A stretch of DNA of 64,000 nt, from contig NZ_CP100350.1 of NCBI RefSeq assembly GCF_024204685.1, positions 1 to 64,000 on the forward strand. Reading direction: 5' to 3'. The translations under genes and the position numbers were made by a program. This document shows, one piece after another, positions 1-64,000 of this stretch. The DNA is from Gilvimarinus sp. DA14. Lineage in GTDB: Bacteria > Pseudomonadota > Gammaproteobacteria > Pseudomonadales > Cellvibrionaceae. Position 1 is the stretch's first letter; each line of letters begins with the position of its first letter. The notes under the pieces are model-generated. The model was not told the DNA's origin. It saw nothing but the letters and a program-made list of their open reading frames with translations, and made no database searches.

Positions 1-393
1 CACTTTCCCGTTGCGGCACTTGTGGGGCTGGTGGCCAGCGATACCGGTTTTATTATTACTGCCGATGCTTTCTGGGCCCGCGCCAGCTTGTGGCTGGCCG
101 GTGTCGGCGCACTGTGCGGCTGGGGTGCGGGTTTGATCGGCTTGATTGACCTGCTCTCGGTGCGGCAAATCCGCCGCCTGATTACCGCCTGGAGTCACGC
201 TCTGGTCGCGGTGATGGGGTTGTCCGTGGTCACCCTTAACTGGCTGTTGCGACTTAACGATATGCAGGCCTGGGTAATGCCCTGGGGCATTAGTCTGTCT
301 GTGCTTACCGCGGTGCTGATTGCTCTTGCCGGTATTCTCGGTGGCCAGTTGGTCTACGAGCATGGAGTGGGCGTGGATACAGAATCGGAGTGA
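1..393 (+). CDS. DUF2231-like membrane protein, 5' end cut by window
   Basis: The frame is open from base 1, so the N-terminus lies outside the window; a GTG at 22 is only an internal codon or a weak alternative start. The visible part has about four hydrophobic segments, with the motif GLIDLL followed by a basic stretch and SHALV, then a segment ending in NWLLRL. This is the pattern of DUF2231 inner-membrane proteins (a Gly-Leu-Ile-Asp helix end, then a conserved His). Function is unknown for this family; some members are thought to be redox or heme related. It converges on the CopD-like gene with only 19 bp between the stops. Confidence 0.6.
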   Translation, partial: HFPVAALVGLVASDTGFIITADAFWARASLWLAGVGALCGWGAGLIGLIDLLSVRQIRRLITAWSHALVAVMGLSVVTLNWLLRLNDMQAWVMPWGISLSVLTAVLIALAGILGGQLVYEHGVGVDTESE

Positions 394-412
394 GTACTGA
401 GCTGGTTTCATC

Positions 413-820
413 TTAATGGCCTAGCAATGGTTTGGCCAACACCAACCAAAAAATGGCCGTAATCGCGCAAAAAATAAAACAAAATTGCAGGTAGCAGTAA
501 ATCTTTGCTGGCTCTAGCGCGTTGTTGCTAACCCGCGCAACCAGCCAGCCCGTCAACAGGTGTAGCACCACCAGTAAGCTCACCAGCACGAGCTTGATTA
601 TTAACCAGCTATCCAAAATGTCGTGCACGGCAAAAACCAGGGTGCCCAAAATCACCGCTGCCAGCGCCGCTGGTGTAGCGACATGGGTGTAAATAAACCG
701 CGCCAGCGTTATGCGGTTGGCACTGGTGGTGTGTTGTGTGGCTAACAGTACCGGCAGGTAAAGTAGGGCACCACACCAGCACAGCAAAGCGGCAATATGG
801 AAAGTGAGCAACCAGGGCAT
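413..820 (-). CDS. CopD/HemJ-like four-helix membrane protein
   Basis: A 135-residue protein with about four transmembrane helices. It starts MPWLLTFHIAALLCWCGALL, where a His in the first helix is followed by a W-x-G pattern, as in the CopD and HemJ (UPF0093) superfamily of small heme- or copper-linked membrane proteins. The helix following HDILDSWLIIK and the HLLTGWLVA helix fit the same fold. The substrate cannot be told from sequence. It is transcribed away from the TonB receptor gene at 1140, so the roughly 320-bp gap holds divergent promoters. Confidence 0.55.
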   Translation of the reverse strand: MPWLLTFHIAALLCWCGALLYLPVLLATQHTTSANRITLARFIYTHVATPAALAAVILGTLVFAVHDILDSWLIIKLVLVSLLVVLHLLTGWLVARVSNNALEPAKIYCYLQFCFIFCAITAIFWLVLAKPLLGH

Positions 821-1139
821 GACAAATCCTTGTGGCTTGGCAAGCCCGATGGGGCCGAGTGACTGTAAATCACAGATGAATTTGCACCCACTGCTTTCAG
901 TGGTTCGCCTCGCAGTGTCATGTTTTTTGTGTCCGAGTACAAGATCGCAGGCGTTTGTGTAAGGGATAAATTCGCTGGCTGTGAGCGGATTATCGGGCTG
1001 ATAACAGATTTCCGGCGGGCCTTCTCTAAAATCAGGGTCAAAAATCTAAATGATAATGACTTGCAATAAGTTTTGCGGTTTTGTACATTAGCGCTCCTGT
1101 CATTCCGGCCCTTGGGGGGCCACTAGTCCGGAGATGCTC
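821..1139. other. Divergent intergenic region
   Basis: About 319 bp between the CopD-like gene (leftward) and the siderophore receptor gene (rightward). It contains the Fur-box-like site listed separately at 1047-1070. No small gene with a convincing ribosome site was seen. Confidence 0.5.
1047..1070 (+). promoter_or_regulatory. Candidate Fur box upstream of siderophore receptor
   Basis: The stretch from 1052 begins GATAATGA, which equals the left half of the Fur consensus; the right half is degenerate (12 of 19 positions match by eye). It lies about 70 bp before the start codon of a TonB-dependent siderophore-type receptor, where Fur control is expected. A fur gene is present at 57753. The assignment is inference from motif and position. 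Confidence 0.5.
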
Positions 1140-3242
1140 ATGACCTGTTTTGTACGCAAAGCGCTTGCTGTGGCAATCGCGCTTTCCAGTAGTGCCGTAT
1201 ACGCTCAAAATGCGGCAGACACTGATAATAATTCGGGCGAAGGAGATGCCGAAAACATCGAATCTATTGTGATTTATGGTGAGCCAGGGGAGACAAAGTC
1301 GGCGACCAAATTGAATCTGTCGGTGTTTGAAACCCCGCAAATGGTATCGGTGATTTCGCGCGATCAAATTGACGACTTTGCCTTGCGTGAAGTGAACTCT
1401 CTGCTGTCGTACGTGCCCGGTGTCACCGTAGAACAGGTTGAGACTGACCGTACTTACTACACCGCCCGCGGCTTTGATATCGTCAACTTTCAGTACGATG
1501 GCGTGGGTGTGCCTTTTTCCTACGGCCTGACTCAAGGTCACGACGATACCGCTATTTACGAGCAGGTTGAAGTGGTCAAAGGCGCAACGGGTCTCACTAC
1601 CGGTCTGGCGAATCCGTCTGCCACCATTAACTATGTGCGCAAGCGTCCTACCGATGAATTTCAAGCGTCAGTATCGGCGGCCGCCGGCAGCTGGGATTAC
1701 TACCGTCTGGATGGCGATGTGTCCGGCCAGATTGTGGGCGACAAATTAAAAGGTCGTTTGGTGGTGGCGCAGCAAGACAGCGAATCGTATCTGGATCGCT
1801 ACGGCAAAGAGTTGAGCATTTTTTACGGGGTGTTGAGCGGCGATATCACCGACTCTACCCGCTGGACCATCGGCCACAGTATTAACGACAACCATAACGA
1901 TGGTATGTCATCGGGTGCCTTGCCGCTGTTTTACAACGACGGCTCGCTAACCGATTACGATGAGTCTACCAACACCGCGCCTGAGTGGGCCTACCAGGAT
2001 GTAACGCAAAACCGCACTTTTATCGAGTTAGAGCAAGACCTGGGCGATAAGTGGATGGCCAAGTTTATCTACACGCATAATGATCAAGACAAAGAGTGGG
2101 AAAACTTTTACCTCTCTGGTGCGCCAGACCCGGTAACCGAAGAGGGGCTAGTGGGCGTTGCCAGCCGTTACGAGGCAAACGATAAAGAAGATATTATCGA
2201 CGTGTTCGTCAGCGGCTCTTTTTCACTGTTCGGTCAAGAGCACGAGTTAGTCGCCGGTGTAAACTTGGCGGACATTAAACTTACCGGTCGTTCCATCTAC
2301 TCCAGCGCCTGGGGCGGTTACGACGACCCGGTGGGCGGTGACTGGGCCGAGGGCAGTACGCCGTATCCGCCCATGGATATCGACAATCCGGAAAGCTCAT
2401 CTACGGATATCGACCAAACGCAAAACTCGTTTTACGTATCTACCCGGTTAAACGTAACCGACAAGTTATCGCTGTTACTGGGCGCGCGTAACGTTGATAT
2501 TGAGCAAGAAGGTGTCAGCTACTCGGCGCCGCAAAACGCCGATGACCAAGAGACGGTACCCTACGCCGGTATCACCTTTGAGGTAACCGACGGTACCATG
2601 CTATACGCCAGCTACAGCGAAGTGTTTAAAGCCCAAACCTGGGTGGACGCCGATTTAGCGCCACTGGGTCCGGTACAGGGCGAGGGCACTGAAGTGGGCG
2701 TTAAGCAGGAAATTTTTGGCGCCAATGCGGTGCTGACCGCGGCTTGGTTTGAATCCCGCCAGGATAACTTTGGTGAGTGGGTCACCCGCGATATTGAAAC
2801 AGGGTTAAACATTTACCGCGGTGTTGAATTTACCAGCGAAGGTTTTGAGGTGGAGATATCCGGTGAAATTTTTACCGGTATGAACATCAGCGCCGGCTAC
2901 ACACAAGTTGAGGTTGAAGACGAGCAGGGCAATGACACGCGCCGCTTTATTCCCACACAGCAGTTCAAAGTGGCCGCCGCGTATCAAATACCCGCATTGC
3001 CCGATTTACGCCTGGGAGCCGGGGTAAATTGGCAGAATGAAATTTACTACGCCGACACCGAGGTACAAGGTGGCTACGCGCTGGTGGACTTGTTCGCCCA
3101 ATACAACCTAACCTCGAATCTGGCGTTAGGCTTAAACCTGGATAATGTCACCGATGAAAAATACCGCTTAAGCCCACAGTGGGGGCAGGCCAACTTCGGT
3201 GCCCCGCGCAGTGTCAGCGCATCCATCAGCTGGACCTATTGA
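1140..3242 (+). CDS. TonB-dependent siderophore receptor
   Basis: An outer-membrane ligand-gated channel for ferric siderophores. The 700-residue protein has a signal peptide (MTCFVRKALAVAIAL through VYA, cleaved before Q), a plug domain from about residue 50 (SVFETPQMVSVISRDQI, then VPGVTV, TARGFDI and VEVVKGATGL) and a 22-strand-type barrel ending in an aromatic residue (SISWTY). The plug matches the FhuE/FoxA/FpvA siderophore family rather than sugar TonB receptors; there is no STN domain. An ATG also occurs at 1134, but GGAG at 1130-1133 sits 6 bp before the ATG at 1140, so the latter is chosen. A Fur-box-like site lies upstream and a strong terminator follows. The siderophore is not predictable. 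Confidence 0.85.
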   Translation: MTCFVRKALAVAIALSSSAVYAQNAADTDNNSGEGDAENIESIVIYGEPGETKSATKLNLSVFETPQMVSVISRDQIDDFALREVNSLLSYVPGVTVEQVETDRTYYTARGFDIVNFQYDGVGVPFSYGLTQGHDDTAIYEQVEVVKGATGLTTGLANPSATINYVRKRPTDEFQASVSAAAGSWDYYRLDGDVSGQIVGDKLKGRLVVAQQDSESYLDRYGKELSIFYGVLSGDITDSTRWTIGHSINDNHNDGMSSGALPLFYNDGSLTDYDESTNTAPEWAYQDVTQNRTFIELEQDLGDKWMAKFIYTHNDQDKEWENFYLSGAPDPVTEEGLVGVASRYEANDKEDIIDVFVSGSFSLFGQEHELVAGVNLADIKLTGRSIYSSAWGGYDDPVGGDWAEGSTPYPPMDIDNPESSSTDIDQTQNSFYVSTRLNVTDKLSLLLGARNVDIEQEGVSYSAPQNADDQETVPYAGITFEVTDGTMLYASYSEVFKAQTWVDADLAPLGPVQGEGTEVGVKQEIFGANAVLTAAWFESRQDNFGEWVTRDIETGLNIYRGVEFTSEGFEVEISGEIFTGMNISAGYTQVEVEDEQGNDTRRFIPTQQFKVAAAYQIPALPDLRLGAGVNWQNEIYYADTEVQGGYALVDLFAQYNLTSNLALGLNLDNVTDEKYRLSPQWGQANFGAPRSVSASISWTY

Positions 3243-3291
3243 TTCCAGTAGAAATCTTCCTTTGGTTTTGTGATATATCGCGAAACGCTTG

Positions 3292-3323
3292 GCAGACACG
3301 GTGCAAATCGTGTCTGCTTTTTT
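3292..3323 (+). terminator. Rho-independent terminator of siderophore receptor gene
   Basis: GCAGACACG (3292-3300), an 8-nt loop, then CGTGTCTGC (3309-3317) form a perfect 9-bp stem followed directly by six T. It lies 50 bp after the receptor stop codon. Confidence 0.9.
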
Positions 3324-3429
3324 ATGTGAAGCTATCTGGCTGACACTTTGGCAAGTTTTAACGCTAGCGGCAAAGGTTTGTAATATGATAGGCGCACTGT
3401 GATGTTTCGACTCGATCAAAGGTCAATTT

Positions 3430-4323
3430 ATGTATATGAAGTTAAAGGTTTGCTTGGTGGCACTGGGTTTGTTGATATCAGCGGGTTTGCCGCAGGTGGT
3501 AAAAGCCGAACAGTGGCAGCCGCTGCTGGATGCAGAGCTGAGCCAATGGCGAACCTACCTGGGGTTTCCTAACGCAGAAACCCCTGTATCTGGGCTGGCA
3601 AAAGACGAGAGCGGTGATTATATCGAGCCCGTCGGTTATGACCGAGATGAATGGAATGTATTCAGTGTCAGCACTGACACCGGAGAACCCGTGTTGCGTA
3701 TCTCGGGCGAAATATACGGCGGCATTTTCACGCGACGCGAGTTTGAAAATTACCATTTGCGTTTGCAGGTAAAGTGGGGCGAGAAGAAGTGGCCGCCCCG
3801 TGAAAATTTGCCTTTGGATACCGGCATCTTATACCACGGTACCGGTGAGCATGGGGTCGATTACTGGCGCGCCTGGCCCTTATCGCAAGAGTTTCAGATA
3901 GTCGAGCAGGGGGTGGATGGTCTTACCGGCGACTGGTGGAAAATTGCCTATTCGCAAATTGATATTCGCTGCGCTAAAAACGCTGAAGACGAAACCTATC
4001 GCTACAGCCCGAAAGCTCCGTTAAAAACTTTTGGCGGGAATGACGGGCCTATTACTTGTGGCGCCAGCCACAATAACGAAAAACCATCCGGCGAGTGGAA
4101 TACCCTGGAGTTAATCACCTATCAAGGTAAAAGCCTGCATATTGTCAACGGTGAAGTCGTTATGGCTCTTAGCGCATCAGCGTACCCCACCAACTCTGGC
4201 ACCAAGCCCCTAACCCGGGGCCAAATTGTCTTGCAGAGCGAAGCGGGGGAAGTCTACTTCCGGCGAATAGAGCTAAAACCCATTAACGCGATCGCCGATT
4301 CCTACCGTCACTATTTTCAGTAA
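3430..4323 (+). CDS. Secreted DUF1080 (3-keto-disaccharide hydrolase-like) protein
   Basis: A 297-residue exported protein with a signal peptide ending VKA at about residue 26. The rest resembles the DUF1080 concanavalin-like jelly-roll domain: WQPLLDAELSQWRTYLG at the start, ISGEIYGGIFTRREFENYHLRLQVKWGEKKWPPR, DTGILYH, SQEFQIVEQG, GEWNTLELI, HIVNGEVV and GQIVLQSEAGEVYFRRIELKP are the typical conserved blocks. Family members hydrolyse 3-keto-glycosides or act in sugar breakdown; the substrate here is unknown. AAAGG at 3418-3422 lies 7 bp before the ATG. It stands alone after the terminator at 3323, so it has its own promoter. Confidence 0.75.
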   Translation: MYMKLKVCLVALGLLISAGLPQVVKAEQWQPLLDAELSQWRTYLGFPNAETPVSGLAKDESGDYIEPVGYDRDEWNVFSVSTDTGEPVLRISGEIYGGIFTRREFENYHLRLQVKWGEKKWPPRENLPLDTGILYHGTGEHGVDYWRAWPLSQEFQIVEQGVDGLTGDWWKIAYSQIDIRCAKNAEDETYRYSPKAPLKTFGGNDGPITCGASHNNEKPSGEWNTLELITYQGKSLHIVNGEVVMALSASAYPTNSGTKPLTRGQIVLQSEAGEVYFRRIELKPINAIADSYRHYFQ

Positions 4324-4344
4324 TACAACAGCGCTGCCCGGGCC

Positions 4345-4521
4345 TTAGGCGCTAGTGCTTGAGGCAGCGTCAATTTCAGCTCTGATTTTTTCAGCCTGTT
4401 CGGTGAGCAGCGAGTAGGTTTTGATATCGCCCCTGCGCTGTGCGTGCATCGCTTTTTCCAGTGTGGCCTCGTAGTCTTTTTGGAGTTTTTTACTGGGGTT
4501 TTTTCTTAACCAAGAAAACAT
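4345..4521 (-). CDS. Small DUF6435-type protein
   Basis: A 58-residue ORF on the minus strand. It begins MFSWLRKNPSKKLQKDYEA and continues with LEKAMHAQRRGDIKTYSLLT, then a helical AEKIRAEIDA tail. This is the pattern of the short DUF6435 (Lacal_2735-type) proteins: an amphipathic basic start, then two helices with a conserved QRxGDI motif. Function is unknown. It converges on the DUF1080 gene with 21 bp between stops. The family match is from recognition of the motif; the reading frame was translated base by base. Confidence 0.7.
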   Translation of the reverse strand: MFSWLRKNPSKKLQKDYEATLEKAMHAQRRGDIKTYSLLTEQAEKIRAEIDAASSTSA

Positions 4522-4792
4522 AGTTCACCCATAGTCTATGGAATATTGTTTGAGCCAAGTACTACGTCAGAATTTTCCCTTTGGATTAATCAGGCGGCTG
4601 GCAGAAATCACCGGATAGGCGCCTGTGGTGTAGGCCCAATAGCGCTTCCGCACACTGGGTTATAAATATTGGCTGGCCCGCGAAACTGTTACTTGGTAAT
4701 TAGGTCGTATTGAAGGTGACAAATACGGGTGCGGCCGCAAGGTTTTGCCGTATCTTACCGGCTTTAGGCTCCACATGACTTCAGGGATTTGT

Positions 4793-5521
4793 ATGAACGC
4801 ATCTTCTATTTTAAATCAACTGATGAAACAGGCCGGCGGTAGCTCATCTACCGGCAGTTCAACCGGCGGCATGGACTTAAATAAAATGCTGCAGGGAGTT
4901 TCTTCGCAGTTTTCAGGTGGCAAAGGCTCAGGCAGTGGTATCGATTTAAAAAGCCTGCTGGGCGGCGGCGCCCTGGGTATGATGATCGGCTCCAAGCGCG
5001 GTCGCAAAATGGGCGGTAAAGCCTTGAAGTATGGCGCCATTGCCGGGGTAGGTTACCTGGCGTGGAAGGCCTACCAAAATTCACAGGCGGGGAACGCCGC
5101 AAATCCCGTACAGCCGAACGCCCAGCAGGGCCAGCCACTGGAAGAACTGCAGGGCCAGGCGCATGAACGTCGCGGTCAGGAAATTCTACAGGCCATGATC
5201 ATGGCCGCCCGCGCCGATGGCCACATCGACGCCAACGAGCGCGCCATGCTCACCCAGGAAATCGAAACCCTGGGGCCAGACGACGAACTCCACGCCTGGA
5301 TTCAACGCCAGTTCGACGCGCCGCTGGATGCCCAGGCGCTGGCGCAAACCGCTGACTCGCCCCAGGCAGGGCGCGAAATCTATTTGGTTAGCGCCATTAT
5401 TGTCGACGAGCAAAATCCCATGGAGCGCGCCTGGCTGGATCAGCTGGCTGGTGCCTTGGGGTTACCGGCTGAGGTGGTCGGGGAGTTGGATCGGCAGGTG
5501 GAGGAGCAGGCTAGGGGGTAG
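4793..5521 (+). CDS. DUF533 / TerB-like inner-membrane protein (YebE type)
   Basis: A 242-residue protein. The N-terminal part is Gly/Ser-rich, followed by a Gly-rich hydrophobic segment (LLGGGALGMMIGSKRGRKMG then AIAGVGYLAWKAYQ). From about residue 125 comes a TerB-like helical domain (AMIMAARADGHIDANERAML ... YLVSAIIVDEQNPMERAWLDQLA) with the acidic DGHID/NE pattern typical of DUF533. The role is unknown (envelope stress association in enterics). An upstream ATG at 4745 exists in frame, but AGGGA at 4783-4787 supports the ATG at 4793. The stop codon TAG is the first base triplet of the repeat unit R1. Confidence 0.75.
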   Translation: MNASSILNQLMKQAGGSSSTGSSTGGMDLNKMLQGVSSQFSGGKGSGSGIDLKSLLGGGALGMMIGSKRGRKMGGKALKYGAIAGVGYLAWKAYQNSQAGNAANPVQPNAQQGQPLEELQGQAHERRGQEILQAMIMAARADGHIDANERAMLTQEIETLGPDDELHAWIQRQFDAPLDAQALAQTADSPQAGREIYLVSAIIVDEQNPMERAWLDQLAGALGLPAEVVGELDRQVEEQARG

Positions 5522-5964
5522 TTTGGTTTTTTGTATGCCCGGGTCGCCGGGCGTTGCGAGTTACTTTTTTCGGCAAAAAGTAACCAAAAACCTCGCCCAA
5601 CAACTGGCCCCTACGGTCGCTAGGCGTCCGGCCAGCAAGCACAGCTTGCTGTCGTTCGGCTACGCACAAAGCGCCGCTTTGCAAACGCTAGGCCTCACCC
5701 CTCGCTCCAGCTAATTTTAGCGGTCGGTCTAAACCGCACACAGCCCAGGCTGGCCTCTCTGTTGCTTTGCAACATTCACCTTCTCCATGTGCGCTTAGAC
5801 CTTTCGCGCTCGCAGCCCAGGCTGGCTTCTCTGCTACTGCGTAGCATTCACCTTCTCCAGAGCGCTCAACCCCTAAAATTGGCCTCCACTCGGTTCAGTT
5901 GTAAACGGACGAAAAACCCAAGCGAGTTCGTTGCTGTATCTCTCGGTATCTGTTTTGCGGTTTG
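5519..5964 (+). repeat. Modular intergenic repeat, copy R1 (long form)
   Basis: This region is shared with 6569-6848 (R2) and, inverted, with 9091-9410 (R3). The common core includes the hairpin GTTACTTTTT / AAAAAGTAAC (5560-5584), a CCTCGCCCAACAACTGGCCCC stretch, AATTTTAGCGGTCGGTCTAA and AGCGAGTTCGTTGCTGTATC. R1 differs from R2 by three extra blocks. One is about 80 bp with stems CAGCAAGC/GCTTGCTG and CAAAGC/GCTTTG. Two are 47-bp units (5741-5787 and 5813-5859), each starting CAGCCCAGGCTGG and carrying a small hairpin. No protein is convincingly encoded. It fills the whole gap between the DUF533 gene and the antitoxin gene. Confidence 0.85.
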
Positions 5965-6014
5965 TCCTAAGCTATGGTGTAATACAGTGTAGTTAGTTGC
6001 ATTGGAGATGCGTC

Positions 6015-6287
6015 ATGGGCGTTACTACCGTTCGTCTTCAGGCGGAAGTTGAGCAGCATCTGGAGGCAATCGCCGGCAGGCTCCATCGGAGTAAAGGCTG
6101 GGTGATTAATCAGGCGCTGTCAGAGTACATCGAAAGGCAGCAGCGCGAGCAGGAGCGTTGGCAGCAAACGCTCGAAGCCATGGAGTCCGCCGCCCTAGGA
6201 AAGCTAGTAGAGGCTAGCGAGGTGCATGACTGGCTTAATAGCTGGGGCAGCGAAAACGAGCAGGATGCGCCAAGGTCAGATAAGTGA
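6015..6287 (+). CDS. Ribbon-helix-helix (CopG/ParD-type) antitoxin
   Basis: A 90-residue protein. The N-terminus MGVTTVRLQAEVEQHLEAIA followed by RSKGWVINQALSEYIERQ is the beta-strand/helix/helix of a ribbon-helix-helix DNA-binding fold, as in CopG/ParD antitoxins. The C-terminal half is charged and helical (about residues 45-80), the usual toxin-binding arm. GGAG at 6004-6007 lies 7 bp before the ATG at 6015. It overlaps the toxin gene by 4 bp (GTGA), giving translational coupling. Such pairs autorepress their own promoter; the operator was not identified with confidence. Confidence 0.8.
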   Translation: MGVTTVRLQAEVEQHLEAIAGRLHRSKGWVINQALSEYIERQQREQERWQQTLEAMESAALGKLVEASEVHDWLNSWGSENEQDAPRSDK

Positions 6288-6571
6288 AACTGGTTTACAC
6301 GGACGAAGCCATTAAAGATTTAAAGCGCCTGAGGGAATTTGTCGCGGTTCACAACCCGTCTGCCGCAGGCAGAATAGCCGCTGAACTGGTGAGCAAATTG
6401 GAACTGCTACCCGACTTTCCCCATATGGGAGCGCCGGTTGAACTGGCTCCTGTCCCCGATTCCATCCGCGATATGGTTTTTGGCAAGTATGTTGTCCGCT
6501 ACTCGGTGCATGCGAGCGCCATCATTATTTTGCGGGTTTGGCATGAGTTGGAGGAAAAGGGGGAGGCGTAG
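6284..6571 (+). CDS. RelE/ParE-family toxin
   Basis: A 95-residue basic protein starting with GTG inside the antitoxin stop codon. The sequence (VYTDEAIKDLKRLREFVA, a long helix with AELVSKLELLPDFPHMGAPVEL, then IRDMVFGKYVVRYSVHASAIIILRVWHELEEKG) is the RelE/ParE fold: an N-terminal strand and helical hairpin, then a beta sheet with FGKYVVRY and ILRVWH. The final helix is followed almost at once by the stop. Target (gyrase or ribosome) cannot be told; the layout with an upstream RHH antitoxin favours ParE. The stop codon TAG abuts repeat copy R2. Confidence 0.8.
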   Translation: MKLVYTDEAIKDLKRLREFVAVHNPSAAGRIAAELVSKLELLPDFPHMGAPVELAPVPDSIRDMVFGKYVVRYSVHASAIIILRVWHELEEKGEA

Positions 6572-6848
6572 TTTGTTTTTTGTATGCCCGTGTCGCCGGG
6601 CGTTGCGAGTTACTTTTTTCGGCAAAAAGTAACCAAAAACCTCGCCCAACAACTGGCCCCTGCGGGGTCCCCTCGCTCCAGCCAATTTTAGCGGTCGGTC
6701 TAAACCGCACGTCCATGTGCGCTTAGACCTTTCGCGCTCGTCCAGAGCGCTCAACCACTAAAATCGGCCTCCGCTCGGCTCAGTCGTAAACGGCCGAAAA
6801 CCCCATGCGAGTTCGTTGCTGTATCATGCTGTATAGTCTTTGCGGTTT
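6569..6848 (+). repeat. Modular intergenic repeat, copy R2 (short form)
   Basis: Same family as 5519-5964, beginning like R1 exactly at the TAG stop codon of the upstream gene. It holds the core hairpin GTTACTTTTT/AAAAAGTAAC at 6609-6633 but lacks the three hairpin-bearing insert blocks of R1; where R1 has the two 47-bp units, R2 reads straight through at TCCATGTG and TCCAGAGC. Confidence 0.85.
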
Positions 6849-6900
6849 TCAATAATTATAAAAACCTTTATAGTCAAGCGCTTAACCAATTGGGAAGGTG

Positions 6901-7045
6901 GACAGGCGGTTGAAAAACGTAGGCGAGGCAGCCGATGCCAGGCAAAAATCGCTGAAAACGCGGAGTTTACATGTAGTAAATGAGCAGTTTGAAGCTATTT
7001 TTTAACGCCGCAGCGGCAACGTAGGTAGTTTTGCAACAGCCTGTC
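6901..7045. mobile_element. MITE-like palindromic element (145 bp)
   Basis: The ends are inverted repeats: GACAGGCGGTTGAAAAAC (6901-6918) and the complement of GACAGGCTGTTGCAAAAC (7028-7045), 16 of 18 matching. Inside lie AAAAATCGCT with AGCTATTTTT and TTTAC/GTAAA arms, so the whole element can fold into one long hairpin. There is no ORF. The layout is that of a non-autonomous element or large REP-like palindrome. I have the impression that similar sequences are scattered in other gammaproteobacteria, but I cannot search. Confidence 0.6.
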
Positions 7046-7174
7046 AGATAATAAGACCAGTGTTGGGCGTTACGCGCACGCACGCTTTACCCCGCTTTCC
7101 TTACGCCTGAAAACGGCTTAAATTTTAATTAATACAGACGCTTGCGGCTCTTTCCGGATGTTTTTCCAAGGAAT

Positions 7175-7208
7175 GATAACGCGCATGCGCGATATACAAA
7201 TGTTATAT
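7175..7208 (+). other. Left boundary of cassette 1 (candidate integron recombination site)
   Basis: GTTATAT at 7202-7208 is the perfect complement of ATATAAC at 8470-8476, the R'' box of the attC that ends cassette 1. In integron cassettes the last six bases of the R' box travel with the cassette, so this match marks the cassette start at 7203. Upstream, ATAAC (7176-7180) and GTTAT (7202-7206) form a short inverted pair around GCGCATGCGC; whether this is a reduced attC or part of an attI is unclear. Confidence 0.6.
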
Positions 7209-7231
7209 TTCTCACTTGAAGGAAGATTGAA

Positions 7232-8464
7232 TTGAGAGATTGTTTTAAGGGGTTTTACAACCCAACTGAAGATCAGCTTCAAGCTGCATGGGCTAGCGAG
7301 GATACGTTATTTGTTCTCGATACCAATGTATTACTTAACCTATACGGATATGCTGAGCAGACACGTGAAGATTTCTTTGACCTACTTGAGTCACTGGGAG
7401 AAAAGCTATGGATTCCATTTCATGTAGGTCTTGAATACCAAAGACGGCGCCTTGAAGTTATCAGAGATGAAAAAGGTATCTTTAACAAGATCAACGATAA
7501 TCTAGATAAAATTGAAAAAATATTCAATGGTGACTTTGAACAGCTGGCATTGAGAAGACGATTTCCTAAACTTCAGGAAAACACTGAAAAGCTGCATAAA
7601 GATATCGCGAAATCCATATCCTCGTATAAAAAATCAGTATCATATTGGGATGAAAAGCAACCCTGCGTCAGGTCTCATGATTCAATAAGAGAAAAGCTGA
7701 ATGATTTAACCGAGGGCAAAGTAGGGGAGGCCCCTGAGAATCAAGAGTGGCTGGAAGGTATCTACAGTGAAGGCAAAGAAAGATATGAAAATAAAATCCC
7801 GCCTGGTTATAAAGACAATAGTAAATCAAAATCCGAACAGAATACCTTCTCATATAATGGCCTGAAATATGACCGGCAATATGGTGATTTAATTCTTTGG
7901 AAACAGCTTATAAATAAAGCTAGAGATGAAAGAATAAAAAACGTCATATTTGTGACTGATGATTCGAAAGAAGATTGGTGGTACATCCTAGAGTCTAGAG
8001 GTAAAAAGCAAATAGGGCCGCATGCTAATTTGCAGAGCGAAATATATAGAGAAGCAAATCTAGATCTATTTCATATGTACAACACTTCTTCATTCTTAGA
8101 AAGTGGCAAGAAAATACTAGATTTAGGAGTTCATGATAGTTCGATCCAAGATGCAAATACGACCTTCTTACAGTCACTGTCCAAAGTGACGCGGAAGCTG
8201 GAATCAGACCTGTCTGAAAAGGAGCTGAAAAAGCGCTACTTTACTGAAGTTCTGAGGTCGTTTAAGGATTACGATAAGTATCGGGACTTGGAATTTAAAT
8301 ACCAGTTCGGAAGTCTCGAAGCCGAAGAGCTTCAGGAACTAAAGGAACGAATAAATAAAAGAAATGAATTAGTTCACTATATAACACTAAAGGATCTAGA
8401 AAATACATCCAGGCGCCATAATAAATCTGCCGATACTGAGGATGAGGAAAATGGGGAGGAGTAA
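7232..8464 (+). CDS. PIN-like domain protein (PIN_8 type), cassette-borne
   Basis: A 410-residue protein starting with TTG, with AAGGAAG at 7219-7225. The N-terminal part has the PIN-fold nuclease landmarks: an acidic LFVLDTNVLLNLYGY strand (about residues 27-41), VGLEYQRRRLEV (about 67-78, with Glu) and VIFVTDDSKEDWWY (about 233-246). The middle is a long charged helical insert, as in the PIN_8 family of PIN-like domains. The C-terminal 120 residues are helical and contain RNELVH near residues 377-382, which resembles the Rx4H motif of HEPN RNases; that reading is speculative. PIN and HEPN proteins are RNases of toxins and phage defence. It is the gene of integron cassette 1, AT-rich, with attC directly after its stop. 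Confidence 0.65.
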   Translation: MRDCFKGFYNPTEDQLQAAWASEDTLFVLDTNVLLNLYGYAEQTREDFFDLLESLGEKLWIPFHVGLEYQRRRLEVIRDEKGIFNKINDNLDKIEKIFNGDFEQLALRRRFPKLQENTEKLHKDIAKSISSYKKSVSYWDEKQPCVRSHDSIREKLNDLTEGKVGEAPENQEWLEGIYSEGKERYENKIPPGYKDNSKSKSEQNTFSYNGLKYDRQYGDLILWKQLINKARDERIKNVIFVTDDSKEDWWYILESRGKKQIGPHANLQSEIYREANLDLFHMYNTSSFLESGKKILDLGVHDSSIQDANTTFLQSLSKVTRKLESDLSEKELKKRYFTEVLRSFKDYDKYRDLEFKYQFGSLEAEELQELKERINKRNELVHYITLKDLENTSRRHNKSADTEDEENGEE

Positions 8465-8469
8465 CCGAA

Positions 8470-8526
8470 ATATAACAAATCAAAGCAGTCGGACGGCTAA
8501 AGCCGCCGCTGTTTGAGGCGTTATGC
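8470..8526 (+). other. attC recombination site 1
   Basis: Boxes in order: R'' ATATAAC (8470-8476), L'' TCAAAGCAG (8480-8488), a small imperfect stem CGG-A-CGGC / GCCG-CCG with loop TAAA (8498-8501), L' CTGTTTGA (8509-8516) and R' GTTATGC (8520-8526). L'' and L' pair perfectly except for one extrahelical G at 8485; T8489 and A8493 are further unpaired bases, all on the same arm. That asymmetry is the known hallmark by which integron integrases select the bottom strand of attC. Cleavage is expected between G8520 and T8521. Confidence 0.85.
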
Positions 8527-8544
8527 TCTAAGAGGAACTAGCGA

Positions 8545-8913
8545 ATGATATCGAAAGAATCAGCAAAGAAAGCATCATCTGAAATTCTTAATAAGGAATA
8601 TGCGGCCTTGAGGGTTAAGCGTCGTCAAACACTTGCTAGCCGGTATGGGAATATTTTTAGTAAGAATTTGCTCCTCCAGTATGGTGATGACCCAGATATG
8701 ATAAATGGAGCTATCCGTTATAGTCATAGCAAGTGGCAGGTGGTATTAGCAGCTTCCGTTTGGGTTGGGTTGATTTTCTATTATTTTTACGCAGTTGAAC
8801 CTATTAATGTGGTTCTAATGCTTGTATTAATATTGGGTGGTGGTTTAGTTGTGTCAACACTAATCCGCCACTATATAAATGTTCACTTAAATTCTAAAGA
8901 GCGTAAAGCATAA
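8545..8913 (+). CDS. Small two-helix membrane protein, cassette-borne, unknown function
   Basis: A 122-residue protein. The first 75 residues are charged and basic (MISKESAKKASSEILNKEYA, then RVKRRQTLASRYGNIFSKNLLLQYGDD). Two hydrophobic segments follow (VVLAASVWVGLIFYYFYAV and VVLMLVLILGGGLVVSTLI), then a short basic tail. I recognise no family. AGAGG lies about 9 bp before the ATG. Its stop codon TAA falls inside the R'' box (GCATAAC) of attC 2, a common arrangement in compact cassettes. The neighbouring cassette gene is a PIN-like protein, but each cassette is an independent unit, so no functional link is implied. Confidence 0.6.
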   Translation: MISKESAKKASSEILNKEYAALRVKRRQTLASRYGNIFSKNLLLQYGDDPDMINGAIRYSHSKWQVVLAASVWVGLIFYYFYAVEPINVVLMLVLILGGGLVVSTLIRHYINVHLNSKERKA

Positions 8914-9015
8914 CAAGGCCATCAATCGGACACTGTTTGCTCCGTTGCGCTTTGTGCATGGGCTACGCCAATTTTTGCACAAAGCTCCACTCCACAAACA
9001 GTGCCGTTTATAGCG
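8908..9015 (+). other. attC recombination site 2 (long, VCR-like, right end degenerate)
   Basis: R'' GCATAAC (8908-8914) is the perfect complement of the GTTATGC that begins cassette 2. The body is a long imperfect hairpin: CGG (8927-8929) with CCG (9004-9006), an unpaired A8930, CACTGTTTG (8931-8939) with CAAACAGTG (8995-9003), and GCTTTGTGC (8949-8957) with GCACAAAGC (8977-8985). The right side ends TTTATAGCG, and the expected GTTRRRY box is replaced by GAACTC, so the right junction looks broken or remodelled. Confidence 0.7.
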
Positions 9016-9090
9016 AACTCTGGTGTCAGGTCTTTGATTTTTGATTTAGAAAGTTGTCTTTTAGCCCTGCGAAGTCATAATCGTGGATTC

Positions 9091-9410
9091 GATGGGGTTT
9101 CGCCCGGTTACGACTGAGCCGAGCGGAGGCCAATTTTAGGGGGTGAGTGCTCTGGATGAGCGCGAAAGGTCTAAGCGCACATGGAGAAGGTGAATGTTGC
9201 AAAGAAACAGAGAGGCCAGCCTGGGCTGTGTGCGGTTTAGACCGACCGCTAAAATTGGCTGTAGGGAGGGCACCCCGAAGGGGCCAGTTGTTGGGCGAGG
9301 TTTTGACGTGAAGGGATTCACTAATGCCGTGGGCGCATGGATGCGCAGGAACGGCGGCGTTACTTTTTGCCGAAAAAAGTAACTCACAACGCTCGGCGAC
9401 ACGGGCATAT
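9091..9410 (-). repeat. Modular intergenic repeat, copy R3 (inverted)
   Basis: Inverted copy of the family at 5519-5964 and 6569-6848. It has one of the 47-bp units (9182-9228, complement of the CAGCCCAGGCTGG unit of R1) and lacks the other. Between its GAGGTTTT core and the GTTACTTTTT hairpin (9359-9383) it carries a different extra block of about 50 bp with small stems GTGAA/TTCAC and GCGCAT/ATGCGC. The gap 8914-9465 holds nothing else beyond attC 2 and this repeat. Confidence 0.85.
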
Positions 9411-9465
9411 TAAAAGCGAAATAAATATTTCTTCTCTTAACGTATAAGTTACCCAATTGAAAATC

Positions 9466-11061
9466 TTAGCCCTGCAACCCCTTACTCGCCAAATACTCAT
9501 CATAAGTCCCAGAAAAGTCGATAATCTTATTATCGGTAATTTCCAAAATGCGCGTGGCCAGTGACGAGACAAACTCGCGGTCGTGGCTGACAAAAATAAG
9601 CGTGCCTGGGTAATTTTCAAGCGCCAGGTTGAGCGATTCGATGGATTCCATATCTAGGTGGTTGGTGGGCTCGTCCAGCAGCATAACGTTGGGCTTTTGC
9701 AGGGTTAAGCGGCCGAAGATCATGCGGCCTTGCTCGCCACCGGAGATTACCTGTACCCGCTTGTTAATGTCGTCGTTGGAAAACAGTAAACGCCCCAGGG
9801 TGCCGCGTATAAGTTGTTCATCGCCATTAACGGGTTTGAATTGGCTCATCCAGTCGAACAAGGTTTCGTTGTTGGCAAATTCGCTGCTGTGGTCTTGGGC
9901 GTAGTAGCCGATGTTGACGTTTTCGGACCATTTAACGGTGCCGGCATCGGGGGTGAGCTCGCCTTGCAGGGTGCGCAGCAGGGTGGTTTTACCTGCGCCG
10001 TTTTCGCCGATGACGGCAATGCGCTCGCCTACCTCGACCATCAGATCAAAGGGTTTAAACAGCGGGCCTTCGTCAAAGCCTTTGCTCAAGTTGTGCACTT
10101 CCAGCGCCAGGCGGTGCAGTTTCTTTTCTTGCTCAAAGCGAATGTACGGGTTTACGCGGCTTGAAGGTTTAATGTCCTCCAGCTGAATTTTGTCGATTTG
10201 CTTGGCGCGCGAGGTAGCCTGCTTGGCTTTGGAGGCGTTGGCCGAGAAGCGGCTGACAAAGGCCTGCAGTTCGGCAATTTGCTCTTTCTTTTTGGCGTTG
10301 TCGGCGTACTGACGTTCGCGCACGGCGGTGGCGGCGGTCATGTAGTCGTCGTAGTTGCCGGGGTAGAGGCGAATTTCGCCGTAGTCCACGTCAGCCATAT
10401 GGGTGCATACGCTGTTTAGAAAGTGGCGATCGTGCGAGATAATCACCATGGTGCTGTTGCGCTGGTTAAGGGTTTCGCTCAGCCAGTGAATGGTGTGAAT
10501 GTCCAGGTTGTTGGTGGGCTCGTCCAGCAGCAGTACATCCGGGTCGGAAAACAACGCCTGGGCCAACAGCACACGCAGCTTCCAGCCGGGGGCGATTTCG
10601 CTCATGGGGCCAAAATGCTGCTCGGTGCCAATGCCCAGGGCAATTAACAGCTCACCCGCGCGCGATTCGGCGGTGTAGCCGTCCATTTCGGCAAATTCGG
10701 ATTCCAGGTGCGCGACGCGAATGCCGTCTTCTTCGCTCATTTCGGCCTGGCTGTAAATACGGTCGCGCTCTTCTTTAACGGCCCACAGTTCGGCGTGGCC
10801 CATAATCACGGTGTCGACGACTGCATACTGTTCAAAGGCAAATTGGTCCTGGCGCAGCTTACCGATACGCTCGCCCGGGTCCAGCGAGACATTACCCGCA
10901 CTGGGCGCCAGGTCGCCCCCCAGAATTTTCATAAAGGTGGATTTGCCGCAGCCATTGGCGCCGATCAGACCATAGCGGTTGCCATTGCCGAATTTGACCG
11001 AAACGTCTTCAAACAACGGCTTGGCGCCGAACTGCATGGTAATATTGGCGGTAGTGAGCAC
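9466..11061 (-). CDS. ybiT: ABC-F family ATPase YbiT
   Basis: A soluble 531-residue protein with two ABC ATPase domains and no membrane segment. Domain 1 has GANGCGKS near residue 37 and [12 protein letters not shown]; domain 2 has [17 protein letters not shown] and [11 protein letters not shown]. The linker between them (PtIM-like, rich in Lys/Gln helices) is as expected for ABC-F translation factors that act at the ribosomal E site. Length and the unusual first signature ([14 protein letters not shown]) match E. coli YbiT (530 residues). It stands alone, divergent from the hybrid kinase gene. Confidence 0.88.
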
Positions 11062-11499
11062 GGGAGATCCTGTGGTAGAAAGAAAAGGTGGGCGGTTGCT
11101 GTGAGGTGTTTTCGGCCTATCGGGCTAAGCAATCGCAAAGGCGCGCGATTGTCCCAGATGTAGGGTGAGACATCAACGGTAAAAGAATGACAGGCAAGGT
11201 CTTTTGCCGCATTCGGTGCAGTACGGCGGGGGTTGTTGGGCCCAATCGCCAAAAGCTATTAAGCAAGCCGCCTCGCTCGATTTGATTGAATCCAGTAATC
11301 GCCTCGCTCGCTTACGCGGCTTGTGTGGGGGCTATAATCGCGGGGGCTGTAGAAGCCTTGATTGCCTCATTGGCGAGCAGGCCTGAGGGCAAGTTGATAG
11401 CACTTCCTGATAGTTTGAGCGTTGCCGCGAGCGGCGTGCAGACACGGTCTATCAACTATATACTGGTGCGAATTTCAATAATCCTCTCTGCGAGAATAC
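11062..11499. other. Divergent intergenic region
   Basis: About 440 bp between ybiT (leftward) and the hybrid kinase gene (rightward). Open frames cross it but none has a good start site or family resemblance. An 8-bp inverted pair GTTGATAG (11393-11400) and CTATCAAC (11449-11456) is the only structure noted; its meaning is unknown. Confidence 0.4.
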
Positions 11500-13869
11500 A
11501 TGCCTACACCCCCCTTATCCGCGGCGGCTTACTTTGGCGATGGCGCGGTTGCCTCTTTGATGCGCTCTCACGACTGGAGCGACTCACCGTTAGGCCATCC
11601 CGACACTTGGCCGCAAGTGTTGCGCACAGTAACCAGCTTGATCGTGAACTCCAAGTTTCCGATGTTTTTGGCCTGGGGGCCGCAATTGGCATTGTTGTAT
11701 AACGATGCTTATGTAGAGATGTTAGCTAACAAGCATCCCGCCTCGCTGGGGCGTCCGTTTGAAGAGGTGTGGTCGGAAATATGGGACGATATTTTGCCCA
11801 TAGTAGAGCAAGCCATGGCCGGCCAGTCTTCATTTTACGAAAACCTGCCGTTGACCCTCACACGCAAGGGCTATAAAGAGTCGGCGTGGTTCACTTTTTC
11901 CTATTCTTCTATCTATGATGAGAGCGGCAAAGTCGCGGGAATGTATTGCGCTTGTACTGAAACCACACAGCAGGTTTTAGCCGCCCGCCAACGCAAAAAT
12001 GAGAACGAGCATCTGCGCCAGCTATTTCAGCAGGCGCCCGGTATTATGGCGGTATTGCGGGATCAAGACCATGTGTTTGAGTTAGCAAACGAGGCTTACC
12101 ATCAGCTGGTAGGGCACCGAGAATTGCTGGGTAAGCCGGTGCGCGAGGCGCTGCCTGAAATTGAAGGGCAGGGCTTGTACGAGCTGCTTGATAGGGTTTA
12201 CCAGTCAGGTGAGCCCTATGTGGGGCGAGCAGTACCGGTAAAGTTACGTGGTTCACAGGGCGATGAGCTTGACCAATATTTTATAGACTTTATCTACCAA
12301 CCTATTCGCGACTCAAACGGTGAGATAACCGGTATTTTTATTGAGGGCAGTGATGTAACCGAGGTGGTAAAAGCGACCCAGGCCTTGCGCGAAAGTGAAA
12401 AGCGCTTGCGACAAATGGCTAATACACTGCCGCACCTGGCTTGGCTGGCTGAACCCGACGGGCAGATTTTATGGTTTAACGATCGCTGGTACGAATACAC
12501 CGGGGCCACTCCAAACGACATGGCAGGCTGGGGCTGGCAGAGCCTGCACGACCCTGAGCGCTTGCCGGAAGTATTGGCGAGATACCAGCACAGTCTCGAT
12601 ACCGGACAGCCGTTTGAAATGAGCTTTCCGCTGCGCTCTGCCGCGGGGGAATACCGCACCTTTTTTACTCGCGCTACTCCACTGCGTGATGAAAATGGCA
12701 GTATTTTGCAATGGCTCGGCACCAATACCGATATTCATGACATTGAAAAAGCGCAAGAAGAGCTCAAGGCGGCTAATCGCCGTAAAGATGAATTTCTGGC
12801 CATGCTTGCCCACGAGCTACGTAACCCGCTGGCACCCATAGGCTCTGCGGCCGAATTGCTGAAGCACTCCCGGACAGATCCCTCCATAGTGAAAAAAACG
12901 GCCGACATAATCTCCCGCCAGGTCGGCCATATGACAGGCTTGGTGGATGATCTTCTCGACGTTTCACGCGTTACCCGGGGGTTAGTGACACTGCAGCGGC
13001 AACCGGTAAACCTCAAGGCAATTGTGGACGACGCCCTGGAGCAGGTCAGTGCCATGATTGAGCAGAAGCGGCAAAAGTTACATATTGAGCTACACGAAAA
13101 CCAGCCCATCGTTGAGGGCGACCGCACTCGGTTAACCCAAGTGGTAGCCAATATTCTTAACAATGCCAACCGCTATACCCCGGAGCAAGGCAATATATGG
13201 TTGCGCCTTGAGGCTGATGCGGAGCATATCCAGATCACGGTGCAGGACGATGGTATTGGCGTTGATAAAACGTTACTGCCCTATGTGTTCGAGTTGTTTA
13301 CCCAGGCAGAGCGTTCGCCGGACCGTGCCCAAGGTGGGCTAGGTTTAGGCTTGGCGCTGGTTAAAAGCCTGGTCGAGCTACACGGCGGCAGTGTGGTAGC
13401 GCAGAGCGAAGGGGTAAATAAGGGCAGCCTATTCAAAGTAACACTGCCGCGCTCTTTGCAATCACAGGTGTCAAAACCAAACATTAGCGCCAACAACACA
13501 TCTAACTCCGGCTCGCTCGATATTTTAATCGTGGATGACAATGTCGATGCTGCTGAAGCATTGTCCATGTTGCTTGAGGTACACGGACATCGACCTAGAG
13601 TTGATGACAGAGGTCATACAGCACTGAAACAAATGCAGGAGTCCGTACCGCAAGTCATGATTTTAGACATCGGCTTGCCCGATATGGATGGTTATGAATT
13701 GGCTAGAAAGATTCGCCAGGCATCATGCGCTGCCGGAGTAACATTAATTGCACTCACCGGTTATGGAAAAAGTGAAGATCGGGAGCGTTCCAAGCTCGCG
13801 GGTTTCGACCACCACTTGGTTAAACCTGTAGTGATCAATGAGCTTATGGCTATTCTTAATAATGTTTAA
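11500..13869 (+). CDS. Hybrid sensor histidine kinase, PAS-PAS-PAS-HisKA-HATPase-REC
   Basis: A 789-residue cytoplasmic protein with no membrane segment. Three PAS-like domains cover about residues 30-425 (the third has LPHLAWLAEPDGQILWFNDRWYEYTG, a typical PAS start). The HisKA domain has the phospho-acceptor His in FLAMLAHELRNPLAP near residue 440. The ATPase domain has NNANRYTPEQG, DDGIGV and GGLGLGLALVKSLVELHGG. A C-terminal receiver from about 668 has VDDN and the phospho-acceptor Asp in MILDIGLPDMDGYE. The signal is unknown. No partner regulator lies next to it, so the output probably passes through an unlinked HPt or regulator. A bidirectional terminator follows. Confidence 0.88.
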   Translation: MPTPPLSAAAYFGDGAVASLMRSHDWSDSPLGHPDTWPQVLRTVTSLIVNSKFPMFLAWGPQLALLYNDAYVEMLANKHPASLGRPFEEVWSEIWDDILPIVEQAMAGQSSFYENLPLTLTRKGYKESAWFTFSYSSIYDESGKVAGMYCACTETTQQVLAARQRKNENEHLRQLFQQAPGIMAVLRDQDHVFELANEAYHQLVGHRELLGKPVREALPEIEGQGLYELLDRVYQSGEPYVGRAVPVKLRGSQGDELDQYFIDFIYQPIRDSNGEITGIFIEGSDVTEVVKATQALRESEKRLRQMANTLPHLAWLAEPDGQILWFNDRWYEYTGATPNDMAGWGWQSLHDPERLPEVLARYQHSLDTGQPFEMSFPLRSAAGEYRTFFTRATPLRDENGSILQWLGTNTDIHDIEKAQEELKAANRRKDEFLAMLAHELRNPLAPIGSAAELLKHSRTDPSIVKKTADIISRQVGHMTGLVDDLLDVSRVTRGLVTLQRQPVNLKAIVDDALEQVSAMIEQKRQKLHIELHENQPIVEGDRTRLTQVVANILNNANRYTPEQGNIWLRLEADAEHIQITVQDDGIGVDKTLLPYVFELFTQAERSPDRAQGGLGLGLALVKSLVELHGGSVVAQSEGVNKGSLFKVTLPRSLQSQVSKPNISANNTSNSGSLDILIVDDNVDAAEALSMLLEVHGHRPRVDDRGHTALKQMQESVPQVMILDIGLPDMDGYELARKIRQASCAAGVTLIALTGYGKSEDRERSKLAGFDHHLVKPVVINELMAILNNV

Positions 13870-13995
13870 AGTGGTCAATTAGAATTGAAGAATCTTTAAG
13901 CGCAGGGCTGAGGCAATGCTGCCGAGATCAAAGTCGCTAAGATAAGAAGTTTCCGACGTAGCCTGCGTGCCTGAATCTCTGGAGCCGGCAGGATG

Positions 13996-14019
13996 AAAAA
14001 GGGCCGTTTGGCCCTTTTT
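13996..14019. terminator. Bidirectional rho-independent terminator
   Basis: AAAAAGGGCC (13996-14005), loop GTTT, GGCCCTTTTT (14010-14019). The stem is flanked by A and T runs, so it can end transcripts from both the kinase gene and the PRC-barrel gene, which converge here. Confidence 0.9.
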
Positions 14020-14034
14020 CGCCAAGAGTTTAGC

Positions 14035-14562
14035 TTAATCCATTTTTTTCTCGATCTCGTCGCCGAGGTCTTCAGCGCCTTCTTCTATATCATGCCATGC
14101 TGAAGAGGTGGCTTCTTTGGTGTTCTCCCAAGCGCTTTCGCTAACGTCTTTGGTTTTTTCCCAGGCTCGTTGCAGGGCAGCGCTGGTCTTGTTCCACCAG
14201 TCCTCAGTGTACTCGGGCTGAGCTTTAAGCTCGCTCTGAGTCATTTCCAAATGAACTTTGTACTCTATTTCGTCAAAGTTTTTATGGTCAGGTTTGGGAA
14301 CCACAGTGAACGAACCACGCTTTATCACAAGCTCATTACCGCCCAAACCCATCACCTCGCCAGTCTCGATAACCAACGAGTGCACTGACATGTTGTTGCC
14401 CAGCAGAATGTCTTCAACTTCACCCACTTCCTCGCCGGCACTGTCGTACACTTTGGCTTCTTCAAGGTCGCTCATGGAGTAGAGGCCTTCTGCCGCGAAA
14501 GCAGAGCTAGCAATTGACGTTGCAAGTACGGCGGGAAGCGCTAACTTTTGAAAATATTTCAT
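14035..14562 (-). CDS. Exported PRC-barrel domain protein
   Basis: A 175-residue protein with a signal peptide (MKYFQKLALPAVLATSIA, cut after AFA). A PRC-barrel-like beta domain follows (LYSMSDLEEAKVYDSAGEEVGEVEDILL ... SLVIETGEVMGLGGNELVI ... TVVPKPD, about residues 25-105). The C-terminal 70 residues are charged and helical with a repeating W-x-x-T/W-x-D pattern (AWEKTKDVSESAWENTKEA). Probably periplasmic and stress related, as for other small exported PRC-barrel proteins; the function is not known. Confidence 0.75.
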   Translation of the reverse strand: MKYFQKLALPAVLATSIASSAFAAEGLYSMSDLEEAKVYDSAGEEVGEVEDILLGNNMSVHSLVIETGEVMGLGGNELVIKRGSFTVVPKPDHKNFDEIEYKVHLEMTQSELKAQPEYTEDWWNKTSAALQRAWEKTKDVSESAWENTKEATSSAWHDIEEGAEDLGDEIEKKMD

Positions 14563-15052
14563 ACCAAATCTCCTAAAATGAAAAATTTTGCTTTGATTGA
14601 GTTAAAAATCCTTCTTTCATCGAAGTTAATTAACGCATCGCAACTGGCGTGCCACAGTTAAAATTTATTGGCGAGTCATTACCTCTTTGTTAGGTTGAGG
14701 ATGGATGTTGAAATAAGAATCTGCGTTGCCAAGGGCCCTAATCGCCAGGCGAAACGAATAAGAAAGAAAATTTAGTCAACCGATTTAGAGGGATGGATTA
14801 ACAGCAAGACAATAGAGGAGTGAGAACATGGTGATTGGCTTTTTTTGATTCTTGCCAAATTTTTGAATGCCAACTCGTTCATTGGTGTTTAGTGATGAAT
14901 GTCGAAACTGGAGGAGCTGTTCTTATTAGTGGTATAAAACCCGATAAAACACCTTCGGCGGAAGATCACTTTTCCCGACAATAGATTGTTAGCCGAGAAA
15001 GGTTCGCTTTACCTCTGGATCAGACGTCCGACCTCAGACATCTGACACCAAA
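14563..15052. other. Intergenic region without recognised gene
   Basis: About 490 AT-rich bases upstream of the PRC-barrel gene and downstream of the xylanase gene. It should hold the promoter of the PRC-barrel gene near its left end. A 20-bp motif at 15020-15039 recurs at 19503-19522 (listed separately). No gene seen. Confidence 0.4.
15020..15039. repeat. Short dispersed repeat, copy 1
   Basis: TCAGACGTCCGACCTCAGAC, matching 19503-19522 at 19 of 20 positions. The core GTCNGACGTCNGAC is nearly palindromic in the second copy. Both copies lie just downstream of leftward operon ends (xylanase, urtE). Confidence 0.55.
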
Positions 15053-15078
15053 TAAAAAGCCCCGCTTTCACAGGGCTT
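15053..15078 (-). terminator. Terminator of xylanase gene
   Basis: Read leftward: AAGCCC, a 10-nt loop, GGGCTT, then TTTA. It starts 42 bp after the xylanase stop codon. Confidence 0.75.
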
Positions 15079-15119
15079 AAGCAGTGGAACTCCTTTTCCG
15101 GGTTATCGCTAATCCAGCA

Positions 15120-16799
15120 TTACCGATTCAAATACTCCATTAACCATTGCATAGCCGGACGCTGCTGGCCGTTGCTGGTCATTAGGCCCGTACCTTCGCG
15201 CCAGGTGGCGCCAACCACATAGCCCCACAGGGTAATGCCGGCGACATTGGGGTGGTTGTAGAAGATGGGAAAGTGAGTCCGCATGTACTCCAGTTGCAGC
15301 TGGTCGTTGGACTCTTGAATGTCGTACTCGGAAATATACAAAGGCAACCCGAGTGATGCTATCTGATCCAACTTGTCTTCAATTTCCTGTGCGCTCCAGA
15401 CGCGGGGGTTGTAAAGGCCGTGGGCTTGCAGGCCCAAGGCATCGACGTAGCCTGAGTTAACCGCTGGGCGAATCATAGCGATGATGGCATCTGTGTCCCA
15501 AGTCATAAAGTTGTAGTCGTTGTAAATCAGAACCGCGTTGGGGCAGTGTTCGCGCGCTAAGCGGAATGACTCGGTAATCCAGTCGCTGCCATAGGCGTTT
15601 TCGGCGTAATTGGCCGGGGCGTGCGAAGGTAAGGCCTCGTTAACCACGTCAATCATTTCGGTGTCGGGGTAGCGCTCGCAGTAATCGACAATCCATTCTT
15701 CGATTTCCGCGCGCTGCTCGGCGGCACTCAGCCCATCAATCCAGCTTGGGCGTTGGCTGCCCCACACCAGTACGTGCGCTTTAACCGGAATGCCACTGGC
15801 GCGGGCATAATCGTAAATGTCATCCAAAGGTCCCCAGTTATACTGGTCGCGGGTTCCCTCTACCGAGCCCCACTTGCCCTCGTTCTCGGGGGTGATCTGA
15901 TCCCAGTACTGGGTAAAGTCCGATCTGACACTGCCGTTGGTGGTGATATTGCCCACAAAAAACTCGGGGAAATCGGGGTTACCTGGATTACCGCTTGAAG
16001 AGCTGCTGGAGCTTGACGACGAGCTGCCGTTGAACGGATTACCAAAGCCAATTGAGCCGCTGCAGTGCAGCATCTCCGAATACGAGCCCGCGCCGCATTC
16101 GCCGTCCCAGGCGCCGGTATTATCTTCCTGGTCTTCGGCCTGGTAGGTGACGTTGTTGACCATTACATAGTCCACTTGCACATCGCGGTCACCCGAGTCG
16201 TTGGTGAAGGCGACGCGCAGCTCGCCAGTGGCATCGGTATTGACGGTATAGTCCAGCATGCCGATGCTGAGGGTCCAGGTCTCGATCGTCTGACCGCCAA
16301 TTTCCAGGCTGACGCTTTCATCGCCTACAACACCGCTCATACGCACGGTAATGCTGTTGTTGCCAGTGTCAGCGGAGGACGAACTGCTTGAGCTGCTCGA
16401 ACTGCTTGAGCTTGAGCTCGAACTTGAGCTGGCAGAGCCGCCGCCCTCAACACTAAGGCTGATAAGCGTAGGAGTCGCATTGCCATCAGCGCAAAAGCCA
16501 AAGCTTGTGCTGCTGCCGGGGGAGATATTGGCATTGTAGGGCGCGGGTGAAACGCTGTCTCCGCTTAGGTTACCGTTCCAAAGGTTGGTAATATTGGCGC
16601 CATTCAGGCCCAGGCCGACGGTCCAGTTGGTGATGTTTGCACTGCCGTTGTTGGCAACGGCGACGTCGGCGCAGTAACCGGATCCCCATTGGTTTGAGAC
16701 GTTAATAGTGGCTTCGCCAGAGCCGTCGGTAATAGCGTGTGCGGCGCTTGCGGTGGCAAGTGCCGAGGCGGCAAACAGTAAATTTATTCGATTTGTCAT
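15120..16799 (-). CDS. Secreted endo-beta-1,4-xylanase, CBM2-CBM60-GH10
   Basis: A 559-residue secreted xylanase. Domains in order: signal peptide (MTNRINLLFAASALA to AHA); CBM2 at about 24-118 (with the flanking Cys residues and NWT, LWNG); a Ser-only linker; a CBM60-like xylan-binding domain at about 147-250 (ITVRMSG, VDYVMVN, two Cys pairs); a second Ser linker; and GH10 from about 275. The GH10 acid/base Glu lies in DVVNEALPS and the nucleophile Glu in LYISEYDIQ. AGGAG 6 bp before 16799 fixes the start. A promoter overlapping a perfect inverted repeat lies at 16951-16980. It cleaves the xylan backbone outside the cell. Confidence 0.9.
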   Translation of the reverse strand: MTNRINLLFAASALATASAAHAITDGSGEATINVSNQWGSGYCADVAVANNGSANITNWTVGLGLNGANITNLWNGNLSGDSVSPAPYNANISPGSSTSFGFCADGNATPTLISLSVEGGGSASSSSSSSSSSSSSSSSSSSADTGNNSITVRMSGVVGDESVSLEIGGQTIETWTLSIGMLDYTVNTDATGELRVAFTNDSGDRDVQVDYVMVNNVTYQAEDQEDNTGAWDGECGAGSYSEMLHCSGSIGFGNPFNGSSSSSSSSSSSGNPGNPDFPEFFVGNITTNGSVRSDFTQYWDQITPENEGKWGSVEGTRDQYNWGPLDDIYDYARASGIPVKAHVLVWGSQRPSWIDGLSAAEQRAEIEEWIVDYCERYPDTEMIDVVNEALPSHAPANYAENAYGSDWITESFRLAREHCPNAVLIYNDYNFMTWDTDAIIAMIRPAVNSGYVDALGLQAHGLYNPRVWSAQEIEDKLDQIASLGLPLYISEYDIQESNDQLQLEYMRTHFPIFYNHPNVAGITLWGYVVGATWREGTGLMTSNGQQRPAMQWLMEYLNR

Positions 16800-17211
16800 G
16801 GCTAACTCCTGTAAAAGTTGTAATGGGCTAAAGATGCTAACCAATGCCGCAATACATCCTTTGGGTTCGGGGCACTAAAGATATGACGAACCCTTTTTCG
16901 CTGAAGTTATTAAACTTTTTATGAGCGGCCGATTAGCGAACAGCAGGGGGATTTAAGATTGACAAATCCTTATTGTCAATTTGAATTTAAGTGGGTTGTG
17001 GGATTTAATGCCTTGGTTTTTAAGGTTGTGGCTTTCGTCACGTTTGCTTTTTTCTAATAGAAATATGTAATGGGTTGCTATATTCAAAGTTTGATTGAAA
17101 GCGGACTGACAACCGGAGAGAGATTGTGGATTGTGGCGTGCTGGTAGGAAAGCTAGTTCGTTAACAAAATATCAAACGCGGATTGTTATTGTGCTGGCAG
17201 TGTTGGAGATT
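16800..17211. other. Intergenic region upstream of xylanase gene
   Basis: About 410 AT-rich bases with the promoter/operator at 16951-16980. The rest shows no gene; the last bases belong to the terminator of the alginate lyase gene. Confidence 0.5.
16951..16980 (-). promoter_or_regulatory. Xylanase promoter with overlapping operator-like inverted repeat
   Basis: On the minus strand a perfect -35 TTGACA (16979-16974), a 17-bp spacer and -10 TTAAAT (16956-16951). The arms ATTGACAA (16958-16965) and TTGTCAAT (16973-16980) form a perfect 8-bp inverted repeat with a 7-bp spacer that covers the -35 box. A repressor binding there would block the polymerase; the protein is unknown. Confidence 0.6.
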
Positions 17212-17243
17212 AAAAATCCTCGCACAGTGTGCACTGTGCGAGG
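17212..17243 (-). terminator. Terminator of alginate lyase gene
   Basis: CCTCGCACAGTG (17218-17229), TG, CACTGTGCGAGG (17232-17243): a perfect 12-bp stem, followed in the leftward direction by ATTTTTAATC. It lies 45 bp after the stop codon of the lyase gene. Confidence 0.85.
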
Positions 17244-17288
17244 CAAGTGGCGAGAGCTTCCGACCCCAGGGTCGAAAGCGGCACCAGA

Positions 17289-19016
17289 TTACTGATGGTC
17301 AACCCAAAAGTCGTACACAACCACTTCACCGTAGTTGTCCGGATCGCCGGTTTCGCTGCCTTCTTTATCGGCGTTACTTTGGGTGTAGTTACCAATTTTG
17401 AAGTAGGCATCGCCGTAGCTGCGGTCCATTACATAATCGTTGGAGCCATCGCGTACCAGGTATTGGCTAGCGTTGCCGGCGGCGTAAGCGCTACCCAGGT
17501 TGCCGTCTTCGCTGTAGTAAACATAGTGTTTGCCGTCTACCACATCGAAAATAACCTCATGGGTGGTGCCCAGGCTGTAGTCGTGTGACACAGTCACATC
17601 GCTGCGCAATTTGCCGCCGTTAAAGCTTAAGAACAAATGGCTGTCTTCCAGGCGCAGTACCAGCGCATCGTCAATACCTTCGTCTTTATTGCCGTGAATT
17701 TGCGTCGCCACCAAATGACTTTTTACGATGGGCAGGTGGGTAATGGCCTGCTTAACGTAAACCGTGTGTTGGCCCGAGGTGGTCCAGTAAATATCTTTAC
17801 TGCCATCGGCTTCGCGCTCGCGCAACTCAGAGCGAATGTACTTGGAGTTGGGCGTGGTGCCATTGCCATCGCGCACAGGCGCGAAAAATACTATGCCGTT
17901 GCCTGCATCGTTGACATAAAAGTATTCGTTGTTTGGCTCGCCGCACAGAGTTTTATCTTCGACGCTGTCGGGGTAGGTAATTTTCCACTGGTTGCAGTTG
18001 TCCATTAAATCCGATGGAACCTCAGCGTTGCCATTATTGCCGCCGCCGTTATTACCACCACCGGTGTCGCCACCATCATCACCGCCGTTGTCGCCACCGC
18101 CGGTATCACCGCCATCGGTACCGCCTTCAGAGCTTACGCTAAATTCGGTGACTGAATTCCAGCTATTGGCAGAGTTACCGTGGCCGACATAGCGTACGTA
18201 GCGGGCTTCACTTTCGGTAACCGCAAAATTCTCTTCTGAGGTGCTGTTGCCGCTGCTTACGCCACTGTATAAAACCGTCTCCCAGTTGGAGCCATCAGTG
18301 CTGGTTTGAATATCAAACATGGAGTTGCGTTGGTCGCCTTTAAAAAACGCAATATTGACGCTGCCTACAGTTTGCGTAGCGCCCAAATCCAGCTCTAGCC
18401 AGGCGCCGTCGCCATTGCCCGACCAGCGAGTGTCCAGGTCGCCATCTATCACATTAGCGGCAACATTGCCGTCGTCGGTGCTGGCACTGGCGCTCACGCT
18501 GGTACTGCCCGAAGAGCTGCTGCTGGATGATGAAGACGATGAGGAGCCTGCCGATGAGGTGTCAATTTTGACTTCGGTAATGCTGTTCCAGTCATTTGAA
18601 CTGTTGCCGTATCCCACAATGCGAACATAGCGAGCGTCTGAATCGGTAACGTCAAAGGTTTGTTCGCTGGTGGTGCTGCCCGGCTGGTCGCCAGTAAATA
18701 CGGTCTGCCAGTTATTGCCGTTGGCCGAGGTCTGAATCTCCAGGGTAGAGGTGCGCTGGTCGCCTTTGTATAGGGCAATATCCAGTGAATCTACCGAGTA
18801 AACCTGGCCCAGATCGAATTCTATCCACTGGCCGTCGCCCTGGGCGCTCCAGCGGGTGGAAAGATCGTTATCCAAAGTGTTTTGCGGCGCGTTGCCATCG
18901 TCACTGGATGCGCTAACCGCAACCGGGGTGGCCGCATAGCTTGCGCCTGCGCTCGTTACGGCCAACGCCGCTGCCAGTAATTTTAAGCTAGAAGGAATAG
19001 GTAGTGAGTTGTTCAT
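17289..19016 (-). CDS. Secreted alginate lyase, CBM32-CBM32-PL7
   Basis: A 575-residue secreted enzyme. Signal peptide (MNNSLPIPSSLKLLAAALAV to SYA); two F5/8 type C (CBM32-like) domains at about 30-150 and 175-300, near duplicates of each other (STRWSAQGDGQWIEFDLG and DTRWSGNGDGAWLELDLG); a poly-Ser linker between them; a Gly/Asp-rich linker at about 300-335; then a PL7 alginate lyase domain with its three signature motifs, RSELRE, QIHG and YFKIGNYTQ. The Ile in QIH is usual for enzymes that accept guluronate-containing blocks. ATG at 19016 is preferred over a TTG 6 codons upstream. Together with the xylanase it points to algal and plant cell-wall use. Confidence 0.9.
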   Translation of the reverse strand: MNNSLPIPSSLKLLAAALAVTSAGASYAATPVAVSASSDDGNAPQNTLDNDLSTRWSAQGDGQWIEFDLGQVYSVDSLDIALYKGDQRTSTLEIQTSANGNNWQTVFTGDQPGSTTSEQTFDVTDSDARYVRIVGYGNSSNDWNSITEVKIDTSSAGSSSSSSSSSSSSGSTSVSASASTDDGNVAANVIDGDLDTRWSGNGDGAWLELDLGATQTVGSVNIAFFKGDQRNSMFDIQTSTDGSNWETVLYSGVSSGNSTSEENFAVTESEARYVRYVGHGNSANSWNSVTEFSVSSEGGTDGGDTGGGDNGGDDGGDTGGGNNGGGNNGNAEVPSDLMDNCNQWKITYPDSVEDKTLCGEPNNEYFYVNDAGNGIVFFAPVRDGNGTTPNSKYIRSELREREADGSKDIYWTTSGQHTVYVKQAITHLPIVKSHLVATQIHGNKDEGIDDALVLRLEDSHLFLSFNGGKLRSDVTVSHDYSLGTTHEVIFDVVDGKHYVYYSEDGNLGSAYAAGNASQYLVRDGSNDYVMDRSYGDAYFKIGNYTQSNADKEGSETGDPDNYGEVVVYDFWVDHQ

Positions 19017-19539
19017 GGACTTGGTCTCTTGCAATTTTTATAGGTATTTCTTGGGTCGTTAAATGCTTGTTACTTAGCGAAACCCAAGGCCCTGGATCTG
19101 ATGGGAATGTCCAAACGACAAACCAGAACTTTCGGTAACTGCGTGAACTTGATTTATTGGTTTACTTCACATCAGCGTTATCTTGCTGGTCGCTACTTGA
19201 GGTTGCAGCACGAGCAAGGCTCCCGTTAGCGATTTTTTGTTAGGGCTGTGCCAACGGGAGGTCAACAATAGTCTAGTTACTTCCAGTTTGTAAACCTATT
19301 TATCGCCCAATATTTATTACCAAATGGTTAATTTGTGATCTGGTTTGTTAATTTTGTCTCTTTCGGCGTTTGTTTTGGAGGCGAGCAATTGATAGCCCGT
19401 GAGTGCTAAATGGTTAGAGGCTGGCTTTGGCTGGGGTGAGGGTAAAGCAGGCGGTACTAGGGCTGTGAGCTAAGCTGGAGCCCACAAGCGGGGAGAGGGG
19501 CGTCAGACGTCCGACCACAGACGCCCAACGCACCCAGCA
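19017..19539. other. Intergenic region, no gene seen
   Basis: About 520 bases between the start of the alginate lyase gene and the end of urtE. It should carry the lyase promoter (several weak candidates, none clear). The second copy of the 20-bp dispersed repeat lies at 19503-19522, next to the end of urtE. Confidence 0.4.
19503..19522. repeat. Short dispersed repeat, copy 2
   Basis: TCAGACGTCCGACCACAGAC, 19 of 20 identical to 15020-15039, 17 bp beyond the end of urtE. Confidence 0.55.
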
Positions 19540-20235
19540 TCAAACACTCAAATACTTCTGCACCAAATCCTCGTTTAACTCATCCATTGCACCGGTCGCC
19601 TCCACTTTGCCGCGCTCCATAATATAAAAGTGGTCGGCCACTTTACGGGCAAAGGGCAGTTTTTGTTCCACCAGCAGTACGGTTAAACCAAACTCTTCAT
19701 TCAGGCGGCGGATTACATTGCCGATGTCGCGCACGACGTTAGGCTGAATACCCTCGGTGGGTTCGTCCAGAATCAGCAGCTTGGGGTCCAGCACCAAGGC
19801 ACGGCCAATAGCCAATTGTTGTTGCTGACCGCCGGATAAATCGCCGCCACGGCGGTGTTTCATCTCTTGCAGCACCGGAAACAGCTCGTAGATCAGATCG
19901 GGTATTTTGCTCGCGCCATCGCCTCGCGCGCCCAGAGAGATCTTTAAGTTTTCCTCTACGGTTAATAGCGGAAAAATCTCCCGACCCTGGGGCACATAGC
20001 CGATGCCGGTACGGGCGCGATTTTCGGTAGAGGCTTTGCTGACGTCTTTACCGTTAAAAATGATGTTGCCGTCTTTAATGGGCAGCAAACCGGTCACGCA
20101 TTTAAGCAAGGTGGTTTTACCCACTCCATTGCGCCCGATTAAACAGCCACAGCTGCCCTCGGGCAGTTCCAGATCCAGGTCCCAGAGAATATGACTCTGG
20201 CCGTAGTACTGGTTGATTGATTGTATGTTTAGCAC
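19540..20235 (-). CDS. urtE: Urea ABC transporter ATP-binding protein UrtE
   Basis: A 231-residue LivF-type ATPase of the UrtABCDE urea importer. It has Walker A GRNGVGKTTLLKC, the ABC signature DLSGGQQQQLAIGRAL and Walker B LLILDEPTEGIQPNV; the phrase TEGIQPNVV is characteristic of UrtE. The frame stays open for 38 codons further upstream, but that part is repeat-like and unlike the family. GTG at 20235, with CTGGAG 7 bp upstream, gives the normal length. Last gene of urtABCDE, separated from urtD by a 91-bp imperfect inverted repeat. Confidence 0.9.
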   Translation of the reverse strand: MLNIQSINQYYGQSHILWDLDLELPEGSCGCLIGRNGVGKTTLLKCVTGLLPIKDGNIIFNGKDVSKASTENRARTGIGYVPQGREIFPLLTVEENLKISLGARGDGASKIPDLIYELFPVLQEMKHRRGGDLSGGQQQQLAIGRALVLDPKLLILDEPTEGIQPNVVRDIGNVIRRLNEEFGLTVLLVEQKLPFARKVADHFYIMERGKVEATGAMDELNEDLVQKYLSV

Positions 20236-20252
20236 GTTGTTGCTCCAGATTG

Positions 20253-20326
20253 ACGGGGAACGGTGTACGGAGGGTGGGGGACGGAGGGAGTGAATTACAA
20301 GTTCGTTCTCCGTCCTCCGTTTCCCG
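20253..20326. repeat. Imperfect inverted repeat between urtD and urtE
   Basis: The left arm starts ACGGGGAACGG and goes on with ACGGAGG; the right arm is the complement of ACGGGAAACGGAGGACG. The arms pair with small bulges around an AT-rich centre, so the urtD-urtE mRNA would carry a hairpin. No T run follows, so it is not a standard terminator; it may be an RNA-stability element or a dispersed repeat. Confidence 0.5.
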
Positions 20327-21151
20327 TTATTCCCCCAAATAAACCTCAACCACTTTCGGGTCGCTCTGCACCTGATCCATACTGCCCTCGGCCAGTACCG
20401 AGCCTTGGTGCAGCACGGTTACTTTGCGGGCGATGGAGCGGACGAAAGCCATGTCGTGTTCCACCACGATGACCGAGTGTTTTCCCGCCAGCGAGGTTAA
20501 TAACTCGGCGGTGCGCTCGGTTTCTTCGCCGGTCATACCAGCAACAGGTTCGTCCACCAGCAGCACGCGAGGGCTTTGCATTAACAGCATGCCAATCTCC
20601 AGCCACTGCTTTTGCCCGTGGGACAAATTGCCCGCGCTGTTAAAACGCGATTGGACAAGGCCGATGGTGTGCAGGACTTCGTCAATGCGGTCGCGCTGCT
20701 CGCCGGTTAGATCGCGGGTTAAGGTAAACCAGAACTTTTTATTGCCCGCGGTGGCCAGTTCCAGGTTTTCGTACACGCTCAAGGCTTCAAACACCGTGGG
20801 CTTTTGAAACTTGCGGCCAATACCGCCTCGCGCAATTTGGTGCTCGGAGAGTTCGCGCAAATTAATTTGCTGACCAAAGTAAATGCTGCCGCTGTCGGGT
20901 TTGGTTTTACCGGTAATCACATCCATCATGGTGGTTTTACCGGCGCCGTTGGGGCCGATAATGCAGCGCAGCTCGCCCTCGTCAATGTACAGGTTTAAGT
21001 TGTTCAGCGCTTTAAAGCCGTCAAAGCTCACCGATACATCTTCTACGTACAAAATCGGGCCGTGGCTGGTGTCCAGCGGGTGACCAAAATTGGGGTCTTT
21101 TACGGGCAGCGCTTTGGTGCCCCAGTTGCGGGCGTGTTTAAACGGGTTCAT
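20327..21151 (-). CDS. urtD: Urea ABC transporter ATP-binding protein UrtD
   Basis: A 274-residue LivG-type ATPase. It has Walker A GPNGAGKTTMMDV, NLSHGQKQWLEIGMLL as signature (the SHGQKQWLEI form is typical of UrtD) and Walker B VLLVDEPVAGMT. The family-typical N-terminal extension is present. It powers urea import with UrtE. The start codon overlaps the end of urtC by 4 bp (ATGA), which implies coupled translation. Confidence 0.92.
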   Translation of the reverse strand: MNPFKHARNWGTKALPVKDPNFGHPLDTSHGPILYVEDVSVSFDGFKALNNLNLYIDEGELRCIIGPNGAGKTTMMDVITGKTKPDSGSIYFGQQINLRELSEHQIARGGIGRKFQKPTVFEALSVYENLELATAGNKKFWFTLTRDLTGEQRDRIDEVLHTIGLVQSRFNSAGNLSHGQKQWLEIGMLLMQSPRVLLVDEPVAGMTGEETERTAELLTSLAGKHSVIVVEHDMAFVRSIARKVTVLHQGSVLAEGSMDQVQSDPKVVEVYLGE

Positions 21152-22266
21152 GGCTGCTCCTCCTGTTTATTGTCACTGCTTTTGCTTTTTTTGAAGCGGC
21201 CGATCAAACCCACCAGCCCTTTGGGCAATACCAGGGTGACCAGCACAAACAGCAAGCCCAAGGGGAATAGCCAGGCTTCGGGGTAAAACGAGGTGAACAC
21301 AGTTTTGCCGTAATTCACACTAAACGCACCGACAATCGCGCCATAGAGTGTGCCGCGCCCGCCGGTGGCCACCCACACAACCAACTCAATAGAGTTAAGC
21401 GGCGAGAACTCGCCCGGGTTGATAATACCCACCTGTGGCACATAGAGCGCCCCGGCAATTCCGGCCAGCACGGCGGAGAAAACAAACAGCCACAACTTGT
21501 AAGACTCCACTTGGTAGCCGGAAAAGCGGGTGCGTGATTCCGCGTCGCGAATGGACACAATAACCTTGCCGGCGCGCGAGGTGACAATATAGCGACAGGC
21601 GAGGTACGCCAGCATCAGCGCAATGCCCGAGGCCAAAAACAAACCGATGCGGGTGGAGTCGGCGGTAATGGAAAAGCCGAGAATATCTTTAAAGTCGGTT
21701 AAGCCGTTGTTGCCACCAAAGCCCATTTCGTTGCGGAAAAAGGCGAGCATTAAGGCGTAGGTAAGCGCCTGGGTGATAATGGCAAAGTAAACGCCGGTAA
21801 CGCGCGAGCGAAATGCCAGCCAGCCAAATACCCAGGCGAGAATTCCCGGCACCAGGACAATCATTAAGGCGGCAAACCAAAACATATCAAAGCCGTGCCA
21901 GTACCAGGGCAGCTCTTGCCAGTTTAAAAACACCATAAAATCCGGCAGCAGCGGATCGCCGTACTTACCCCTATCGCCAATCTGACGCATTAGGTACATA
22001 CCCATGGCGTAACCGCCCAGGGCAAAGAATGCGCCGTGGCCCAGCGAGAGAATACCCGCGTAGCCCCAGATTAAATCCAGTGCCAGCGCCAGCAGGGCGT
22101 AGCAAAGGAATTTACCCAAAAGGGTGACGGCAAAGGTTGAGACGTGAAACGGCGAGCTTTCGGGTACCACCAGGTTCAGGATAGGCACCAGAATGCAAGT
22201 GAGGGCGATAATACCCAACACCAGCATGCCGCCTTTATCACTGGTTAATAATCGTTGTGTCAGCAT
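21148..22266 (-). CDS. urtC: Urea ABC transporter permease UrtC
   Basis: A 372-residue LivM-type inner-membrane permease with about ten hydrophobic segments. The motifs WGYAGILSLGHGAFFALGGYAMGMYLMR, VTGVYFAIITQALTYA, NGLTDFKDILGF and VWVATGGRGTLYGAIVGA match UrtC. It forms the channel with UrtB. A 29-bp gap follows urtB, and it overlaps urtD by 4 bp. Confidence 0.92.
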   Translation of the reverse strand: MLTQRLLTSDKGGMLVLGIIALTCILVPILNLVVPESSPFHVSTFAVTLLGKFLCYALLALALDLIWGYAGILSLGHGAFFALGGYAMGMYLMRQIGDRGKYGDPLLPDFMVFLNWQELPWYWHGFDMFWFAALMIVLVPGILAWVFGWLAFRSRVTGVYFAIITQALTYALMLAFFRNEMGFGGNNGLTDFKDILGFSITADSTRIGLFLASGIALMLAYLACRYIVTSRAGKVIVSIRDAESRTRFSGYQVESYKLWLFVFSAVLAGIAGALYVPQVGIINPGEFSPLNSIELVVWVATGGRGTLYGAIVGAFSVNYGKTVFTSFYPEAWLFPLGLLFVLVTLVLPKGLVGLIGRFKKSKSSDNKQEEQP

Positions 22267-22295
22267 AGTTCAGTTCCAATTCTGTTAAGTGAAAA

Positions 22296-23915
22296 TCAAT
22301 CTGCAGCGGCCCGGCCTTTTTGCGGAAAAAGACCTTTGGGCTTTTTCTGAATAAACAGAATCAGCAGTACCAGAATCAGAACCTTGGCCAGTACGGCACC
22401 GGCAAAGGGTTCCATAAATTTATTAATCACGCCCAAGCTCATGGCGCTGACCAGAGTGCCCCATAAATTACCGACGCCGCCGAATACCACCACCATAAAC
22501 GAGTCGATGATATAGGCCTGGCCCAGGTTGGGCCCCACGTTGGTTAACTGCGACAGGGCCACCCCGGCAATGCCGGCAACGCCCGAACCCAAACCGAATG
22601 TCATGGCATCCACCCAGCTGGCGCGCACACCCACGGCGCGAGCCATGGGCCGGTTTTGCGACACAGCGCGAACCTTTAAACCCAGTGAGGTCTTTTTAAG
22701 CACTGCGAGCAGGGCGAAAAACACCATTAAACCGAACAGCAAAATGTACAGTCGGTTAAAGGTAATGGAAAACGCCGGATTGATTTGCAGCGAACCGCTC
22801 ATCCACTCCGGCAAACTGACGGCCCGGTTTAAAGGCGAGAAAATAGAACGCGCGGCCTGCTGTAAAATCAGGCTGATACCAAAAGTCGCCAGCAGGGTTT
22901 CCAGCGGGCGGCCGTACAAAAATTGAATCACGCCTCGCTCTATCGCGATACCCACCAAGCCCGACACCACAAAGGCGGCGGGAATGGCCATAAACAAACT
23001 GTATTCGATCTGATTGGGGAAGGCCTGTTGAATGACCCAGGTGGTGTAGGCGCCAATCATCATCAGCTCGCCGTGGGCCATATTGATCACGCCCATTACC
23101 CCGAAGGTAATGGCAAGGCCAATGGCAGACAGCAGCAGAACCGAGCCGAGGCTAAGACCAAAAAAGATATTCTCGCCTAAACGGAACATTTTTAACTTGC
23201 CGTCAATGGAGTCCAGCGAGCGCTGCGCCTCGGTGCGAATGCTCGATTCGGCGTCGTTGTCGGCGATACTTTGCAGCGAGCCCCGTACCTCCGGGTAGAG
23301 GGAACCGCGCAGCTCTTTAACCGCGGTTAGACGAGTGTCGTTATCGCTGCTGTCTAACTGGGCCAGGGCGATGGCGGCGGTCATGGCATCGCGCACATCG
23401 CTACTGCTTTCGTCGATTTTAAGCTGCTGTAATAGGGCAATGCTGGCGTTATCTACGCCGTCGGAAATCATCTGCTCGACCGCGTTCAAGCGAGTAGCGG
23501 CGTCATCGGCGCTTAAATTTATTTGCGCCAGCAGGGTTTTAATCTGGCTGCGTAATTTGTTGTGAATGGGAATGCGTTTGGTGCGGCCCAGACTGTCGGC
23601 GCTAACGGCCTCGCCATTGGCGGCCAGCACATAGGTGTCGGGGCCGGTTTCGATAATCACTTGGCGAGGATCGCTGCGGGTAGATTCCAGCGAACCTTCT
23701 AGCAGCGCTTTTAATACGGTTTGCGCGCGCTCGTGGTTTGTGGCGGCAATAGCTTCCACGGTTTTACCGCGTTTGCTCAAACTGCCGGAGGCGAGTTCAT
23801 CCACCAGGGTGGGAAAATCCGGTTCGGCCGGGGACTGTGCATAGGCTGAAGGCAGCGTCAATAAAAACGCGCCGAGGGCTATCCACAGGCACATTGATTT
23901 TTTTAAAAGTGCCAT
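22296..23915 (-). CDS. urtB: Urea ABC transporter permease UrtB
   Basis: A 539-residue protein. The C-terminal ~300 residues are a LivH-type permease (FGVMGVINMAHGELMMIGAY, RPLETLLATFGISLILQQ, GSGVAGIAGVALSQLTNVGP, DSFMVVVFGGVGNLWGT). The N-terminal ~240 residues are a signal peptide plus a helical HEAT-like region; this long form is the usual proteobacterial UrtB. Inner membrane; second gene of the urt operon, 88 bp after urtA. Confidence 0.92.
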   Translation of the reverse strand: MALLKKSMCLWIALGAFLLTLPSAYAQSPAEPDFPTLVDELASGSLSKRGKTVEAIAATNHERAQTVLKALLEGSLESTRSDPRQVIIETGPDTYVLAANGEAVSADSLGRTKRIPIHNKLRSQIKTLLAQINLSADDAATRLNAVEQMISDGVDNASIALLQQLKIDESSSDVRDAMTAAIALAQLDSSDNDTRLTAVKELRGSLYPEVRGSLQSIADNDAESSIRTEAQRSLDSIDGKLKMFRLGENIFFGLSLGSVLLLSAIGLAITFGVMGVINMAHGELMMIGAYTTWVIQQAFPNQIEYSLFMAIPAAFVVSGLVGIAIERGVIQFLYGRPLETLLATFGISLILQQAARSIFSPLNRAVSLPEWMSGSLQINPAFSITFNRLYILLFGLMVFFALLAVLKKTSLGLKVRAVSQNRPMARAVGVRASWVDAMTFGLGSGVAGIAGVALSQLTNVGPNLGQAYIIDSFMVVVFGGVGNLWGTLVSAMSLGVINKFMEPFAGAVLAKVLILVLLILFIQKKPKGLFPQKGRAAAD

Positions 23916-24003
23916 GGTTGTATCACTATCAGGTTTGAGGGAGTTCGAAAGGTTGGGCCGCTAGTGGACAACAGGTTCCACTGGCGGCCCGCACTCAGCA
24001 GTA

Positions 24004-25305
24004 TTATTCCGCTGTAGCGCCTACACACTTTTTGGTTTTGGTGTTGTAGTTACCGCAGTTAAGCTCAACCCAGTCAGACTTCAAATCTTTAGAGCCTTCC
24101 AGGTAATCAGACCAGGCATCGCCCGCTACCAGGCCATCGGTTTCCCAAACGGTCAGGAATTGGCCGTCTTCCTGGATCTCACCCAGCAGTACGGGCTTGG
24201 TGATGTGGTGGTTGGGCAGCATTTTGCTGGTGCCGCCGGTCAGGTTGGGAACTTCAACGCCCACAATCGCATCGATAACAGCATCGGAGTCGGTAGTACC
24301 GGCTTTCTCAACCGCTTTTACCCACATGTTAAAGCCAATGTAGTGAGCTTCCATGGGGTCGTTGGTCACGCGGTCTTCATCGCCGATGTACGCAAGCCAC
24401 TGATCGATAAAGGCGTTGTTTTCGTCGGTGTCCACGCTCATAAAGTAGTTCCAGGCGGCCATATGACCGACCAGCGGTTTAGCGTCGATGCCCGACAGCT
24501 CTTCTTCACCCACACTAAAGGCTACGACGGGAATGTCTTCAGCGGAGATACCCTGGTTACCCAGCTCGCGATAGAAAGGTACATTGGCGTCGCCGTTAAT
24601 GGTAGAAACCACCGCGGTTTTCTTGCCCGAGCTGCCGAAGCGCTTAATATCAGACACAATGTTCTGCCAGTCGGAGTGACCAAAAGGCGTGTAATTGATC
24701 ATGATGTCTTCTTCGGCCACGCCTTTAGACTTTAAGTAGGCGGCGAGAATTTTGTTGGTGGTACGCGGGTACACATAGTCGGTACCGGCCAATACCCAGC
24801 GTTTTACTTCCAGCTCGTTCATCAGGTAATCCACCGCGGGAATAGCTTGCTGGTTGGGCGCGGCGCCTGTGTAAAATACATTGCGCGAGGACTCTTCACC
24901 TTCGTATTGAACCGGGTAAAACAACAAGCCGTTCAGCTCTTCTACTACAGGCAAAACAGATTTGCGTGAAACCGAGGTCCAGCAGCCGAAAATTGCATCG
25001 ACTTCTTCCTGGGCTAACAGCTCGCGGGTTTTCTCGGCAAACAGGGGCCAGTTAGAGGCGGGGTCTACCACCACAGGCTCAAGTTTTTTGCCCAGTAGGC
25101 CGCCTTTTTTGTTTTGCTCTTCAATCAGCATCAGCATGGTGTCTTTCAGGGTGGTTTCTGAAATGGCCATAGTGCCGGAGAGCGAGTGCAGAACACCGAC
25201 TTTAATGGTGTCCTCTTCCTGCGCGCTGGTGGTTAAACTTGAGAGGGCAAGAGTACAGGACGCGCCCAGTACCCCGATGGATTTTAATAATTTTTTAAGC
25301 TTCAT
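24004..25305 (-). CDS. urtA: Urea ABC transporter substrate-binding protein UrtA
   Basis: A 433-residue periplasmic urea-binding protein with a signal peptide (MKLKKLLKSIGVLGASCTLA, cut after TSA). Motifs typical of UrtA: IKVGVLHSLSGTMAISE, DAIFGCWTSVSRKSVLPVVEE, GLLFYPVQYEGEESS, FYTGAAPNQQAIPAVDYL, AAWNYFMSVDT and DPMEAHYIGFNMWVKAVE. A TTG lies two codons upstream, but CGGAG 7 bp before the ATG at 25305 supports this start. Urea (or short amides) is the expected ligand. Confidence 0.92.
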   Translation of the reverse strand: MKLKKLLKSIGVLGASCTLALSSLTTSAQEEDTIKVGVLHSLSGTMAISETTLKDTMLMLIEEQNKKGGLLGKKLEPVVVDPASNWPLFAEKTRELLAQEEVDAIFGCWTSVSRKSVLPVVEELNGLLFYPVQYEGEESSRNVFYTGAAPNQQAIPAVDYLMNELEVKRWVLAGTDYVYPRTTNKILAAYLKSKGVAEEDIMINYTPFGHSDWQNIVSDIKRFGSSGKKTAVVSTINGDANVPFYRELGNQGISAEDIPVVAFSVGEEELSGIDAKPLVGHMAAWNYFMSVDTDENNAFIDQWLAYIGDEDRVTNDPMEAHYIGFNMWVKAVEKAGTTDSDAVIDAIVGVEVPNLTGGTSKMLPNHHITKPVLLGEIQEDGQFLTVWETDGLVAGDAWSDYLEGSKDLKSDWVELNCGNYNTKTKKCVGATAE

Positions 25306-25414
25306 GTTCAATCTCCGTTGATGGTAAAAAATTTTTGTTGGTTCTTTCCAGAATCTTCCTTGTTAAGGAGTTTTAAGTCCTTACTTCTTCCCGTTTGTTG
25401 TTGTAATGCTCTGT

Positions 25415-26083
25415 TTACGTCTGCCGCGCCTGATGCAGCATATGCAGAGTAATTTTTTGTACTTCAGCTTGGCTTTCTAATATGTGCGCCTGCAGCAAAC
25501 GCTGGGCCTCAAGGGTGCGTCGCTTGATAATCGCGCGCAGTATTTTTCCGTGCTCTTTATAAGTCGCTTCGATGCGAGGTGCCTGAGTAAAATCAATTCG
25601 GCGAATAATGCGCAGCCTTTCGGTAATGTTGCGGTGCACTTTCGCCATTTCTTCGTTGCCGCAGGCCTCCACCAGTTGGCAATGGAATGCTTCGTCTTGT
25701 TCGCGTACGGTCGGCCCGTGGCTAAGCCTGTCTTTTACTGGCACCAGCCAGAAGTTTTTTAAACTGTCCAGGGCGGGGCTTTCTTGCTGCTCACACAGTT
25801 TTTTTACCGCCGCCAGCTCGAGAAAAATGCGTAGCTCATAGAGCTGATCAAACTTTTCAAAATCGAACGGTTTTACTTGCCAGCCGGCGCGAAACAGCAC
25901 AGTGACAAATCCATCTCGCTGCAACCGCGACAGAGCTTCGCGCACCGGGGTGCGACTTGCCTGCATGCGCTCGGCCACTTCCTGCTCGGTAAAACGGTCG
26001 CCCGGTAGCAGGGCAAAATCAAAAATTTCTTGCTTGAGCGCGTCGTAAATTCGGTCAGTTACACTGTGTCTTTTTTGGGTCAC
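25415..26083 (-). CDS. GntR-family (FCD/FadR-type) regulator of urea/allophanate genes
   Basis: A 222-residue regulator. The N-terminal winged helix-turn-helix (RIYDALKQEIFDFALLPGDRFTEQEVAERMQASRTPVREALSRLQRDGFV) is the GntR signature. The all-helical FCD ligand domain spans about 75-215. It starts with GTG. It lies 110 bp upstream of urtA in the same direction, so it may be cotranscribed with urtABCDE. A 16-bp palindrome-like site 21-36 bp upstream of its start recurs almost unchanged before the allophanate hydrolase gene, which suggests it regulates itself and atzF. Effector unknown; a urea-breakdown intermediate is plausible. Confidence 0.82.
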   Translation of the reverse strand: MTQKRHSVTDRIYDALKQEIFDFALLPGDRFTEQEVAERMQASRTPVREALSRLQRDGFVTVLFRAGWQVKPFDFEKFDQLYELRIFLELAAVKKLCEQQESPALDSLKNFWLVPVKDRLSHGPTVREQDEAFHCQLVEACGNEEMAKVHRNITERLRIIRRIDFTQAPRIEATYKEHGKILRAIIKRRTLEAQRLLQAHILESQAEVQKITLHMLHQARQT

Positions 26084-26103
26084 GTACGGCTCTTTATTCG
26101 GTC

Positions 26104-26119
26104 ATCATGTATGCAAGAT
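26104..26119. promoter_or_regulatory. Candidate GntR operator upstream of gntR
   Basis: ATCATGTATGCAAGAT; its complement is ATCTTGCATACATGAT, which matches the site at 28186-28201 in 15 of 16 positions. The near-palindromic centre TGTATGCA is like FCD-family operators. Confidence 0.6.
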
Positions 26120-26327
26120 GGTATTCAGCAGAAACTGTGCCAAAGCCTTTAAGTGCGGAATAAGGCCAGTTTTGCTCTGTTTTAAGTCGGTTTTACTGTT
26201 AAGAAGCCTAAAGTTTTATTCGTAAATTGAATTTGCGGTGCGCCAAAAAAGAGCGGGGTGTGGTGCACTGCCTTTTTATGGGGCGCGAGATGCGGGTGGG
26301 GTTAAGAATTAGAACAAAGGTTAAGAG
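26120..26327. other. Intergenic region gntR/atzF
   Basis: It carries the gntR promoter on the left and a 19-bp tandem repeat at 26300-26337 on the right. No gene seen. Confidence 0.4.
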
Positions 26328-26337
26328 TTAGAACAAA
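26300..26337. repeat. 19-bp direct repeat, two units
   Basis: GGTTAAGAATTAGAACAAA (26300-26318) followed directly by GGTTAAGAGTTAGAACAAA (26319-26337). It lies beside the terminator of atzF and has no obvious role. Confidence 0.7.
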
Positions 26338-26366
26338 AGAGGAGCGGCGCACACTGGCGCCGCTCC
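26328..26366 (-). terminator. Terminator of allophanate hydrolase gene
   Basis: GGAGCGGCGC (26341-26350), loop ACACTG, GCGCCGCTCC (26357-26366): a perfect 10-bp stem, followed leftward by TCTTTTGTTCT. It is 24 bp after the atzF stop. Confidence 0.8.
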
Positions 26367-26389
26367 AGACTGGCAAGAGAGGGAAGCGC

Positions 26390-28168
26390 TTAAGCGTTCA
26401 AGCTTTCAATATAAGCGCGCCAGCCGCCCAGCTCGGTAATATCTTTAGCGCCGTCGGTGGCATTGCCTTCACAAATAAAACCTTTTACCTCGCGGCCGTC
26501 TTTTAAAGTGAGAGTGCCTATACCCAGTGGGGCCGGAATAAGCGCGACGAAAGAGCCGAATTGATCCACCGGCATATCCCATAACTCGACGATAACTTCG
26601 CCACCCTTATCGGTGCGCACCAGTCCGGGTTTAGGTGGAGTCGTATTGGGCAAAGCGAACAACCGGTAGTCACGTGAGGTGTGTGTTGCCTCAACTAAGC
26701 GTGCGCTGCGCTCGGTTAATTGAGTATTTAGCGGCATACCGCTTAGATGCGCGCCCACTACAGCCAGTCGCACATGACCCTCGGGTACCGGGGCTGCGGG
26801 CGTGTCACACGCAAGTGGCTGATCGGTTGAGCCCCGGCTGCCACACATAGAGCTCTGCCATTTTTTACCGAATTCGGCGAGTGCAGCGTCCTGCCACGCA
26901 GGCGCAATCAGGGTGATACCAAAGGGCAGACCGTCGTCACGTAAGCCGGCCGGCAGGGCCAGGGCGCTGCAGTCTGCCAAATTGACAAAGTTGGTCCAGG
27001 TGCCCAATTGGCTATTGACCGCCACCGGGTCGGCCTCGACCTCGGCAATGGTGGGCAGGCGCGGCGCGGTGGGCACCAGTAGGGCGTCGACGCTGGCCAT
27101 CGCTTGCTGAATACTGCGCACCAGTTCCGCGCGGCGGTATTCGGCGCGGTAGGCGTCGGTAGCGCTAAAGTTCTTTGCCTGCTCGATAATGCCGCGCACC
27201 ACCGGGTTCATTTTATCGGCGTGGTCGTGCATAAATTCGCCCACCGCCGCGTGGCGCTCGGCTACCCAAGGGCCGCCGTACAGCAACTGCGCCAGGGTTT
27301 GCATATCGCTAAAATCCATCGGCACCAGTTCTACGCCTTGCTGCTCCAGCTGGCTTAGGGTTTTGCGCCAGGCTTTTTCCTGCTCGCTGTCACCAAAGAA
27401 GGGCAGCTCGGCGGGAATGCCAAAGCGTGGCTGGGCGGGCAACAGGCGCGCCGGATGCGGTTGCTTGCGGCTGTAGCCATCGGCTGGATCAAAGCCTTCA
27501 ATAACCCCTGCTACGGTTTCGGCGTCTTCCACATTCAGGGCAAACACCGAGGTGCAATCCAGGCTTTTGCACGCGGGCACCACGCCGTGAATGCTAAAGC
27601 GCCCCTTGGTGGGTTTGAGTCCCACAATATTATTAAAGCCCGCCGGTACCCGGCCGGAGCCTGCGGTGTCGGTACCAATGCTAAAGGGCACCAAGCCTCG
27701 CGCTACGGTAACGGCAGAGCCCGAACTGGAACCGCCGGAAACATAGTCGGGGTTAAAGCTGTTGGGTACGGCACCGTAGGGCGAGCGGGTGCCCACCAGG
27801 CCGGTGGCGAACTGATCCAAGTTGGTCTTACCCAGCAAGACGGCGCCGGCTGCTTTCAGTCGTGCCACCAAAGTGGCGTCGGCCCCGGCGGTGTAGGCGA
27901 ACGCCGGGCAGGCCGCAGTGGTGGGCAGACCTGCGGCATCAATATTGTCTTTAAGCGCGAAGGGAATGCCATATAAAGGTTGCTCCTTTGGTGAGCGCAA
28001 ATTATCAATCTGCTGCGCAATCTCGCTTTCACTTAGAATATAAATCCAGGCGGGGTCTTGCGGGTTGAGGGACGCGCGCAGTGCGAGCAAAGCGTCGGTT
28101 GGGGTTATTGCGCCAGATTGATAGGCGCGCTGCCATTCGCTAATGGTCCAGGCGGTGGTTTGAGTCAT
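26390..28168 (-). CDS. atzF: Allophanate hydrolase
   Basis: A 592-residue enzyme that splits allophanate into ammonia and CO2, the second step of ATP-dependent urea breakdown. The N-terminal amidase-signature domain (to about 450) has Lys in FALKDNIDAAGLP, the Ser cluster GGSSSGSAVTVA and GTDTAGSGRVPAGFN (catalytic Ser-cisSer-Lys set). The C-terminal domain (about 480-592) is complete, so the protein has full family length. A frame-open extension to 28198 would start inside the operator; ATG at 28168 with AGGAG 6 bp upstream is preferred. The partner urea carboxylase is not in the window. Confidence 0.9.
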   Translation of the reverse strand: MTQTTAWTISEWQRAYQSGAITPTDALLALRASLNPQDPAWIYILSESEIAQQIDNLRSPKEQPLYGIPFALKDNIDAAGLPTTAACPAFAYTAGADATLVARLKAAGAVLLGKTNLDQFATGLVGTRSPYGAVPNSFNPDYVSGGSSSGSAVTVARGLVPFSIGTDTAGSGRVPAGFNNIVGLKPTKGRFSIHGVVPACKSLDCTSVFALNVEDAETVAGVIEGFDPADGYSRKQPHPARLLPAQPRFGIPAELPFFGDSEQEKAWRKTLSQLEQQGVELVPMDFSDMQTLAQLLYGGPWVAERHAAVGEFMHDHADKMNPVVRGIIEQAKNFSATDAYRAEYRRAELVRSIQQAMASVDALLVPTAPRLPTIAEVEADPVAVNSQLGTWTNFVNLADCSALALPAGLRDDGLPFGITLIAPAWQDAALAEFGKKWQSSMCGSRGSTDQPLACDTPAAPVPEGHVRLAVVGAHLSGMPLNTQLTERSARLVEATHTSRDYRLFALPNTTPPKPGLVRTDKGGEVIVELWDMPVDQFGSFVALIPAPLGIGTLTLKDGREVKGFICEGNATDGAKDITELGGWRAYIESLNA

Positions 28169-28185
28169 GGGGGCTCCTGCTGAAA

Positions 28186-28201
28186 ATCTTGTATACATGA
28201 T
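28186..28201. promoter_or_regulatory. Candidate GntR operator upstream of atzF
   Basis: ATCTTGTATACATGAT, 18-33 bp before the atzF start, with a perfect palindromic core TGTATACA. It matches the site before gntR at 15 of 16 positions. Further TGTATGC half-sites follow at about 28202-28222, so binding may extend over a longer region. Confidence 0.65.
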
Positions 28202-28404
28202 TGTATGCAGCAGAATGTATGCCAGCGCCCGTCAGAAGGTTGGAGTTTTCTATAAACCCCCATGCCACCGAGGCTGCACTGTCGCCAACGGCGAATAAAA
28301 AACGTTATGCGCCGATTAATATTGCCCCATTGCTGACCGCCTAGATAAATCGTGCGTTAATATGGCGCAATCAATGATGAGAAACGCAAAGGCTTGAAAG
28401 GCTA

Positions 28405-29598
28405 ATGAGACAATGGTGGTCGGTATACGCGGCACTGCCCGCAAATGTGTGGGTGCTGTTCGCAACCCTGGCTCTGGTAATGACATCCATTCCGCTGATG
28501 GTGTTGATCAGTGGTTTAATTGGCTTGCAGCTGGCCCCCGAGCCGGAACTGGCCACCTTGCCTTTAGCGCTTGCAGTCACAGGTACGGCGTTTAGTACTT
28601 TACCTGCCGCTTGGTTGATGCAAAACCTGGGGCGCCGTGGTGGTGGTTTTGTGGGCTTGCTGTTGTCGTTTTTAGGGGCCATTGCCGGGGCCTTCGCCTG
28701 TCAGTTCTCTAGCTTTACCTTATTGCTGGTCGCGGCCGTTTTATTGGGCGCGGCTATGGCGTTTTATCAGCAGTTTCGCTTTGCCGCGCTAGAGGCAGTG
28801 TCCGCCGCCCAGGCGGGGCCGGCGGTATCGGTGATTATGTTCAGTGGGGTCGTCGCGGCGTTTCTAGGGCCCGAGCTTGGGGTGTGGGGCCGCAGTTGGC
28901 CTGGCAGTGCAGAGTACACGGGCGCGTTTGTCTTGCTTGCCATGGTGATGGCGCTTGCCGCGCTGGTGTTTTCCCGTTTTCGCGCGGTGGCTACTGCGCA
29001 AGAAAGTATCGACGAGCCTGCCCGGCCTTTGCGTACGCTTATTGTTCAGCCAGTGTTTTTACAGGCCCTGGCAGCTGCGGCTATCGGCTATGGGGTGATG
29101 AGTTTTCTAATGACCTCAACGCCCATCAGTATGCACGAGATGCACGGCCATTCGGTGGCCGATGCCAAGTGGGTGATTCAAAGCCACCTGCTGGCGATGT
29201 TTGTGCCCTCGCTGTTTGCCGGTGCATTGCTTAAGTGGCTGGGTGTGCAGCGCTTGATGCTGCTGGGCAGTGTTTTATACGCGCTGGTGTTAGCCCTGGG
29301 GTTACTCGGGGTAAGCCTGATGCATTACTGGGGCGCACTGGTTCTGTTGGGCATTGGCTGGAATTTTTTGTTTTTATCCGGTACCTCGCTGCTGCCGGAC
29401 GCATACCGCCCGGGGGAGAAATTTAAAGTGCAGGCGGCCAATGACTTTGTGATTTTTGCGGTGCAGGCAGTGGCATCGTTAAGCGCGGGCTGGGTGCTGT
29501 ATCAGTTTGGTTGGCGCTTGCAAATTCTTATGTGTTTACTGCCGGTGCTTGTGCTCTTGGCGGTATCCGGCAAAGCGGTTTTAGCACGACGCAATTAA
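28405..29598 (+). CDS. MFS transporter
   Basis: A 397-residue protein with about 12 transmembrane helices of the major facilitator superfamily. Helices 2-3 carry AAWLMQNLGRRGGGFVG, which is the loop 2-3 motif in modified form, and the halves are joined by a short cytoplasmic loop near residue 200 (FRAVATAQESIDEPARPLRT). The substrate cannot be told. It is divergent from atzF with 236 bp between starts, so a role in urea-related uptake or export is possible but unproven. Confidence 0.75.
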   Translation: MRQWWSVYAALPANVWVLFATLALVMTSIPLMVLISGLIGLQLAPEPELATLPLALAVTGTAFSTLPAAWLMQNLGRRGGGFVGLLLSFLGAIAGAFACQFSSFTLLLVAAVLLGAAMAFYQQFRFAALEAVSAAQAGPAVSVIMFSGVVAAFLGPELGVWGRSWPGSAEYTGAFVLLAMVMALAALVFSRFRAVATAQESIDEPARPLRTLIVQPVFLQALAAAAIGYGVMSFLMTSTPISMHEMHGHSVADAKWVIQSHLLAMFVPSLFAGALLKWLGVQRLMLLGSVLYALVLALGLLGVSLMHYWGALVLLGIGWNFLFLSGTSLLPDAYRPGEKFKVQAANDFVIFAVQAVASLSAGWVLYQFGWRLQILMCLLPVLVLLAVSGKAVLARRN

Positions 29599-29673
29599 CC
29601 CCGCCATTTTCGTCGAATTGTCATATTAATTCACTATTCTGCCGGGCTTTATCATTTACTTGGTAGAGCCTTG

Positions 29674-30174
29674 ATGTCTGATCCTGATGTAGTACAGCAA
29701 GAGCAGCTCGGCCGTGTTCTGGTTAACGGTAGCGGGCAAATAAAAAACTACTTGCGCCGCTATAGTAGCGATGCCTCTGAGGTGGCCGATTTTTATCAGG
29801 AAGCGGTGGCCCGGGTGTTGGAGCGCTCGCGCGAGCAGACGATCCACAACCCCATCGCCTACGCCTTGCAGGTGGCGAAACATTTGCTGTTCTCCCGCCG
29901 GGCCGAAGCGAGCGCTGCCGAATCCCACGAGCTAGAATGCCCGGCGCCCAGTCCTGAAGACAGCGCCTGTGGGCAACAGCGGCTGGATCAATTGCAGCGA
30001 GCATTGGACAATATGCCGCCGTTGCGCCGCCGAGTGTTTATTCGCCGCCGTTTACACGGCGAGAGCCGCGAAGCGATTGCCAAGGCCATGGGCATTACCG
30101 AAGCGGCCGTGAAAAAGCACATAACCCGAGCCATGAGTGATTTGCAGCGCGAATTAGACGGAGTACAGAATTGA
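29674..30174 (+). CDS. ECF sigma factor (FecI-like)
   Basis: A 166-residue sigma-70-family protein. Region 2 lies at about 15-80 (IKNYLRRYSSDASEVADFYQEAVARVLERS) and region 4 at about 105-160 (LQRALDNMPPLRRRVFIRRRLHGESREAIAKAMGITEAAVKKHITRAM, a helix-turn-helix). It overlaps the following fecR-like gene by 4 bp (TTGA), the usual coupling of sigma and anti-sigma. An STN-type TonB receptor follows, so this looks like a Fec-type surface signalling system. Confidence 0.88.
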   Translation: MSDPDVVQQEQLGRVLVNGSGQIKNYLRRYSSDASEVADFYQEAVARVLERSREQTIHNPIAYALQVAKHLLFSRRAEASAAESHELECPAPSPEDSACGQQRLDQLQRALDNMPPLRRRVFIRRRLHGESREAIAKAMGITEAAVKKHITRAMSDLQRELDGVQN

Positions 30175-31166
30175 TCGCCGCGCCAGACAATAACAGCGAA
30201 GACCGCATTTACGATGAAGCCGCCGAGTGGATAGACCGCTTGGCCGATGGCCGTTTGGATAAAATTACCAGCCACCGGCTTTACCGTTGGTTGCAGAGCG
30301 ACGCGCGCCATCGCCAGGTGCTGGAGGCGATGCTGGCGACCTGGCAAGACCCACAACTGGAGCGGGCGGCCCAGCAGGCGCTGCAATCTACGCCGCTGGC
30401 GGAGCGCTACCAAGTGGCCAGCCGGAGTTGGCGCTATTTTTTCTACTCGTGCGCCGGCAGCGCCGCGGTGGTGGCGCTGCTGTTTTTGCTAATGCCTGTG
30501 CTGTGGCAGTCGCCAGAGGTCGTAGCCGAGCCACAAGTGTATCGTACCGCTAACACCTCTGACCGGCAGATGACTTTGGCCGATGGTTCGGCAATTGAGC
30601 TGGCTGCCTCAAGCCGCCTGGTTACCGATTTTAAACCGGAGCGCCGCAACTTGAGCCTTGAGCGCGGCGCCGCCTATTTCGCCGTCGCGCCAGACAAAAG
30701 CCGTCCTTTTGAAGTGACCGTAGGCCGAGCCTCGGTAGTGGCCGTGGGCACGGAGTTTAATATTGACCGCCACCAAGACGGCACCGATGTCACCGTGTAC
30801 GAAGGCGCAATCGAGGTACGCGAGCAACCCTTGGCAAAACCGCGTTTACTGCGCGGTGGCGAACGGGTGCGAATTACCCGCCAGGGCCTAGAGCCAACCC
30901 AAGCGGTAGATTTACAGTCGCTGGTGGATTGGCGCTCCGGCTGGATTGATGTCGAGAATGAATCCTTGAGCGTGGTGTTGGAAAAGCTTGGGCGCTACAG
31001 CCTTACCCCGATCGAATTGGCCGATCACTCGCTGGCCTCGCTGCGTGTGGCTGGGCGGTTTCGCTTAAGCGATACGGAGACTGCGCTGGCGATGTTGGAT
31101 GAGTTGTATCCGATTGATGTGGAGCGCAGGGATCAGCGCATATGGGTCAGTTTGCAGGCGCACTGA
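30171..31166 (+). CDS. FecR-family anti-sigma factor
   Basis: A 331-residue protein starting with TTG inside the sigma stop codon. The N-terminal cytoplasmic part is DUF4880-like (AAEWIDRLADGRLDKITSHRLYRWLQSDARHRQ). One transmembrane helix lies near residues 86-107 (FFYSCAGSAAVVALLFLLM). The periplasmic FecR domain follows (RQMTLADGSAIELAASSRLVTDF, VAVGTEFNI, VYEGAIEV). It ends in an STN-like beta segment (LRVAGRFRLSDTETALAML). It binds the sigma factor and is inactivated when the TonB receptor is loaded. Confidence 0.88.
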   Translation: MIAAPDNNSEDRIYDEAAEWIDRLADGRLDKITSHRLYRWLQSDARHRQVLEAMLATWQDPQLERAAQQALQSTPLAERYQVASRSWRYFFYSCAGSAAVVALLFLLMPVLWQSPEVVAEPQVYRTANTSDRQMTLADGSAIELAASSRLVTDFKPERRNLSLERGAAYFAVAPDKSRPFEVTVGRASVVAVGTEFNIDRHQDGTDVTVYEGAIEVREQPLAKPRLLRGGERVRITRQGLEPTQAVDLQSLVDWRSGWIDVENESLSVVLEKLGRYSLTPIELADHSLASLRVAGRFRLSDTETALAMLDELYPIDVERRDQRIWVSLQAH

Positions 31167-31209
31167 GGCCGCTGTGCTCACCTGCAGGGGTTGCCTTGTC
31201 AAAAATCGT

Positions 31210-34083
31210 GTGGCACGCCAGGCTACGCGATGGCTTTTGGCCTGGGGATTACTTTTGGCCAGGCGATTACTTCTGGTTAGTCGATTACTACTGGCAGGCG
31301 CGTTAACGCTACTGGCACAACTGGCGTGCGCCGAGACTTATTTTGATTACGCCGCTAAGCCTCTGGCGCAGGCACTACGGGCTTTTTCACGCCAAGTTGA
31401 GCGCCCCGTGCTGTTTAATCCCACCGACGTTGCCGGTAAAACTTCAACCCCTGTAGAGGGCGATTTTTCTCCTCGCCTGGCGCTGCAGCATCTATTGCGC
31501 GATACCGGGATGCAGCCTATCGATTACGCCGATGGCTGGGTGATACGACCGGCCACTCCTGCAAAAACTACTTCCGTGCCCGCGCCGCCTGCCGGGATTT
31601 CTGAAACCTTAGTCCTGGGGTACTACACCGGTTCGCTGCGCAGTGCTCAGGCGCAAAAGCGCGAGGCTGAACGCCGAGAGGATATTATTCTTGCCGAGCG
31701 TATGGGGCGGTTTCCGGCGCTAAACATCGCTGAGGCGATCAAGCGCAGCCCTGGCGTGTCGGTGGTGCGTGATCGCGGCGAAGCGCTGTTTATCAGTATT
31801 CGCGGCCTGCCGACTTATTTCAACTCGCTCACCATTAACGGCGCGCCGGTGGCTAGCAACGAAAATACCCGCACTTCAGAGCAGTACGGCAGACGCTTTC
31901 ACTATGACACCTTACCCACAGAATTAGTGTCGGCGCTGCAAGTGCAAAAAACCAGTTCGGCGGGCGATCCGGCGGGGGCAATTGGTGGGCGGGTGAACTT
32001 GCAAACCTATCAACCTCTGGCGCAAGACGGTAGCGGCGTTGCCGTTAGCGCCGGTGTTGGCTATTCGGATTTAGCCGAATCGGTGGACCCGCGGGCAGCG
32101 TTGATTGGGCACTGGCAAAACGCGGAAGAAAATTTTGGCGTGCTGCTTGGCGTGACTCATGTTCAGCGCAACCTGCGCCAGGACCGAGCGCTAAATTTTC
32201 GTTGGCTGGAAGTGCCGGGCGCTGCGGCGGAGGCCGAAGTCACGCCCGGTAGCCTGCGCCCAACCCTGGAGCTCGAAGAGCGCGAGCGCACCGGTTTAAA
32301 CGCCGCCGTGCAGTGGCAGGGCGAGCAGCTGCAGCTGGCCTACAATGGTCTGGATATCGACCAGTCGATTGATTATCAGGAGTACAGCTACAGCGCCGAT
32401 TACGATCCCACAGAGCTGGTGTCAGGCAGTGCAATATGGCGCGGTAACGCTCTGATAGCCGGGCAGACATTGAGTGGCAGCTCGCAGTTGGGGGTAGAGA
32501 CGGCGGGCCTGGCCGATCGCTTTGGTTTGCACAGTGTGAGCGCCGATTATCAGTGGCGCGACTGGCAGCTTGAACTGGACGCCAGTCATTCGCGCGCGCA
32601 GAGCGTCAACCACGATCCGATACGCCGCACCCGCTTGCGGTTAGATAATACGGTCGCGCTGGATTTTGCCTACCCCCCGTTGGACTCCGAGCAGTTGCCC
32701 GGCATACGCCTGGACGACAACCTGCTGCAGCGGCCATGGATGTATCCGGGCAGACGCCTCGAGTGGCGACGCATTGAGGCGCAGGATAAGCGCGACAGTG
32801 CGAGCGTTGCTTTACGCTGGCTGCCAAACAGCGGCTGGTTAGAGTCGCTTACCACAGGGCTGCGTTTGGAGCGCCACAATCGCGATTATCAGCGCCGCGA
32901 TCATATTTTGAAAGACGGTATTAGCGGCGAGTATTTTTCTGCCGAGTATTTCGCGTCTATCCCGGTGGATAATTTTTTAAGCGCGATCGCGGGCGATTTG
33001 CCCAAGAGCTGGCGTGCGCCTTTGGCGGAATACTTTTGGCAAAACATTGATGAACAGGCGCTGCTACAAACAGCGCCCAGCGCGCAGGATCAATTAAATT
33101 CCTACCGCGTCGAAGAGCAGTTGAGCGCCTGGTACGGGCAAATGAATTTTGCGCTAGACAACTGGCGCGGCAACTTGGGGCTGCGCTACGAGCACAGCCG
33201 CCAGCGTGCTCAGGGCTATGCCTATGATAGCGGCACTGAGCAACTGTCGGCGCGCGATTTAAGCGAGCATTATGGCTATTGGCTGCCGGCGATTAATCTG
33301 GTGTATGAGGCGAGCGTCTCACAGCAGTGGCGACTTGGCCTGTCGCGCACACTCAACCGCCCGGATTTACAAGATCTGGCGCCGCGCCTGACGTTTAACT
33401 CTGGAGACATGGCGACCGCTGAGGGTGGCAACCCTTACCTGCGGCCAGTGAATGCCTGGCAGGCGGATTTAACCTGGGAGTGGTATTTCGCCCCGCAAAG
33501 TTTACTCAGCGCCAGCGTGTTTTATACCCGTCTACAGGATTTTATTCACACCAGCGTGAGCGATACTCAAATTGATGGCCAAGAGTATCAGTTAAGCACC
33601 AAAACAAACGGTGGACGCGCCGATGTCGGTGGGTTGGAGTTGATTTATCAGCAGGTGTTTACGCTGCCCAGGCCGCTGCTTGGTCGCTTGGGGGTGGACG
33701 CTAATATCGCGCTGCTGCAAAGTCGCGCCGACTACTACCGTGACGGCCTGACACTGACCGACGATCTGGCTCAGGTCTCGCCCGCGACGGTGAACCTGGG
33801 GGTATTTTACGAGTGGGATAAACTGGGAATTTACACCCATTACAACTGGCGCGATAAGGTTCTGGAAGAGGTGGGTGACCGCACCTTGGCGGCGCAAAAC
33901 AAAGAGCCTTTCGGTACTCTGGATGCGCAGATATCTTTCGAGCTTGCGTCTGATTTTACCTTGTTGTTGCAAGGCATTAACTTAACCGGTGCCGCCGAGG
34001 TAGAGTCCTACGACGGCACCGAATTTGCCGGTTATACCTACTACGGCAAAACGTTTCTAGCCGGTATTAAAGCGCGCTTTTAA
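31210..34083 (+). CDS. STN-type TonB-dependent receptor (signal transducing)
   Basis: An outer-membrane receptor of about 957 residues. After a signal-peptide region comes a short STN domain ([27 protein letters not shown] ... [18 protein letters not shown]), which contacts FecR in signalling receptors. The plug ([28 protein letters not shown]) and barrel follow, ending KARF. It belongs to the large TIGR01782-like group and is clearly paralogous to the receptor at 37090. The start is uncertain: the frame is open upstream into fecR, and GTG 31210 or a TTG about 13 codons later are possible. The last 17 bp overlap the convergent phosphatase-like gene. Confidence 0.85.
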
Positions 34084-35368
34084 GCGCGATAAATCCTATC
34101 CGGTCCAACTCATTTCCCGCACGACCAAAACCGCCCACAAACCCACTGCCGGCCGGAGCGCTCAGGGTTTGACAGTTACCTTGCATAGACCCGCCCGAGA
34201 GGCTGCGGTTTTGATTGGTTTGCAGCGATAAATAGAATACCCGCGTATGCTGCTGATGTTTTGCCGCGCAGGCGGTAACGCTGGTAATCATTTCCCCTGC
34301 AGCCAGGTTGAGCGTTTGTGCATTCCCGCCTTGTCCACCGTGGGTTACGCTAAGGCCGTTAGCGTAATGAAAAGCAATTTGATCCACCCGGCTTCCGGTG
34401 CGCAGGGTAACGGCGTTTAGTACTGGGTAGTTGGCCTGCGCCAGGGCGGGCCCATCGTGATAAAAATTGCCGTGTGGACCGCCGACGCTGTCGCTGTAAG
34501 CGATATTGTTGGCAAACGAAACATCAAACGAAGCGTACACCGGGTCGTGGTCGGATAACGGCTCGCCCTGTTGATCGACAAAGTGCGCTGGCACCGCAGC
34601 GTCGTTCAACGTTAGCTGGACGCCCTCGGCGCTGCGATAGAGAATTTTATCCACTCGCTCGCAGCTGGCGGCATTGGCGTCAAGGCATTGGGTTAAAGCG
34701 GGATCACCGGAGGCGGGGTAAATACCGGCCCGCGAGGTCTGCACCCAGACATCGGTAAAGCCCGCGTTAATATAGGAGTGCAACTGGTCGGGTTCGCGTG
34801 TGTAGCGCGAGTTGGTGTCGCCGGCCACAATCACCGCATGGCCTTGCGAGTGCGTTTCTATGTAATCGAGCAGTTGCATCAGGTTGCTGGCGCGCGCGGC
34901 GTTGGACTGATCGTCCACGGCGGCATCGGCGTGCAGGTTATAAACATCGACCACTGTGTTGTTGGCCAATGTGAGCCGAGAAAAAGAAAAGCCTTTGGGG
35001 GTAAGGCAGTCGGTGCCGGCGTCGAAAATACCGTGGCAGTCGTCCCATTTAACGCGAGTAAAGTCACTGACGGCGGGAAAAGCAAAAAGGTTCATACCAT
35101 CGCCAATGGCGATGTCGCCCGAGTGCGGCGATTGGTAGGGGTGAATAAGCTCGGCAACCAATTCACTGTGGTAGCTGAAATCTTCCTGTACCACAACGAC
35201 GTCATAGTCGTTTAACAGCGGACTGATAAGCGGGGTGTTGGTGGCAGGACTGGCCGAGCTAAAAGCATCGGGCAGGCCGGCGACATTGTAGGTTAATACG
35301 CGAAGCTCTTCTGCGGCGGTTGCACTGCAAACTGCCGTTAGGGTTAATCCCAGCAATAACTGTTTCAC
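34067..35368 (-). CDS. Secreted EEP-fold phosphodiesterase (sphingomyelinase-like) with jacalin-like domain
   Basis: A 433-residue exported protein (signal peptide [18 protein letters not shown]). Residues 20-285 form an endonuclease/exonuclease/phosphatase fold: [25 protein letters not shown] (metal Glu), [20 protein letters not shown] (catalytic Asp/Asn) and LSDHDPVYA (His). The set resembles bacterial neutral sphingomyelinases and related phosphodiesterases. Residues about 300-433 resemble a jacalin-like lectin ([48 protein letters not shown]). GTG at 35368 with AGGAG 7 bp upstream. It converges on and overlaps the STN receptor gene. Confidence 0.8.
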
Positions 35369-35536
35369 TGCTCACTCCTTGTCTTATGAAATAAAAATGT
35401 CGCAGAACGGGATTGTTCGGCGACAGTGTTTAGAGCGAGTTTTTTATTCTAGGGGGACAAAGGATTTAATGAACTTTCGGTGGCAGTTGTGTGACGACAA
35501 GAATACGCCGCCACACAGTGGTCTTTGCCAATCGGT

Positions 35537-36988
35537 TTAGCTGTTGCGCAACTTGCCCCAAGGGCCGGTAATGGCCAGAGTGAAACCCGGGCGCTGAATA
35601 TTAACAAACAGCGTGGAGCCGTCCGGTGAAAAGCAGGCGCCGCAGAACTCGCCTTTATCCGGGTGGGCGTTCATCGCCAGGGTATAAATTTTCCCCTGGG
35701 GTGTCATGCCGCGAATATAGTTGACCATATCGGGCGAGTCTGAATAGCTGTCTTCGCAGATGATTAAATCCCCCCAGGGGGCAATGGCCAGATTATCGCA
35801 GGATTCCATGGCCGAACGATCGTGGGTTTCGTACATCAGAGTTAATTGCCCCGGCGCTTCTTTTTCCCGCGCGGTGCCTTCATAGGGGCCGGGGCGGTAG
35901 CGCCAGATCTGGCCGATTTTTTTTGGGCCCCCGCCGGTGGCGGCAAAAAAGATCTCTCGCTCGCCGTTCTCGCGCAGTGCAAACGCGACGCCTTCGCAGC
36001 GCGAGAATTCCGCACAACCCTGGGCGGCGCCGCGCAGGCTCAGATCACCTTCGGGGGATTGCACGTCGCTAAGGTCCTGCCAGTGGCAGTTAAAGCTCTG
36101 GCCAATCTCAATGTGCTGCGCCTTGGGGTTTGTTTTATCTTCGTTCCAGTTGCGGGTAATGGCGCCAGGCCAATCGGTAATGGCCAGCGCCTGCAGTTGC
36201 CCACCAAAGGCCAGCTGTTCTTTGGCATTGGGTTTAAAGCGGTAAAACAGTGAGTGATCAAAATCTTCGGTTAAATAAATAATGCCGCTTTGGCTGTCGA
36301 CTGCTGCTGCTTCGTGAACGAAGCGGCCCATGTCTTTCAGTGGCACCGGGTCGACCAGTGAGTCGGCGCTGGAGGGCACTTCAAAAATAAACCCGTGCTC
36401 GCGACCAAAGCCCTGTTGTTGATTGAGCAGCGATTCCTCACAGGTAAGCCATGAGCCCCAGGGCGTTGCACCGCCGGCGCAGTTGCGCGCGGTGCCAATC
36501 AAGCTTAAGTGTGAGCGTTCAATTTTTTGGGTTTTTAAATTGTAGAGTATGTTGCTGGTGCCACCATTAACGGGCATGTCGTTCTGATAGTGGTCAAAGG
36601 CTTTGCCCTTGGTAAAAGCCCGCGCCTTATCGGCATTACCGCTGAAGGCATCCACTTCGTTGCCCAGCGAGTCGAGTTCGTGGTTGCGCACTAAAATGCA
36701 GTGTGAGTTCTTGCCCGCCACGGGAAAAGCGGCCATACCATCGGGCGCGCTGGGTGTGATGAGGCCATCGCTCATGGTGTCGCCGGTGCGGCTGAGTATG
36801 GTGTAACTGAATCCGCGAGGTAAGTGCAATATGCCGGCCGGGTCGCCCACCAGTTGGCCAAAAGGATCAATGCCGTAGGTGGGATCTTGCGAGTATACCT
36901 GGGCGCGGCCCAAAGGGGAGGCTACCGCACCAAAGGCCATGGCGGCGGCGCTGGCGTTGCGAAGAAAGTGCCGTCGGGTAATTTGCAT
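35537..36988 (-). CDS. Tat-exported PhoX-type (DUF839) phosphatase-like protein
   Basis: A 483-residue protein. The N-terminus MQITRRHFLRNASAAAMAFG carries a twin-arginine signal. The rest matches the PhoX/DUF839 beta-propeller family: LVRNHEL, NCAGGATPWGSWLTCEES, GRFVHEAAAVD, YLTEDFDHSLFYRFKP, CEGVAF, LTLMYETHD, CDNLAIAPWGDLIICEDS and EFCGACFSPDGSTLFVNIQRPG, with conserved Glu/Asp residues that hold Fe/Ca in PhoX. An in-frame ATG at 37063 exists, but the Tat motif and AGGT before 36988 support this start. It is separated from the upstream receptor gene by a terminator. Alkaline phosphatase activity is likely but not certain. Confidence 0.82.
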   Translation of the reverse strand: MQITRRHFLRNASAAAMAFGAVASPLGRAQVYSQDPTYGIDPFGQLVGDPAGILHLPRGFSYTILSRTGDTMSDGLITPSAPDGMAAFPVAGKNSHCILVRNHELDSLGNEVDAFSGNADKARAFTKGKAFDHYQNDMPVNGGTSNILYNLKTQKIERSHLSLIGTARNCAGGATPWGSWLTCEESLLNQQQGFGREHGFIFEVPSSADSLVDPVPLKDMGRFVHEAAAVDSQSGIIYLTEDFDHSLFYRFKPNAKEQLAFGGQLQALAITDWPGAITRNWNEDKTNPKAQHIEIGQSFNCHWQDLSDVQSPEGDLSLRGAAQGCAEFSRCEGVAFALRENGEREIFFAATGGGPKKIGQIWRYRPGPYEGTAREKEAPGQLTLMYETHDRSAMESCDNLAIAPWGDLIICEDSYSDSPDMVNYIRGMTPQGKIYTLAMNAHPDKGEFCGACFSPDGSTLFVNIQRPGFTLAITGPWGKLRNS

Positions 36989-37003
36989 AATGTACCTAGT
37001 AAA

Positions 37004-37033
37004 ACTAAAAAGGGCCGCACAAGGTGTGCGGCC
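37004..37033 (-). terminator. Terminator between TonB receptor and PhoX-type gene
   Basis: GGCCGCAC (37013-37020), loop of 5, GTGCGGCC (37026-37033), followed leftward by CTTTTTAGTTTT. A second small hairpin GGTCATC/GATGACC lies just before it (37043-37060). Readthrough or a separate promoter is needed for the PhoX-type gene; the terminator ends 15 bp before its start. Confidence 0.8.
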
Positions 37034-37089
37034 AAACAAGTTGGTCATCCGAAGATGACCCATGGAGAACCCTGGTAAGGTTCAAACGG

Positions 37090-39708
37090 TTAAAAGCTGC
37101 CACGTACCCCCAGAGCGAAGGTGCGACCATAGTCGGTGTAACTGCGGAACTCGTCGCCATCGACAAACTCTTGTTGCACTTCGCCGGTCAGGTTAATGCC
37201 TTCAACATACACGGCAATGTCTTCGGTAATGTTGTAGGAGGTGCTGAAGTCCAACGAGCCGAATTCATCTTTGTTTTCGGTGGACAGCGAGTTGGTGCCA
37301 ATCTGGTTGAGCACTCCATCGCGCCAGCTGTAGCTAAAGCGCATGGCAAAAGGGCCTTTCTCGTAGAAGGCGGTCAGGTTGTAGCTGTTTTTCGCCACGT
37401 CTTCGAGATCGCCTTCAATCACTGAATCGCCGTCCACATAAGTGGCATTGGAGTCGGTAAGGGTGTAGTTGGCCTGAACGCCTAAGCCGTCAAACGGCGA
37501 GGGCAGGGCGGTGAATACCTGCTGATAAGCAAGCTCAAGGCCAGACACATCGGCATTCGAGCCATTGACCTTGGAAGTCAGTCGATAGACTTCGCCGTTG
37601 TAGGTCAAATCTGACATCTGGGTTTGAATAAAAGTGGAGATGTCTTTGTAGAAAACCCCTGCCGACAGTGCGGTGGCCTCAGCCGGATACCACTCGATGG
37701 TGGCGTCGTACTGCCAGGCTTCGAAAGGTTCCAGGTTGGGGTTGCCGCCGGTGGCGGTGAGAACGTCGCCCGAATTAAAGGTCAGACGCGGGGCCATATC
37801 CTGCAGGTCTGGGCGGGTAATCACTTTGGCAATCGACAGGCGAGTGGTCAGCTCTTCGGTAATGTCGAGCGCCAGGTTTAGCGACGGCAGCACATTGGTG
37901 TAGTCGCTGTCAAAGCTTACTGGGGTGGCTTCGCCATCTACCGAGGCGTGGCCCGATGAGGTTTGCTCGGTTTGCGAGACACGCACACCGATGTTGCCGC
38001 GCAGTACCATATCGCCCACCAGCTGGTTCATGTTCAGCATGGCGTAAGCCGAGTTAATGCTCTCTTCAATGCGATAGGAGTTTTGCAAGTCGCCCGAGGT
38101 TAAAGGTGCCGCCATATCGTCTGCACTGGGGAAGTTCTGCCAGAACTTGTCTTCGTTGGGAATCAACCATGTCTGGGGAAAGCTGCCCGAGGCATCCCCT
38201 AAGAAATCATCCGCAGGCATGTCCAAAAAGTAACTTTCATCAAAGGTCACGCCCTCAATGCCATCGTACAAGCGAATGTCGCGGCGGTCGTAGTCGCGCG
38301 AGCGCTCGCGCAGTTTTACCCCGGCCGAGAACTGATTGAAGCCCAAAAAGTCGATCTCGCGCTGGGCATCAAATTGCAGCGATTGTTCTTCGTCGGCGGC
38401 CTTGATGGTGCGCCATTCCAGACGGCGGCCGGGCCACTCGGAGGGATCGTTCAGGTCGGTGTTGGTGTAGCTGATATTCGGCACAGATTCGCCGTCGACC
38501 TTGGGGAACAAAAAGTCGAACTCGATGCCGCTGGTGCGACGAAAGCGGGTGCGGCGGATAGGATCGGCGTCTTCGCTGTCGGCGGTGGAGTAAAATACAT
38601 CGGCGGTCAGCACCCAGTCTTCTAAGGTGAGTTCACCGTTCAGGCCCAAGGCCAGGTTTTCATCGTGAATGCCCGAGCTTTCGCGGCCAATTTGTACCGA
38701 GCCGTTGGTGGTTGTACCGCCCACCAGAGCGCCGTCGCGAATGATAGCCGAGCCGGGTACTAGTTCGTCATAGTTGTAGTCGGCGCTGTAGGTGAACTCG
38801 TCGTAGTTTACGGTTTGGTCAACGTAGAGCGCGTCGAAGTTGATATCCAGATTGTCGGTAGGGCGCCACTGCACCGCGCCGCTCAGCCCCAGGCGTTCAC
38901 GATCTTCAAATTCCAAGGTGGGGCGCACGCCGCCCGGATCAATGATGGAGCCGGAGTCTTTGACGCCGTCACCGTCTGTGTCTATGCCGTCTGGGATTTC
39001 TTCCCAGCCGAAGTTCAGCGAGCGATCCTGGCGCACGCTGCGCTCGGCGTAGGCGCCGGATACCAGCACACCAAAGGTGTTGTCGTTATTGCTCCAGCTA
39101 GCAAGGCCCGACAGGCGTGGGTCGGTTTCATCGGCAAGCTCTGAGTAGCTCGCCTCGGCCGAGGCGCTAAAGCGGCTTTCTTCTAAATCCAGCGGGCGAA
39201 AGGTTTGTACATTGATGGTGCCGCCAATGGCGCCTTCATCCATTGCTGCGGTGGGGCTTTTAATGACTTCGACGGCCGATACCAGTTCTGCCGGTAGGGT
39301 GTCGTAACGAAATTGGCGGCCGAACTGACCCGAGGTGCGGACATTTTCGTTCACCGCCATGGTGCGGTTGTTCAGGGTAGTTACCTGAAAGTTTGAGCCC
39401 AGCCCGCGCACGCGAACATAAACACCTTCACCGCGATCGCGCACGATGGAAACACCGGTGACTCGTTGCAATGCTTCGGCAATATTCTGCGCCGGAAAGT
39501 TACCAATGTCTTCGGCGATAATCGCATCGACGACGCTGTCGGCATCTCGCTTAAGCGCTACCGCCGATTGCAAACTTTTGGAATAGCTGCCTGTGACGAT
39601 TATTTCTTCCAGTGGATCTGGCGCGCTGATGGTTTGCGCCAATGTTGGTGCGCTTGCCGTGGCAATGGCCATGGCGATAATTCGCTTGCTAAACGTTTTA
39701 GAATTCAT
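37090..39708 (-). CDS. TonB-dependent receptor (TIGR01782-like)
   Basis: An 872-residue outer-membrane receptor with a signal peptide (MNSKTFSKRIIAMAIATASA to LAQ), TonB box (LEEIIVTGSY), plug (IAEALQRVTGVSIVRDRGEGVYVRVRGLGSNFQ) and a barrel ending LGVRGSF. It lacks an STN domain, so it is a transporter only. It is closely related to the STN receptor at 31210 (same [33 protein letters not shown] and [17 protein letters not shown] blocks). GGGGGAG precedes the ATG at 39708. Its neighbour is a PhoX-type phosphatase, suggesting uptake of an organophosphate or its product; this is inference. Confidence 0.88.
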   Translation of the reverse strand: MNSKTFSKRIIAMAIATASAPTLAQTISAPDPLEEIIVTGSYSKSLQSAVALKRDADSVVDAIIAEDIGNFPAQNIAEALQRVTGVSIVRDRGEGVYVRVRGLGSNFQVTTLNNRTMAVNENVRTSGQFGRQFRYDTLPAELVSAVEVIKSPTAAMDEGAIGGTINVQTFRPLDLEESRFSASAEASYSELADETDPRLSGLASWSNNDNTFGVLVSGAYAERSVRQDRSLNFGWEEIPDGIDTDGDGVKDSGSIIDPGGVRPTLEFEDRERLGLSGAVQWRPTDNLDINFDALYVDQTVNYDEFTYSADYNYDELVPGSAIIRDGALVGGTTTNGSVQIGRESSGIHDENLALGLNGELTLEDWVLTADVFYSTADSEDADPIRRTRFRRTSGIEFDFLFPKVDGESVPNISYTNTDLNDPSEWPGRRLEWRTIKAADEEQSLQFDAQREIDFLGFNQFSAGVKLRERSRDYDRRDIRLYDGIEGVTFDESYFLDMPADDFLGDASGSFPQTWLIPNEDKFWQNFPSADDMAAPLTSGDLQNSYRIEESINSAYAMLNMNQLVGDMVLRGNIGVRVSQTEQTSSGHASVDGEATPVSFDSDYTNVLPSLNLALDITEELTTRLSIAKVITRPDLQDMAPRLTFNSGDVLTATGGNPNLEPFEAWQYDATIEWYPAEATALSAGVFYKDISTFIQTQMSDLTYNGEVYRLTSKVNGSNADVSGLELAYQQVFTALPSPFDGLGVQANYTLTDSNATYVDGDSVIEGDLEDVAKNSYNLTAFYEKGPFAMRFSYSWRDGVLNQIGTNSLSTENKDEFGSLDFSTSYNITEDIAVYVEGINLTGEVQQEFVDGDEFRSYTDYGRTFALGVRGSF

Positions 39709-39967
39709 GTGCTCCCCCAAAAAGAGACTGTTGTCGAAGTCTGCGTGCGCCGGGCCCGTGCAAGCAGATTGCGACTGTGTAGAGGGGAGAGAAAGTCAAA
39801 AGGGGACAAAAAATTTTTTATTTTTTTAAATTTAATTTTTATTCGTAGTTGTCACATTTTTTTCATCTTGCCGTGTTTATCTGGCGCGCTTGCGGAGTCA
39901 AAAAACGAAGCAAGGGTAGGGGTTAATTGTCCGGTTGAATGATTGCGGAATAAAAGTTGAGAGAATA
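39709..39967. other. Intergenic region upstream of TonB receptor
   Basis: An AT-rich stretch (39808-39841 is nearly all A and T) that probably contains the receptor promoter. A TTGTCAC-N4-TTTTCAT pair at about 39848 resembles a Pho box but points away from the receptor gene, so it is not claimed. No gene seen. Confidence 0.4.
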
Positions 39968-39988
39968 ACAGGGCGAGAATCGCCCTGT
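39968..39988 (-). terminator. Candidate terminator after DUF4136 gene
   Basis: ACAGGGCGA (39968-39976), loop GAA, TCGCCCTGT (39980-39988), a perfect 9-bp stem; the following T stretch (TATTCTCT leftward) is poor. It lies 28 bp after the stop at 40016. Confidence 0.55.
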
Positions 39989-40015
39989 GAGAAAACATAA
40001 TTTAACGACTTTTGC

Positions 40016-40609
40016 TTAGCGCTTGGGTAGGCTCTGTAAAACGTCGTTAACGGCTTTGCTGATCATCGCTTCAGCTTCCTGTGCATTTTTTTCCACTAGC
40101 TTTTTCCGGTAAACGCCCTGCCAAACTGCGCGTTTTTCAGACCAGTCCACTACATCAATATTAATAGCGCCGGTGTAGCGAATGCGGGTATTGCCGCCTT
40201 CGGTTTCTTGGGTTAAGGGTCCGCTGTACCACGAACTCCACGATTGGTAGTACCCCATACGGTTGGGCGTGATAGGTACAGCGTTGTTGAATGAATCCAG
40301 CTCGTTGTCGACTTCGGCCCGGTAGTTGATGTACAAGTCGCCACCGCTTCGCTGGTATTGGTAACCCTTTGCTTCCATAGTTTCGATAATGCTTTTATCG
40401 AAGCTTTTGCGGTAATGGTCAGAACTTGCCTCGCTGAAAAAGACCACCTCGGGCTCTTCGGTCAGAGAGAAGGTTTGGTATTGGCTAAAGTTTGCGTCTT
40501 TAACACGATGATGGCTGATATCGGGCCGTGGATTTGAACTCTGGCAGGCGGCGATTATGGCGCATAGAAAGATCAATGCCAGTTTTTGCAGTCGTGGTAA
40601 TAACATCAT
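40016..40609 (-). CDS. DUF4136 lipoprotein
   Basis: A 197-residue lipoprotein: signal peptide MMLLPRLQKLALIFLCAIIAAC with Cys as the lipid site. The DUF4136 pattern follows: NFSQYQTFSL near the N-terminus, MEAKGYQYQRSGGDLYINYRAEV, YTGAINIDVVDWSEKRAVWQGVYRKKL, and a C-terminal helix with SKAVNDVLQSLP. Envelope protein of unknown role. It follows a paralogous gene in the same direction (51-bp gap), so the two probably form an operon. Confidence 0.78.
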   Translation of the reverse strand: MMLLPRLQKLALIFLCAIIAACQSSNPRPDISHHRVKDANFSQYQTFSLTEEPEVVFFSEASSDHYRKSFDKSIIETMEAKGYQYQRSGGDLYINYRAEVDNELDSFNNAVPITPNRMGYYQSWSSWYSGPLTQETEGGNTRIRYTGAINIDVVDWSEKRAVWQGVYRKKLVEKNAQEAEAMISKAVNDVLQSLPKR

Positions 40610-40660
40610 GGGAGTCTACTGTGGGTGGTTGCGGGCGCGGCAGGCCGCGCCCTGTAGAAA

Positions 40661-41266
40661 TTACTTGCTTTCTTGTTCGGCAGCGCGGGTGGGGTAACGC
40701 TGGAATATTTGTGTTACAGCGCTGTTAATCGCTGCGCGCGGGTTTTCCATGGCCTCGTCGCTGAGCTTACCTTCGGCGATGCCTTCCCAAATCAGTTGTT
40801 TGGTGTCGGCATCCACCACGTCGATGTTTAGGGTGCCTACCTTGTAGTGCACGGTTTCGGTGTCATTGTACATGGGAAAGCCCATGTACAGGCCCGAGCG
40901 ATAGCCGTAGTAGCCGTAGGAGGCGGTCACTGAAGGAGAACTGCGAATGTCGGTGCGGTTTTCGGTGTTTGAGAAAAAATTCACCAGCAAATCCGGGTCA
41001 GTTTCACTATAGCTGTAACCCAGTGATTCCATTTGTTCGCGCGCGGCGGCTTTAAAGTGCGAGGTCACCAAGGTGGAGTAGCCGTGCTTATCGGTGCCCA
41101 GTGGCTCGACAAAATTAAAGGTTTTATAAGCGGTAAAGTCTGCGCTACGGTCATAATCGCTGCGGATCGTGGGTCCGGTGCTGCAGGCGGTTAATATCAG
41201 CAACAACGCTATCAGCGAAGCGGGCATCAACCCTGTGCGAATTTTATTCAATCCAGTTAATAACAT
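40661..41266 (-). CDS. DUF4136 lipoprotein
   Basis: A 201-residue lipoprotein (signal MLLTGLNKIRTGLMPASLIA, lipobox LTAC). DUF4136 blocks: DYDRSADFTAYKTFNFVEP, MESLGYSYSETDPDLLVNFFS, VGTLNIDVVDADTKQLIWEGIAEGKL and a C-terminal AVTQIFQRYP. GGAG 6 bp before the ATG at 41266 fixes the start, although the frame is open further upstream. First gene of a two-gene unit with 40016; function unknown. Confidence 0.8.
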   Translation of the reverse strand: MLLTGLNKIRTGLMPASLIALLLILTACSTGPTIRSDYDRSADFTAYKTFNFVEPLGTDKHGYSTLVTSHFKAAAREQMESLGYSYSETDPDLLVNFFSNTENRTDIRSSPSVTASYGYYGYRSGLYMGFPMYNDTETVHYKVGTLNIDVVDADTKQLIWEGIAEGKLSDEAMENPRAAINSAVTQIFQRYPTRAAEQESK

Positions 41267-41384
41267 GTCTTTCTCCAACCCTTGGTTTTGTGACTTTGCC
41301 ACAGTATATCGGTTATTTGTCTTGAGGGGCATAGGGGAGGCGCTTGCATAAACAAGCGTCCGCTCACAGCTTGGTCATGCCCAC

Positions 41385-41413
41385 TTTATGCGACAATGTG
41401 TCGCAGCTATAGT
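41385..41413 (+). promoter_or_regulatory. Promoter/operator upstream of His/Met-rich outer-membrane gene
   Basis: TGCGACA (41389-41395), ATG, TGTCGCA (41399-41405): a perfect 17-bp inverted repeat. It lies in the spacer of a possible sigma-70 promoter, TTTATG (41385-41390), 17 bp, TATAGT (41408-41413). The position suggests a repressor or MerR-type activator site; the regulator is unknown. Confidence 0.5.
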
Positions 41414-41479
41414 GCCCCGCCGCATTCCATGGACACGTACAATGGGCACTTTTTACAGTATCTGAATCGGAGAAAACCT

Positions 41480-42556
41480 ATGAGATCTGCCGTCACCCAA
41501 TGGACTGCAGCGGCACTGGCCCTGGCGTCAACCGCCGCTGTAGCTCACGAGTCCGCCATCAAGCCCGAGTCCCACGCCCCGGCAGGCGTAATGGTGGACC
41601 ACACCCACGCCAAGGGCGAGGTGATGACCGGCTACCGCTATATCCGCACCAGCTACAGCGATACCTTCTACGGCAGCGAAACGGTGAATGCGGCGGATTT
41701 GGCCGCGGCGGGTTACAGCATGATGGCCACCGGTATGACCATGGAAATGATCATGCTGGATATTATGTACGCCCCCACGGATAACCTCACCCTGATGCTA
41801 ATGCCTATGTATATGCGTATGGATATGGACATGGGGATGACGGGAATGGGCGGTCACGGCCACCATACTATGGACGGCATGGACGGCATGGACGGCATGG
41901 ACGGCATGGACGGTCACGATGCGCATAGCATGCACCACAGTCACGGTATCTCGGACTGGGGCGATACCAACGTCAGCGCTCTGTACAACTGGACTAACAA
42001 CCCAGCGCACCAATTTATTACCACCCTGGGAATCAATATGCCCACCGGTAAGGTGGATTTAAAAAATCCCGACGGTACCTTTGTGCACTATGGTATGCAG
42101 CCGGGCTCGGGCACCTGGGATCTGACTCCCTCGATCACCTACACCGGCATGGTCGGGCACTTTAACTGGGGGCTACAGGGCAGCGCGGTGATCCGCCTGG
42201 AGGACGAAAACGACTCTGGCTACGCCCTGGGCGACAAATACGCCGCCACCGCGTGGGGCGCGGTGCGCCTGCTCGACTGGATGAGCGTATCCGCCCGTCT
42301 GGAATGGTCTGATCAGGATGCCATTAGCGGTCATTACAATGGTCCCCACAACCATTCCAGCCCCGCCGATATTCAGGCCAACTACGGCGGCGAATTTCTC
42401 GATGCCGGCATTGGTATTAACACGGTGGTTACCGGCGGTCAGTTTGCTGGTGTGCGTTTAGGCGTAGAGTGGGTTACCCGTATTGATGAAGATTATAACG
42501 GCTATCAATTAGGCCTGGACGACGGCGTGAACGTGAGCTTGTCTTATGCGTTTTAA
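41480..42556 (+). CDS. His/Met-rich outer-membrane beta-barrel protein, possibly metal-related
   Basis: A 358-residue protein with a signal peptide (MRSAVTQWTAAALALASTAAVA). It has an aromatic, beta-strand-rich sequence ending in LSYAF, the usual C-terminal Phe of outer-membrane barrels, and resembles the phenol-degradation/transporter-like barrel group. Near residues 110-160 there is a long Met-rich stretch (LMLMPMYMRMDMDMGM) and a His-rich loop (GHGHHTM, DGHDAHSMHHSHG) with five GMD repeats, suggestive of copper or other metal binding. CGGAG 7 bp before the ATG at 41480. A 140-bp fragment of a second copy survives at 44793. Function is not proven. Confidence 0.65.
   Translation: MRSAVTQWTAAALALASTAAVAHESAIKPESHAPAGVMVDHTHAKGEVMTGYRYIRTSYSDTFYGSETVNAADLAAAGYSMMATGMTMEMIMLDIMYAPTDNLTLMLMPMYMRMDMDMGMTGMGGHGHHTMDGMDGMDGMDGMDGHDAHSMHHSHGISDWGDTNVSALYNWTNNPAHQFITTLGINMPTGKVDLKNPDGTFVHYGMQPGSGTWDLTPSITYTGMVGHFNWGLQGSAVIRLEDENDSGYALGDKYAATAWGAVRLLDWMSVSARLEWSDQDAISGHYNGPHNHSSPADIQANYGGEFLDAGIGINTVVTGGQFAGVRLGVEWVTRIDEDYNGYQLGLDDGVNVSLSYAF
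41870..41914 (+). repeat. 9-bp coding tandem repeat (Met-Asp-Gly), five units
   Basis: ATGGACGGC repeated five times in frame (last unit ends in T), giving (MDG)5 in the metal-binding-like loop of the outer-membrane protein. It is prone to slippage, so the number of units may vary between strains. Confidence 0.85.
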
Positions 42557-42586
42557 AGCTTGATCTGGCGCTAGCTAGCTGGAGGT

Positions 42587-42610
42587 GGGAGGCTTAAATT
42601 TAAGCCTCCC
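42587..42610. terminator. 24-bp perfect palindrome between convergent genes
   Basis: GGGAGGCTTAAA directly followed by TTTAAGCCTCCC. It lies between the convergent stops at 42556 and 42635 and can form a hairpin with a small AT loop, so it may act as a bidirectional terminator, though no long T run follows. Confidence 0.6.
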
Positions 42611-42634
42611 AGGTTGGTTTGAGTGTTGGGCTTT

Positions 42635-44500
42635 CTAAAATAATGTGAGTTTGAGGTCCATGTCCAGTTCCTCGGCCCGCGTTGTCATAGCAAAGCGTCC
42701 ATCCTCTAATAAATGTATATCGACCAGCGAATGGTGCCTCACGCATAGCTGATGCACCCATTCTCCGTTTTCCCATATTTGCCAATTGCTGTAGGTTTCA
42801 CCGGTAGCGTGGGAGATATCAATAACCCGGTCAGAAGGGCAGCTATGCCCGTGGGCAAAATAATAAAGTTCTCCAGTTTGACTGACTCTTAACCTTCTCT
42901 CGGATAAACTATTTTCTTCGATAATGTCGCTACTGATTAACTCCCACTGTCCCTCATTAAAGTGATATTCATCTAAGGATTCGACAGCACCGGTATTTCT
43001 AGGCAGCGCCGTCGTATTCAGTATAAAAACACTTTTTCCGTCGCCACTTAGGTAGGAATATTGGCCATAGGGGCGGTAGGTTGATGGATTTGGGTTAATT
43101 GGCGCAGTTGCGCTTGAAACTTCCACCCATGTTTTTTCATCTGAACCTTGTTGTTGTGCAAAAAAATGGAGTTCGCCCTGATTGTTCTCATTGTAGGGGC
43201 TGCGACTGATCATCACCGAGGCATCGGCAGATATAGCGACATCAGGCCCAAAGGTGTCGTACTCAGACGTTACTGTCTCCGTTAACTGCCAGCCTGTGTC
43301 GGTGCGTTGCCAAGCCTCGACCATTCCGCTGCTGTTCCAGGGAAATGCCGGTGTCCACTCCACGTAGAAATAATCGTAGATCGAGCTGGCCAGAATCAAA
43401 GTGCCATCGCGAGACACGGCAAGCGATCCTCCAAAGCGGATGTAGCTTTCCGTCGATTGCGAGTAAAGAATTTCTTCTAGCTGCCAGCTGCCACCGGATT
43501 TTTCATAGACGTGTACTTTCCCCATGCTCTCAGCGATTTCGTCACGAACAAAGGGGCCAAACCTATATTCTCCAACAACCTGGTCGTATTCTGTGAAACC
43601 AATAGCCAGCACTGAACCGTCGTAGGACGTTTCAATTGTATTGAATGGCGTAACGGCAATGTCAGGTACAGCTAATTGTTGTGTTTTTTCCCACTGCGCG
43701 TCCGTCAGGGTGTAAATATGAACATGAGTACAGTTATTGTCTGCGCCCGGCTCGACGCAATCGGGTTGCTGATAAAGCAAGAATGCAGTATTACCATCAC
43801 CGCTAACAGCAGAGAACTCTTGTGTCTCTGGACTGAAGCCTATTTCTTCAACGCTTATAGTGGGCCACTGTGCGATAGCTGCCAACGCTATAGCTTGAGA
43901 GTGCGCACAGGCTTGGGCGTCACACAGGGCCAGCCGATATCGCTCAGTACTGATTTCTCGCAGCGACGCGTTAAACGCATAGTGATCAATAGTGCCGGTA
44001 AATGTTTGTACTGGTGTGAAGTCGGTCTCCTGCTCTGCTTGACGCTCTATGCGATACTCTTGGAATCCCTCCAGGTTTTGCCATTGCAAAGAGAAGGCTC
44101 GGGGGGCCGTTTGCACCATCTCAAGGCTAGGCTCGCTGATTACAAACTGAGCGGTTACTTCGCAATTGCCGGTTAGAGAGTCGATGACATAGTTGAGGTC
44201 CTCTCTTACTCCTGCACAACCCGAGACCTCACCAAGTTGGTATCCCTCGGCCGGGATGACCTCAAACTGGAGTCTGTCACCCTCCAATGCTGTAGCGCTT
44301 GAGGGGCTTATAGCGCCTCCGAGTGAGGTCGCTGTGGTCACCTCAAGTCGAGCCGCGCTGCTTGAGCTGCTTAAGCTACTTGAACTGGTAGAGCTTGATG
44401 CGACTGAGTTGGCGCTGCCATTTTCAGAACCGCCACAGGCGCTTAGCATGAGCAGCAAGCCGAAGCTCAGGATTGTGGTAACTGCGGGATTTCCTTGCAT
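42635..44500 (-). CDS. Beta-propeller-like lipoprotein, paralogue A
   Basis: A 621-residue lipoprotein (MQGNPAVTTILSFGLLLMLSAC). A Ser-rich linker is followed by a short beta domain like the InlB-type B-repeat (GGAISPSSATALEGDRLQFEVIPAEGYQLGEVSGC), then an FN3-like segment (LQWQNLEGFQEYRIERQ). From about residue 220 come repeated blade-like units (AVSGDGNTAFLLY, SYDGSVLAIG, AVSRDGTLILASS, YLSGDGKSVFIL), as in FG-GAP or integrin-type propellers. GGAG 7 bp before the ATG. It is a clear paralogue of the gene at 44961. Surface or periplasmic side of the outer membrane; role unknown. Confidence 0.75.
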   Translation of the reverse strand: MQGNPAVTTILSFGLLLMLSACGGSENGSANSVASSSTSSSSLSSSSSAARLEVTTATSLGGAISPSSATALEGDRLQFEVIPAEGYQLGEVSGCAGVREDLNYVIDSLTGNCEVTAQFVISEPSLEMVQTAPRAFSLQWQNLEGFQEYRIERQAEQETDFTPVQTFTGTIDHYAFNASLREISTERYRLALCDAQACAHSQAIALAAIAQWPTISVEEIGFSPETQEFSAVSGDGNTAFLLYQQPDCVEPGADNNCTHVHIYTLTDAQWEKTQQLAVPDIAVTPFNTIETSYDGSVLAIGFTEYDQVVGEYRFGPFVRDEIAESMGKVHVYEKSGGSWQLEEILYSQSTESYIRFGGSLAVSRDGTLILASSIYDYFYVEWTPAFPWNSSGMVEAWQRTDTGWQLTETVTSEYDTFGPDVAISADASVMISRSPYNENNQGELHFFAQQQGSDEKTWVEVSSATAPINPNPSTYRPYGQYSYLSGDGKSVFILNTTALPRNTGAVESLDEYHFNEGQWELISSDIIEENSLSERRLRVSQTGELYYFAHGHSCPSDRVIDISHATGETYSNWQIWENGEWVHQLCVRHHSLVDIHLLEDGRFAMTTRAEELDMDLKLTLF

Positions 44501-44659
44501 GACAATTCTCCAGTGAACTTTAGGGAGAATTGTAAATTACGGTTTATAGAAGATCTTTAGCCGGTACAATTTTTAACAGTGGGCTAATGCCAGAGGTTAA
44601 AGAATGGACTCTCTTAAGTCTGGGTTGGCAGGTGTTGACTTTTTTAAGCTTATCTTTTC

Positions 44660-44785
44660 AGCGCAAACTCTGCAAAAACGTCACGAGTCAATGCCGGACA
44701 GACAAACTTCACATAGGAGGGTCAAATTTTCCAGAATAGAGTATGTTCTAATTCCGGATGGCCCTGGCCGAGTTCTTTATCCAGC
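44660..44785 (-). pseudogene. Remnant of the 3' end of an SNF symporter gene
   Basis: The stretch beginning GCGCAAACTCTGCAAAAACG at 44661 resembles 46891-47015, the 3' end of the SNF symporter gene (CGCAAACTCTGCACAAACG, then AGATTTTCCAGAA vs AAATTTTCCAGAA, TTCCGGATGGCC vs TTCCGGGTGGCC). No usable start or full domain is present. The upstream spacer also shares GTACAATTTTTAACAG with the other copy (44564-44579 and 46849-46864). Confidence 0.75.
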
Positions 44786-44792
44786 CGGCACT

Positions 44793-44932
44793 ATGCGCAT
44801 AGCATGCACTAAAGTCACGGTATATCGGTCTGGGGCGATACCAATGTTAGCGCTCTTTACAATTGGACTAACAACGCAGCGCACCAATTTATTACCACCC
44901 GAGGGATCAATATGCCCACCGGGCAGGGGTTT
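44793..44932 (+). pseudogene. Remnant of the His/Met-rich outer-membrane gene
   Basis: This fragment matches about 41922-42060 of the outer-membrane gene (ATGCGCATAGCATGCAC, GGGGCGATACCAA, TTGGACTAACAAC, GCGCACCAATTTATTACCACC, ATCAATATGCCCACCGG). In the original frame a CAC codon has become TAA, so it is dead. It begins a few bases after the end of the symporter remnant. Confidence 0.85.
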
Positions 44933-44960
44933 CTTATCGAAGGGGCTAGGTATTTTGACG

Positions 44961-46781
44961 TTAAAACAATAAAAATAAAAAATTTTCAGATTTTTGATTA
45001 AGCACTAATACCATAGTTCCGTCTTCCAGGGCTTGTATGTGTTGGGCATATCCTTCAGCCTGAAAGCAGATCTGATGGTGCCATTGTCCTTCAACCCATT
45101 CCCTTAGCTCGATGTAATGACTGTCGCTACTCGTTGATATCGAAATGACCTTATCTGCGGGACAGGTTTCGGCGACCTGTGCTTGATAAAATTGCCCATC
45201 GACTGTGACTGTTCGAGCCGGCGGTAATGAGTTGGTTTCGATAATATCACTCGATAGTAATTGCCACTCGCCATCGGTTTTTGTAAAAGTATCAATAGAT
45301 TCAATCAGATCGGGGTCGTTTTGCAGAAAGTTTGTGCTTTCGACGTAGAGTGTCTCGCCGTCGCCACTGAGGTGCGAATTGGCCCCATAGGTAGAGTTTG
45401 GGTTTGTGATGGACTCATCCAGTTGGGTTGAAAAGCTATTTTGCCGCGTCCAGATATTGTCTGCTCGGGCGAAAATATGAATGCTGCCTGTGGCGTCGCG
45501 ATGACTACCTAGTTCATCGCTGGATCGTGCTACCAGCACATTGCCATCGTCCGAAAGCTTAGCGTCGGCGCCAAAATACTCTCCGGTATCGATATCTATG
45601 GCCTGGTCAAATTGCCATTCGCCGGTTTTATTACTCCAAAGCTCAAGCTTTTCAGTGCTAAACCAATACGACCATGGCGGTTGCGGCGTGATGTCTAACC
45701 AGGCGCCAGGGCCACCATACGACGAGCCGGCCACTAAGGTTTTTCCATCCGCCGAGAGCGCCACCGAGCCGCCAAAGCGCCGCAATTCTCCTGGCCACTG
45801 CGAGACAATTATTTGCGGCTCGCTCCATTGGCTGTTGGTTTTCTTGTAAAGGTAAATAACGCCGGCGCGCCGGCTCTGCTCAATTTGATCGGGCAGCTGC
45901 ACCGAGTGTTGCTCAGCCGCTACTACCAATACATCGCCACTTTCAGAGGTTGTTACTGTAGGTGTAGTAGTCCCGCTTTCAATCAGCCGCTCAGATACGG
46001 GTAAAATAAGGCGATCGGTCTTAGTCCATTGGTCGTCTGTTTTGTTGTAAACATCAATGCCATAACACCCGTGACAGTCACCTTCGGGGTTGACGATATA
46101 GGCGGCACGACCATTTTGGCTGAAGATTATCTCACTGTGGTTTGCGTCATCACTGGCGGGCACTGCAAATGTCTCTATAAAACCTGCGGCTTGGTCGATT
46201 AGCTCGGCGGTATTAGAGTCGGTGCAAGTGTCATTAATGCACGCCTGAACTTTATAAACGCCAGAGGTGGTCTTCTCAATCGAGGCGGTAAATGTGTACT
46301 CATGGGTCGTTGCGGGTAAGGTGGCGATTGTGTCAAATGTGCCCGGCTCCGGCGCCAAACGTTGTACACGATACTCGTCGATAGCGGCCCCTGTGCTACT
46401 CCATTGCAGGGTAACTTGTCGCCCAGGGTTCGCGGTTAGTGTGAGTGTAGGAGGGGTTATTTCAAAATCTGCTGTCACCATGCAGTCGTCATTGACACTG
46501 CTAATAACATAGTCGCTACCGTTAAGCTCGCCATCGCAACCGGATATTGACGCTAGCTGGTAACCTGCATGGGAGGTGACGGCAAGCGTTGCTTCGCTTT
46601 GCGCGTCGATTATTAGCTCGCTAGGGGTAAGGGTGCCGCCTGTTGATGACTCGGTAGAAATGGTAATTTGCGCAGCCGCAGAGCTTGAGCTTCCGCCATT
46701 ATTCGAGTCGCCGCCGCATGCGGCTAACAATAGTGAGCAAACCGCGATTGAGGCCGGTCCGATATAGCCTGTGATTCTCAT
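44961..46781 (-). CDS. Beta-propeller-like lipoprotein, paralogue B
   Basis: A 606-residue lipoprotein (MRITGYIGPASIAVCSLLLAAC) with the same layout as paralogue A: Ser/Asn-rich linker, B-repeat-like unit (GGTLTPSELIIDAQSEATLAVTSHAGYQLASISGC), FN3-like segment (TLQWSSTGAAIDEYRVQRL) and propeller-like repeats (ALSADGKTLVAGSSYGG, KLSDDGNVLVARSS, HLSGDGETLYVES). GGGAG 6 bp before the ATG at 46781. The following SNF symporter gene reads in the same direction, upstream of it (gap about 105 bp), so the two may be cotranscribed. Confidence 0.75.
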   Translation of the reverse strand: MRITGYIGPASIAVCSLLLAACGGDSNNGGSSSSAAAQITISTESSTGGTLTPSELIIDAQSEATLAVTSHAGYQLASISGCDGELNGSDYVISSVNDDCMVTADFEITPPTLTLTANPGRQVTLQWSSTGAAIDEYRVQRLAPEPGTFDTIATLPATTHEYTFTASIEKTTSGVYKVQACINDTCTDSNTAELIDQAAGFIETFAVPASDDANHSEIIFSQNGRAAYIVNPEGDCHGCYGIDVYNKTDDQWTKTDRLILPVSERLIESGTTTPTVTTSESGDVLVVAAEQHSVQLPDQIEQSRRAGVIYLYKKTNSQWSEPQIIVSQWPGELRRFGGSVALSADGKTLVAGSSYGGPGAWLDITPQPPWSYWFSTEKLELWSNKTGEWQFDQAIDIDTGEYFGADAKLSDDGNVLVARSSDELGSHRDATGSIHIFARADNIWTRQNSFSTQLDESITNPNSTYGANSHLSGDGETLYVESTNFLQNDPDLIESIDTFTKTDGEWQLLSSDIIETNSLPPARTVTVDGQFYQAQVAETCPADKVISISTSSDSHYIELREWVEGQWHHQICFQAEGYAQHIQALEDGTMVLVLNQKSENFLFLLF

Positions 46782-46886
46782 CCAGATCTCCCGCGCGTTA
46801 ATTTGATTACGGCAGTGTAAGCGAGTCATCTCAGGTTAGGTTGCCAAAGTACAATTTTTAACAGATGTTTTTTGCTGCAGAGAGGA

Positions 46887-48236
46887 CTATCGCAAACTCT
46901 GCACAAACGTTAGCAGTATTAACGCCGGGCAAATAAAGCGTACATAAAAAGGCCAGATTTTCCAGAAGACGGTTTTTTCGATTTCCGGGTGGCCTTTGCT
47001 TAACTCATTTAGCAGTTGATTGCGCTGCATCACCCAGCCGGCAAATACGCACAGAGCAACCCCTAAAAGTGGCTGGCCATAGACCGTGGTTACCGTAATA
47101 ACGGTATTAAACAGGGCCTCGAATTGCCAGATAATCAGCAGGCTGATTGCGAATATGGCGCCGCCCGAGAGACAGGCAGCCCGTGGACGGGAGATTTTCC
47201 AGCGCTCTACACAGACAGATACCGGTACTTCCAGCAGGGAGATGGCCGAGGTCAGTGCAGCGATGCTCATCAGCGCGAAAAACGCGATGGCAACCCAGGC
47301 CCCGGCGCTGCCCATGGTGTCGAACAGCGCGGGTAAAACCTGGAAGATTAAATCTGGCCCTGCAATTAAGCCTCCGGTGTCATTGAATACGGCGATACCC
47401 CGGGCGTCGGCGACATAAATGGCGGGCAGGATTAACAGCCCCGCCGTAAAGGCAAAGCCGGTGTCCAGCAAGGTAACAGACACGCCCATGCGCGGCAGAT
47501 TATCGGTGTCGCGCAAATAAGAGCCGTATATCAGCATGGTGCCAACCCCCAGCGATAGGGAGAAAAAGGCCTGCCCCAGCGCACTGAGAATAAGCTGGGG
47601 GTCGAGTAGTTGCGACGGTGTTGGAATCAAATAGGCTGCAAGGCCTCTGCCGGCTCCCGCCTGAGTAAGAACATAGATAATTAAGCCCAGTAAGATGGCG
47701 AACAACAGCGGCATCAGGCGGGTTGACCAGGCCTCAATGCCTTTTTCAACACCGCGGGCGATAATGGCGATGGTGAGGCCAGACATGATGGCGCATACCA
47801 ATGCATTGCGAGCAAAACCCGCACTGTCCAGCCAGCTTTCGGTTGCGCCAGCCCCGAGCTGGGCCGCCAGCGGGCTTAAAAACTCCGACAACATCCAGCC
47901 TGCCACTATGGCGTAAAAGCTCAGAATAAATATGGCTACCGCCACCGCAGCGCTACCGCTAAGCCAGCCTGCACGGCGCAACCCAGGCTTTTCTGACAGG
48001 CTTTCTAGAGCCGTGATGACATTAGCCCGCGCGTAGCGACCAATGGTCAGTTCGGCCATCAGAGCGGGGTAGGCCAGAACAAACGCCAAGACCAGGTAAA
48101 CCAGTAAAAAGGCGCCGCCACCGTTGCTGGCGGCCTGGGTGGGAAAGCCCCAAATATTGCCCAACCCCACCGCAGAGCCCGCCGCGGCCAAGAGAAAGCC
48201 GATTTTGCTGGAGAACTGACCTCGGGTCTGTGCCAT
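46887..48236 (-). CDS. SNF-family sodium-dependent transporter
   Basis: A 449-residue neurotransmitter:sodium symporter family protein with about 11-12 helices. The N-terminus has the family signature FLLAAAGSAVGLGNIWGFPTQAASNGGGAFLL (sodium and substrate site, unwound helix 1). YGSYLRD and FFALMSIAALTSAISLLEVP are further family blocks. It probably imports an amino acid or related compound with sodium. A remnant of a second copy of its 3' end lies at 44660, beyond paralogue B. Confidence 0.88.
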   Translation of the reverse strand: MAQTRGQFSSKIGFLLAAAGSAVGLGNIWGFPTQAASNGGGAFLLVYLVLAFVLAYPALMAELTIGRYARANVITALESLSEKPGLRRAGWLSGSAAVAVAIFILSFYAIVAGWMLSEFLSPLAAQLGAGATESWLDSAGFARNALVCAIMSGLTIAIIARGVEKGIEAWSTRLMPLLFAILLGLIIYVLTQAGAGRGLAAYLIPTPSQLLDPQLILSALGQAFFSLSLGVGTMLIYGSYLRDTDNLPRMGVSVTLLDTGFAFTAGLLILPAIYVADARGIAVFNDTGGLIAGPDLIFQVLPALFDTMGSAGAWVAIAFFALMSIAALTSAISLLEVPVSVCVERWKISRPRAACLSGGAIFAISLLIIWQFEALFNTVITVTTVYGQPLLGVALCVFAGWVMQRNQLLNELSKGHPEIEKTVFWKIWPFYVRFICPALILLTFVQSLR

Positions 48237-48245
48237 AGGGGGCTC

Positions 48246-48728
48246 TTATTTTTGGTCGTGTTGAAACAGGCGTTGTTTCTGACGATTCCAGTCGCGCTCT
48301 TTTTCGGTTTCGCGTTTATCGTGCAGCTGTTTACCCTTACCCAGCGCTATTTCAACCTTGATCAAATGCTGCTTCCAGTAAATGGCGGTGGCTACCACGG
48401 TGTAGCCTTTTTGCTCGGCTGCCTGCTGGTACTTGCTGAGCTCGCGGTCGTGCATCAACAGTTTGCGCGAGCGCATGGGCTCGGCAACGAAATGGGTCGA
48501 TACCGTGGGTAGCGGTGAAAACTGAGCGCCTACTAGCCAGGCCTCGCCATTTTGGAAAATGACATAGGTATCGGTCAGCTGCACTTTTCCCGCCCGCGCG
48601 CTTTTCACTTCCCAGCCCAGCAGGGAAATGCCTGCCTCCAGCCGATCTTGCAGCTGGTAGTCGAATTTGGCTTTTTTATTGAGCGCAATGGTGCTGCTGC
48701 CGGGTTTGTTTTTCGGTTTTTTCGCCAT
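48246..48728 (-). CDS. smpB: SsrA-binding protein SmpB
   Basis: A 160-residue protein that binds tmRNA in ribosome rescue. Typical blocks: [111 protein letters not shown]. Full length. It is divergent from the second SNF gene; no ssrA gene was seen in the window. Confidence 0.95.
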
Positions 48729-48867
48729 GTATTAATCGCAATAATCGGTGAATGGTGCGGCCGGGCATTATAACGACTAAGCGGCTGGGTGTCTGCGCCG
48801 CTCTTATCCTCGCCGTGTGTTACGGGTACAATCGCTTGTTGAGCCAATCAAGAAGTCGGAGACAAGC

Positions 48868-50238
48868 GTGAAAAGAGCACAACAACACGCCATTTGGGGG
48901 CGCCGGGGTACTTTTATCCTGGCGGCGACCGGGTCGGCAGTCGGTCTTGGCAATATCTGGAAGTTTCCCTATATCGCCGGCGAGAACGGCGGTGGTGCCT
49001 TTGTGTTGATGTACCTCTTTTGTATTTGTCTGATCGGTCTGCCGGTGATGGCCGCCGAGGTCATGCTGGGTCGGCGCGGGCGTGCCAATCCAATTCTGGC
49101 CATGGGCGAGGTAGTACGCGAGTCTCGCAGCAGCCGGGGCTGGACGCTGATCGGCTGGGCCGGTGTGGCGGCGGGTTTTATTATTTTGTCCTATTACAGC
49201 GTCATTGCTGGCTGGACCCTGGAATATGTGACCACTGCCGCGCGCGGCGGTTTTGTGGGTATTGATGGTCCTACTGCCAGTAGCACCTTTAGCGCGTTGT
49301 TGGGCGATGTCAGCAAGTTGGTGCGCTGGCAAACGGCGTTTTTGTGCATGACGGCGCTGATTATTATGTTCGGGGTAACCCGTGGGCTAGAAACAGCAGT
49401 GCGTATACTTATGCCACTGCTGTTTGTGCTGTTGCTCTTGTTGTTGGGGTACGCCGCCTACGCTGGGGATTTTCTCGCCGGGCTTAATTTTTTGTTCAGC
49501 TTCCGCGCCAGCGATCTGTCGCTTGAAGGCTTGTCGTTAGCGCTAGGGCACGCTTTTTTTACCCTCAGCTTGGGAATGGGGGCCATTATGGCTTATGGCT
49601 CTTATATGCCCCACAACACATCAATAATGAAAACCGTCGCTACGGTGGGTTGCCTGGATACCCTGGTGGCGCTGATGGCGGGTATGGTGATTTTCCCGAT
49701 TGTGTTTGCCAGCCCAGGCGTTGAACCCGGCGGTGGCCCCGGCTTGTTATTCGAAAGTCTGCCCATAGTGTTTGGCTCCATGCCATTGGGCACGCTGGTG
49801 GGCGCGGTTTTTTTCCTGCTCATTACTCTGGCGGCCTGGAGCTCCAGTATTTCTCTGCTGGAGCCAATCGTCGCCTACCTGACCGAGCGTTTTCGTTTTC
49901 ATCGCTTAGCGGCGAGTTTGCTGATTATTTCTCTGGCTTGGGTGCTCGGGTTAAGCACGGTGTTTTCACTAAACCGCTGGGCGGATATGGACCTGGTGGC
50001 GGGTATGAACCCGTTTGATTTTAGCCAGTTTATTACCGAGCAGGTGTTGCTGCCACTGGGGGCGCTAGCAATGGCGGTATACGTGGGCTGGTTTATGAAA
50101 AAAGTACCGCTGCGGCGGGAAATGAAACTGGACGCCGCCCACTGGTTTGGGCGCTGGTACACGGTGGTGCGATATATTTCACCGGTGTTGATACTGGTAG
50201 TGTTTTTGTTAGGTATATTCGATAAGTTTGCGGGGTAA
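48868..50238 (+). CDS. SNF-family sodium-dependent transporter
   Basis: A 456-residue symporter of the same family as 46887 but clearly different in sequence. It has the signature RGTFILAATGSAVGLGNIWKFPYIAGENGGGAFVLMYL, YGSYMPHNTSIMKTV and LITLAAWSSSISLLEPIVAY. GTG at 48868 with GGAG 6 bp upstream is preferred over an earlier in-frame ATG at 48817. Its stop is 2 bp before the ratA start, so both are cotranscribed. Substrate unknown (amino acid likely). Confidence 0.88.
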   Translation: MKRAQQHAIWGRRGTFILAATGSAVGLGNIWKFPYIAGENGGGAFVLMYLFCICLIGLPVMAAEVMLGRRGRANPILAMGEVVRESRSSRGWTLIGWAGVAAGFIILSYYSVIAGWTLEYVTTAARGGFVGIDGPTASSTFSALLGDVSKLVRWQTAFLCMTALIIMFGVTRGLETAVRILMPLLFVLLLLLLGYAAYAGDFLAGLNFLFSFRASDLSLEGLSLALGHAFFTLSLGMGAIMAYGSYMPHNTSIMKTVATVGCLDTLVALMAGMVIFPIVFASPGVEPGGGPGLLFESLPIVFGSMPLGTLVGAVFFLLITLAAWSSSISLLEPIVAYLTERFRFHRLAASLLIISLAWVLGLSTVFSLNRWADMDLVAGMNPFDFSQFITEQVLLPLGALAMAVYVGWFMKKVPLRREMKLDAAHWFGRWYTVVRYISPVLILVVFLLGIFDKFAG

Positions 50239-50240
50239 AT

Positions 50241-50678
50241 GTGGGGCACCAAATAGAGCGTTCGGCCGAAGTCGGCTACAGTTGCAGTCAGATGTTTGAA
50301 CTGGTGAATGATATCGAGGCCTACCCTGAGTATATGGATGGTTGTCAGAGCGCCCAGGTACTCGAGCGCGGTGACGACTGGTTACAGGCACGGTTGTCTC
50401 TGGGGTTAGGCGGAATTGCGCAAAGCTTTACCACCCGCAATCAGTTGCATCCGCCCCATCGTATGACCATGGCGCTGGTGGATGGGCCTTTTCGCAGTTT
50501 CAGCGGTCTGTGGAGTTTCGAGCCGCTGCAACAGGGCTGTAAAGTAACCCTGGAGTTGGAATTTAGCTTGAAGAACCCGCTGCTGGCCATGGCAGTGAAT
50601 AAGATGTTTGAACAGATAGCCGCGTCTCAGGTGCGGGCGTTATGTGCCCGTGCCGAGCGAGTTTACGGCCAGAGTTGA
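50241..50678 (+). CDS. ratA: RatA-like START/COQ10-domain protein
   Basis: A 145-residue START-fold protein. Blocks: IERSAEVGYSCSQMFELVNDIEAYPEYMDGCQSAQVL, LSLGLGGIAQSFTTRN and LVDGPFRSFSGLWSFEPLQQGCKVTLELEFSLKNPLL, typical of RatA (also annotated as ubiquinone-binding COQ10 family). Starts with GTG. In E. coli ratA inhibits 70S assembly, though a role in quinone or lipid binding is also argued. Its neighbours smpB and rnfH match the conserved order. Confidence 0.88.
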   Translation: MGHQIERSAEVGYSCSQMFELVNDIEAYPEYMDGCQSAQVLERGDDWLQARLSLGLGGIAQSFTTRNQLHPPHRMTMALVDGPFRSFSGLWSFEPLQQGCKVTLELEFSLKNPLLAMAVNKMFEQIAASQVRALCARAERVYGQS

Positions 50679-50691
50679 GAGGTAGCGCCGT

Positions 50692-51015
50692 ATGGCAGAT
50701 TTGGATTTAATAACCGTTGAGGTGGCTTACGCCTTACCGGATAAGCAGAAAATTATTGAGGTATTGGTGGAGCCGGGTACCACCGCCTTTCAGGCGGCGG
50801 AGCGCTCTGGTATCACCAAAGTGTTCCCGGAAATTGATCTGGAAACTGCCAAAATGGGCATTTTTGGTCAAGCTCTGGGGGCCAAAGGATTAAAGCCGCC
50901 CCATGAGCACGAGTTGCAAAGCGGTGATAGGGTGGAAATTTACCGCCCGCTGACGTCGGACCCTAAAGAAGTTCGTCGTCGTCGCGCCGAGAAATCTAAA
51001 GCGGCCGATAAGTAA
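50692..51015 (+). CDS. rnfH: RnfH family protein (UPF0125)
   Basis: A 107-residue ubiquitin-like-fold protein. ITVEVAYALPDKQKIIEVLVEPGTTAFQAAERSGI, FPEIDLETAKMGIFGQAL and HELQSGDRVEIYRPLTSDPKEVRRRRA are the family blocks. Follows ratA by 13 bp as in many gammaproteobacteria (ratA-ratB). Function not well known. Confidence 0.92.
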   Translation: MADLDLITVEVAYALPDKQKIIEVLVEPGTTAFQAAERSGITKVFPEIDLETAKMGIFGQALGAKGLKPPHEHELQSGDRVEIYRPLTSDPKEVRRRRAEKSKAADK

Positions 51016-51132
51016 CCCCTGCACAGCAATTTTTCGCTGTACTATCTTTATGCGACAGCGGGGACGTTTTAGTAAGTGAAAGGCCTGAGGCGCTTATGGC
51101 TAGCGCCCCATTTATTAATGACAAGGAAAGGT

Positions 51133-54100
51133 ATGCAAGCGTTTAAGCCTGCTCGTTGGTTCACTTTTTTGCCCTGGTTGATGGTGCTGTTGCTGGGCTT
51201 GGTTATGCTTTTTATGTGGCACAGCGATGAGCGGCGTATGGAAGCGCAATGGCACGAGCACAGAGCCCACACCCTGGATCACCTGCAGGAGCATATGGTT
51301 TGGCTACAGCGCGAGCTGCAAATGCGTGAAAACCTGACCCGTTTACTTCAGGCTTTGACGAACGTCGCGCAGGATTCTGACACCACCCGCCTGCAAGTGC
51401 AGCAACTGGCCCAGCATTGGCCCGGACTGATACTGGCCTCCTCTGACGATTTCAGTGCTTTGCCTGAGTCTTTGCAGGCAAACCTTCAATCCTCTCAGGC
51501 ACTGTGTCGCTTGCCTACAGGTTCACGCTGGTTAACAGGCGCCAGCGATATTTATCTGGTAACGTCGCTGGGCGATGCTGGTGGGCGGTCCTGCTGGCTG
51601 GCCTTATGGCCACTGGCGGCAAAGCTAAATTCGCTGCTGGCGCCGGAGCAATTAGAGTGGGTGTTAACCGGCGATGAGGACCGTGTGCTATTCCACAGCG
51701 CGGGTTTATCAGATACGCAGGCTTTGAAGCAGGCTCTGGAGCAAGGCTCAGATCGAAACGGCGATTTTCTTCGCCGACAATACAATTTAGGTAAGCAGCT
51801 GAACAGCGCTGAGCCCTTACAGCTAGTGGTGTTGCAAAGTGTAGGCGCACAGCTCGCCGCTCGCGAAGCGATGCGCGCGGAAAAAATGTTGTTCTGGACG
51901 GTTGTGTGGCTGCTCTGCAGCGCTGTGTTAATACTGCTTTGGGTGCGGTTTCACCGTTCGTTTAATCGTTTGGCCAATGAATTTAAAAGTTCGGTAAGTC
52001 GCGAGCGAGATGCTTTGGCAGAAACCAGCCACTGCTTGCAACTGGCCCTGGAGAACAGCCAAAGTGGCTATTGGGATTGGGATATTAGCTCGGGCGAAGT
52101 GACTTTCTCTGAGCACTGGAAAAAAATGTTAGGCGTCAGTCCGGGGGGCAGTACCCAGACTGGCGTGGCCGAATGGACTCAACGAATCCACCCGGACGAT
52201 ATCGAACCCTGCAACGTCAGGCTGCGAACTCATGTAAAGGGGATGACGGCGCAATTTGAACACGAACACCGGCTGCAGGATGACAAGGGTCGGTATATTT
52301 GGTTTTTAACCCGTGGCAAAGTCACCGCACGCGACAGTGAAAACCGCGCGCTGAGAATGCTGGGGGTTTACACTCGTATCGATGAGCGCAAGCGAATCAA
52401 CGAGCTGGTACTGCGTCAGCAGCAGGCATTGCACCAGTTAAATGAAATCGCCTCATTGCCCGGTACCTCTGCCCCGGAATTACTTCGCCAGGGGCTTGAG
52501 TTAGGGGCAAAGTATCTTAAGTTGCCATTGGCCATCGTGAGTCAAATCGAGGGCAACGATTATACGGTGTACGTGCAAAGCTCCCCGCCGGATACGCTGT
52601 CCGACGGGCAGAAATTTCACTTGCCGGAGTGTTTCTGTGTCGAGACTCTGCGGCTGGGGGATGTGCTGGCTATTCATCACACTGCAGACTCCGATCTTGC
52701 TTTGCATCCCTGTTATCGCAGCACCCAGCTCGAATCGTATATAGGTGCACCTTTATGGGTTGATGGCGAACTGTTTGGTACGCTTAATTTCTCATCACCC
52801 GAACGTCGCGGTGAGCCTTTTACCGATGGCGAACGAGACTTTGTAAGGCTGCTCGCCCGCTGGGGTGGTGCTACTCTTGAGCGCTGGTTTAAGGAGCGGG
52901 AAAATCGCGAGCTGTCGGAGAACTTTAGCAAGCTTGCCAACACGCTGCCCGGCTGTGTTTGCCAATTCCAGCTAAACGCTGACGGCAGCAGCTATTTCCC
53001 CTACGCCAGTCGCGGTATTTTTGATGTGTATGGGGTTACTCCTGCCGAGGCAAAAGAGTCGGCTTCTAGCGTTCTTGATCGCATTCACCCTGATGATTTA
53101 GAACGGGTGCAGGAGCGCATCAATCATTCGGCACAAACGGTTGAAGTTTGGTCTGACTGCTATCGTGTTATCCACCCGCAAAAAGGCGAGATTTGGGTCC
53201 GGGGAGAGACAAGCCCCGAGCGATTGGACAATGGCGGGGTAATCTGGCACGGCTATTTGTGGGAAGTCACCGAGGAAGTACAAGCCCAGCAGGCACTGCA
53301 GCTTTCTAATCGATGGCGCAAAGCCATTCTCGATGCCGCCAGTGTTTCACTGATTGCCACTGACTGCAAAGGCATTATTCGCACCTTTAACGACGGTGCA
53401 GAAAAAATGCTCGGTTATCGGGCCGAGGATGTGTTAAACCAGTTAAACGTGACCGCCTTGCACAGCGAAAAAGAGCTCAGAGATCAGGCGCAGCTGCTGG
53501 GGTTAGATCCGGATCAAACTCCCGCCTTCGACGTGCTTATTGTGAAAGCGCGCCAGGGTATAGCCGACGAGCGGGAGTGGCAGTACGTATGTAGCGATGG
53601 TACTGAACTGACAGTGGTTTTAACCATCACCGCTGTGTTAGATGAAAGCGGGCAAATAGAAGGCTACCTGGGCGTGGCGAGGGACGTTACCGTCTTGCGT
53701 GCACAGGAAGAAGAGCTTCGCGCGTCAGCCGAGCGCACCCAGACGATTTTGGATAACGCCGCCGACGGTATTGTGGTACTGCGCCAGAACGGCGAAATAG
53801 ACACTTTGAACAAAGCGGCCGAGAAAATTTTTGGCTGGTCGGCCGATGAAATTCTCGGCGGCTCTATCGCCCGTTTGATTTTACATGACAGTGAGGGGTC
53901 TGTGGATTGGTTGTTGCCGCAAAGCAGTGCGCGGCGAAGCGAGCATGAAATGCTCGGTATCCAAAAATCCGGCGAGCAGTTTCCCATTGAAGTGTCACTG
54001 TCTGAAGTGACCCGGGCGCAGCAGCCTTTATATATTGCCATGGTGCGTGACATCACAGAACGCAAGCGCATTGAGCAAATGAAAAGCGAATTTATTGCCA

Positions 54101-55173
54101 TTGTCAGCCATGAACTGAGAACGCCACTGACGGCCATTAGTGGGGCGTTAAAAATTCTAAATAGCGGCACCTTGGGGACCGTGCCAGAAATGCTGCGTAA
54201 GTTGGTTGATATCGCCCATGCCAATAGTAATCGTTTAATTCTGTTGGTAAACGATTTACTTGATATGGAAAAACTGGTGGCTGGAAAGATGGCGTTCAAC
54301 CTTACCTATCAGCCCCTGCTGCCTATTGTGCAAAAGTGTATCGATGACCATTCCACTTATGCTTCGGAGCATTCGGTAACCTTGGTGCTGGACGACTCGA
54401 AGGTGCGTCAGCGAATGGGAGATCGCGCCGTCGTGGCCAATGTGGATGCGGCGCGCCTTGAGCAGGTGATGGCGAACCTGCTTTCCAATGCAACCAAGTT
54501 CTCGCCGCCTGACGGCGAGGTGAGTGTTCTTCTCGATTGGGAGCCGGGGCAGATCAAAATTAATGTGATTGATCACGGGCCGGGTATCCCCGAGCAATTT
54601 AAATCGCAAATATTCCAGAAATTTTCTCAGGCCGACAGCTCCAGTCGCCGCAGCAAAGGTGGCACGGGCTTGGGGCTGGCAATCAGTAAGCAAATTGTCG
54701 AAAACATGGATGGCCGTATTGGTTTTACCTCCAAAGAGGGGCAGGGCAGTCGTTTCTTTTTGGTTCTACCCGCTTTTATGGGGGCGCAACAGTTTGTGCC
54801 GAAGGGCACATCTAAACCTAAGGTGCTGCACATAGAAGACGATCAAAGTATGGCCGATTTAATGTCCTCCTTAGCGGGTGACAGCGTGGATTTGATTCAT
54901 GTCGGCAGTCTGCAGGCGGCGCGGTCGGCGCTTGCTAAAGACACTTATCAGCTGATTATTCTCGATTTGTTACTGCCCGATGGCGATGGAATGGAGCTGG
55001 TAGATAAGCGTATTTGCGGTGAATATACCGATGTGTTGGTGGTCTCCCAGATGGGGCTTGCCAGCCAAGACAGAAACAAGGTAACGGCAGTGATTGATAA
55101 AGATGAACACCTAGCCGATTCTTTGGTGATATGGCTAGATCGCTGGTTACATCGGCAACAAATGTCAGGATAG
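51133..55173 (+). CDS. Membrane hybrid histidine kinase (TM-PAS-GAF-PAS3-HisKA-HATPase-REC)
   Basis: A sensor of about 1346 residues. Two membrane helices (about 12-32 and 258-280) flank a periplasmic domain. Then follow a PAS domain (SGYWDWDISSGEVTFSEHWKKMLG), a GAF domain (with LPECFCVETLRLGD and YIGAPLWVDGELFGTLNFSSPE) and three more PAS domains. HisKA has the His in EFIAIVSHELRTPLTA; the ATPase domain has NLLSNATKFSPPDG and GGTGLGLAISK. A C-terminal receiver has IEDD and LIILDLLLPDGDG. ATG 51133 with AAGGA 5 bp upstream is preferred; in-frame starts at 51076 and 51118 are possible. First gene of a three-gene phosphorelay unit. Confidence 0.87.
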   Translation: MQAFKPARWFTFLPWLMVLLLGLVMLFMWHSDERRMEAQWHEHRAHTLDHLQEHMVWLQRELQMRENLTRLLQALTNVAQDSDTTRLQVQQLAQHWPGLILASSDDFSALPESLQANLQSSQALCRLPTGSRWLTGASDIYLVTSLGDAGGRSCWLALWPLAAKLNSLLAPEQLEWVLTGDEDRVLFHSAGLSDTQALKQALEQGSDRNGDFLRRQYNLGKQLNSAEPLQLVVLQSVGAQLAAREAMRAEKMLFWTVVWLLCSAVLILLWVRFHRSFNRLANEFKSSVSRERDALAETSHCLQLALENSQSGYWDWDISSGEVTFSEHWKKMLGVSPGGSTQTGVAEWTQRIHPDDIEPCNVRLRTHVKGMTAQFEHEHRLQDDKGRYIWFLTRGKVTARDSENRALRMLGVYTRIDERKRINELVLRQQQALHQLNEIASLPGTSAPELLRQGLELGAKYLKLPLAIVSQIEGNDYTVYVQSSPPDTLSDGQKFHLPECFCVETLRLGDVLAIHHTADSDLALHPCYRSTQLESYIGAPLWVDGELFGTLNFSSPERRGEPFTDGERDFVRLLARWGGATLERWFKERENRELSENFSKLANTLPGCVCQFQLNADGSSYFPYASRGIFDVYGVTPAEAKESASSVLDRIHPDDLERVQERINHSAQTVEVWSDCYRVIHPQKGEIWVRGETSPERLDNGGVIWHGYLWEVTEEVQAQQALQLSNRWRKAILDAASVSLIATDCKGIIRTFNDGAEKMLGYRAEDVLNQLNVTALHSEKELRDQAQLLGLDPDQTPAFDVLIVKARQGIADEREWQYVCSDGTELTVVLTITAVLDESGQIEGYLGVARDVTVLRAQEEELRASAERTQTILDNAADGIVVLRQNGEIDTLNKAAEKIFGWSADEILGGSIARLILHDSEGSVDWLLPQSSARRSEHEMLGIQKSGEQFPIEVSLSEVTRAQQPLYIAMVRDITERKRIEQMKSEFIAIVSHELRTPLTAISGALKILNSGTLGTVPEMLRKLVDIAHANSNRLILLVNDLLDMEKLVAGKMAFNLTYQPLLPIVQKCIDDHSTYASEHSVTLVLDDSKVRQRMGDRAVVANVDAARLEQVMANLLSNATKFSPPDGEVSVLLDWEPGQIKINVIDHGPGIPEQFKSQIFQKFSQADSSSRRSKGGTGLGLAISKQIVENMDGRIGFTSKEGQGSRFFLVLPAFMGAQQFVPKGTSKPKVLHIEDDQSMADLMSSLAGDSVDLIHVGSLQAARSALAKDTYQLIILDLLLPDGDGMELVDKRICGEYTDVLVVSQMGLASQDRNKVTAVIDKDEHLADSLVIWLDRWLHRQQMSG

Positions 55174-55183
55174 GGCGGATATT

Positions 55184-55576
55184 ATGAATAATAAACAGAA
55201 GCTTGAATGGATACTTTACGTCGAGGACGAGCCGGATATTCGTGCGATTGCTGAGTTAGCACTAGAGGAAATCGGTGGTTACCGCCTGCTTAGCTGCGCC
55301 AGTGGCGCCGAGGCTTTGGCGGCGGTGCAAGAACAGACCCCCGATTTACTCCTGCTTGATGTTATGATGCCAGGCATGGACGGGCCGGAAACCTTGCACA
55401 AATTGCGTGAGCTTCCCCAGCTTGGCAAGGTGCCAGCTGTTTTTATGACAGCAAAAGTACAGCCCAGTGAAACTGCAGAATATCTGGCGCTCGGAGCTGT
55501 AGACGTTATCGCCAAGCCTTTTGACCCGTTAACCTTAGCCAGTCAAATCCAGGATATCTGGAATAAGGCGCAGTAA
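55184..55576 (+). CDS. CheY-like single-domain response regulator
   Basis: A 130-residue receiver: acidic pair in ILYVEDEPDIRAIAELALEE, phospho-acceptor Asp in DLLLLDVMMPGMDGPETL, Thr in FMTAKVQ and Lys in VIAKPFDP. No output domain. It begins 10 bp after the hybrid kinase gene and 16 bp before the diguanylate cyclase gene, so it probably shuttles phosphate in the same phosphorelay. Confidence 0.9.
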   Translation: MNNKQKLEWILYVEDEPDIRAIAELALEEIGGYRLLSCASGAEALAAVQEQTPDLLLLDVMMPGMDGPETLHKLRELPQLGKVPAVFMTAKVQPSETAEYLALGAVDVIAKPFDPLTLASQIQDIWNKAQ

Positions 55577-55592
55577 ACCCCAGGGGTCGTGA

Positions 55593-57236
55593 GTGAAATC
55601 TGACAAAAGAGTCTCGGTAGCAGAAAAACTCGACAACCTGCGCCGTGAATATCGCGAGAAACTACCCGCGCAATTAGCCGATCTTTGCCAGGATGCCGGG
55701 CAATTAAGCTCGCAATATTCCGCTGACACAGTGGCACGGGTTTACCAAAGGCTGCACAAGCTGGCGGGGTCGGCAGGTAGTTTCGGGTTAACGCAGTTCA
55801 GTCGCAAGGCCCGCGAGCTTGAAGTCTTGCTGCAGAGTTGGCAGCAGCAGATAGAGCCACCAGCGGCCGCGCAGCTTGAGCAAGTCATCAAACAGATTGC
55901 CGAGCTCGGCGCAGAAATTGATGCACCTACGACCACTCCCAGTAAGGTTGCACAGCCTTTATTAAAAGCTACTAACACCGCAAATAACCTGGTTTATCTA
56001 GTCGAAGATGATCAGTCGCTCGCCGCAGAGCTGAGCGTGGCACTGGAAAATTTTGGCTATACGGTACATCACTTTACCCAGCTGCATCAGTTGGAGCATT
56101 CTTACCGCCAGCAGCGCCCCGACTTCTTAATCGTCGATGTCTCACTTGAAGGGGATAAACGCTTAGGCCCTGATGTGGTGAGTGAGCTTAAGCAAAGTGT
56201 CGAAGGCGAGCCGCCGCCAACCATTGTAATTACCAGCCGCAATGATTTCGATGCGCACATGGCGGCGGTAAGGGCCGGAGCCATCGGCTATTTCCTCAAG
56301 CCGTTGAATATTCCCGAGGTGGTAGATTGCCTGGAATCCCATCTCAATATGCAGCATTCGGCTCCCTATAGAGTGCTAATTGTTGATGATGACGCCCTTT
56401 TATCGCGTCACTATCAGTTAGTGCTGGAAGGCGCTGGGATGCTAGTGCGAGCCATCACGGACCCTCGTCAGGTGCTTGAGGTCATGCGGGAGTTTCACCC
56501 CGAAGTGGTGCTGTTGGATTTGAATCTTCCCGGCTGCCGCGGTTACGAGCTGGCGCAATTGATACGACTACACTCCGAGTGGCTTCGCGTGGCAATCGCC
56601 TATCTCTCTTCAGAGCAAGATGAGCAGCGCCAGTTAGTGGCGATTCGCACCGGCGGTGAAGACTTTCTAGCCAAACCGATTTCTGATTTGCGTCTGATCA
56701 GCTCGGTGACAGTGCGCGCCGCTCGGGTGCGTCAGCTCAGCGATGCCATTGACCGCGATAGCTTAACGGGCCTTTTGAAGCACAGCCGGATAAAAGAGCA
56801 AATCGGTGTTGAGTTGCAGCGCGCGGCGCGGCAGCAAAAGCCGGTTAGCGTTGCGATGATTGATCTCGATCACTTTAAGCGGGTCAATGACAGCTACGGC
56901 CACGCGGTGGGCGATAAAGTCATTCGCGCGCTATCTCAGCTTTTGCGTCAACGTTTGCGCAGAACCGACAGCGTGGGTCGCTACGGAGGCGAAGAGTTTG
57001 TCGCTATATTGCCCGACTGTGATGCCAGCTCGGCCCAGGTTCTGTTAGATGATGTGCGGAAAAAGTTCGCCGTCTTGAGCTTCAGTGCAGAGCGTGAGCA
57101 CTTCAGTGTCACTTTGAGTGCAGGCGTTAGTAGCAGCCTGCAGGCCGACGACGAAAACTTATTGGAGCGCGCCGATAAGGCTTTATACGACGCAAAAAGT
57201 AACGGCCGCGATCAGGTTGTGATTGCGGCCGATTAA
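55593..57236 (+). CDS. HPt-REC-REC-GGDEF response regulator, diguanylate cyclase
   Basis: A 547-residue protein starting with GTG (AGGGG 6 bp upstream). Domains: HPt at about 10-105 with the phospho-acceptor His in RLHKLAGSAGSFGL; first receiver at about 132-245 (LVEDDQ, FLIVDVSLEG, KPLN); second receiver at about 255-370 (IVDDDA, VVLLDLNLPGCRG, KPIS); GGDEF at about 380-545 with active site GRYGGEEF and the inhibitory I-site RRTD in front. It should make cyclic di-GMP when phosphorylated. Having HPt and two receivers in one chain with a cyclase suits it as the end point of the relay. Confidence 0.88.
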   Translation: MKSDKRVSVAEKLDNLRREYREKLPAQLADLCQDAGQLSSQYSADTVARVYQRLHKLAGSAGSFGLTQFSRKARELEVLLQSWQQQIEPPAAAQLEQVIKQIAELGAEIDAPTTTPSKVAQPLLKATNTANNLVYLVEDDQSLAAELSVALENFGYTVHHFTQLHQLEHSYRQQRPDFLIVDVSLEGDKRLGPDVVSELKQSVEGEPPPTIVITSRNDFDAHMAAVRAGAIGYFLKPLNIPEVVDCLESHLNMQHSAPYRVLIVDDDALLSRHYQLVLEGAGMLVRAITDPRQVLEVMREFHPEVVLLDLNLPGCRGYELAQLIRLHSEWLRVAIAYLSSEQDEQRQLVAIRTGGEDFLAKPISDLRLISSVTVRAARVRQLSDAIDRDSLTGLLKHSRIKEQIGVELQRAARQQKPVSVAMIDLDHFKRVNDSYGHAVGDKVIRALSQLLRQRLRRTDSVGRYGGEEFVAILPDCDASSAQVLLDDVRKKFAVLSFSAEREHFSVTLSAGVSSSLQADDENLLERADKALYDAKSNGRDQVVIAAD

Positions 57237-57265
57237 TGGGCGAATAAGTTATTGACCGATCGTGG

Positions 57266-57673
57266 TTAGTCGTTGGTCGGCAACGGAGTTTCTGGCTCTA
57301 AATCGTTCTCCGGAAGCTCATCATCGCCTTCGGTTTTGGGTTTCGGCAGGTTTTCACCTTCGTAGTGGGTGTAGGTGTCGCCATCAAAAAACACGGTCAT
57401 TGAACGCTTAAAAAACCGGCCATCACCCATCTTTAAGCTGTAATAGTAGTCCCAGCGATCATCGTTAAATACATCGTCAATCAACGGAGTTCCCAGAATA
57501 TAGCGCACTTGTCGCTTATTCATACCCGGTTCGAGCTGGCTAATCATCTCTTCGTTGATGATGTGACCTTGTTGAATATTGATCTTGTGAACGCCGGGAA
57601 ACTGAAAATACTGACACCCCGCCAGCAAAAACAGACTGCACACGACCATCAGGGGCGCTTTGATTATTTTCAT
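57266..57673 (-). CDS. bamE: Outer-membrane assembly lipoprotein BamE
   Basis: A 135-residue lipoprotein: signal MKIIKAPLMVVCSLFLLAGC, then INIQQGHIINEEMISQLEPGMNKRQVRYILGTPLIDDVFNDDRWDYYYSLKMGDG, the BamE (SmpA/OmlA) signature. The C-terminal tail is Pro/Glu-rich and variable. It is part of the Bam complex that folds outer-membrane proteins. An open frame extends to 57853 but overlaps fur on the other strand; ATG 57673 gives the proper signal peptide. Divergent from fur with a 79-bp gap. Confidence 0.92.
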   Translation of the reverse strand: MKIIKAPLMVVCSLFLLAGCQYFQFPGVHKINIQQGHIINEEMISQLEPGMNKRQVRYILGTPLIDDVFNDDRWDYYYSLKMGDGRFFKRSMTVFFDGDTYTHYEGENLPKPKTEGDDELPENDLEPETPLPTND

Positions 57674-57752
57674 TACAGGGGTTCCACTTGCTAAAATGAA
57701 TGGGCGATAATACCTGATCACGTTAAACACTGAGAAGAGTTTGGACGAAAAA

Positions 57753-58160
57753 ATGGCCGACGAAAACCAAGAATTACGCAAGGCGGGCCTCAAAGTCACC
57801 TTGCCACGGGTGAAGATTTTGCAAATGCTGGAATCTTCAGAAGACCACCACATGAGCGCAGAAGATGTCTACAAAGCGCTGATGGAAGCCGGTGACGACG
57901 TAGGCCTGGCAACAGTGTACCGGGTTTTAACCCAGTTTGAGACCGCGGGCCTGGTGGTTCGTCACAATTTCGACGGTGGACACTCAGTCTTTGAAATTGC
58001 TCGCGGTGAGCATCATGATCACATGGTCTGCTTGGATACGGGCAAAGTGATTGAGTTCCACAACGAAGAAATCGAACAGCTGCAGAAGAAAATCGCCGCA
58101 GAGCATGGTTACTCACTGGAAGACCACTCGCTGGTACTTTACGTTAAACCTAAGGCGTAA
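57753..58160 (+). CDS. fur: Ferric uptake regulator Fur
   Basis: A 135-residue iron-sensing repressor. The DNA-binding domain has RKAGLKVTLPRVKILQMLE and VGLATVYRVLTQFETAGLVVRHNF. Metal ligands are in GGHSVFEIARGEHHDHMVCLDTGKVIEFHNEEIE; the second zinc-ligand pair of E. coli Fur is missing at the C-terminus (as in many Fur proteins). It probably controls the siderophore receptor at 1140. The bamE-fur divergent arrangement is conserved in related bacteria. Confidence 0.93.
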   Translation: MADENQELRKAGLKVTLPRVKILQMLESSEDHHMSAEDVYKALMEAGDDVGLATVYRVLTQFETAGLVVRHNFDGGHSVFEIARGEHHDHMVCLDTGKVIEFHNEEIEQLQKKIAAEHGYSLEDHSLVLYVKPKA

Positions 58161-58179
58161 AGCCCCAGCCCCAGTGAAA

Positions 58180-58204
58180 CGAGCCGGTCAGCTTAGCCGG
58201 CTCG
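58180..58204. terminator. Hairpin between convergent fur and recN
   Basis: CGAGCCGG (58180-58187) pairs with CCGGCTCG (58197-58204). It overlaps the last codons of recN and lies 20 bp after fur. There is no clear T run, so terminator function is only a guess. Confidence 0.35.
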
Positions 58205-59866
58205 CTCCAGCATCTGCTCGGCGTGGGCGCGAGATTCTGCCGTAAGCTCGGCCCCGCCCAGCATTCTCGCTAACTCCTCTACTTTTTCGCCGCCGGACAA
58301 CTCCACCAGGCTGGTCAGCACTTTTTGCTTGCTGCTGGCTTTTGCCACTTTCAAATGCTGGTGCCCCTTGCTGGCGACCTGCGCCAAATGAGTGACGCAC
58401 AGAATTTGGCCTCGCGCGGCCAATTGCCGCAGCAGTCGGCCCACTGTGTCAGCGGTGGCGCCACCAATGCCCACATCCACCTCGTCGAACACCAGACTCG
58501 GTATGGCACTGTGTTCTGCGGCCACTACTTGAATGGCCAGGCTGACCCGGGATAACTCCCCTCCAGAGGCGACCTTGGCTAACGGGGCTGCTGGTTGGCC
58601 CGGATTGGTGCTGATGAGCAGCTCTACGTCTTCAAGTCCGTGGGGGGCAGGGCGTTCGTGCCGGTCGGTGAGTTGCACGGTGAGTACAGCGTGCTCCATG
58701 GCCAACTGTTTTAAGTGGCTATTGACCTTTTTGGACAGGCTAAGTCCCGCCTTGGTTCGCGCTTGAGTTAATTTCTTGCCCAGTTGGCGGTAGGTCTGTT
58801 CCAGCTCATTGACTTCGCGCTCCAGCTGCTCCAGCTGCTCGTCGCCGCCGCCTAGTTGCGCCGCTTCATCCGCCAGTGCCTGGTGCACACCGATCAGCTC
58901 CGCCGGGGTCACCCGGTGCTTACGGGCTATCTCGTAAATCGCCGATAGGCGTTGATCTACCTGGCTTAAGCGTTCCGGGTCCAGATTAAAACCGTCGGAA
59001 AATTGCTCGGCACTGCGCAGCGCTTCGTCAATCTGAATTTGTGCTTCGGCCAACATTTGTTCGGCTTCCTGGAGCAGCTTTGGCTTATCGCCAAGGTTGC
59101 GCAGCAGTTGCAGGGCGCGATAAATACCCTGTTGCAGGCCCATTTCTTCGTCGCTGCCTAGTTCGCACAATTGGCTCGCGGCCTGTAAAAGGTTTTCTGC
59201 ATCGGCCAGAGTGCGCTGTTCTTGTTCCAGGTTTTCCAGCTCGCCGTCTTGCAAATTCAGTTGATCCAACTCCTCTACTTGATAAGAGATCAGTTGGTAG
59301 CGCTCAGTCAATTCGTCGGCATTGGCGCGGCGCTCATCCAGCCACTCGCGCTTTGCTTTCCATGCCTGAAAGGCCTCTTTTACCTCTCGCGCCAGTGCCG
59401 TGTGGGCCGCATATTCATCCAGCAGACGGCGATGGTTGTCTTTGACCAGCAGCGATTGATGCTCGTGCTGACTGTGAATGTCCATCAGCATTTCGCCCAG
59501 GTTTTTTAGCTGTGCCAGAGTGGCAGGGTGGCCGTTAATATAGGCCTTGGAGCGACCCTCAGCGGTCAGGGTGCGCCTTAGCAAACACTCGTTGGGAGCT
59601 TCGTCCTGCTCGAGGTCTTGTTTTTCCAGCCACTGTTGAGCGCGCTTGATGGCGCTGAGGTCGAAGGTGGCGCTGATATCGGCGCGCTTGGCTCCGTGGC
59701 GCACCCGGCTGGCATCGGCGCGATCGCCCAGGGTTTGCCCCAGCGCTTCCAGCAATACGGATTTACCTGCGCCGGTTTCACCGGTAATGACGGTCATGCC
59801 GGATTTAAAGTCTAAGTCCAGCCGTTCAACCAGGGTAAAGTTCTGCACGCTTAAGTGGGTCAGCAT
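58193..59866 (-). CDS. recN: DNA repair protein RecN
   Basis: A 557-residue SMC-like repair ATPase acting at double-strand breaks. Walker A GETGAGKSVLLEAL near residue 30, long coiled-coil arms (about 150-350), signature ASGGELSRVSLAIQVV and Walker B SLVFDEVDVGIGG. Start ATG at 59866. An SOS box lies 26 bp upstream at 59892-59907. Full length; the neighbours (bamE, fur, grpE) are conserved for recN. Confidence 0.95.
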   Translation of the reverse strand: MLTHLSVQNFTLVERLDLDFKSGMTVITGETGAGKSVLLEALGQTLGDRADASRVRHGAKRADISATFDLSAIKRAQQWLEKQDLEQDEAPNECLLRRTLTAEGRSKAYINGHPATLAQLKNLGEMLMDIHSQHEHQSLLVKDNHRRLLDEYAAHTALAREVKEAFQAWKAKREWLDERRANADELTERYQLISYQVEELDQLNLQDGELENLEQEQRTLADAENLLQAASQLCELGSDEEMGLQQGIYRALQLLRNLGDKPKLLQEAEQMLAEAQIQIDEALRSAEQFSDGFNLDPERLSQVDQRLSAIYEIARKHRVTPAELIGVHQALADEAAQLGGGDEQLEQLEREVNELEQTYRQLGKKLTQARTKAGLSLSKKVNSHLKQLAMEHAVLTVQLTDRHERPAPHGLEDVELLISTNPGQPAAPLAKVASGGELSRVSLAIQVVAAEHSAIPSLVFDEVDVGIGGATADTVGRLLRQLAARGQILCVTHLAQVASKGHQHLKVAKASSKQKVLTSLVELSGGEKVEELARMLGGAELTAESRAHAEQMLERAG

Positions 59867-59891
59867 AAATTGCTCCGTTTGGGGCTCTTTT

Positions 59892-59907
59892 CTGGTTATT
59901 TATACAG
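59892..59907 (-). promoter_or_regulatory. LexA (SOS) box of recN
   Basis: CTGGTTATTTATACAG fits CTG-N10-CAG, with an AT-rich centre as in E. coli LexA boxes. It lies 26-41 bp upstream of the recN start, where SOS control is well known. A lexA gene is not in the window. Confidence 0.75.
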
Positions 59908-59944
59908 TATTTTTGTGGTTGGTACTAGAGATTCGCGCAAAGGG

Positions 59945-59972
59945 CTTGAAAAGCCGAAGGTGATCCCCAACT
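59945..59972 (+). promoter_or_regulatory. Sigma-32-like heat-shock promoter of grpE
   Basis: CTTGAAA (59945-59951), 13-bp spacer, CCCCAACT (59965-59972), close to the sigma-32 consensus CTTGAAA-N(13-17)-CCCCATNT. It is 45 bp before the grpE start. Confidence 0.75.
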
Positions 59973-60017
59973 CCCGCATATCCCTGATAATTTCCCAATT
60001 TGTAAGAGGCAGTCAAG

Positions 60018-60572
60018 GTGACAGAGCAAGAACACAACGAGCAAGTTGAAAACGAAGCCGAACAGGCGCAGCAGACCGAGCAAGAGGAAGCCGTAGAGGT
60101 GGATATCTCAGCTGAGAGCTCACAGGTTGAAGAGTTAACCCTGGCCTTGGCGGGGGCAAAAGAGCAAACCTTGCGCGTCCAGGCTGAACTACAAAATGTG
60201 CGCCGCCGCGCTGAGGCCGATGTAGAGAAAGCTCACAAGTTTGGCCAGGAAAAGCTGGTGGGAGATTTACTGCCGGTTGTCGACAACCTGGAGCGGGCGC
60301 TGGCCAGCATTAACGCCGAAGACGATGCCAATAAGGCGATCATCGAAGGCATTGAGCTGACTCTGAAGTCGTTTATCGACATCTTGGTCAAGCACAAGGT
60401 GGAGCCGGTTAACCCCGTGGGCGAGCCCTTTAATCCCGAGCTGCATCAGGCCATGTCCATGATTGAAAACCCGGACGTAGAGCCCAATACCGTGATCGAT
60501 GTGTTCCAAAAGGGCTACACCCTGCACGGCCGTCTGGTGCGCCCGGCAATGGTGGTGGTAGCTAAGGCTTAA
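60018..60572 (+). CDS. grpE: Nucleotide exchange factor GrpE
   Basis: A 184-residue cochaperone of DnaK starting with GTG. The N-terminal 60 residues are acidic and Gln/Glu-rich, followed by a long coiled coil ([44 protein letters not shown]) and the C-terminal beta domain ([52 protein letters not shown]), the GrpE signature. Heat-shock promoter upstream. It is followed by dnaK after 190 bp. Confidence 0.95.
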
Positions 60573-60607
60573 GCACACACTTTGTAAGGTTTTTTGCCTG
60601 GGTCGAC

Positions 60608-60635
60608 CTTGAAAAGCACAGCTCGGTTCCCATAT
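60608..60635 (+). promoter_or_regulatory. Sigma-32-like heat-shock promoter of dnaK
   Basis: CTTGAAA (60608-60614), 14-bp spacer, CCCATAT (60629-60635). It is 127 bp before the dnaK start, so dnaK can be induced separately from grpE. Confidence 0.8.
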
Positions 60636-60762
60636 AGGCAGTAACGACTGAACAGCCCGCTTACGGGCATGATTTGAACATTGGCTGAGCGCCCGATAGG
60701 TCGCGGTTTTAGTAGAGCTAAAGCCAGTCGCGTTCGGCAGCAACAATTAGGAGACTTATTTT

Positions 60763-62685
60763 ATGGGTAAGATTATCGGCATTGACTTGGGTACCACCAA
60801 CTCATGCGTATCCGTTCTTGAAGGCGATAAAGCCAAGGTTATCGAAAACTCTGAAGGCGATCGCACCACCCCGTCCATCGTTGCGTTTACCAACGATGAC
60901 GAAATTCTGGTGGGCCAGAGCGCTAAGCGTCAGGCGGTGACCAACCCCAACAACACCCTGTACGCGGTTAAGCGTTTGATCGGCCGTAAGTTTAAAGACG
61001 ATGTGGTGCAAAAAGACATCAAGATGGTGCCTTACTCCATCGTTGAAGCCGACAACGGCGATGCTTGGGTAGAGGTGAAGGGCGACAAGAAAGCGCCGCC
61101 GCAGATCTCTGCCGAAGTGCTGAAGAAAATGAAGAAAACCGCCGAGGACTATCTGGGCGAGAAAGTGACCGAAGCGGTTATTACCGTACCGGCTTACTTT
61201 AACGATTCCCAGCGTCAGGCCACCAAAGACGCCGGTAAAATCGCGGGCCTGGATGTTAAGCGTATTATTAACGAGCCCACCGCGGCAGCACTGGCCTATG
61301 GTATGGACCAGAAAAAAGGCGACCGCACCATTGCCGTGTACGACTTAGGTGGTGGTACTTTCGATATCTCGATTATCGAAATCGCCGATGTCGATGGCGA
61401 GCACCAGTTTGAAGTGCTGTCTACCAACGGTGACACCTTCCTGGGCGGTGAAGACTTTGACCTGCGTCTAATTGACTACCTGGCCGATGAGTTCAAAAAA
61501 GAGCAGGGCATTGACCTGCACAATGATCCACTGGCCCTGCAGCGCTTAAAAGAAGCCGCAGAAAAAGCCAAGATCGAGCTGTCATCGAGCCAGCAGACCG
61601 AAGTGAATCTGCCGTACATTACTGCAGACAATACCGGTCCTAAACACTTGGTGGTGAAGCTGTCGCGCGCCAAGCTGGAGTCTCTGGTAGAAGAGCTGGT
61701 AACTCGCTCGCTGGAGCCTGTGAAAATGGCGATTAAAGACGCCGGGGTATCCGTTAACGACATCAGCGACGTGATTTTGGTGGGCGGTCAAACCCGTATG
61801 CCGATGGTGCAAAAAGCAGTTGCTGATTTCTTCGGTAAAGATCCGCGCAAAGATGTAAACCCGGATGAAGCCGTGGCCATGGGCGCAGCCATTCAGGGCG
61901 CGGTGCTGGCCGGTGACGTCAAAGACGTATTGCTGCTGGATGTGACCCCATTGACCCTGGGTATTGAAACCATGGGCGGTGTCGCCACTCCGCTGATTGA
62001 GAAAAACACCACCATTCCGACCAAGAAGTCACAGGTGTTCTCAACGGCCGAAGACAACCAGACCGCCGTTACCATTCACGTGGTGCAGGGCGAGCGCAAG
62101 CAGGCGACGCAGAACAAGTCGCTGGGCCGTTTCGATTTGGCCGATATTCCGCCCGCTCCGCGCGGTATGCCACAGATTGAAGTGACCTTTGACATCGACG
62201 CCAACGGTATTTTGAATGTGAGCGCGAAAGATAAGGCCACCGGTAAAGAGCAGTCCATTGTGATTAAGGCTTCTTCCGGTTTGTCGGACGACGAAATCGA
62301 GCAAATGGTGAAAGACGCCGAGGCCAACGCCGAAGCGGATAAGAAGTTTGAAAAGCTGGTGACAGCGCGCAACTCTTTGGACGGTTTAATTGCAGCAACG
62401 CAAAAAACCCTCAAAGAAGCGGGCGACAAAGCCACCGACGAAGAAAAGTCGGCCATCGAAGCGGCAATTGCCGAAGCAGAAGAAGCGGTTAAAGGTGACG
62501 ACGTAGACGCCATGGAAGCGGCGACCACCAAGTTGACCGAAGCGTCTGGCTCGCTGGCGCAAAAAATGTACGCCGAGCAACAGCAGCAGGCGGGCGGCGA
62601 ACAGCAGGCCGACGCCCAGCAAGAAGCTGATGACGGCGTTGTTGATGCCGAGTTTGAAGAAGTTAAAGACGACGAGAAGAAGTAA
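60763..62685 (+). CDS. dnaK: Chaperone DnaK
   Basis: A 640-residue Hsp70. Nucleotide-binding domain starts [20 protein letters not shown], with [47 protein letters not shown] and [13 protein letters not shown]; the linker [19 protein letters not shown] and substrate-binding domain follow; the tail is Gln/Asp-rich and ends EEVKDDEKK as in proteobacterial DnaK. Length and motifs are those of an intact gene. Central chaperone, works with DnaJ and GrpE. Confidence 0.97.
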
Positions 62686-62737
62686 ACGTCCCTTTAGCGA
62701 CTGATGGCCGGCGCTTGTCGGCCGCAAACTCTCAGCG

Positions 62738-62795
62738 AATGCGGGCGGGGACAACCTTAGCCCGCATTTGTTGTTAGGGCCTGTCAACAGGCCCT
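62738..62795 (+). terminator. Two hairpins between dnaK and dnaJ (partial terminator or processing site)
   Basis: AATGCGGGC (62738-62746) with GCCCGCATT (62760-62768), followed by TGTTGTT; then AGGGCCTG (62776-62783), loop TCAA, CAGGCCCT (62788-62795). The first is terminator-like with a poor T run, so it may lower dnaJ expression or stabilise the dnaK mRNA end. Confidence 0.55.
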
Positions 62796-62827
62796 GAGGC
62801 TTCCAATTTTTGAGGAAACACAAACAC

Positions 62828-63970
62828 ATGGCAAAACGCGATTATTACGAAGTACTGGGGGTGTCCAAAGACGCCTCGGCGCAAGAGCTGAAAAAGGCCT
62901 ACCGCCGGGTCGCCATGAAGCACCACCCGGACCGCAACCCGGGCGACAAAGAATCGGAAGACAAATTTAAAGAGGCGAGCGAAGCCTACGAGGTATTGTC
63001 TGACGAGCAAAAACGCGCCGCTTACGATCAATTCGGCCACGCAGGGGTTGATGGTCAAGGCGGAATGGGCGGCGGCGCCGGCGCCGGTGGCTTTGGTAAT
63101 TTCAGCGATATTTTCGGCGATGTGTTTGGCGATATATTTGGCGGCGCTGCAGGCGGTGGCCGTGGTCGACGCGGCGGCCCCTCGCGCGGCTCTGATTTAC
63201 GCTACACCCTGGACTTATCGCTGGAAGATGCCGTGCGCGGCTCACAGGTGCAAATTAAAGTGCCCACTTTGGTGGCCTGTAAAACTTGTGATGGCTCTGG
63301 CGCCAAGCCTGGAAGTAAGCCTGTCACTTGTGCCACCTGTGGCGGTATCGGCCAGGTAAGAATGCAGCAGGGGTTTTTCTCGGTACAGCAAACTTGCCCC
63401 AGCTGTCATGGTCGCGGTACCACCATTTCCGACCCCTGTGGCAGCTGTCACGGACAGGGCCGGGTGGAAGAGACCAAAACTCTGTCGGTAAAAGTGCCGC
63501 CGGGCGTTGATACCGGTGACCGCATCCGTTTGTCCGGTGAGGGCGAAGCGGGTACAGAAGGTGGCCCGGCCGGTGATTTGTATGTCCAAATCAACGTTAA
63601 AGAGCACGAAATTTTTACCCGCGATGGACGCGATTTGTACTGCGAAGTGCCCATTGATTTTGTCCAGGCGACATTGGGCGGTGAAATTGAAGTGCCCACG
63701 CTGGATGGTCGCGTTAAGCTCAAAGTGCCGGCTGAAACCCAAACCGGCAAGCTGTTCCGTTTGCGCGGTAAAGGCGTCACGCCGGTGCGAGGTGGGGCGG
63801 CTGGTGATTTAATGTGCCGGGTGGTGTTGGAAACGCCGGTTAACCTTACCAGCAAGCAGAAAGACCTGCTGCAGCAATTTGCCGACACTATGAAAGAGGG
63901 TAAAAACTCGCCTCGGCAAAAAAGCTGGTTTGACGGTATGAAAAATTTCTTTGGGGATATGAAGATTTAA
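62828..63970 (+). CDS. dnaJ: Chaperone DnaJ
   Basis: A 380-residue Hsp40. J domain at 1-70 with the HPD motif ([10 protein letters not shown]), a G/F-rich region ([29 protein letters not shown]), four zinc-finger repeats ([32 protein letters not shown]) and the C-terminal substrate domains ([24 protein letters not shown] in form). An in-frame TTG at 62810 is possible, but ATG 62828 gives the standard [12 protein letters not shown] start. Stop is 30 bp before the window end; no terminator visible yet. Confidence 0.96.
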
Positions 63971-64000
63971 TTCGTCATCTGTGCATTGTAAAAATACAAG

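What the first reader, a model, noticed from the sequence alone, without database searches (positions are those of the whole stretch)
41480..48236. Tandem duplication scar: two gene remnants meet at about 44.79 kb
Seen: a remnant of the symporter 3' end (44660-44785) is directly followed by a fragment of the outer-membrane gene (44793-44932), and two paralogous lipoprotein genes flank them. This is exactly the order expected if the block outer-membrane gene / lipoprotein / symporter was duplicated in tandem and then decayed, leaving lipoproteins A and B. Both spacers also keep GTACAATTTTTAACAG. The joint between 44785 and 44793 is the novel junction.
Basis: seen in the sequence. Interest (0 to 1): 0.65.

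Follow-up and report, generated by a model that had tools for sequence, protein, structure and literature searches.

The report
Merged lipoprotein alleles with recombination scar
Between two conserved genes of a marine Gilvimarinus bacterium, two very different versions of a surface-lipoprotein gene sit side by side, separated by a short scar of the neighbouring genes, most likely because a second version was imported from a relative and added beside the first rather than because one block was copied.

Summary
In detail: a symporter (SNF) 3'-end remnant (44662-44790) is fused to an internal OM-gene fragment (44789-44927) between lipA and lipB, well above 1000 shuffles each.

A simple tandem duplication is not supported. 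The OM fragment is 89% identical to its parent, the SNF remnant 73%, and lipA/lipB only 33% in protein, where unselected copies as old as the OM fragment would keep about 77%. G002 has a single OM-lip-SNF block whose lipoprotein is 84% like lipB and 29% like lipA. The remnant keeps 5 of 15 rare states of the intact SNF tail.

The intact SNF drops from 28% to 7% divergence against G. xylanilyticus at nt 1192 (support 1180-1212); the remnant ends at nt 1194. Best reading: a donor OM-lipB-SNF-tail piece was added to a resident OM-lipA-SNF locus, joined homologously inside SNF and illegitimately at a 2-5 bp microhomology beside a repeat in OM. The junction would be a primary breakpoint, not two decayed genes meeting. 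Caution: change-points are common in this genome. A known kind of recombination, moderately interesting.

The parts
41480..42556 (+). intact outer-membrane (OM) protein gene, left flank of the variable gap; last ~280 nt unusually close to G007 (G. chinensis)
41870..41914 (+). 9-bp ATGGACGGC tandem repeat in OM; the duplicated OM piece begins right after it
42635..44500 (-). lipA, 621-aa lipoprotein (lipobox, Ser-rich linker, InlB-like domain, C-terminal beta-propeller); read as the resident allele
   Evidence: sister of lipB + G002 clade 100/100
44564..44579 (.). GTACAATTTTTAACAG upstream of lipA
   Evidence: exact matches twice in own genome and once in G002, upstream of its lipB
44662..44790 (-). 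remnant of a symporter (SNF) 3' end, ending at SNF nt 1194, with a 22-nt internal deletion; read as the native tail
44786..44790 (.). junction CGGCA: 2 bp (CA, 44789-44790) strictly shared by SNF and OM, 5 bp if the CGGCA of the OM repeat unit is counted
44789..44927 (+). OM gene fragment (OM nt 436-574), decayed, in-frame stop; its 3' part is missing
44961..46829 (-). lipB lipoprotein gene (606 aa if the start at 46781 is used); 84% aa to G002; read as the incoming allele
46849..46864 (.). GTACAATTTTTAACAG upstream of lipB, also exact in G002
46887..47045 (-). 3' tail of the intact SNF gene (nt 1192 to end), 7% from G003 (G. xylanilyticus) against 28% for the rest of the gene; read as foreign
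46887..48236 (-). SNF-family sodium:neurotransmitter-type symporter gene, intact; right flank of the variable gap
   Evidence: PF00209; matches in 7 of 7 genus relatives

Best explanation
The gap between the convergent OM and SNF genes is a place where Gilvimarinus species carry alternative lipoprotein genes. The resident state was OM - lipA - SNF with its native 3' tail. A donor piece reaching from inside OM (nt 436) through lipB to the SNF 3' tail, from a close relative that carried the lipB allele and a G. xylanilyticus-like SNF tail, was then added beside it. On one side it entered by homologous exchange inside SNF, so the intact SNF is native to about nt 1192 and donor beyond. On the other side its OM end was joined illegitimately to the cut-off native SNF tail (nt 1194), at a 2-5 bp microhomology at the edge of the OM 9-bp repeat. 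The product is OM - lipA - native SNF tail | OM fragment - lipB - SNF. Later the OM fragment lost its 3' part and both scraps decayed. Shown: the junction, the unequal divergences, the SNF change-point and the single-block relative. Inferred: that these belong to one event, the direction (lipB incoming), and the physical route (one-sided recombination, or single crossover of a circularised donor fragment).
For: 1) Against G003 the intact SNF changes from 335/1191 to 11/156 differences at nt 1192 (2-lnL support 1180-1212, gain 20.0, 0 of 200 codon shuffles). The remnant ends at SNF nt 1194. A randomly placed breakpoint would hit that interval with chance 2.4%, or 5% if the remnant's end is taken less exactly. 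2) Of 15 sites where own and G003 share a private or rare state in the tail the remnant keeps 5, while it keeps 75 of 93 of the common states; the OM fragment keeps 24 of 29 of its parent's private or rare states. So remnant and intact tail look like different alleles. 3) lipB is 76.1% identical to G002 at third positions, against 33-54% for the six flanking genes compared with G002: lipB moved between lineages. 4) lipA/lipB are 33% identical; unselected copies at 11% nt divergence would keep 77% and at 27% would keep 53%. 5) Gap content varies: empty in 3 of 7 relatives, lipB alone in G002, other and at most distantly related genes in 3 of 7. 6) The junction has short microhomology beside a tandem repeat. 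7) ComEC- and DprA-family genes are present, though 10 and 11 of 14 control genomes have matches too.
Against: Change-points are common here: 22 of 42 gene-by-genome comparisons (22 window ORFs against G003 or G007) reach 0 of 100 shuffles and 9 of 42, SNF-G003 included, have a gain of 20 or more, many at variable gene ends; so the SNF change-point is not special and only its place (2-5% by chance) is. The SNF tail is also somewhat more alike in other pairs: own-G001 34/164 vs 337/1183 (p 0.04), own-G004 81.7% in the last 109 nt against 67.3% over the gene, G003-G001 best change-point at nt 1270 (gain 4.0). Rare-state sites may be fast ones, which would lower the retention expected of a true copy. 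The OM fragment is closer to this genome's own OM (89%) than to any sampled species, so the donor must have been nearly conspecific in OM while its SNF tail was G003-like; no such donor is sampled, and G003 itself has an empty gap. Where own and G003 differ the remnant sides with G003 at 5 of 8 sites. Which of own and G003 received the shared tail cannot be told.
Confidence: 0.5

Rival explanations
1. True tandem duplication within the lineage of the unit from OM nt 436 to SNF nt 1194 (OM-lipA-SNF tail), followed by replacement of the right-hand lipoprotein and SNF tail by imported lipB plus a G003-like tail.
For: The OM fragment fits an originally identical copy that decayed: of 15 differences 8 look fragment-specific, 2 own-specific and 5 are unclear. 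The junction is exactly that of such a unit. Imported replacement explains the divergent tail and lipB; imported tracts seem common in this genome.
Against: Needs two events. It gives no reason why the imported SNF tract ends at nt 1192 when the duplicated tail ends at nt 1194.
Confidence: 0.28
2. lipA is the incomer: a donor piece OM 3' end - lipA - SNF tail entered an OM-lipB-SNF locus, anchored in OM, and its SNF end was joined illegitimately to native OM.
For: The intact OM has a 3' tract close to G007 from nt 796. G002 shows that OM-lipB-SNF can stand alone.
Against: Does not explain the change-point in the intact SNF. The OM change-point (748-825) is far from the junction at nt 436; a change-point near nt 436 is only weakly indicated (own-G003 best at 425, support 187-553, gain 5.1). 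The remnant is not G007-like (72.9%). lipB itself shows transfer relative to G002.
Confidence: 0.13
3. One reading: one tandem duplication of the whole OM-lipoprotein-SNF block, then decay of one SNF and one OM copy, leaving lipA and lipB.
For: Order and orientation of all pieces; shared GTACAATTTTTAACAG; lipA and lipB (with G002's) form one clade.
Against: Incompatible divergences of the three pairs; G002's single lipoprotein is 84% like lipB and 29% like lipA; the remnant lacks most rare states of the intact tail.
Confidence: 0.06

Closest known systems
Duplication-type integration by a single crossover with a circular donor molecule (E. coli conjugation, PMC3240628, passages read)
   Same: The product repeats the flanking homology on both sides of the insert and keeps the resident sequence; most of the 60 clones there were of this kind, 4 of 60 were HFIR.
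   Different: There a plasmid with selection, possibly re-circularised after partial degradation; here a natural chromosomal locus with two divergent alleles, and a circular intermediate is not shown.
Homology-facilitated illegitimate recombination, HFIR (S. pneumoniae, A. baylyi, P. stutzeri; as described in PMC3240628 and PMC5361080, passages read)
   Same: One homologous and one illegitimate joint, usually with 3-10 bp microhomology at the latter (3 of 4 E. coli clones had none).
   Different: The deletion of recipient DNA generally seen is absent; both resident parts are kept.
Arrays of orphan immunity genes in Vibrio cholerae T6SS clusters (PMC5361080, abstract and passages read)
   Same: An incoming module at one locus pushes parts of the older one aside and leaves them next to it, proposed by an HFIR-like route.
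   Different: There the old effector is displaced and its immunity gene kept; here no effector-immunity logic is known and both lipoprotein genes remain intact.
Transformation-made merodiploids of Streptococcus pneumoniae (PMC3784515, abstract and passages read)
   Same: Imported DNA yields a tandem duplication with a hybrid junction.
   Different: Those are about 100-900 kb and need repeats; here the added segment is now about 2.3 kb with almost no repeat at the joint.

Membership tests
simple tandem duplication followed by decay | copies of all genes in the unit have the same age | tested here: not met
   OM 15/139 vs SNF 29/107 differences, Fisher p 0.0013; lipA/lipB 33% aa
simple tandem duplication followed by decay | gene order and orientation of a head-to-tail repeat | tested here: met
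additive single-crossover (duplication-type) integration of donor DNA | flanking homology (OM part and SNF tail) present on both sides of the added segment | tested here: met
additive single-crossover (duplication-type) integration of donor DNA | the two alleles differ and one is foreign | tested here: met
   they differ; lipB shows transfer relative to G002 and the SNF tail is G003-like; direction of transfer is inferred
additive single-crossover (duplication-type) integration of donor DNA | crossover lies within the duplicated homology (SNF nt 1194 to end, or OM nt 436 to end) | tested here: inconclusive
   change-point 1192, support 1180-1212, straddles the edge
homology-facilitated illegitimate recombination | homologous joint at one end | tested here: inconclusive
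   SNF change-point at nt 1192 is clear, but such change-points are common here and its link to this event is inferred
homology-facilitated illegitimate recombination | illegitimate joint, mostly with 3-10 bp microhomology | tested here: inconclusive
   2 bp strictly, 5 bp (CGGCA) if the neighbouring OM repeat unit is counted
homology-facilitated illegitimate recombination | deletion of recipient DNA of about the size of the insert | tested here: not met
   lipA and the SNF remnant are retained
homology-facilitated illegitimate recombination | RecA dependence | not testable with these tools
   no experiment possible

The most novel reading that the evidence does not exclude
The OM-SNF gap is a dedicated allele-exchange locus for fast-diverging surface beta-propeller lipoproteins in Gilvimarinus, and this genome caught two divergent alleles being stacked by recombination exactly at the border between matching and non-matching flanks, a lipoprotein counterpart of orphan-immunity arrays driven by selection for surface diversity.
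Probability: 0.15. Interest if true: 0.6.

Novelty: new member of a known kind. Interest (0 to 1): 0.35.

Why it matters
It shows how a gene-order scar that looks like a textbook tandem duplication can instead record the stacking of two divergent alleles by recombination. Unequal divergences, and a change-point in the intact neighbour gene at the remnant's end, help to tell the two apart. It also points to a place where marine Gilvimarinus exchange surface lipoproteins.

Tried and rejected
Considered that GTACAATTTTTAACAG might be a genome-wide regulatory or mobile-element site. Rejected: with up to 1 mismatch it occurs only at the two sites in this genome. Among the 14 genomes searched (own included) the only other exact match is upstream of G002's lipB; five others have one 1-mismatch match each, places not examined. 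A consensus scan found no excess of promoter-like sites (5 found, 4.2 expected in shuffles); one of them (44543-44570) overlaps the motif copy by lipA but lies on the + strand, opposite to lipA, and none is listed at the lipB copy.

Considered that the SNF remnant comes from a G007-like donor: it is no closer to G007 (72.9%) than to own (72.9%) or G003 (74.8%). Considered a breakpoint at OM nt 436 in the intact OM: weak only.

Function of the lipoproteins: Pfam hits below cut-off, NCBIfam only weak hits far below cut-off, in the N-terminal lipoprotein-signal region. A shallow AlphaFold model (4 sequences, mean pLDDT 71.5) resembles beta-propellers, among the best 50 PDB matches many WD40 proteins with target TM about 0.6-0.7, which does not identify a ligand.

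Lipoprotein tree: 10 of the 33 rows collected were dropped before building (partial or edge-cut ORFs, a second reading of one gene, or rows matching only in the short InlB-like domain; the G001 gap ORF is among them). G007 and G004 gap genes sit on long branches, so only the lipA+(lipB,G002) clade is relied on. In 144 family genomes, with only the best 8 or 9 candidates scored per genome and E up to 1e-15, no relative of lipA closer than lipB was listed and no close lipB besides G002's. The 470-base scar region had matches in 5 of 10 genomes including own, and the four relatives' places are their own OM or SNF genes.

Papers: searches were seen only as listings. One search (Gilvimarinus with horizontal gene transfer) listed 4 papers, none about this locus by title and start of abstract. 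No other search for a published description of this locus was made.

Full report
What is there. The stretch reads OM gene (+, 41480-42556), lipA (-, 42635-44500), a symporter 3'-end remnant (44662-44790), an OM fragment (44789-44927), lipB (-, 44961-46829) and the intact symporter gene SNF (-, 46887-48236). Both scraps are far above chance: local scores 203 and 70 against maxima of 32 and 28 in 1000 dinucleotide shuffles each.

The joint. SNF similarity runs to 44790: after a 22-nt gap an exact 10-mer matches 47034-47043. OM similarity begins at 44789. The two share CA, or CGGCA if the preceding 9-bp repeat unit of OM is counted. In gene coordinates SNF nt 1194 is joined to OM nt 436, just after the ATGGACGGC tandem repeat (41870-41914). 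A joint between the inside of SNF and the inside of OM is what the primary breakpoint of an additive event looks like; no intermediate with two full genes is needed. Only the loss of the OM fragment's 3' part, before lipB, is secondary.

The relatives. Of 7 same-genus genomes, 3 (G003, G005, G006) have OM and SNF adjacent, with 63-81 bp between. G002 has the single block OM-lip-SNF. G001, G004 and G007 carry other genes in the gap, on the strand of OM. G002's lipoprotein is 84% identical to lipB and 29% to lipA. In the tree of 23 lipoproteins (10 of 33 collected rows were left out) lipA is sister to (lipB, G002) with 100/100 support; the lipA branch is 1.35, the lipB stem 1.14, and lipB and its G002 copy are about 0.18 apart. 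So lipA and lipB look like old alternatives at this place.

Dating the pieces. The OM fragment differs from OM at 15 of 139 sites: 8 look fragment-specific (codon positions 3, 1 and 4 times), 2 own-specific, 5 unclear. The SNF remnant differs at 29 of 107 (Fisher p 0.0013). lipA and lipB share 33% of residues and 45.5% of bases over 576 codons. Unselected copies would keep 77% of residues at 11% base divergence and 53% at 27%. One duplication does not give these three values, unless the OM fragment was homogenised later.

The SNF remnant is another allele. In the SNF tail the present gene and G003 (G. xylanilyticus) share 15 private or rare states. The remnant has 5 of them, while it keeps 75 of 93 common states; a copy decayed to 73-85% would keep so few with P 0.0015 to 8e-6. 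The OM fragment keeps 24 of 29 such states of OM. A caution: rare-state sites may be fast sites, which lowers the retention expected. Where own and G003 differ the remnant sides with G003 at 5 of 8 sites, with own at 2 and with neither at 1; this may only show that own changed later.

The breakpoint. Against G003 the intact SNF differs at 335 of 1191 positions before nt 1192 and at 11 of 156 after it (support 1180-1212, 0 of 200 codon shuffles as good). For the other six genomes the best SNF change-point lies at nt 145-225, with gains of 4.2-10.1 and 0 to 20 of 200 shuffles reaching them, though for G001 and G004 the support reaches nt 1271 and 1285. The remnant ends at nt 1194. If the native SNF was cut there, the cut-off tail staying beside lipA and the rest receiving a donor tail, both facts follow from one event. 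By chance a breakpoint would fall there with 2.4-5%.

The control against this. One search ran the same test on 22 window ORFs against G003 and G007: 22 of 42 comparisons reach 0 of 100 shuffles, and 9 of 42 (SNF-G003 included) have gains of 20 or more. Some are variable gene ends, some look like imported tracts (ORF 22299-23915 drops from 28% to 5% against G007). So a strong change-point is ordinary in this genome; only its position speaks for the proposed event. The tail is also somewhat more alike in the pairs own-G001 and own-G004. For this reason I hold the reading at 0.5.

lipB looks exchanged between lineages. Its third positions are 76.1% identical to G002, while the six flanking genes that have a G002 counterpart show 33-54%. 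The direction is not shown. The OM gene also carries a tract, from nt 796 on, unusually close to G007. Both flanks of the gap are thus mosaic, as expected where cassettes are exchanged through their flanks.

Mechanism. I propose that a donor OM-lipB-SNF-tail piece was added to a resident OM-lipA-SNF locus, with a homologous joint in SNF and an illegitimate one at the OM repeat. In print this resembles homology-facilitated illegitimate recombination, mostly with 3-10 bp microhomology but generally with a deletion of recipient DNA, which is absent here (PMC3240628, passages read). It resembles more the duplication-type products that the same paper ascribes to single crossovers with a circular donor molecule. 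A comparable picture, with parts of older modules pushed aside by new ones, is described for V. cholerae T6SS clusters (PMC5361080, abstract and passages), and transformation-made tandem duplications for pneumococcus (PMC3784515, abstract and passages). ComEC- and DprA-family genes are present, but 10 and 11 of the 14 control genomes match too, E. coli among them, so this is weak.

What the lipoproteins are. lipA has a lipobox and a Ser-rich linker (read from the sequence), an InlB-like domain (PF18998 just below cut-off) and weak FG-GAP similarity. A shallow model (mean pLDDT 71.5) resembles beta-propellers. That both are surface-binding lipoproteins is inference. The GTACAATTTTTAACAG motif lies upstream of both and of G002's gene and nowhere else with up to one mismatch in this genome. 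It is probably part of the shared upstream region, which suggests that lipA too comes from an OM-lip-SNF locus.

Verdict. Observation confirmed, interpretation partly supported, mechanism of a known kind, moderate interest.

Noticed in passing
window 22299-23915 (-): Gene with an abrupt change in divergence: 28% differences from G007 before nt 820 and 5% after (gain 84), probably an imported tract.
   Followed up: no
window 40019-40609 (-): DUF4136 lipoprotein-like gene with a stretch close to G007 (30% to 8% differences at nt 119); a second DUF4136 gene lies next to it at 40661-41332.
   Followed up: no
L160:8945-10831, L163:3563-5356, L165:6174-8171: On the far side of SNF, towards SmpB and the second symporter, three relatives (G001, G004, G006) hold a gene of the protein-kinase family that the ORF lists do not show at this place in the window, G002, G003, G005 or G007: a second variable gap beside SNF.
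   Followed up: partly
L160:5413-7355: In G001 the OM-SNF gap holds a 207-aa ORF with an InlB-like domain and a 417-aa ORF without Pfam or NCBIfam match, possibly one broken lipoprotein gene.
   Followed up: no
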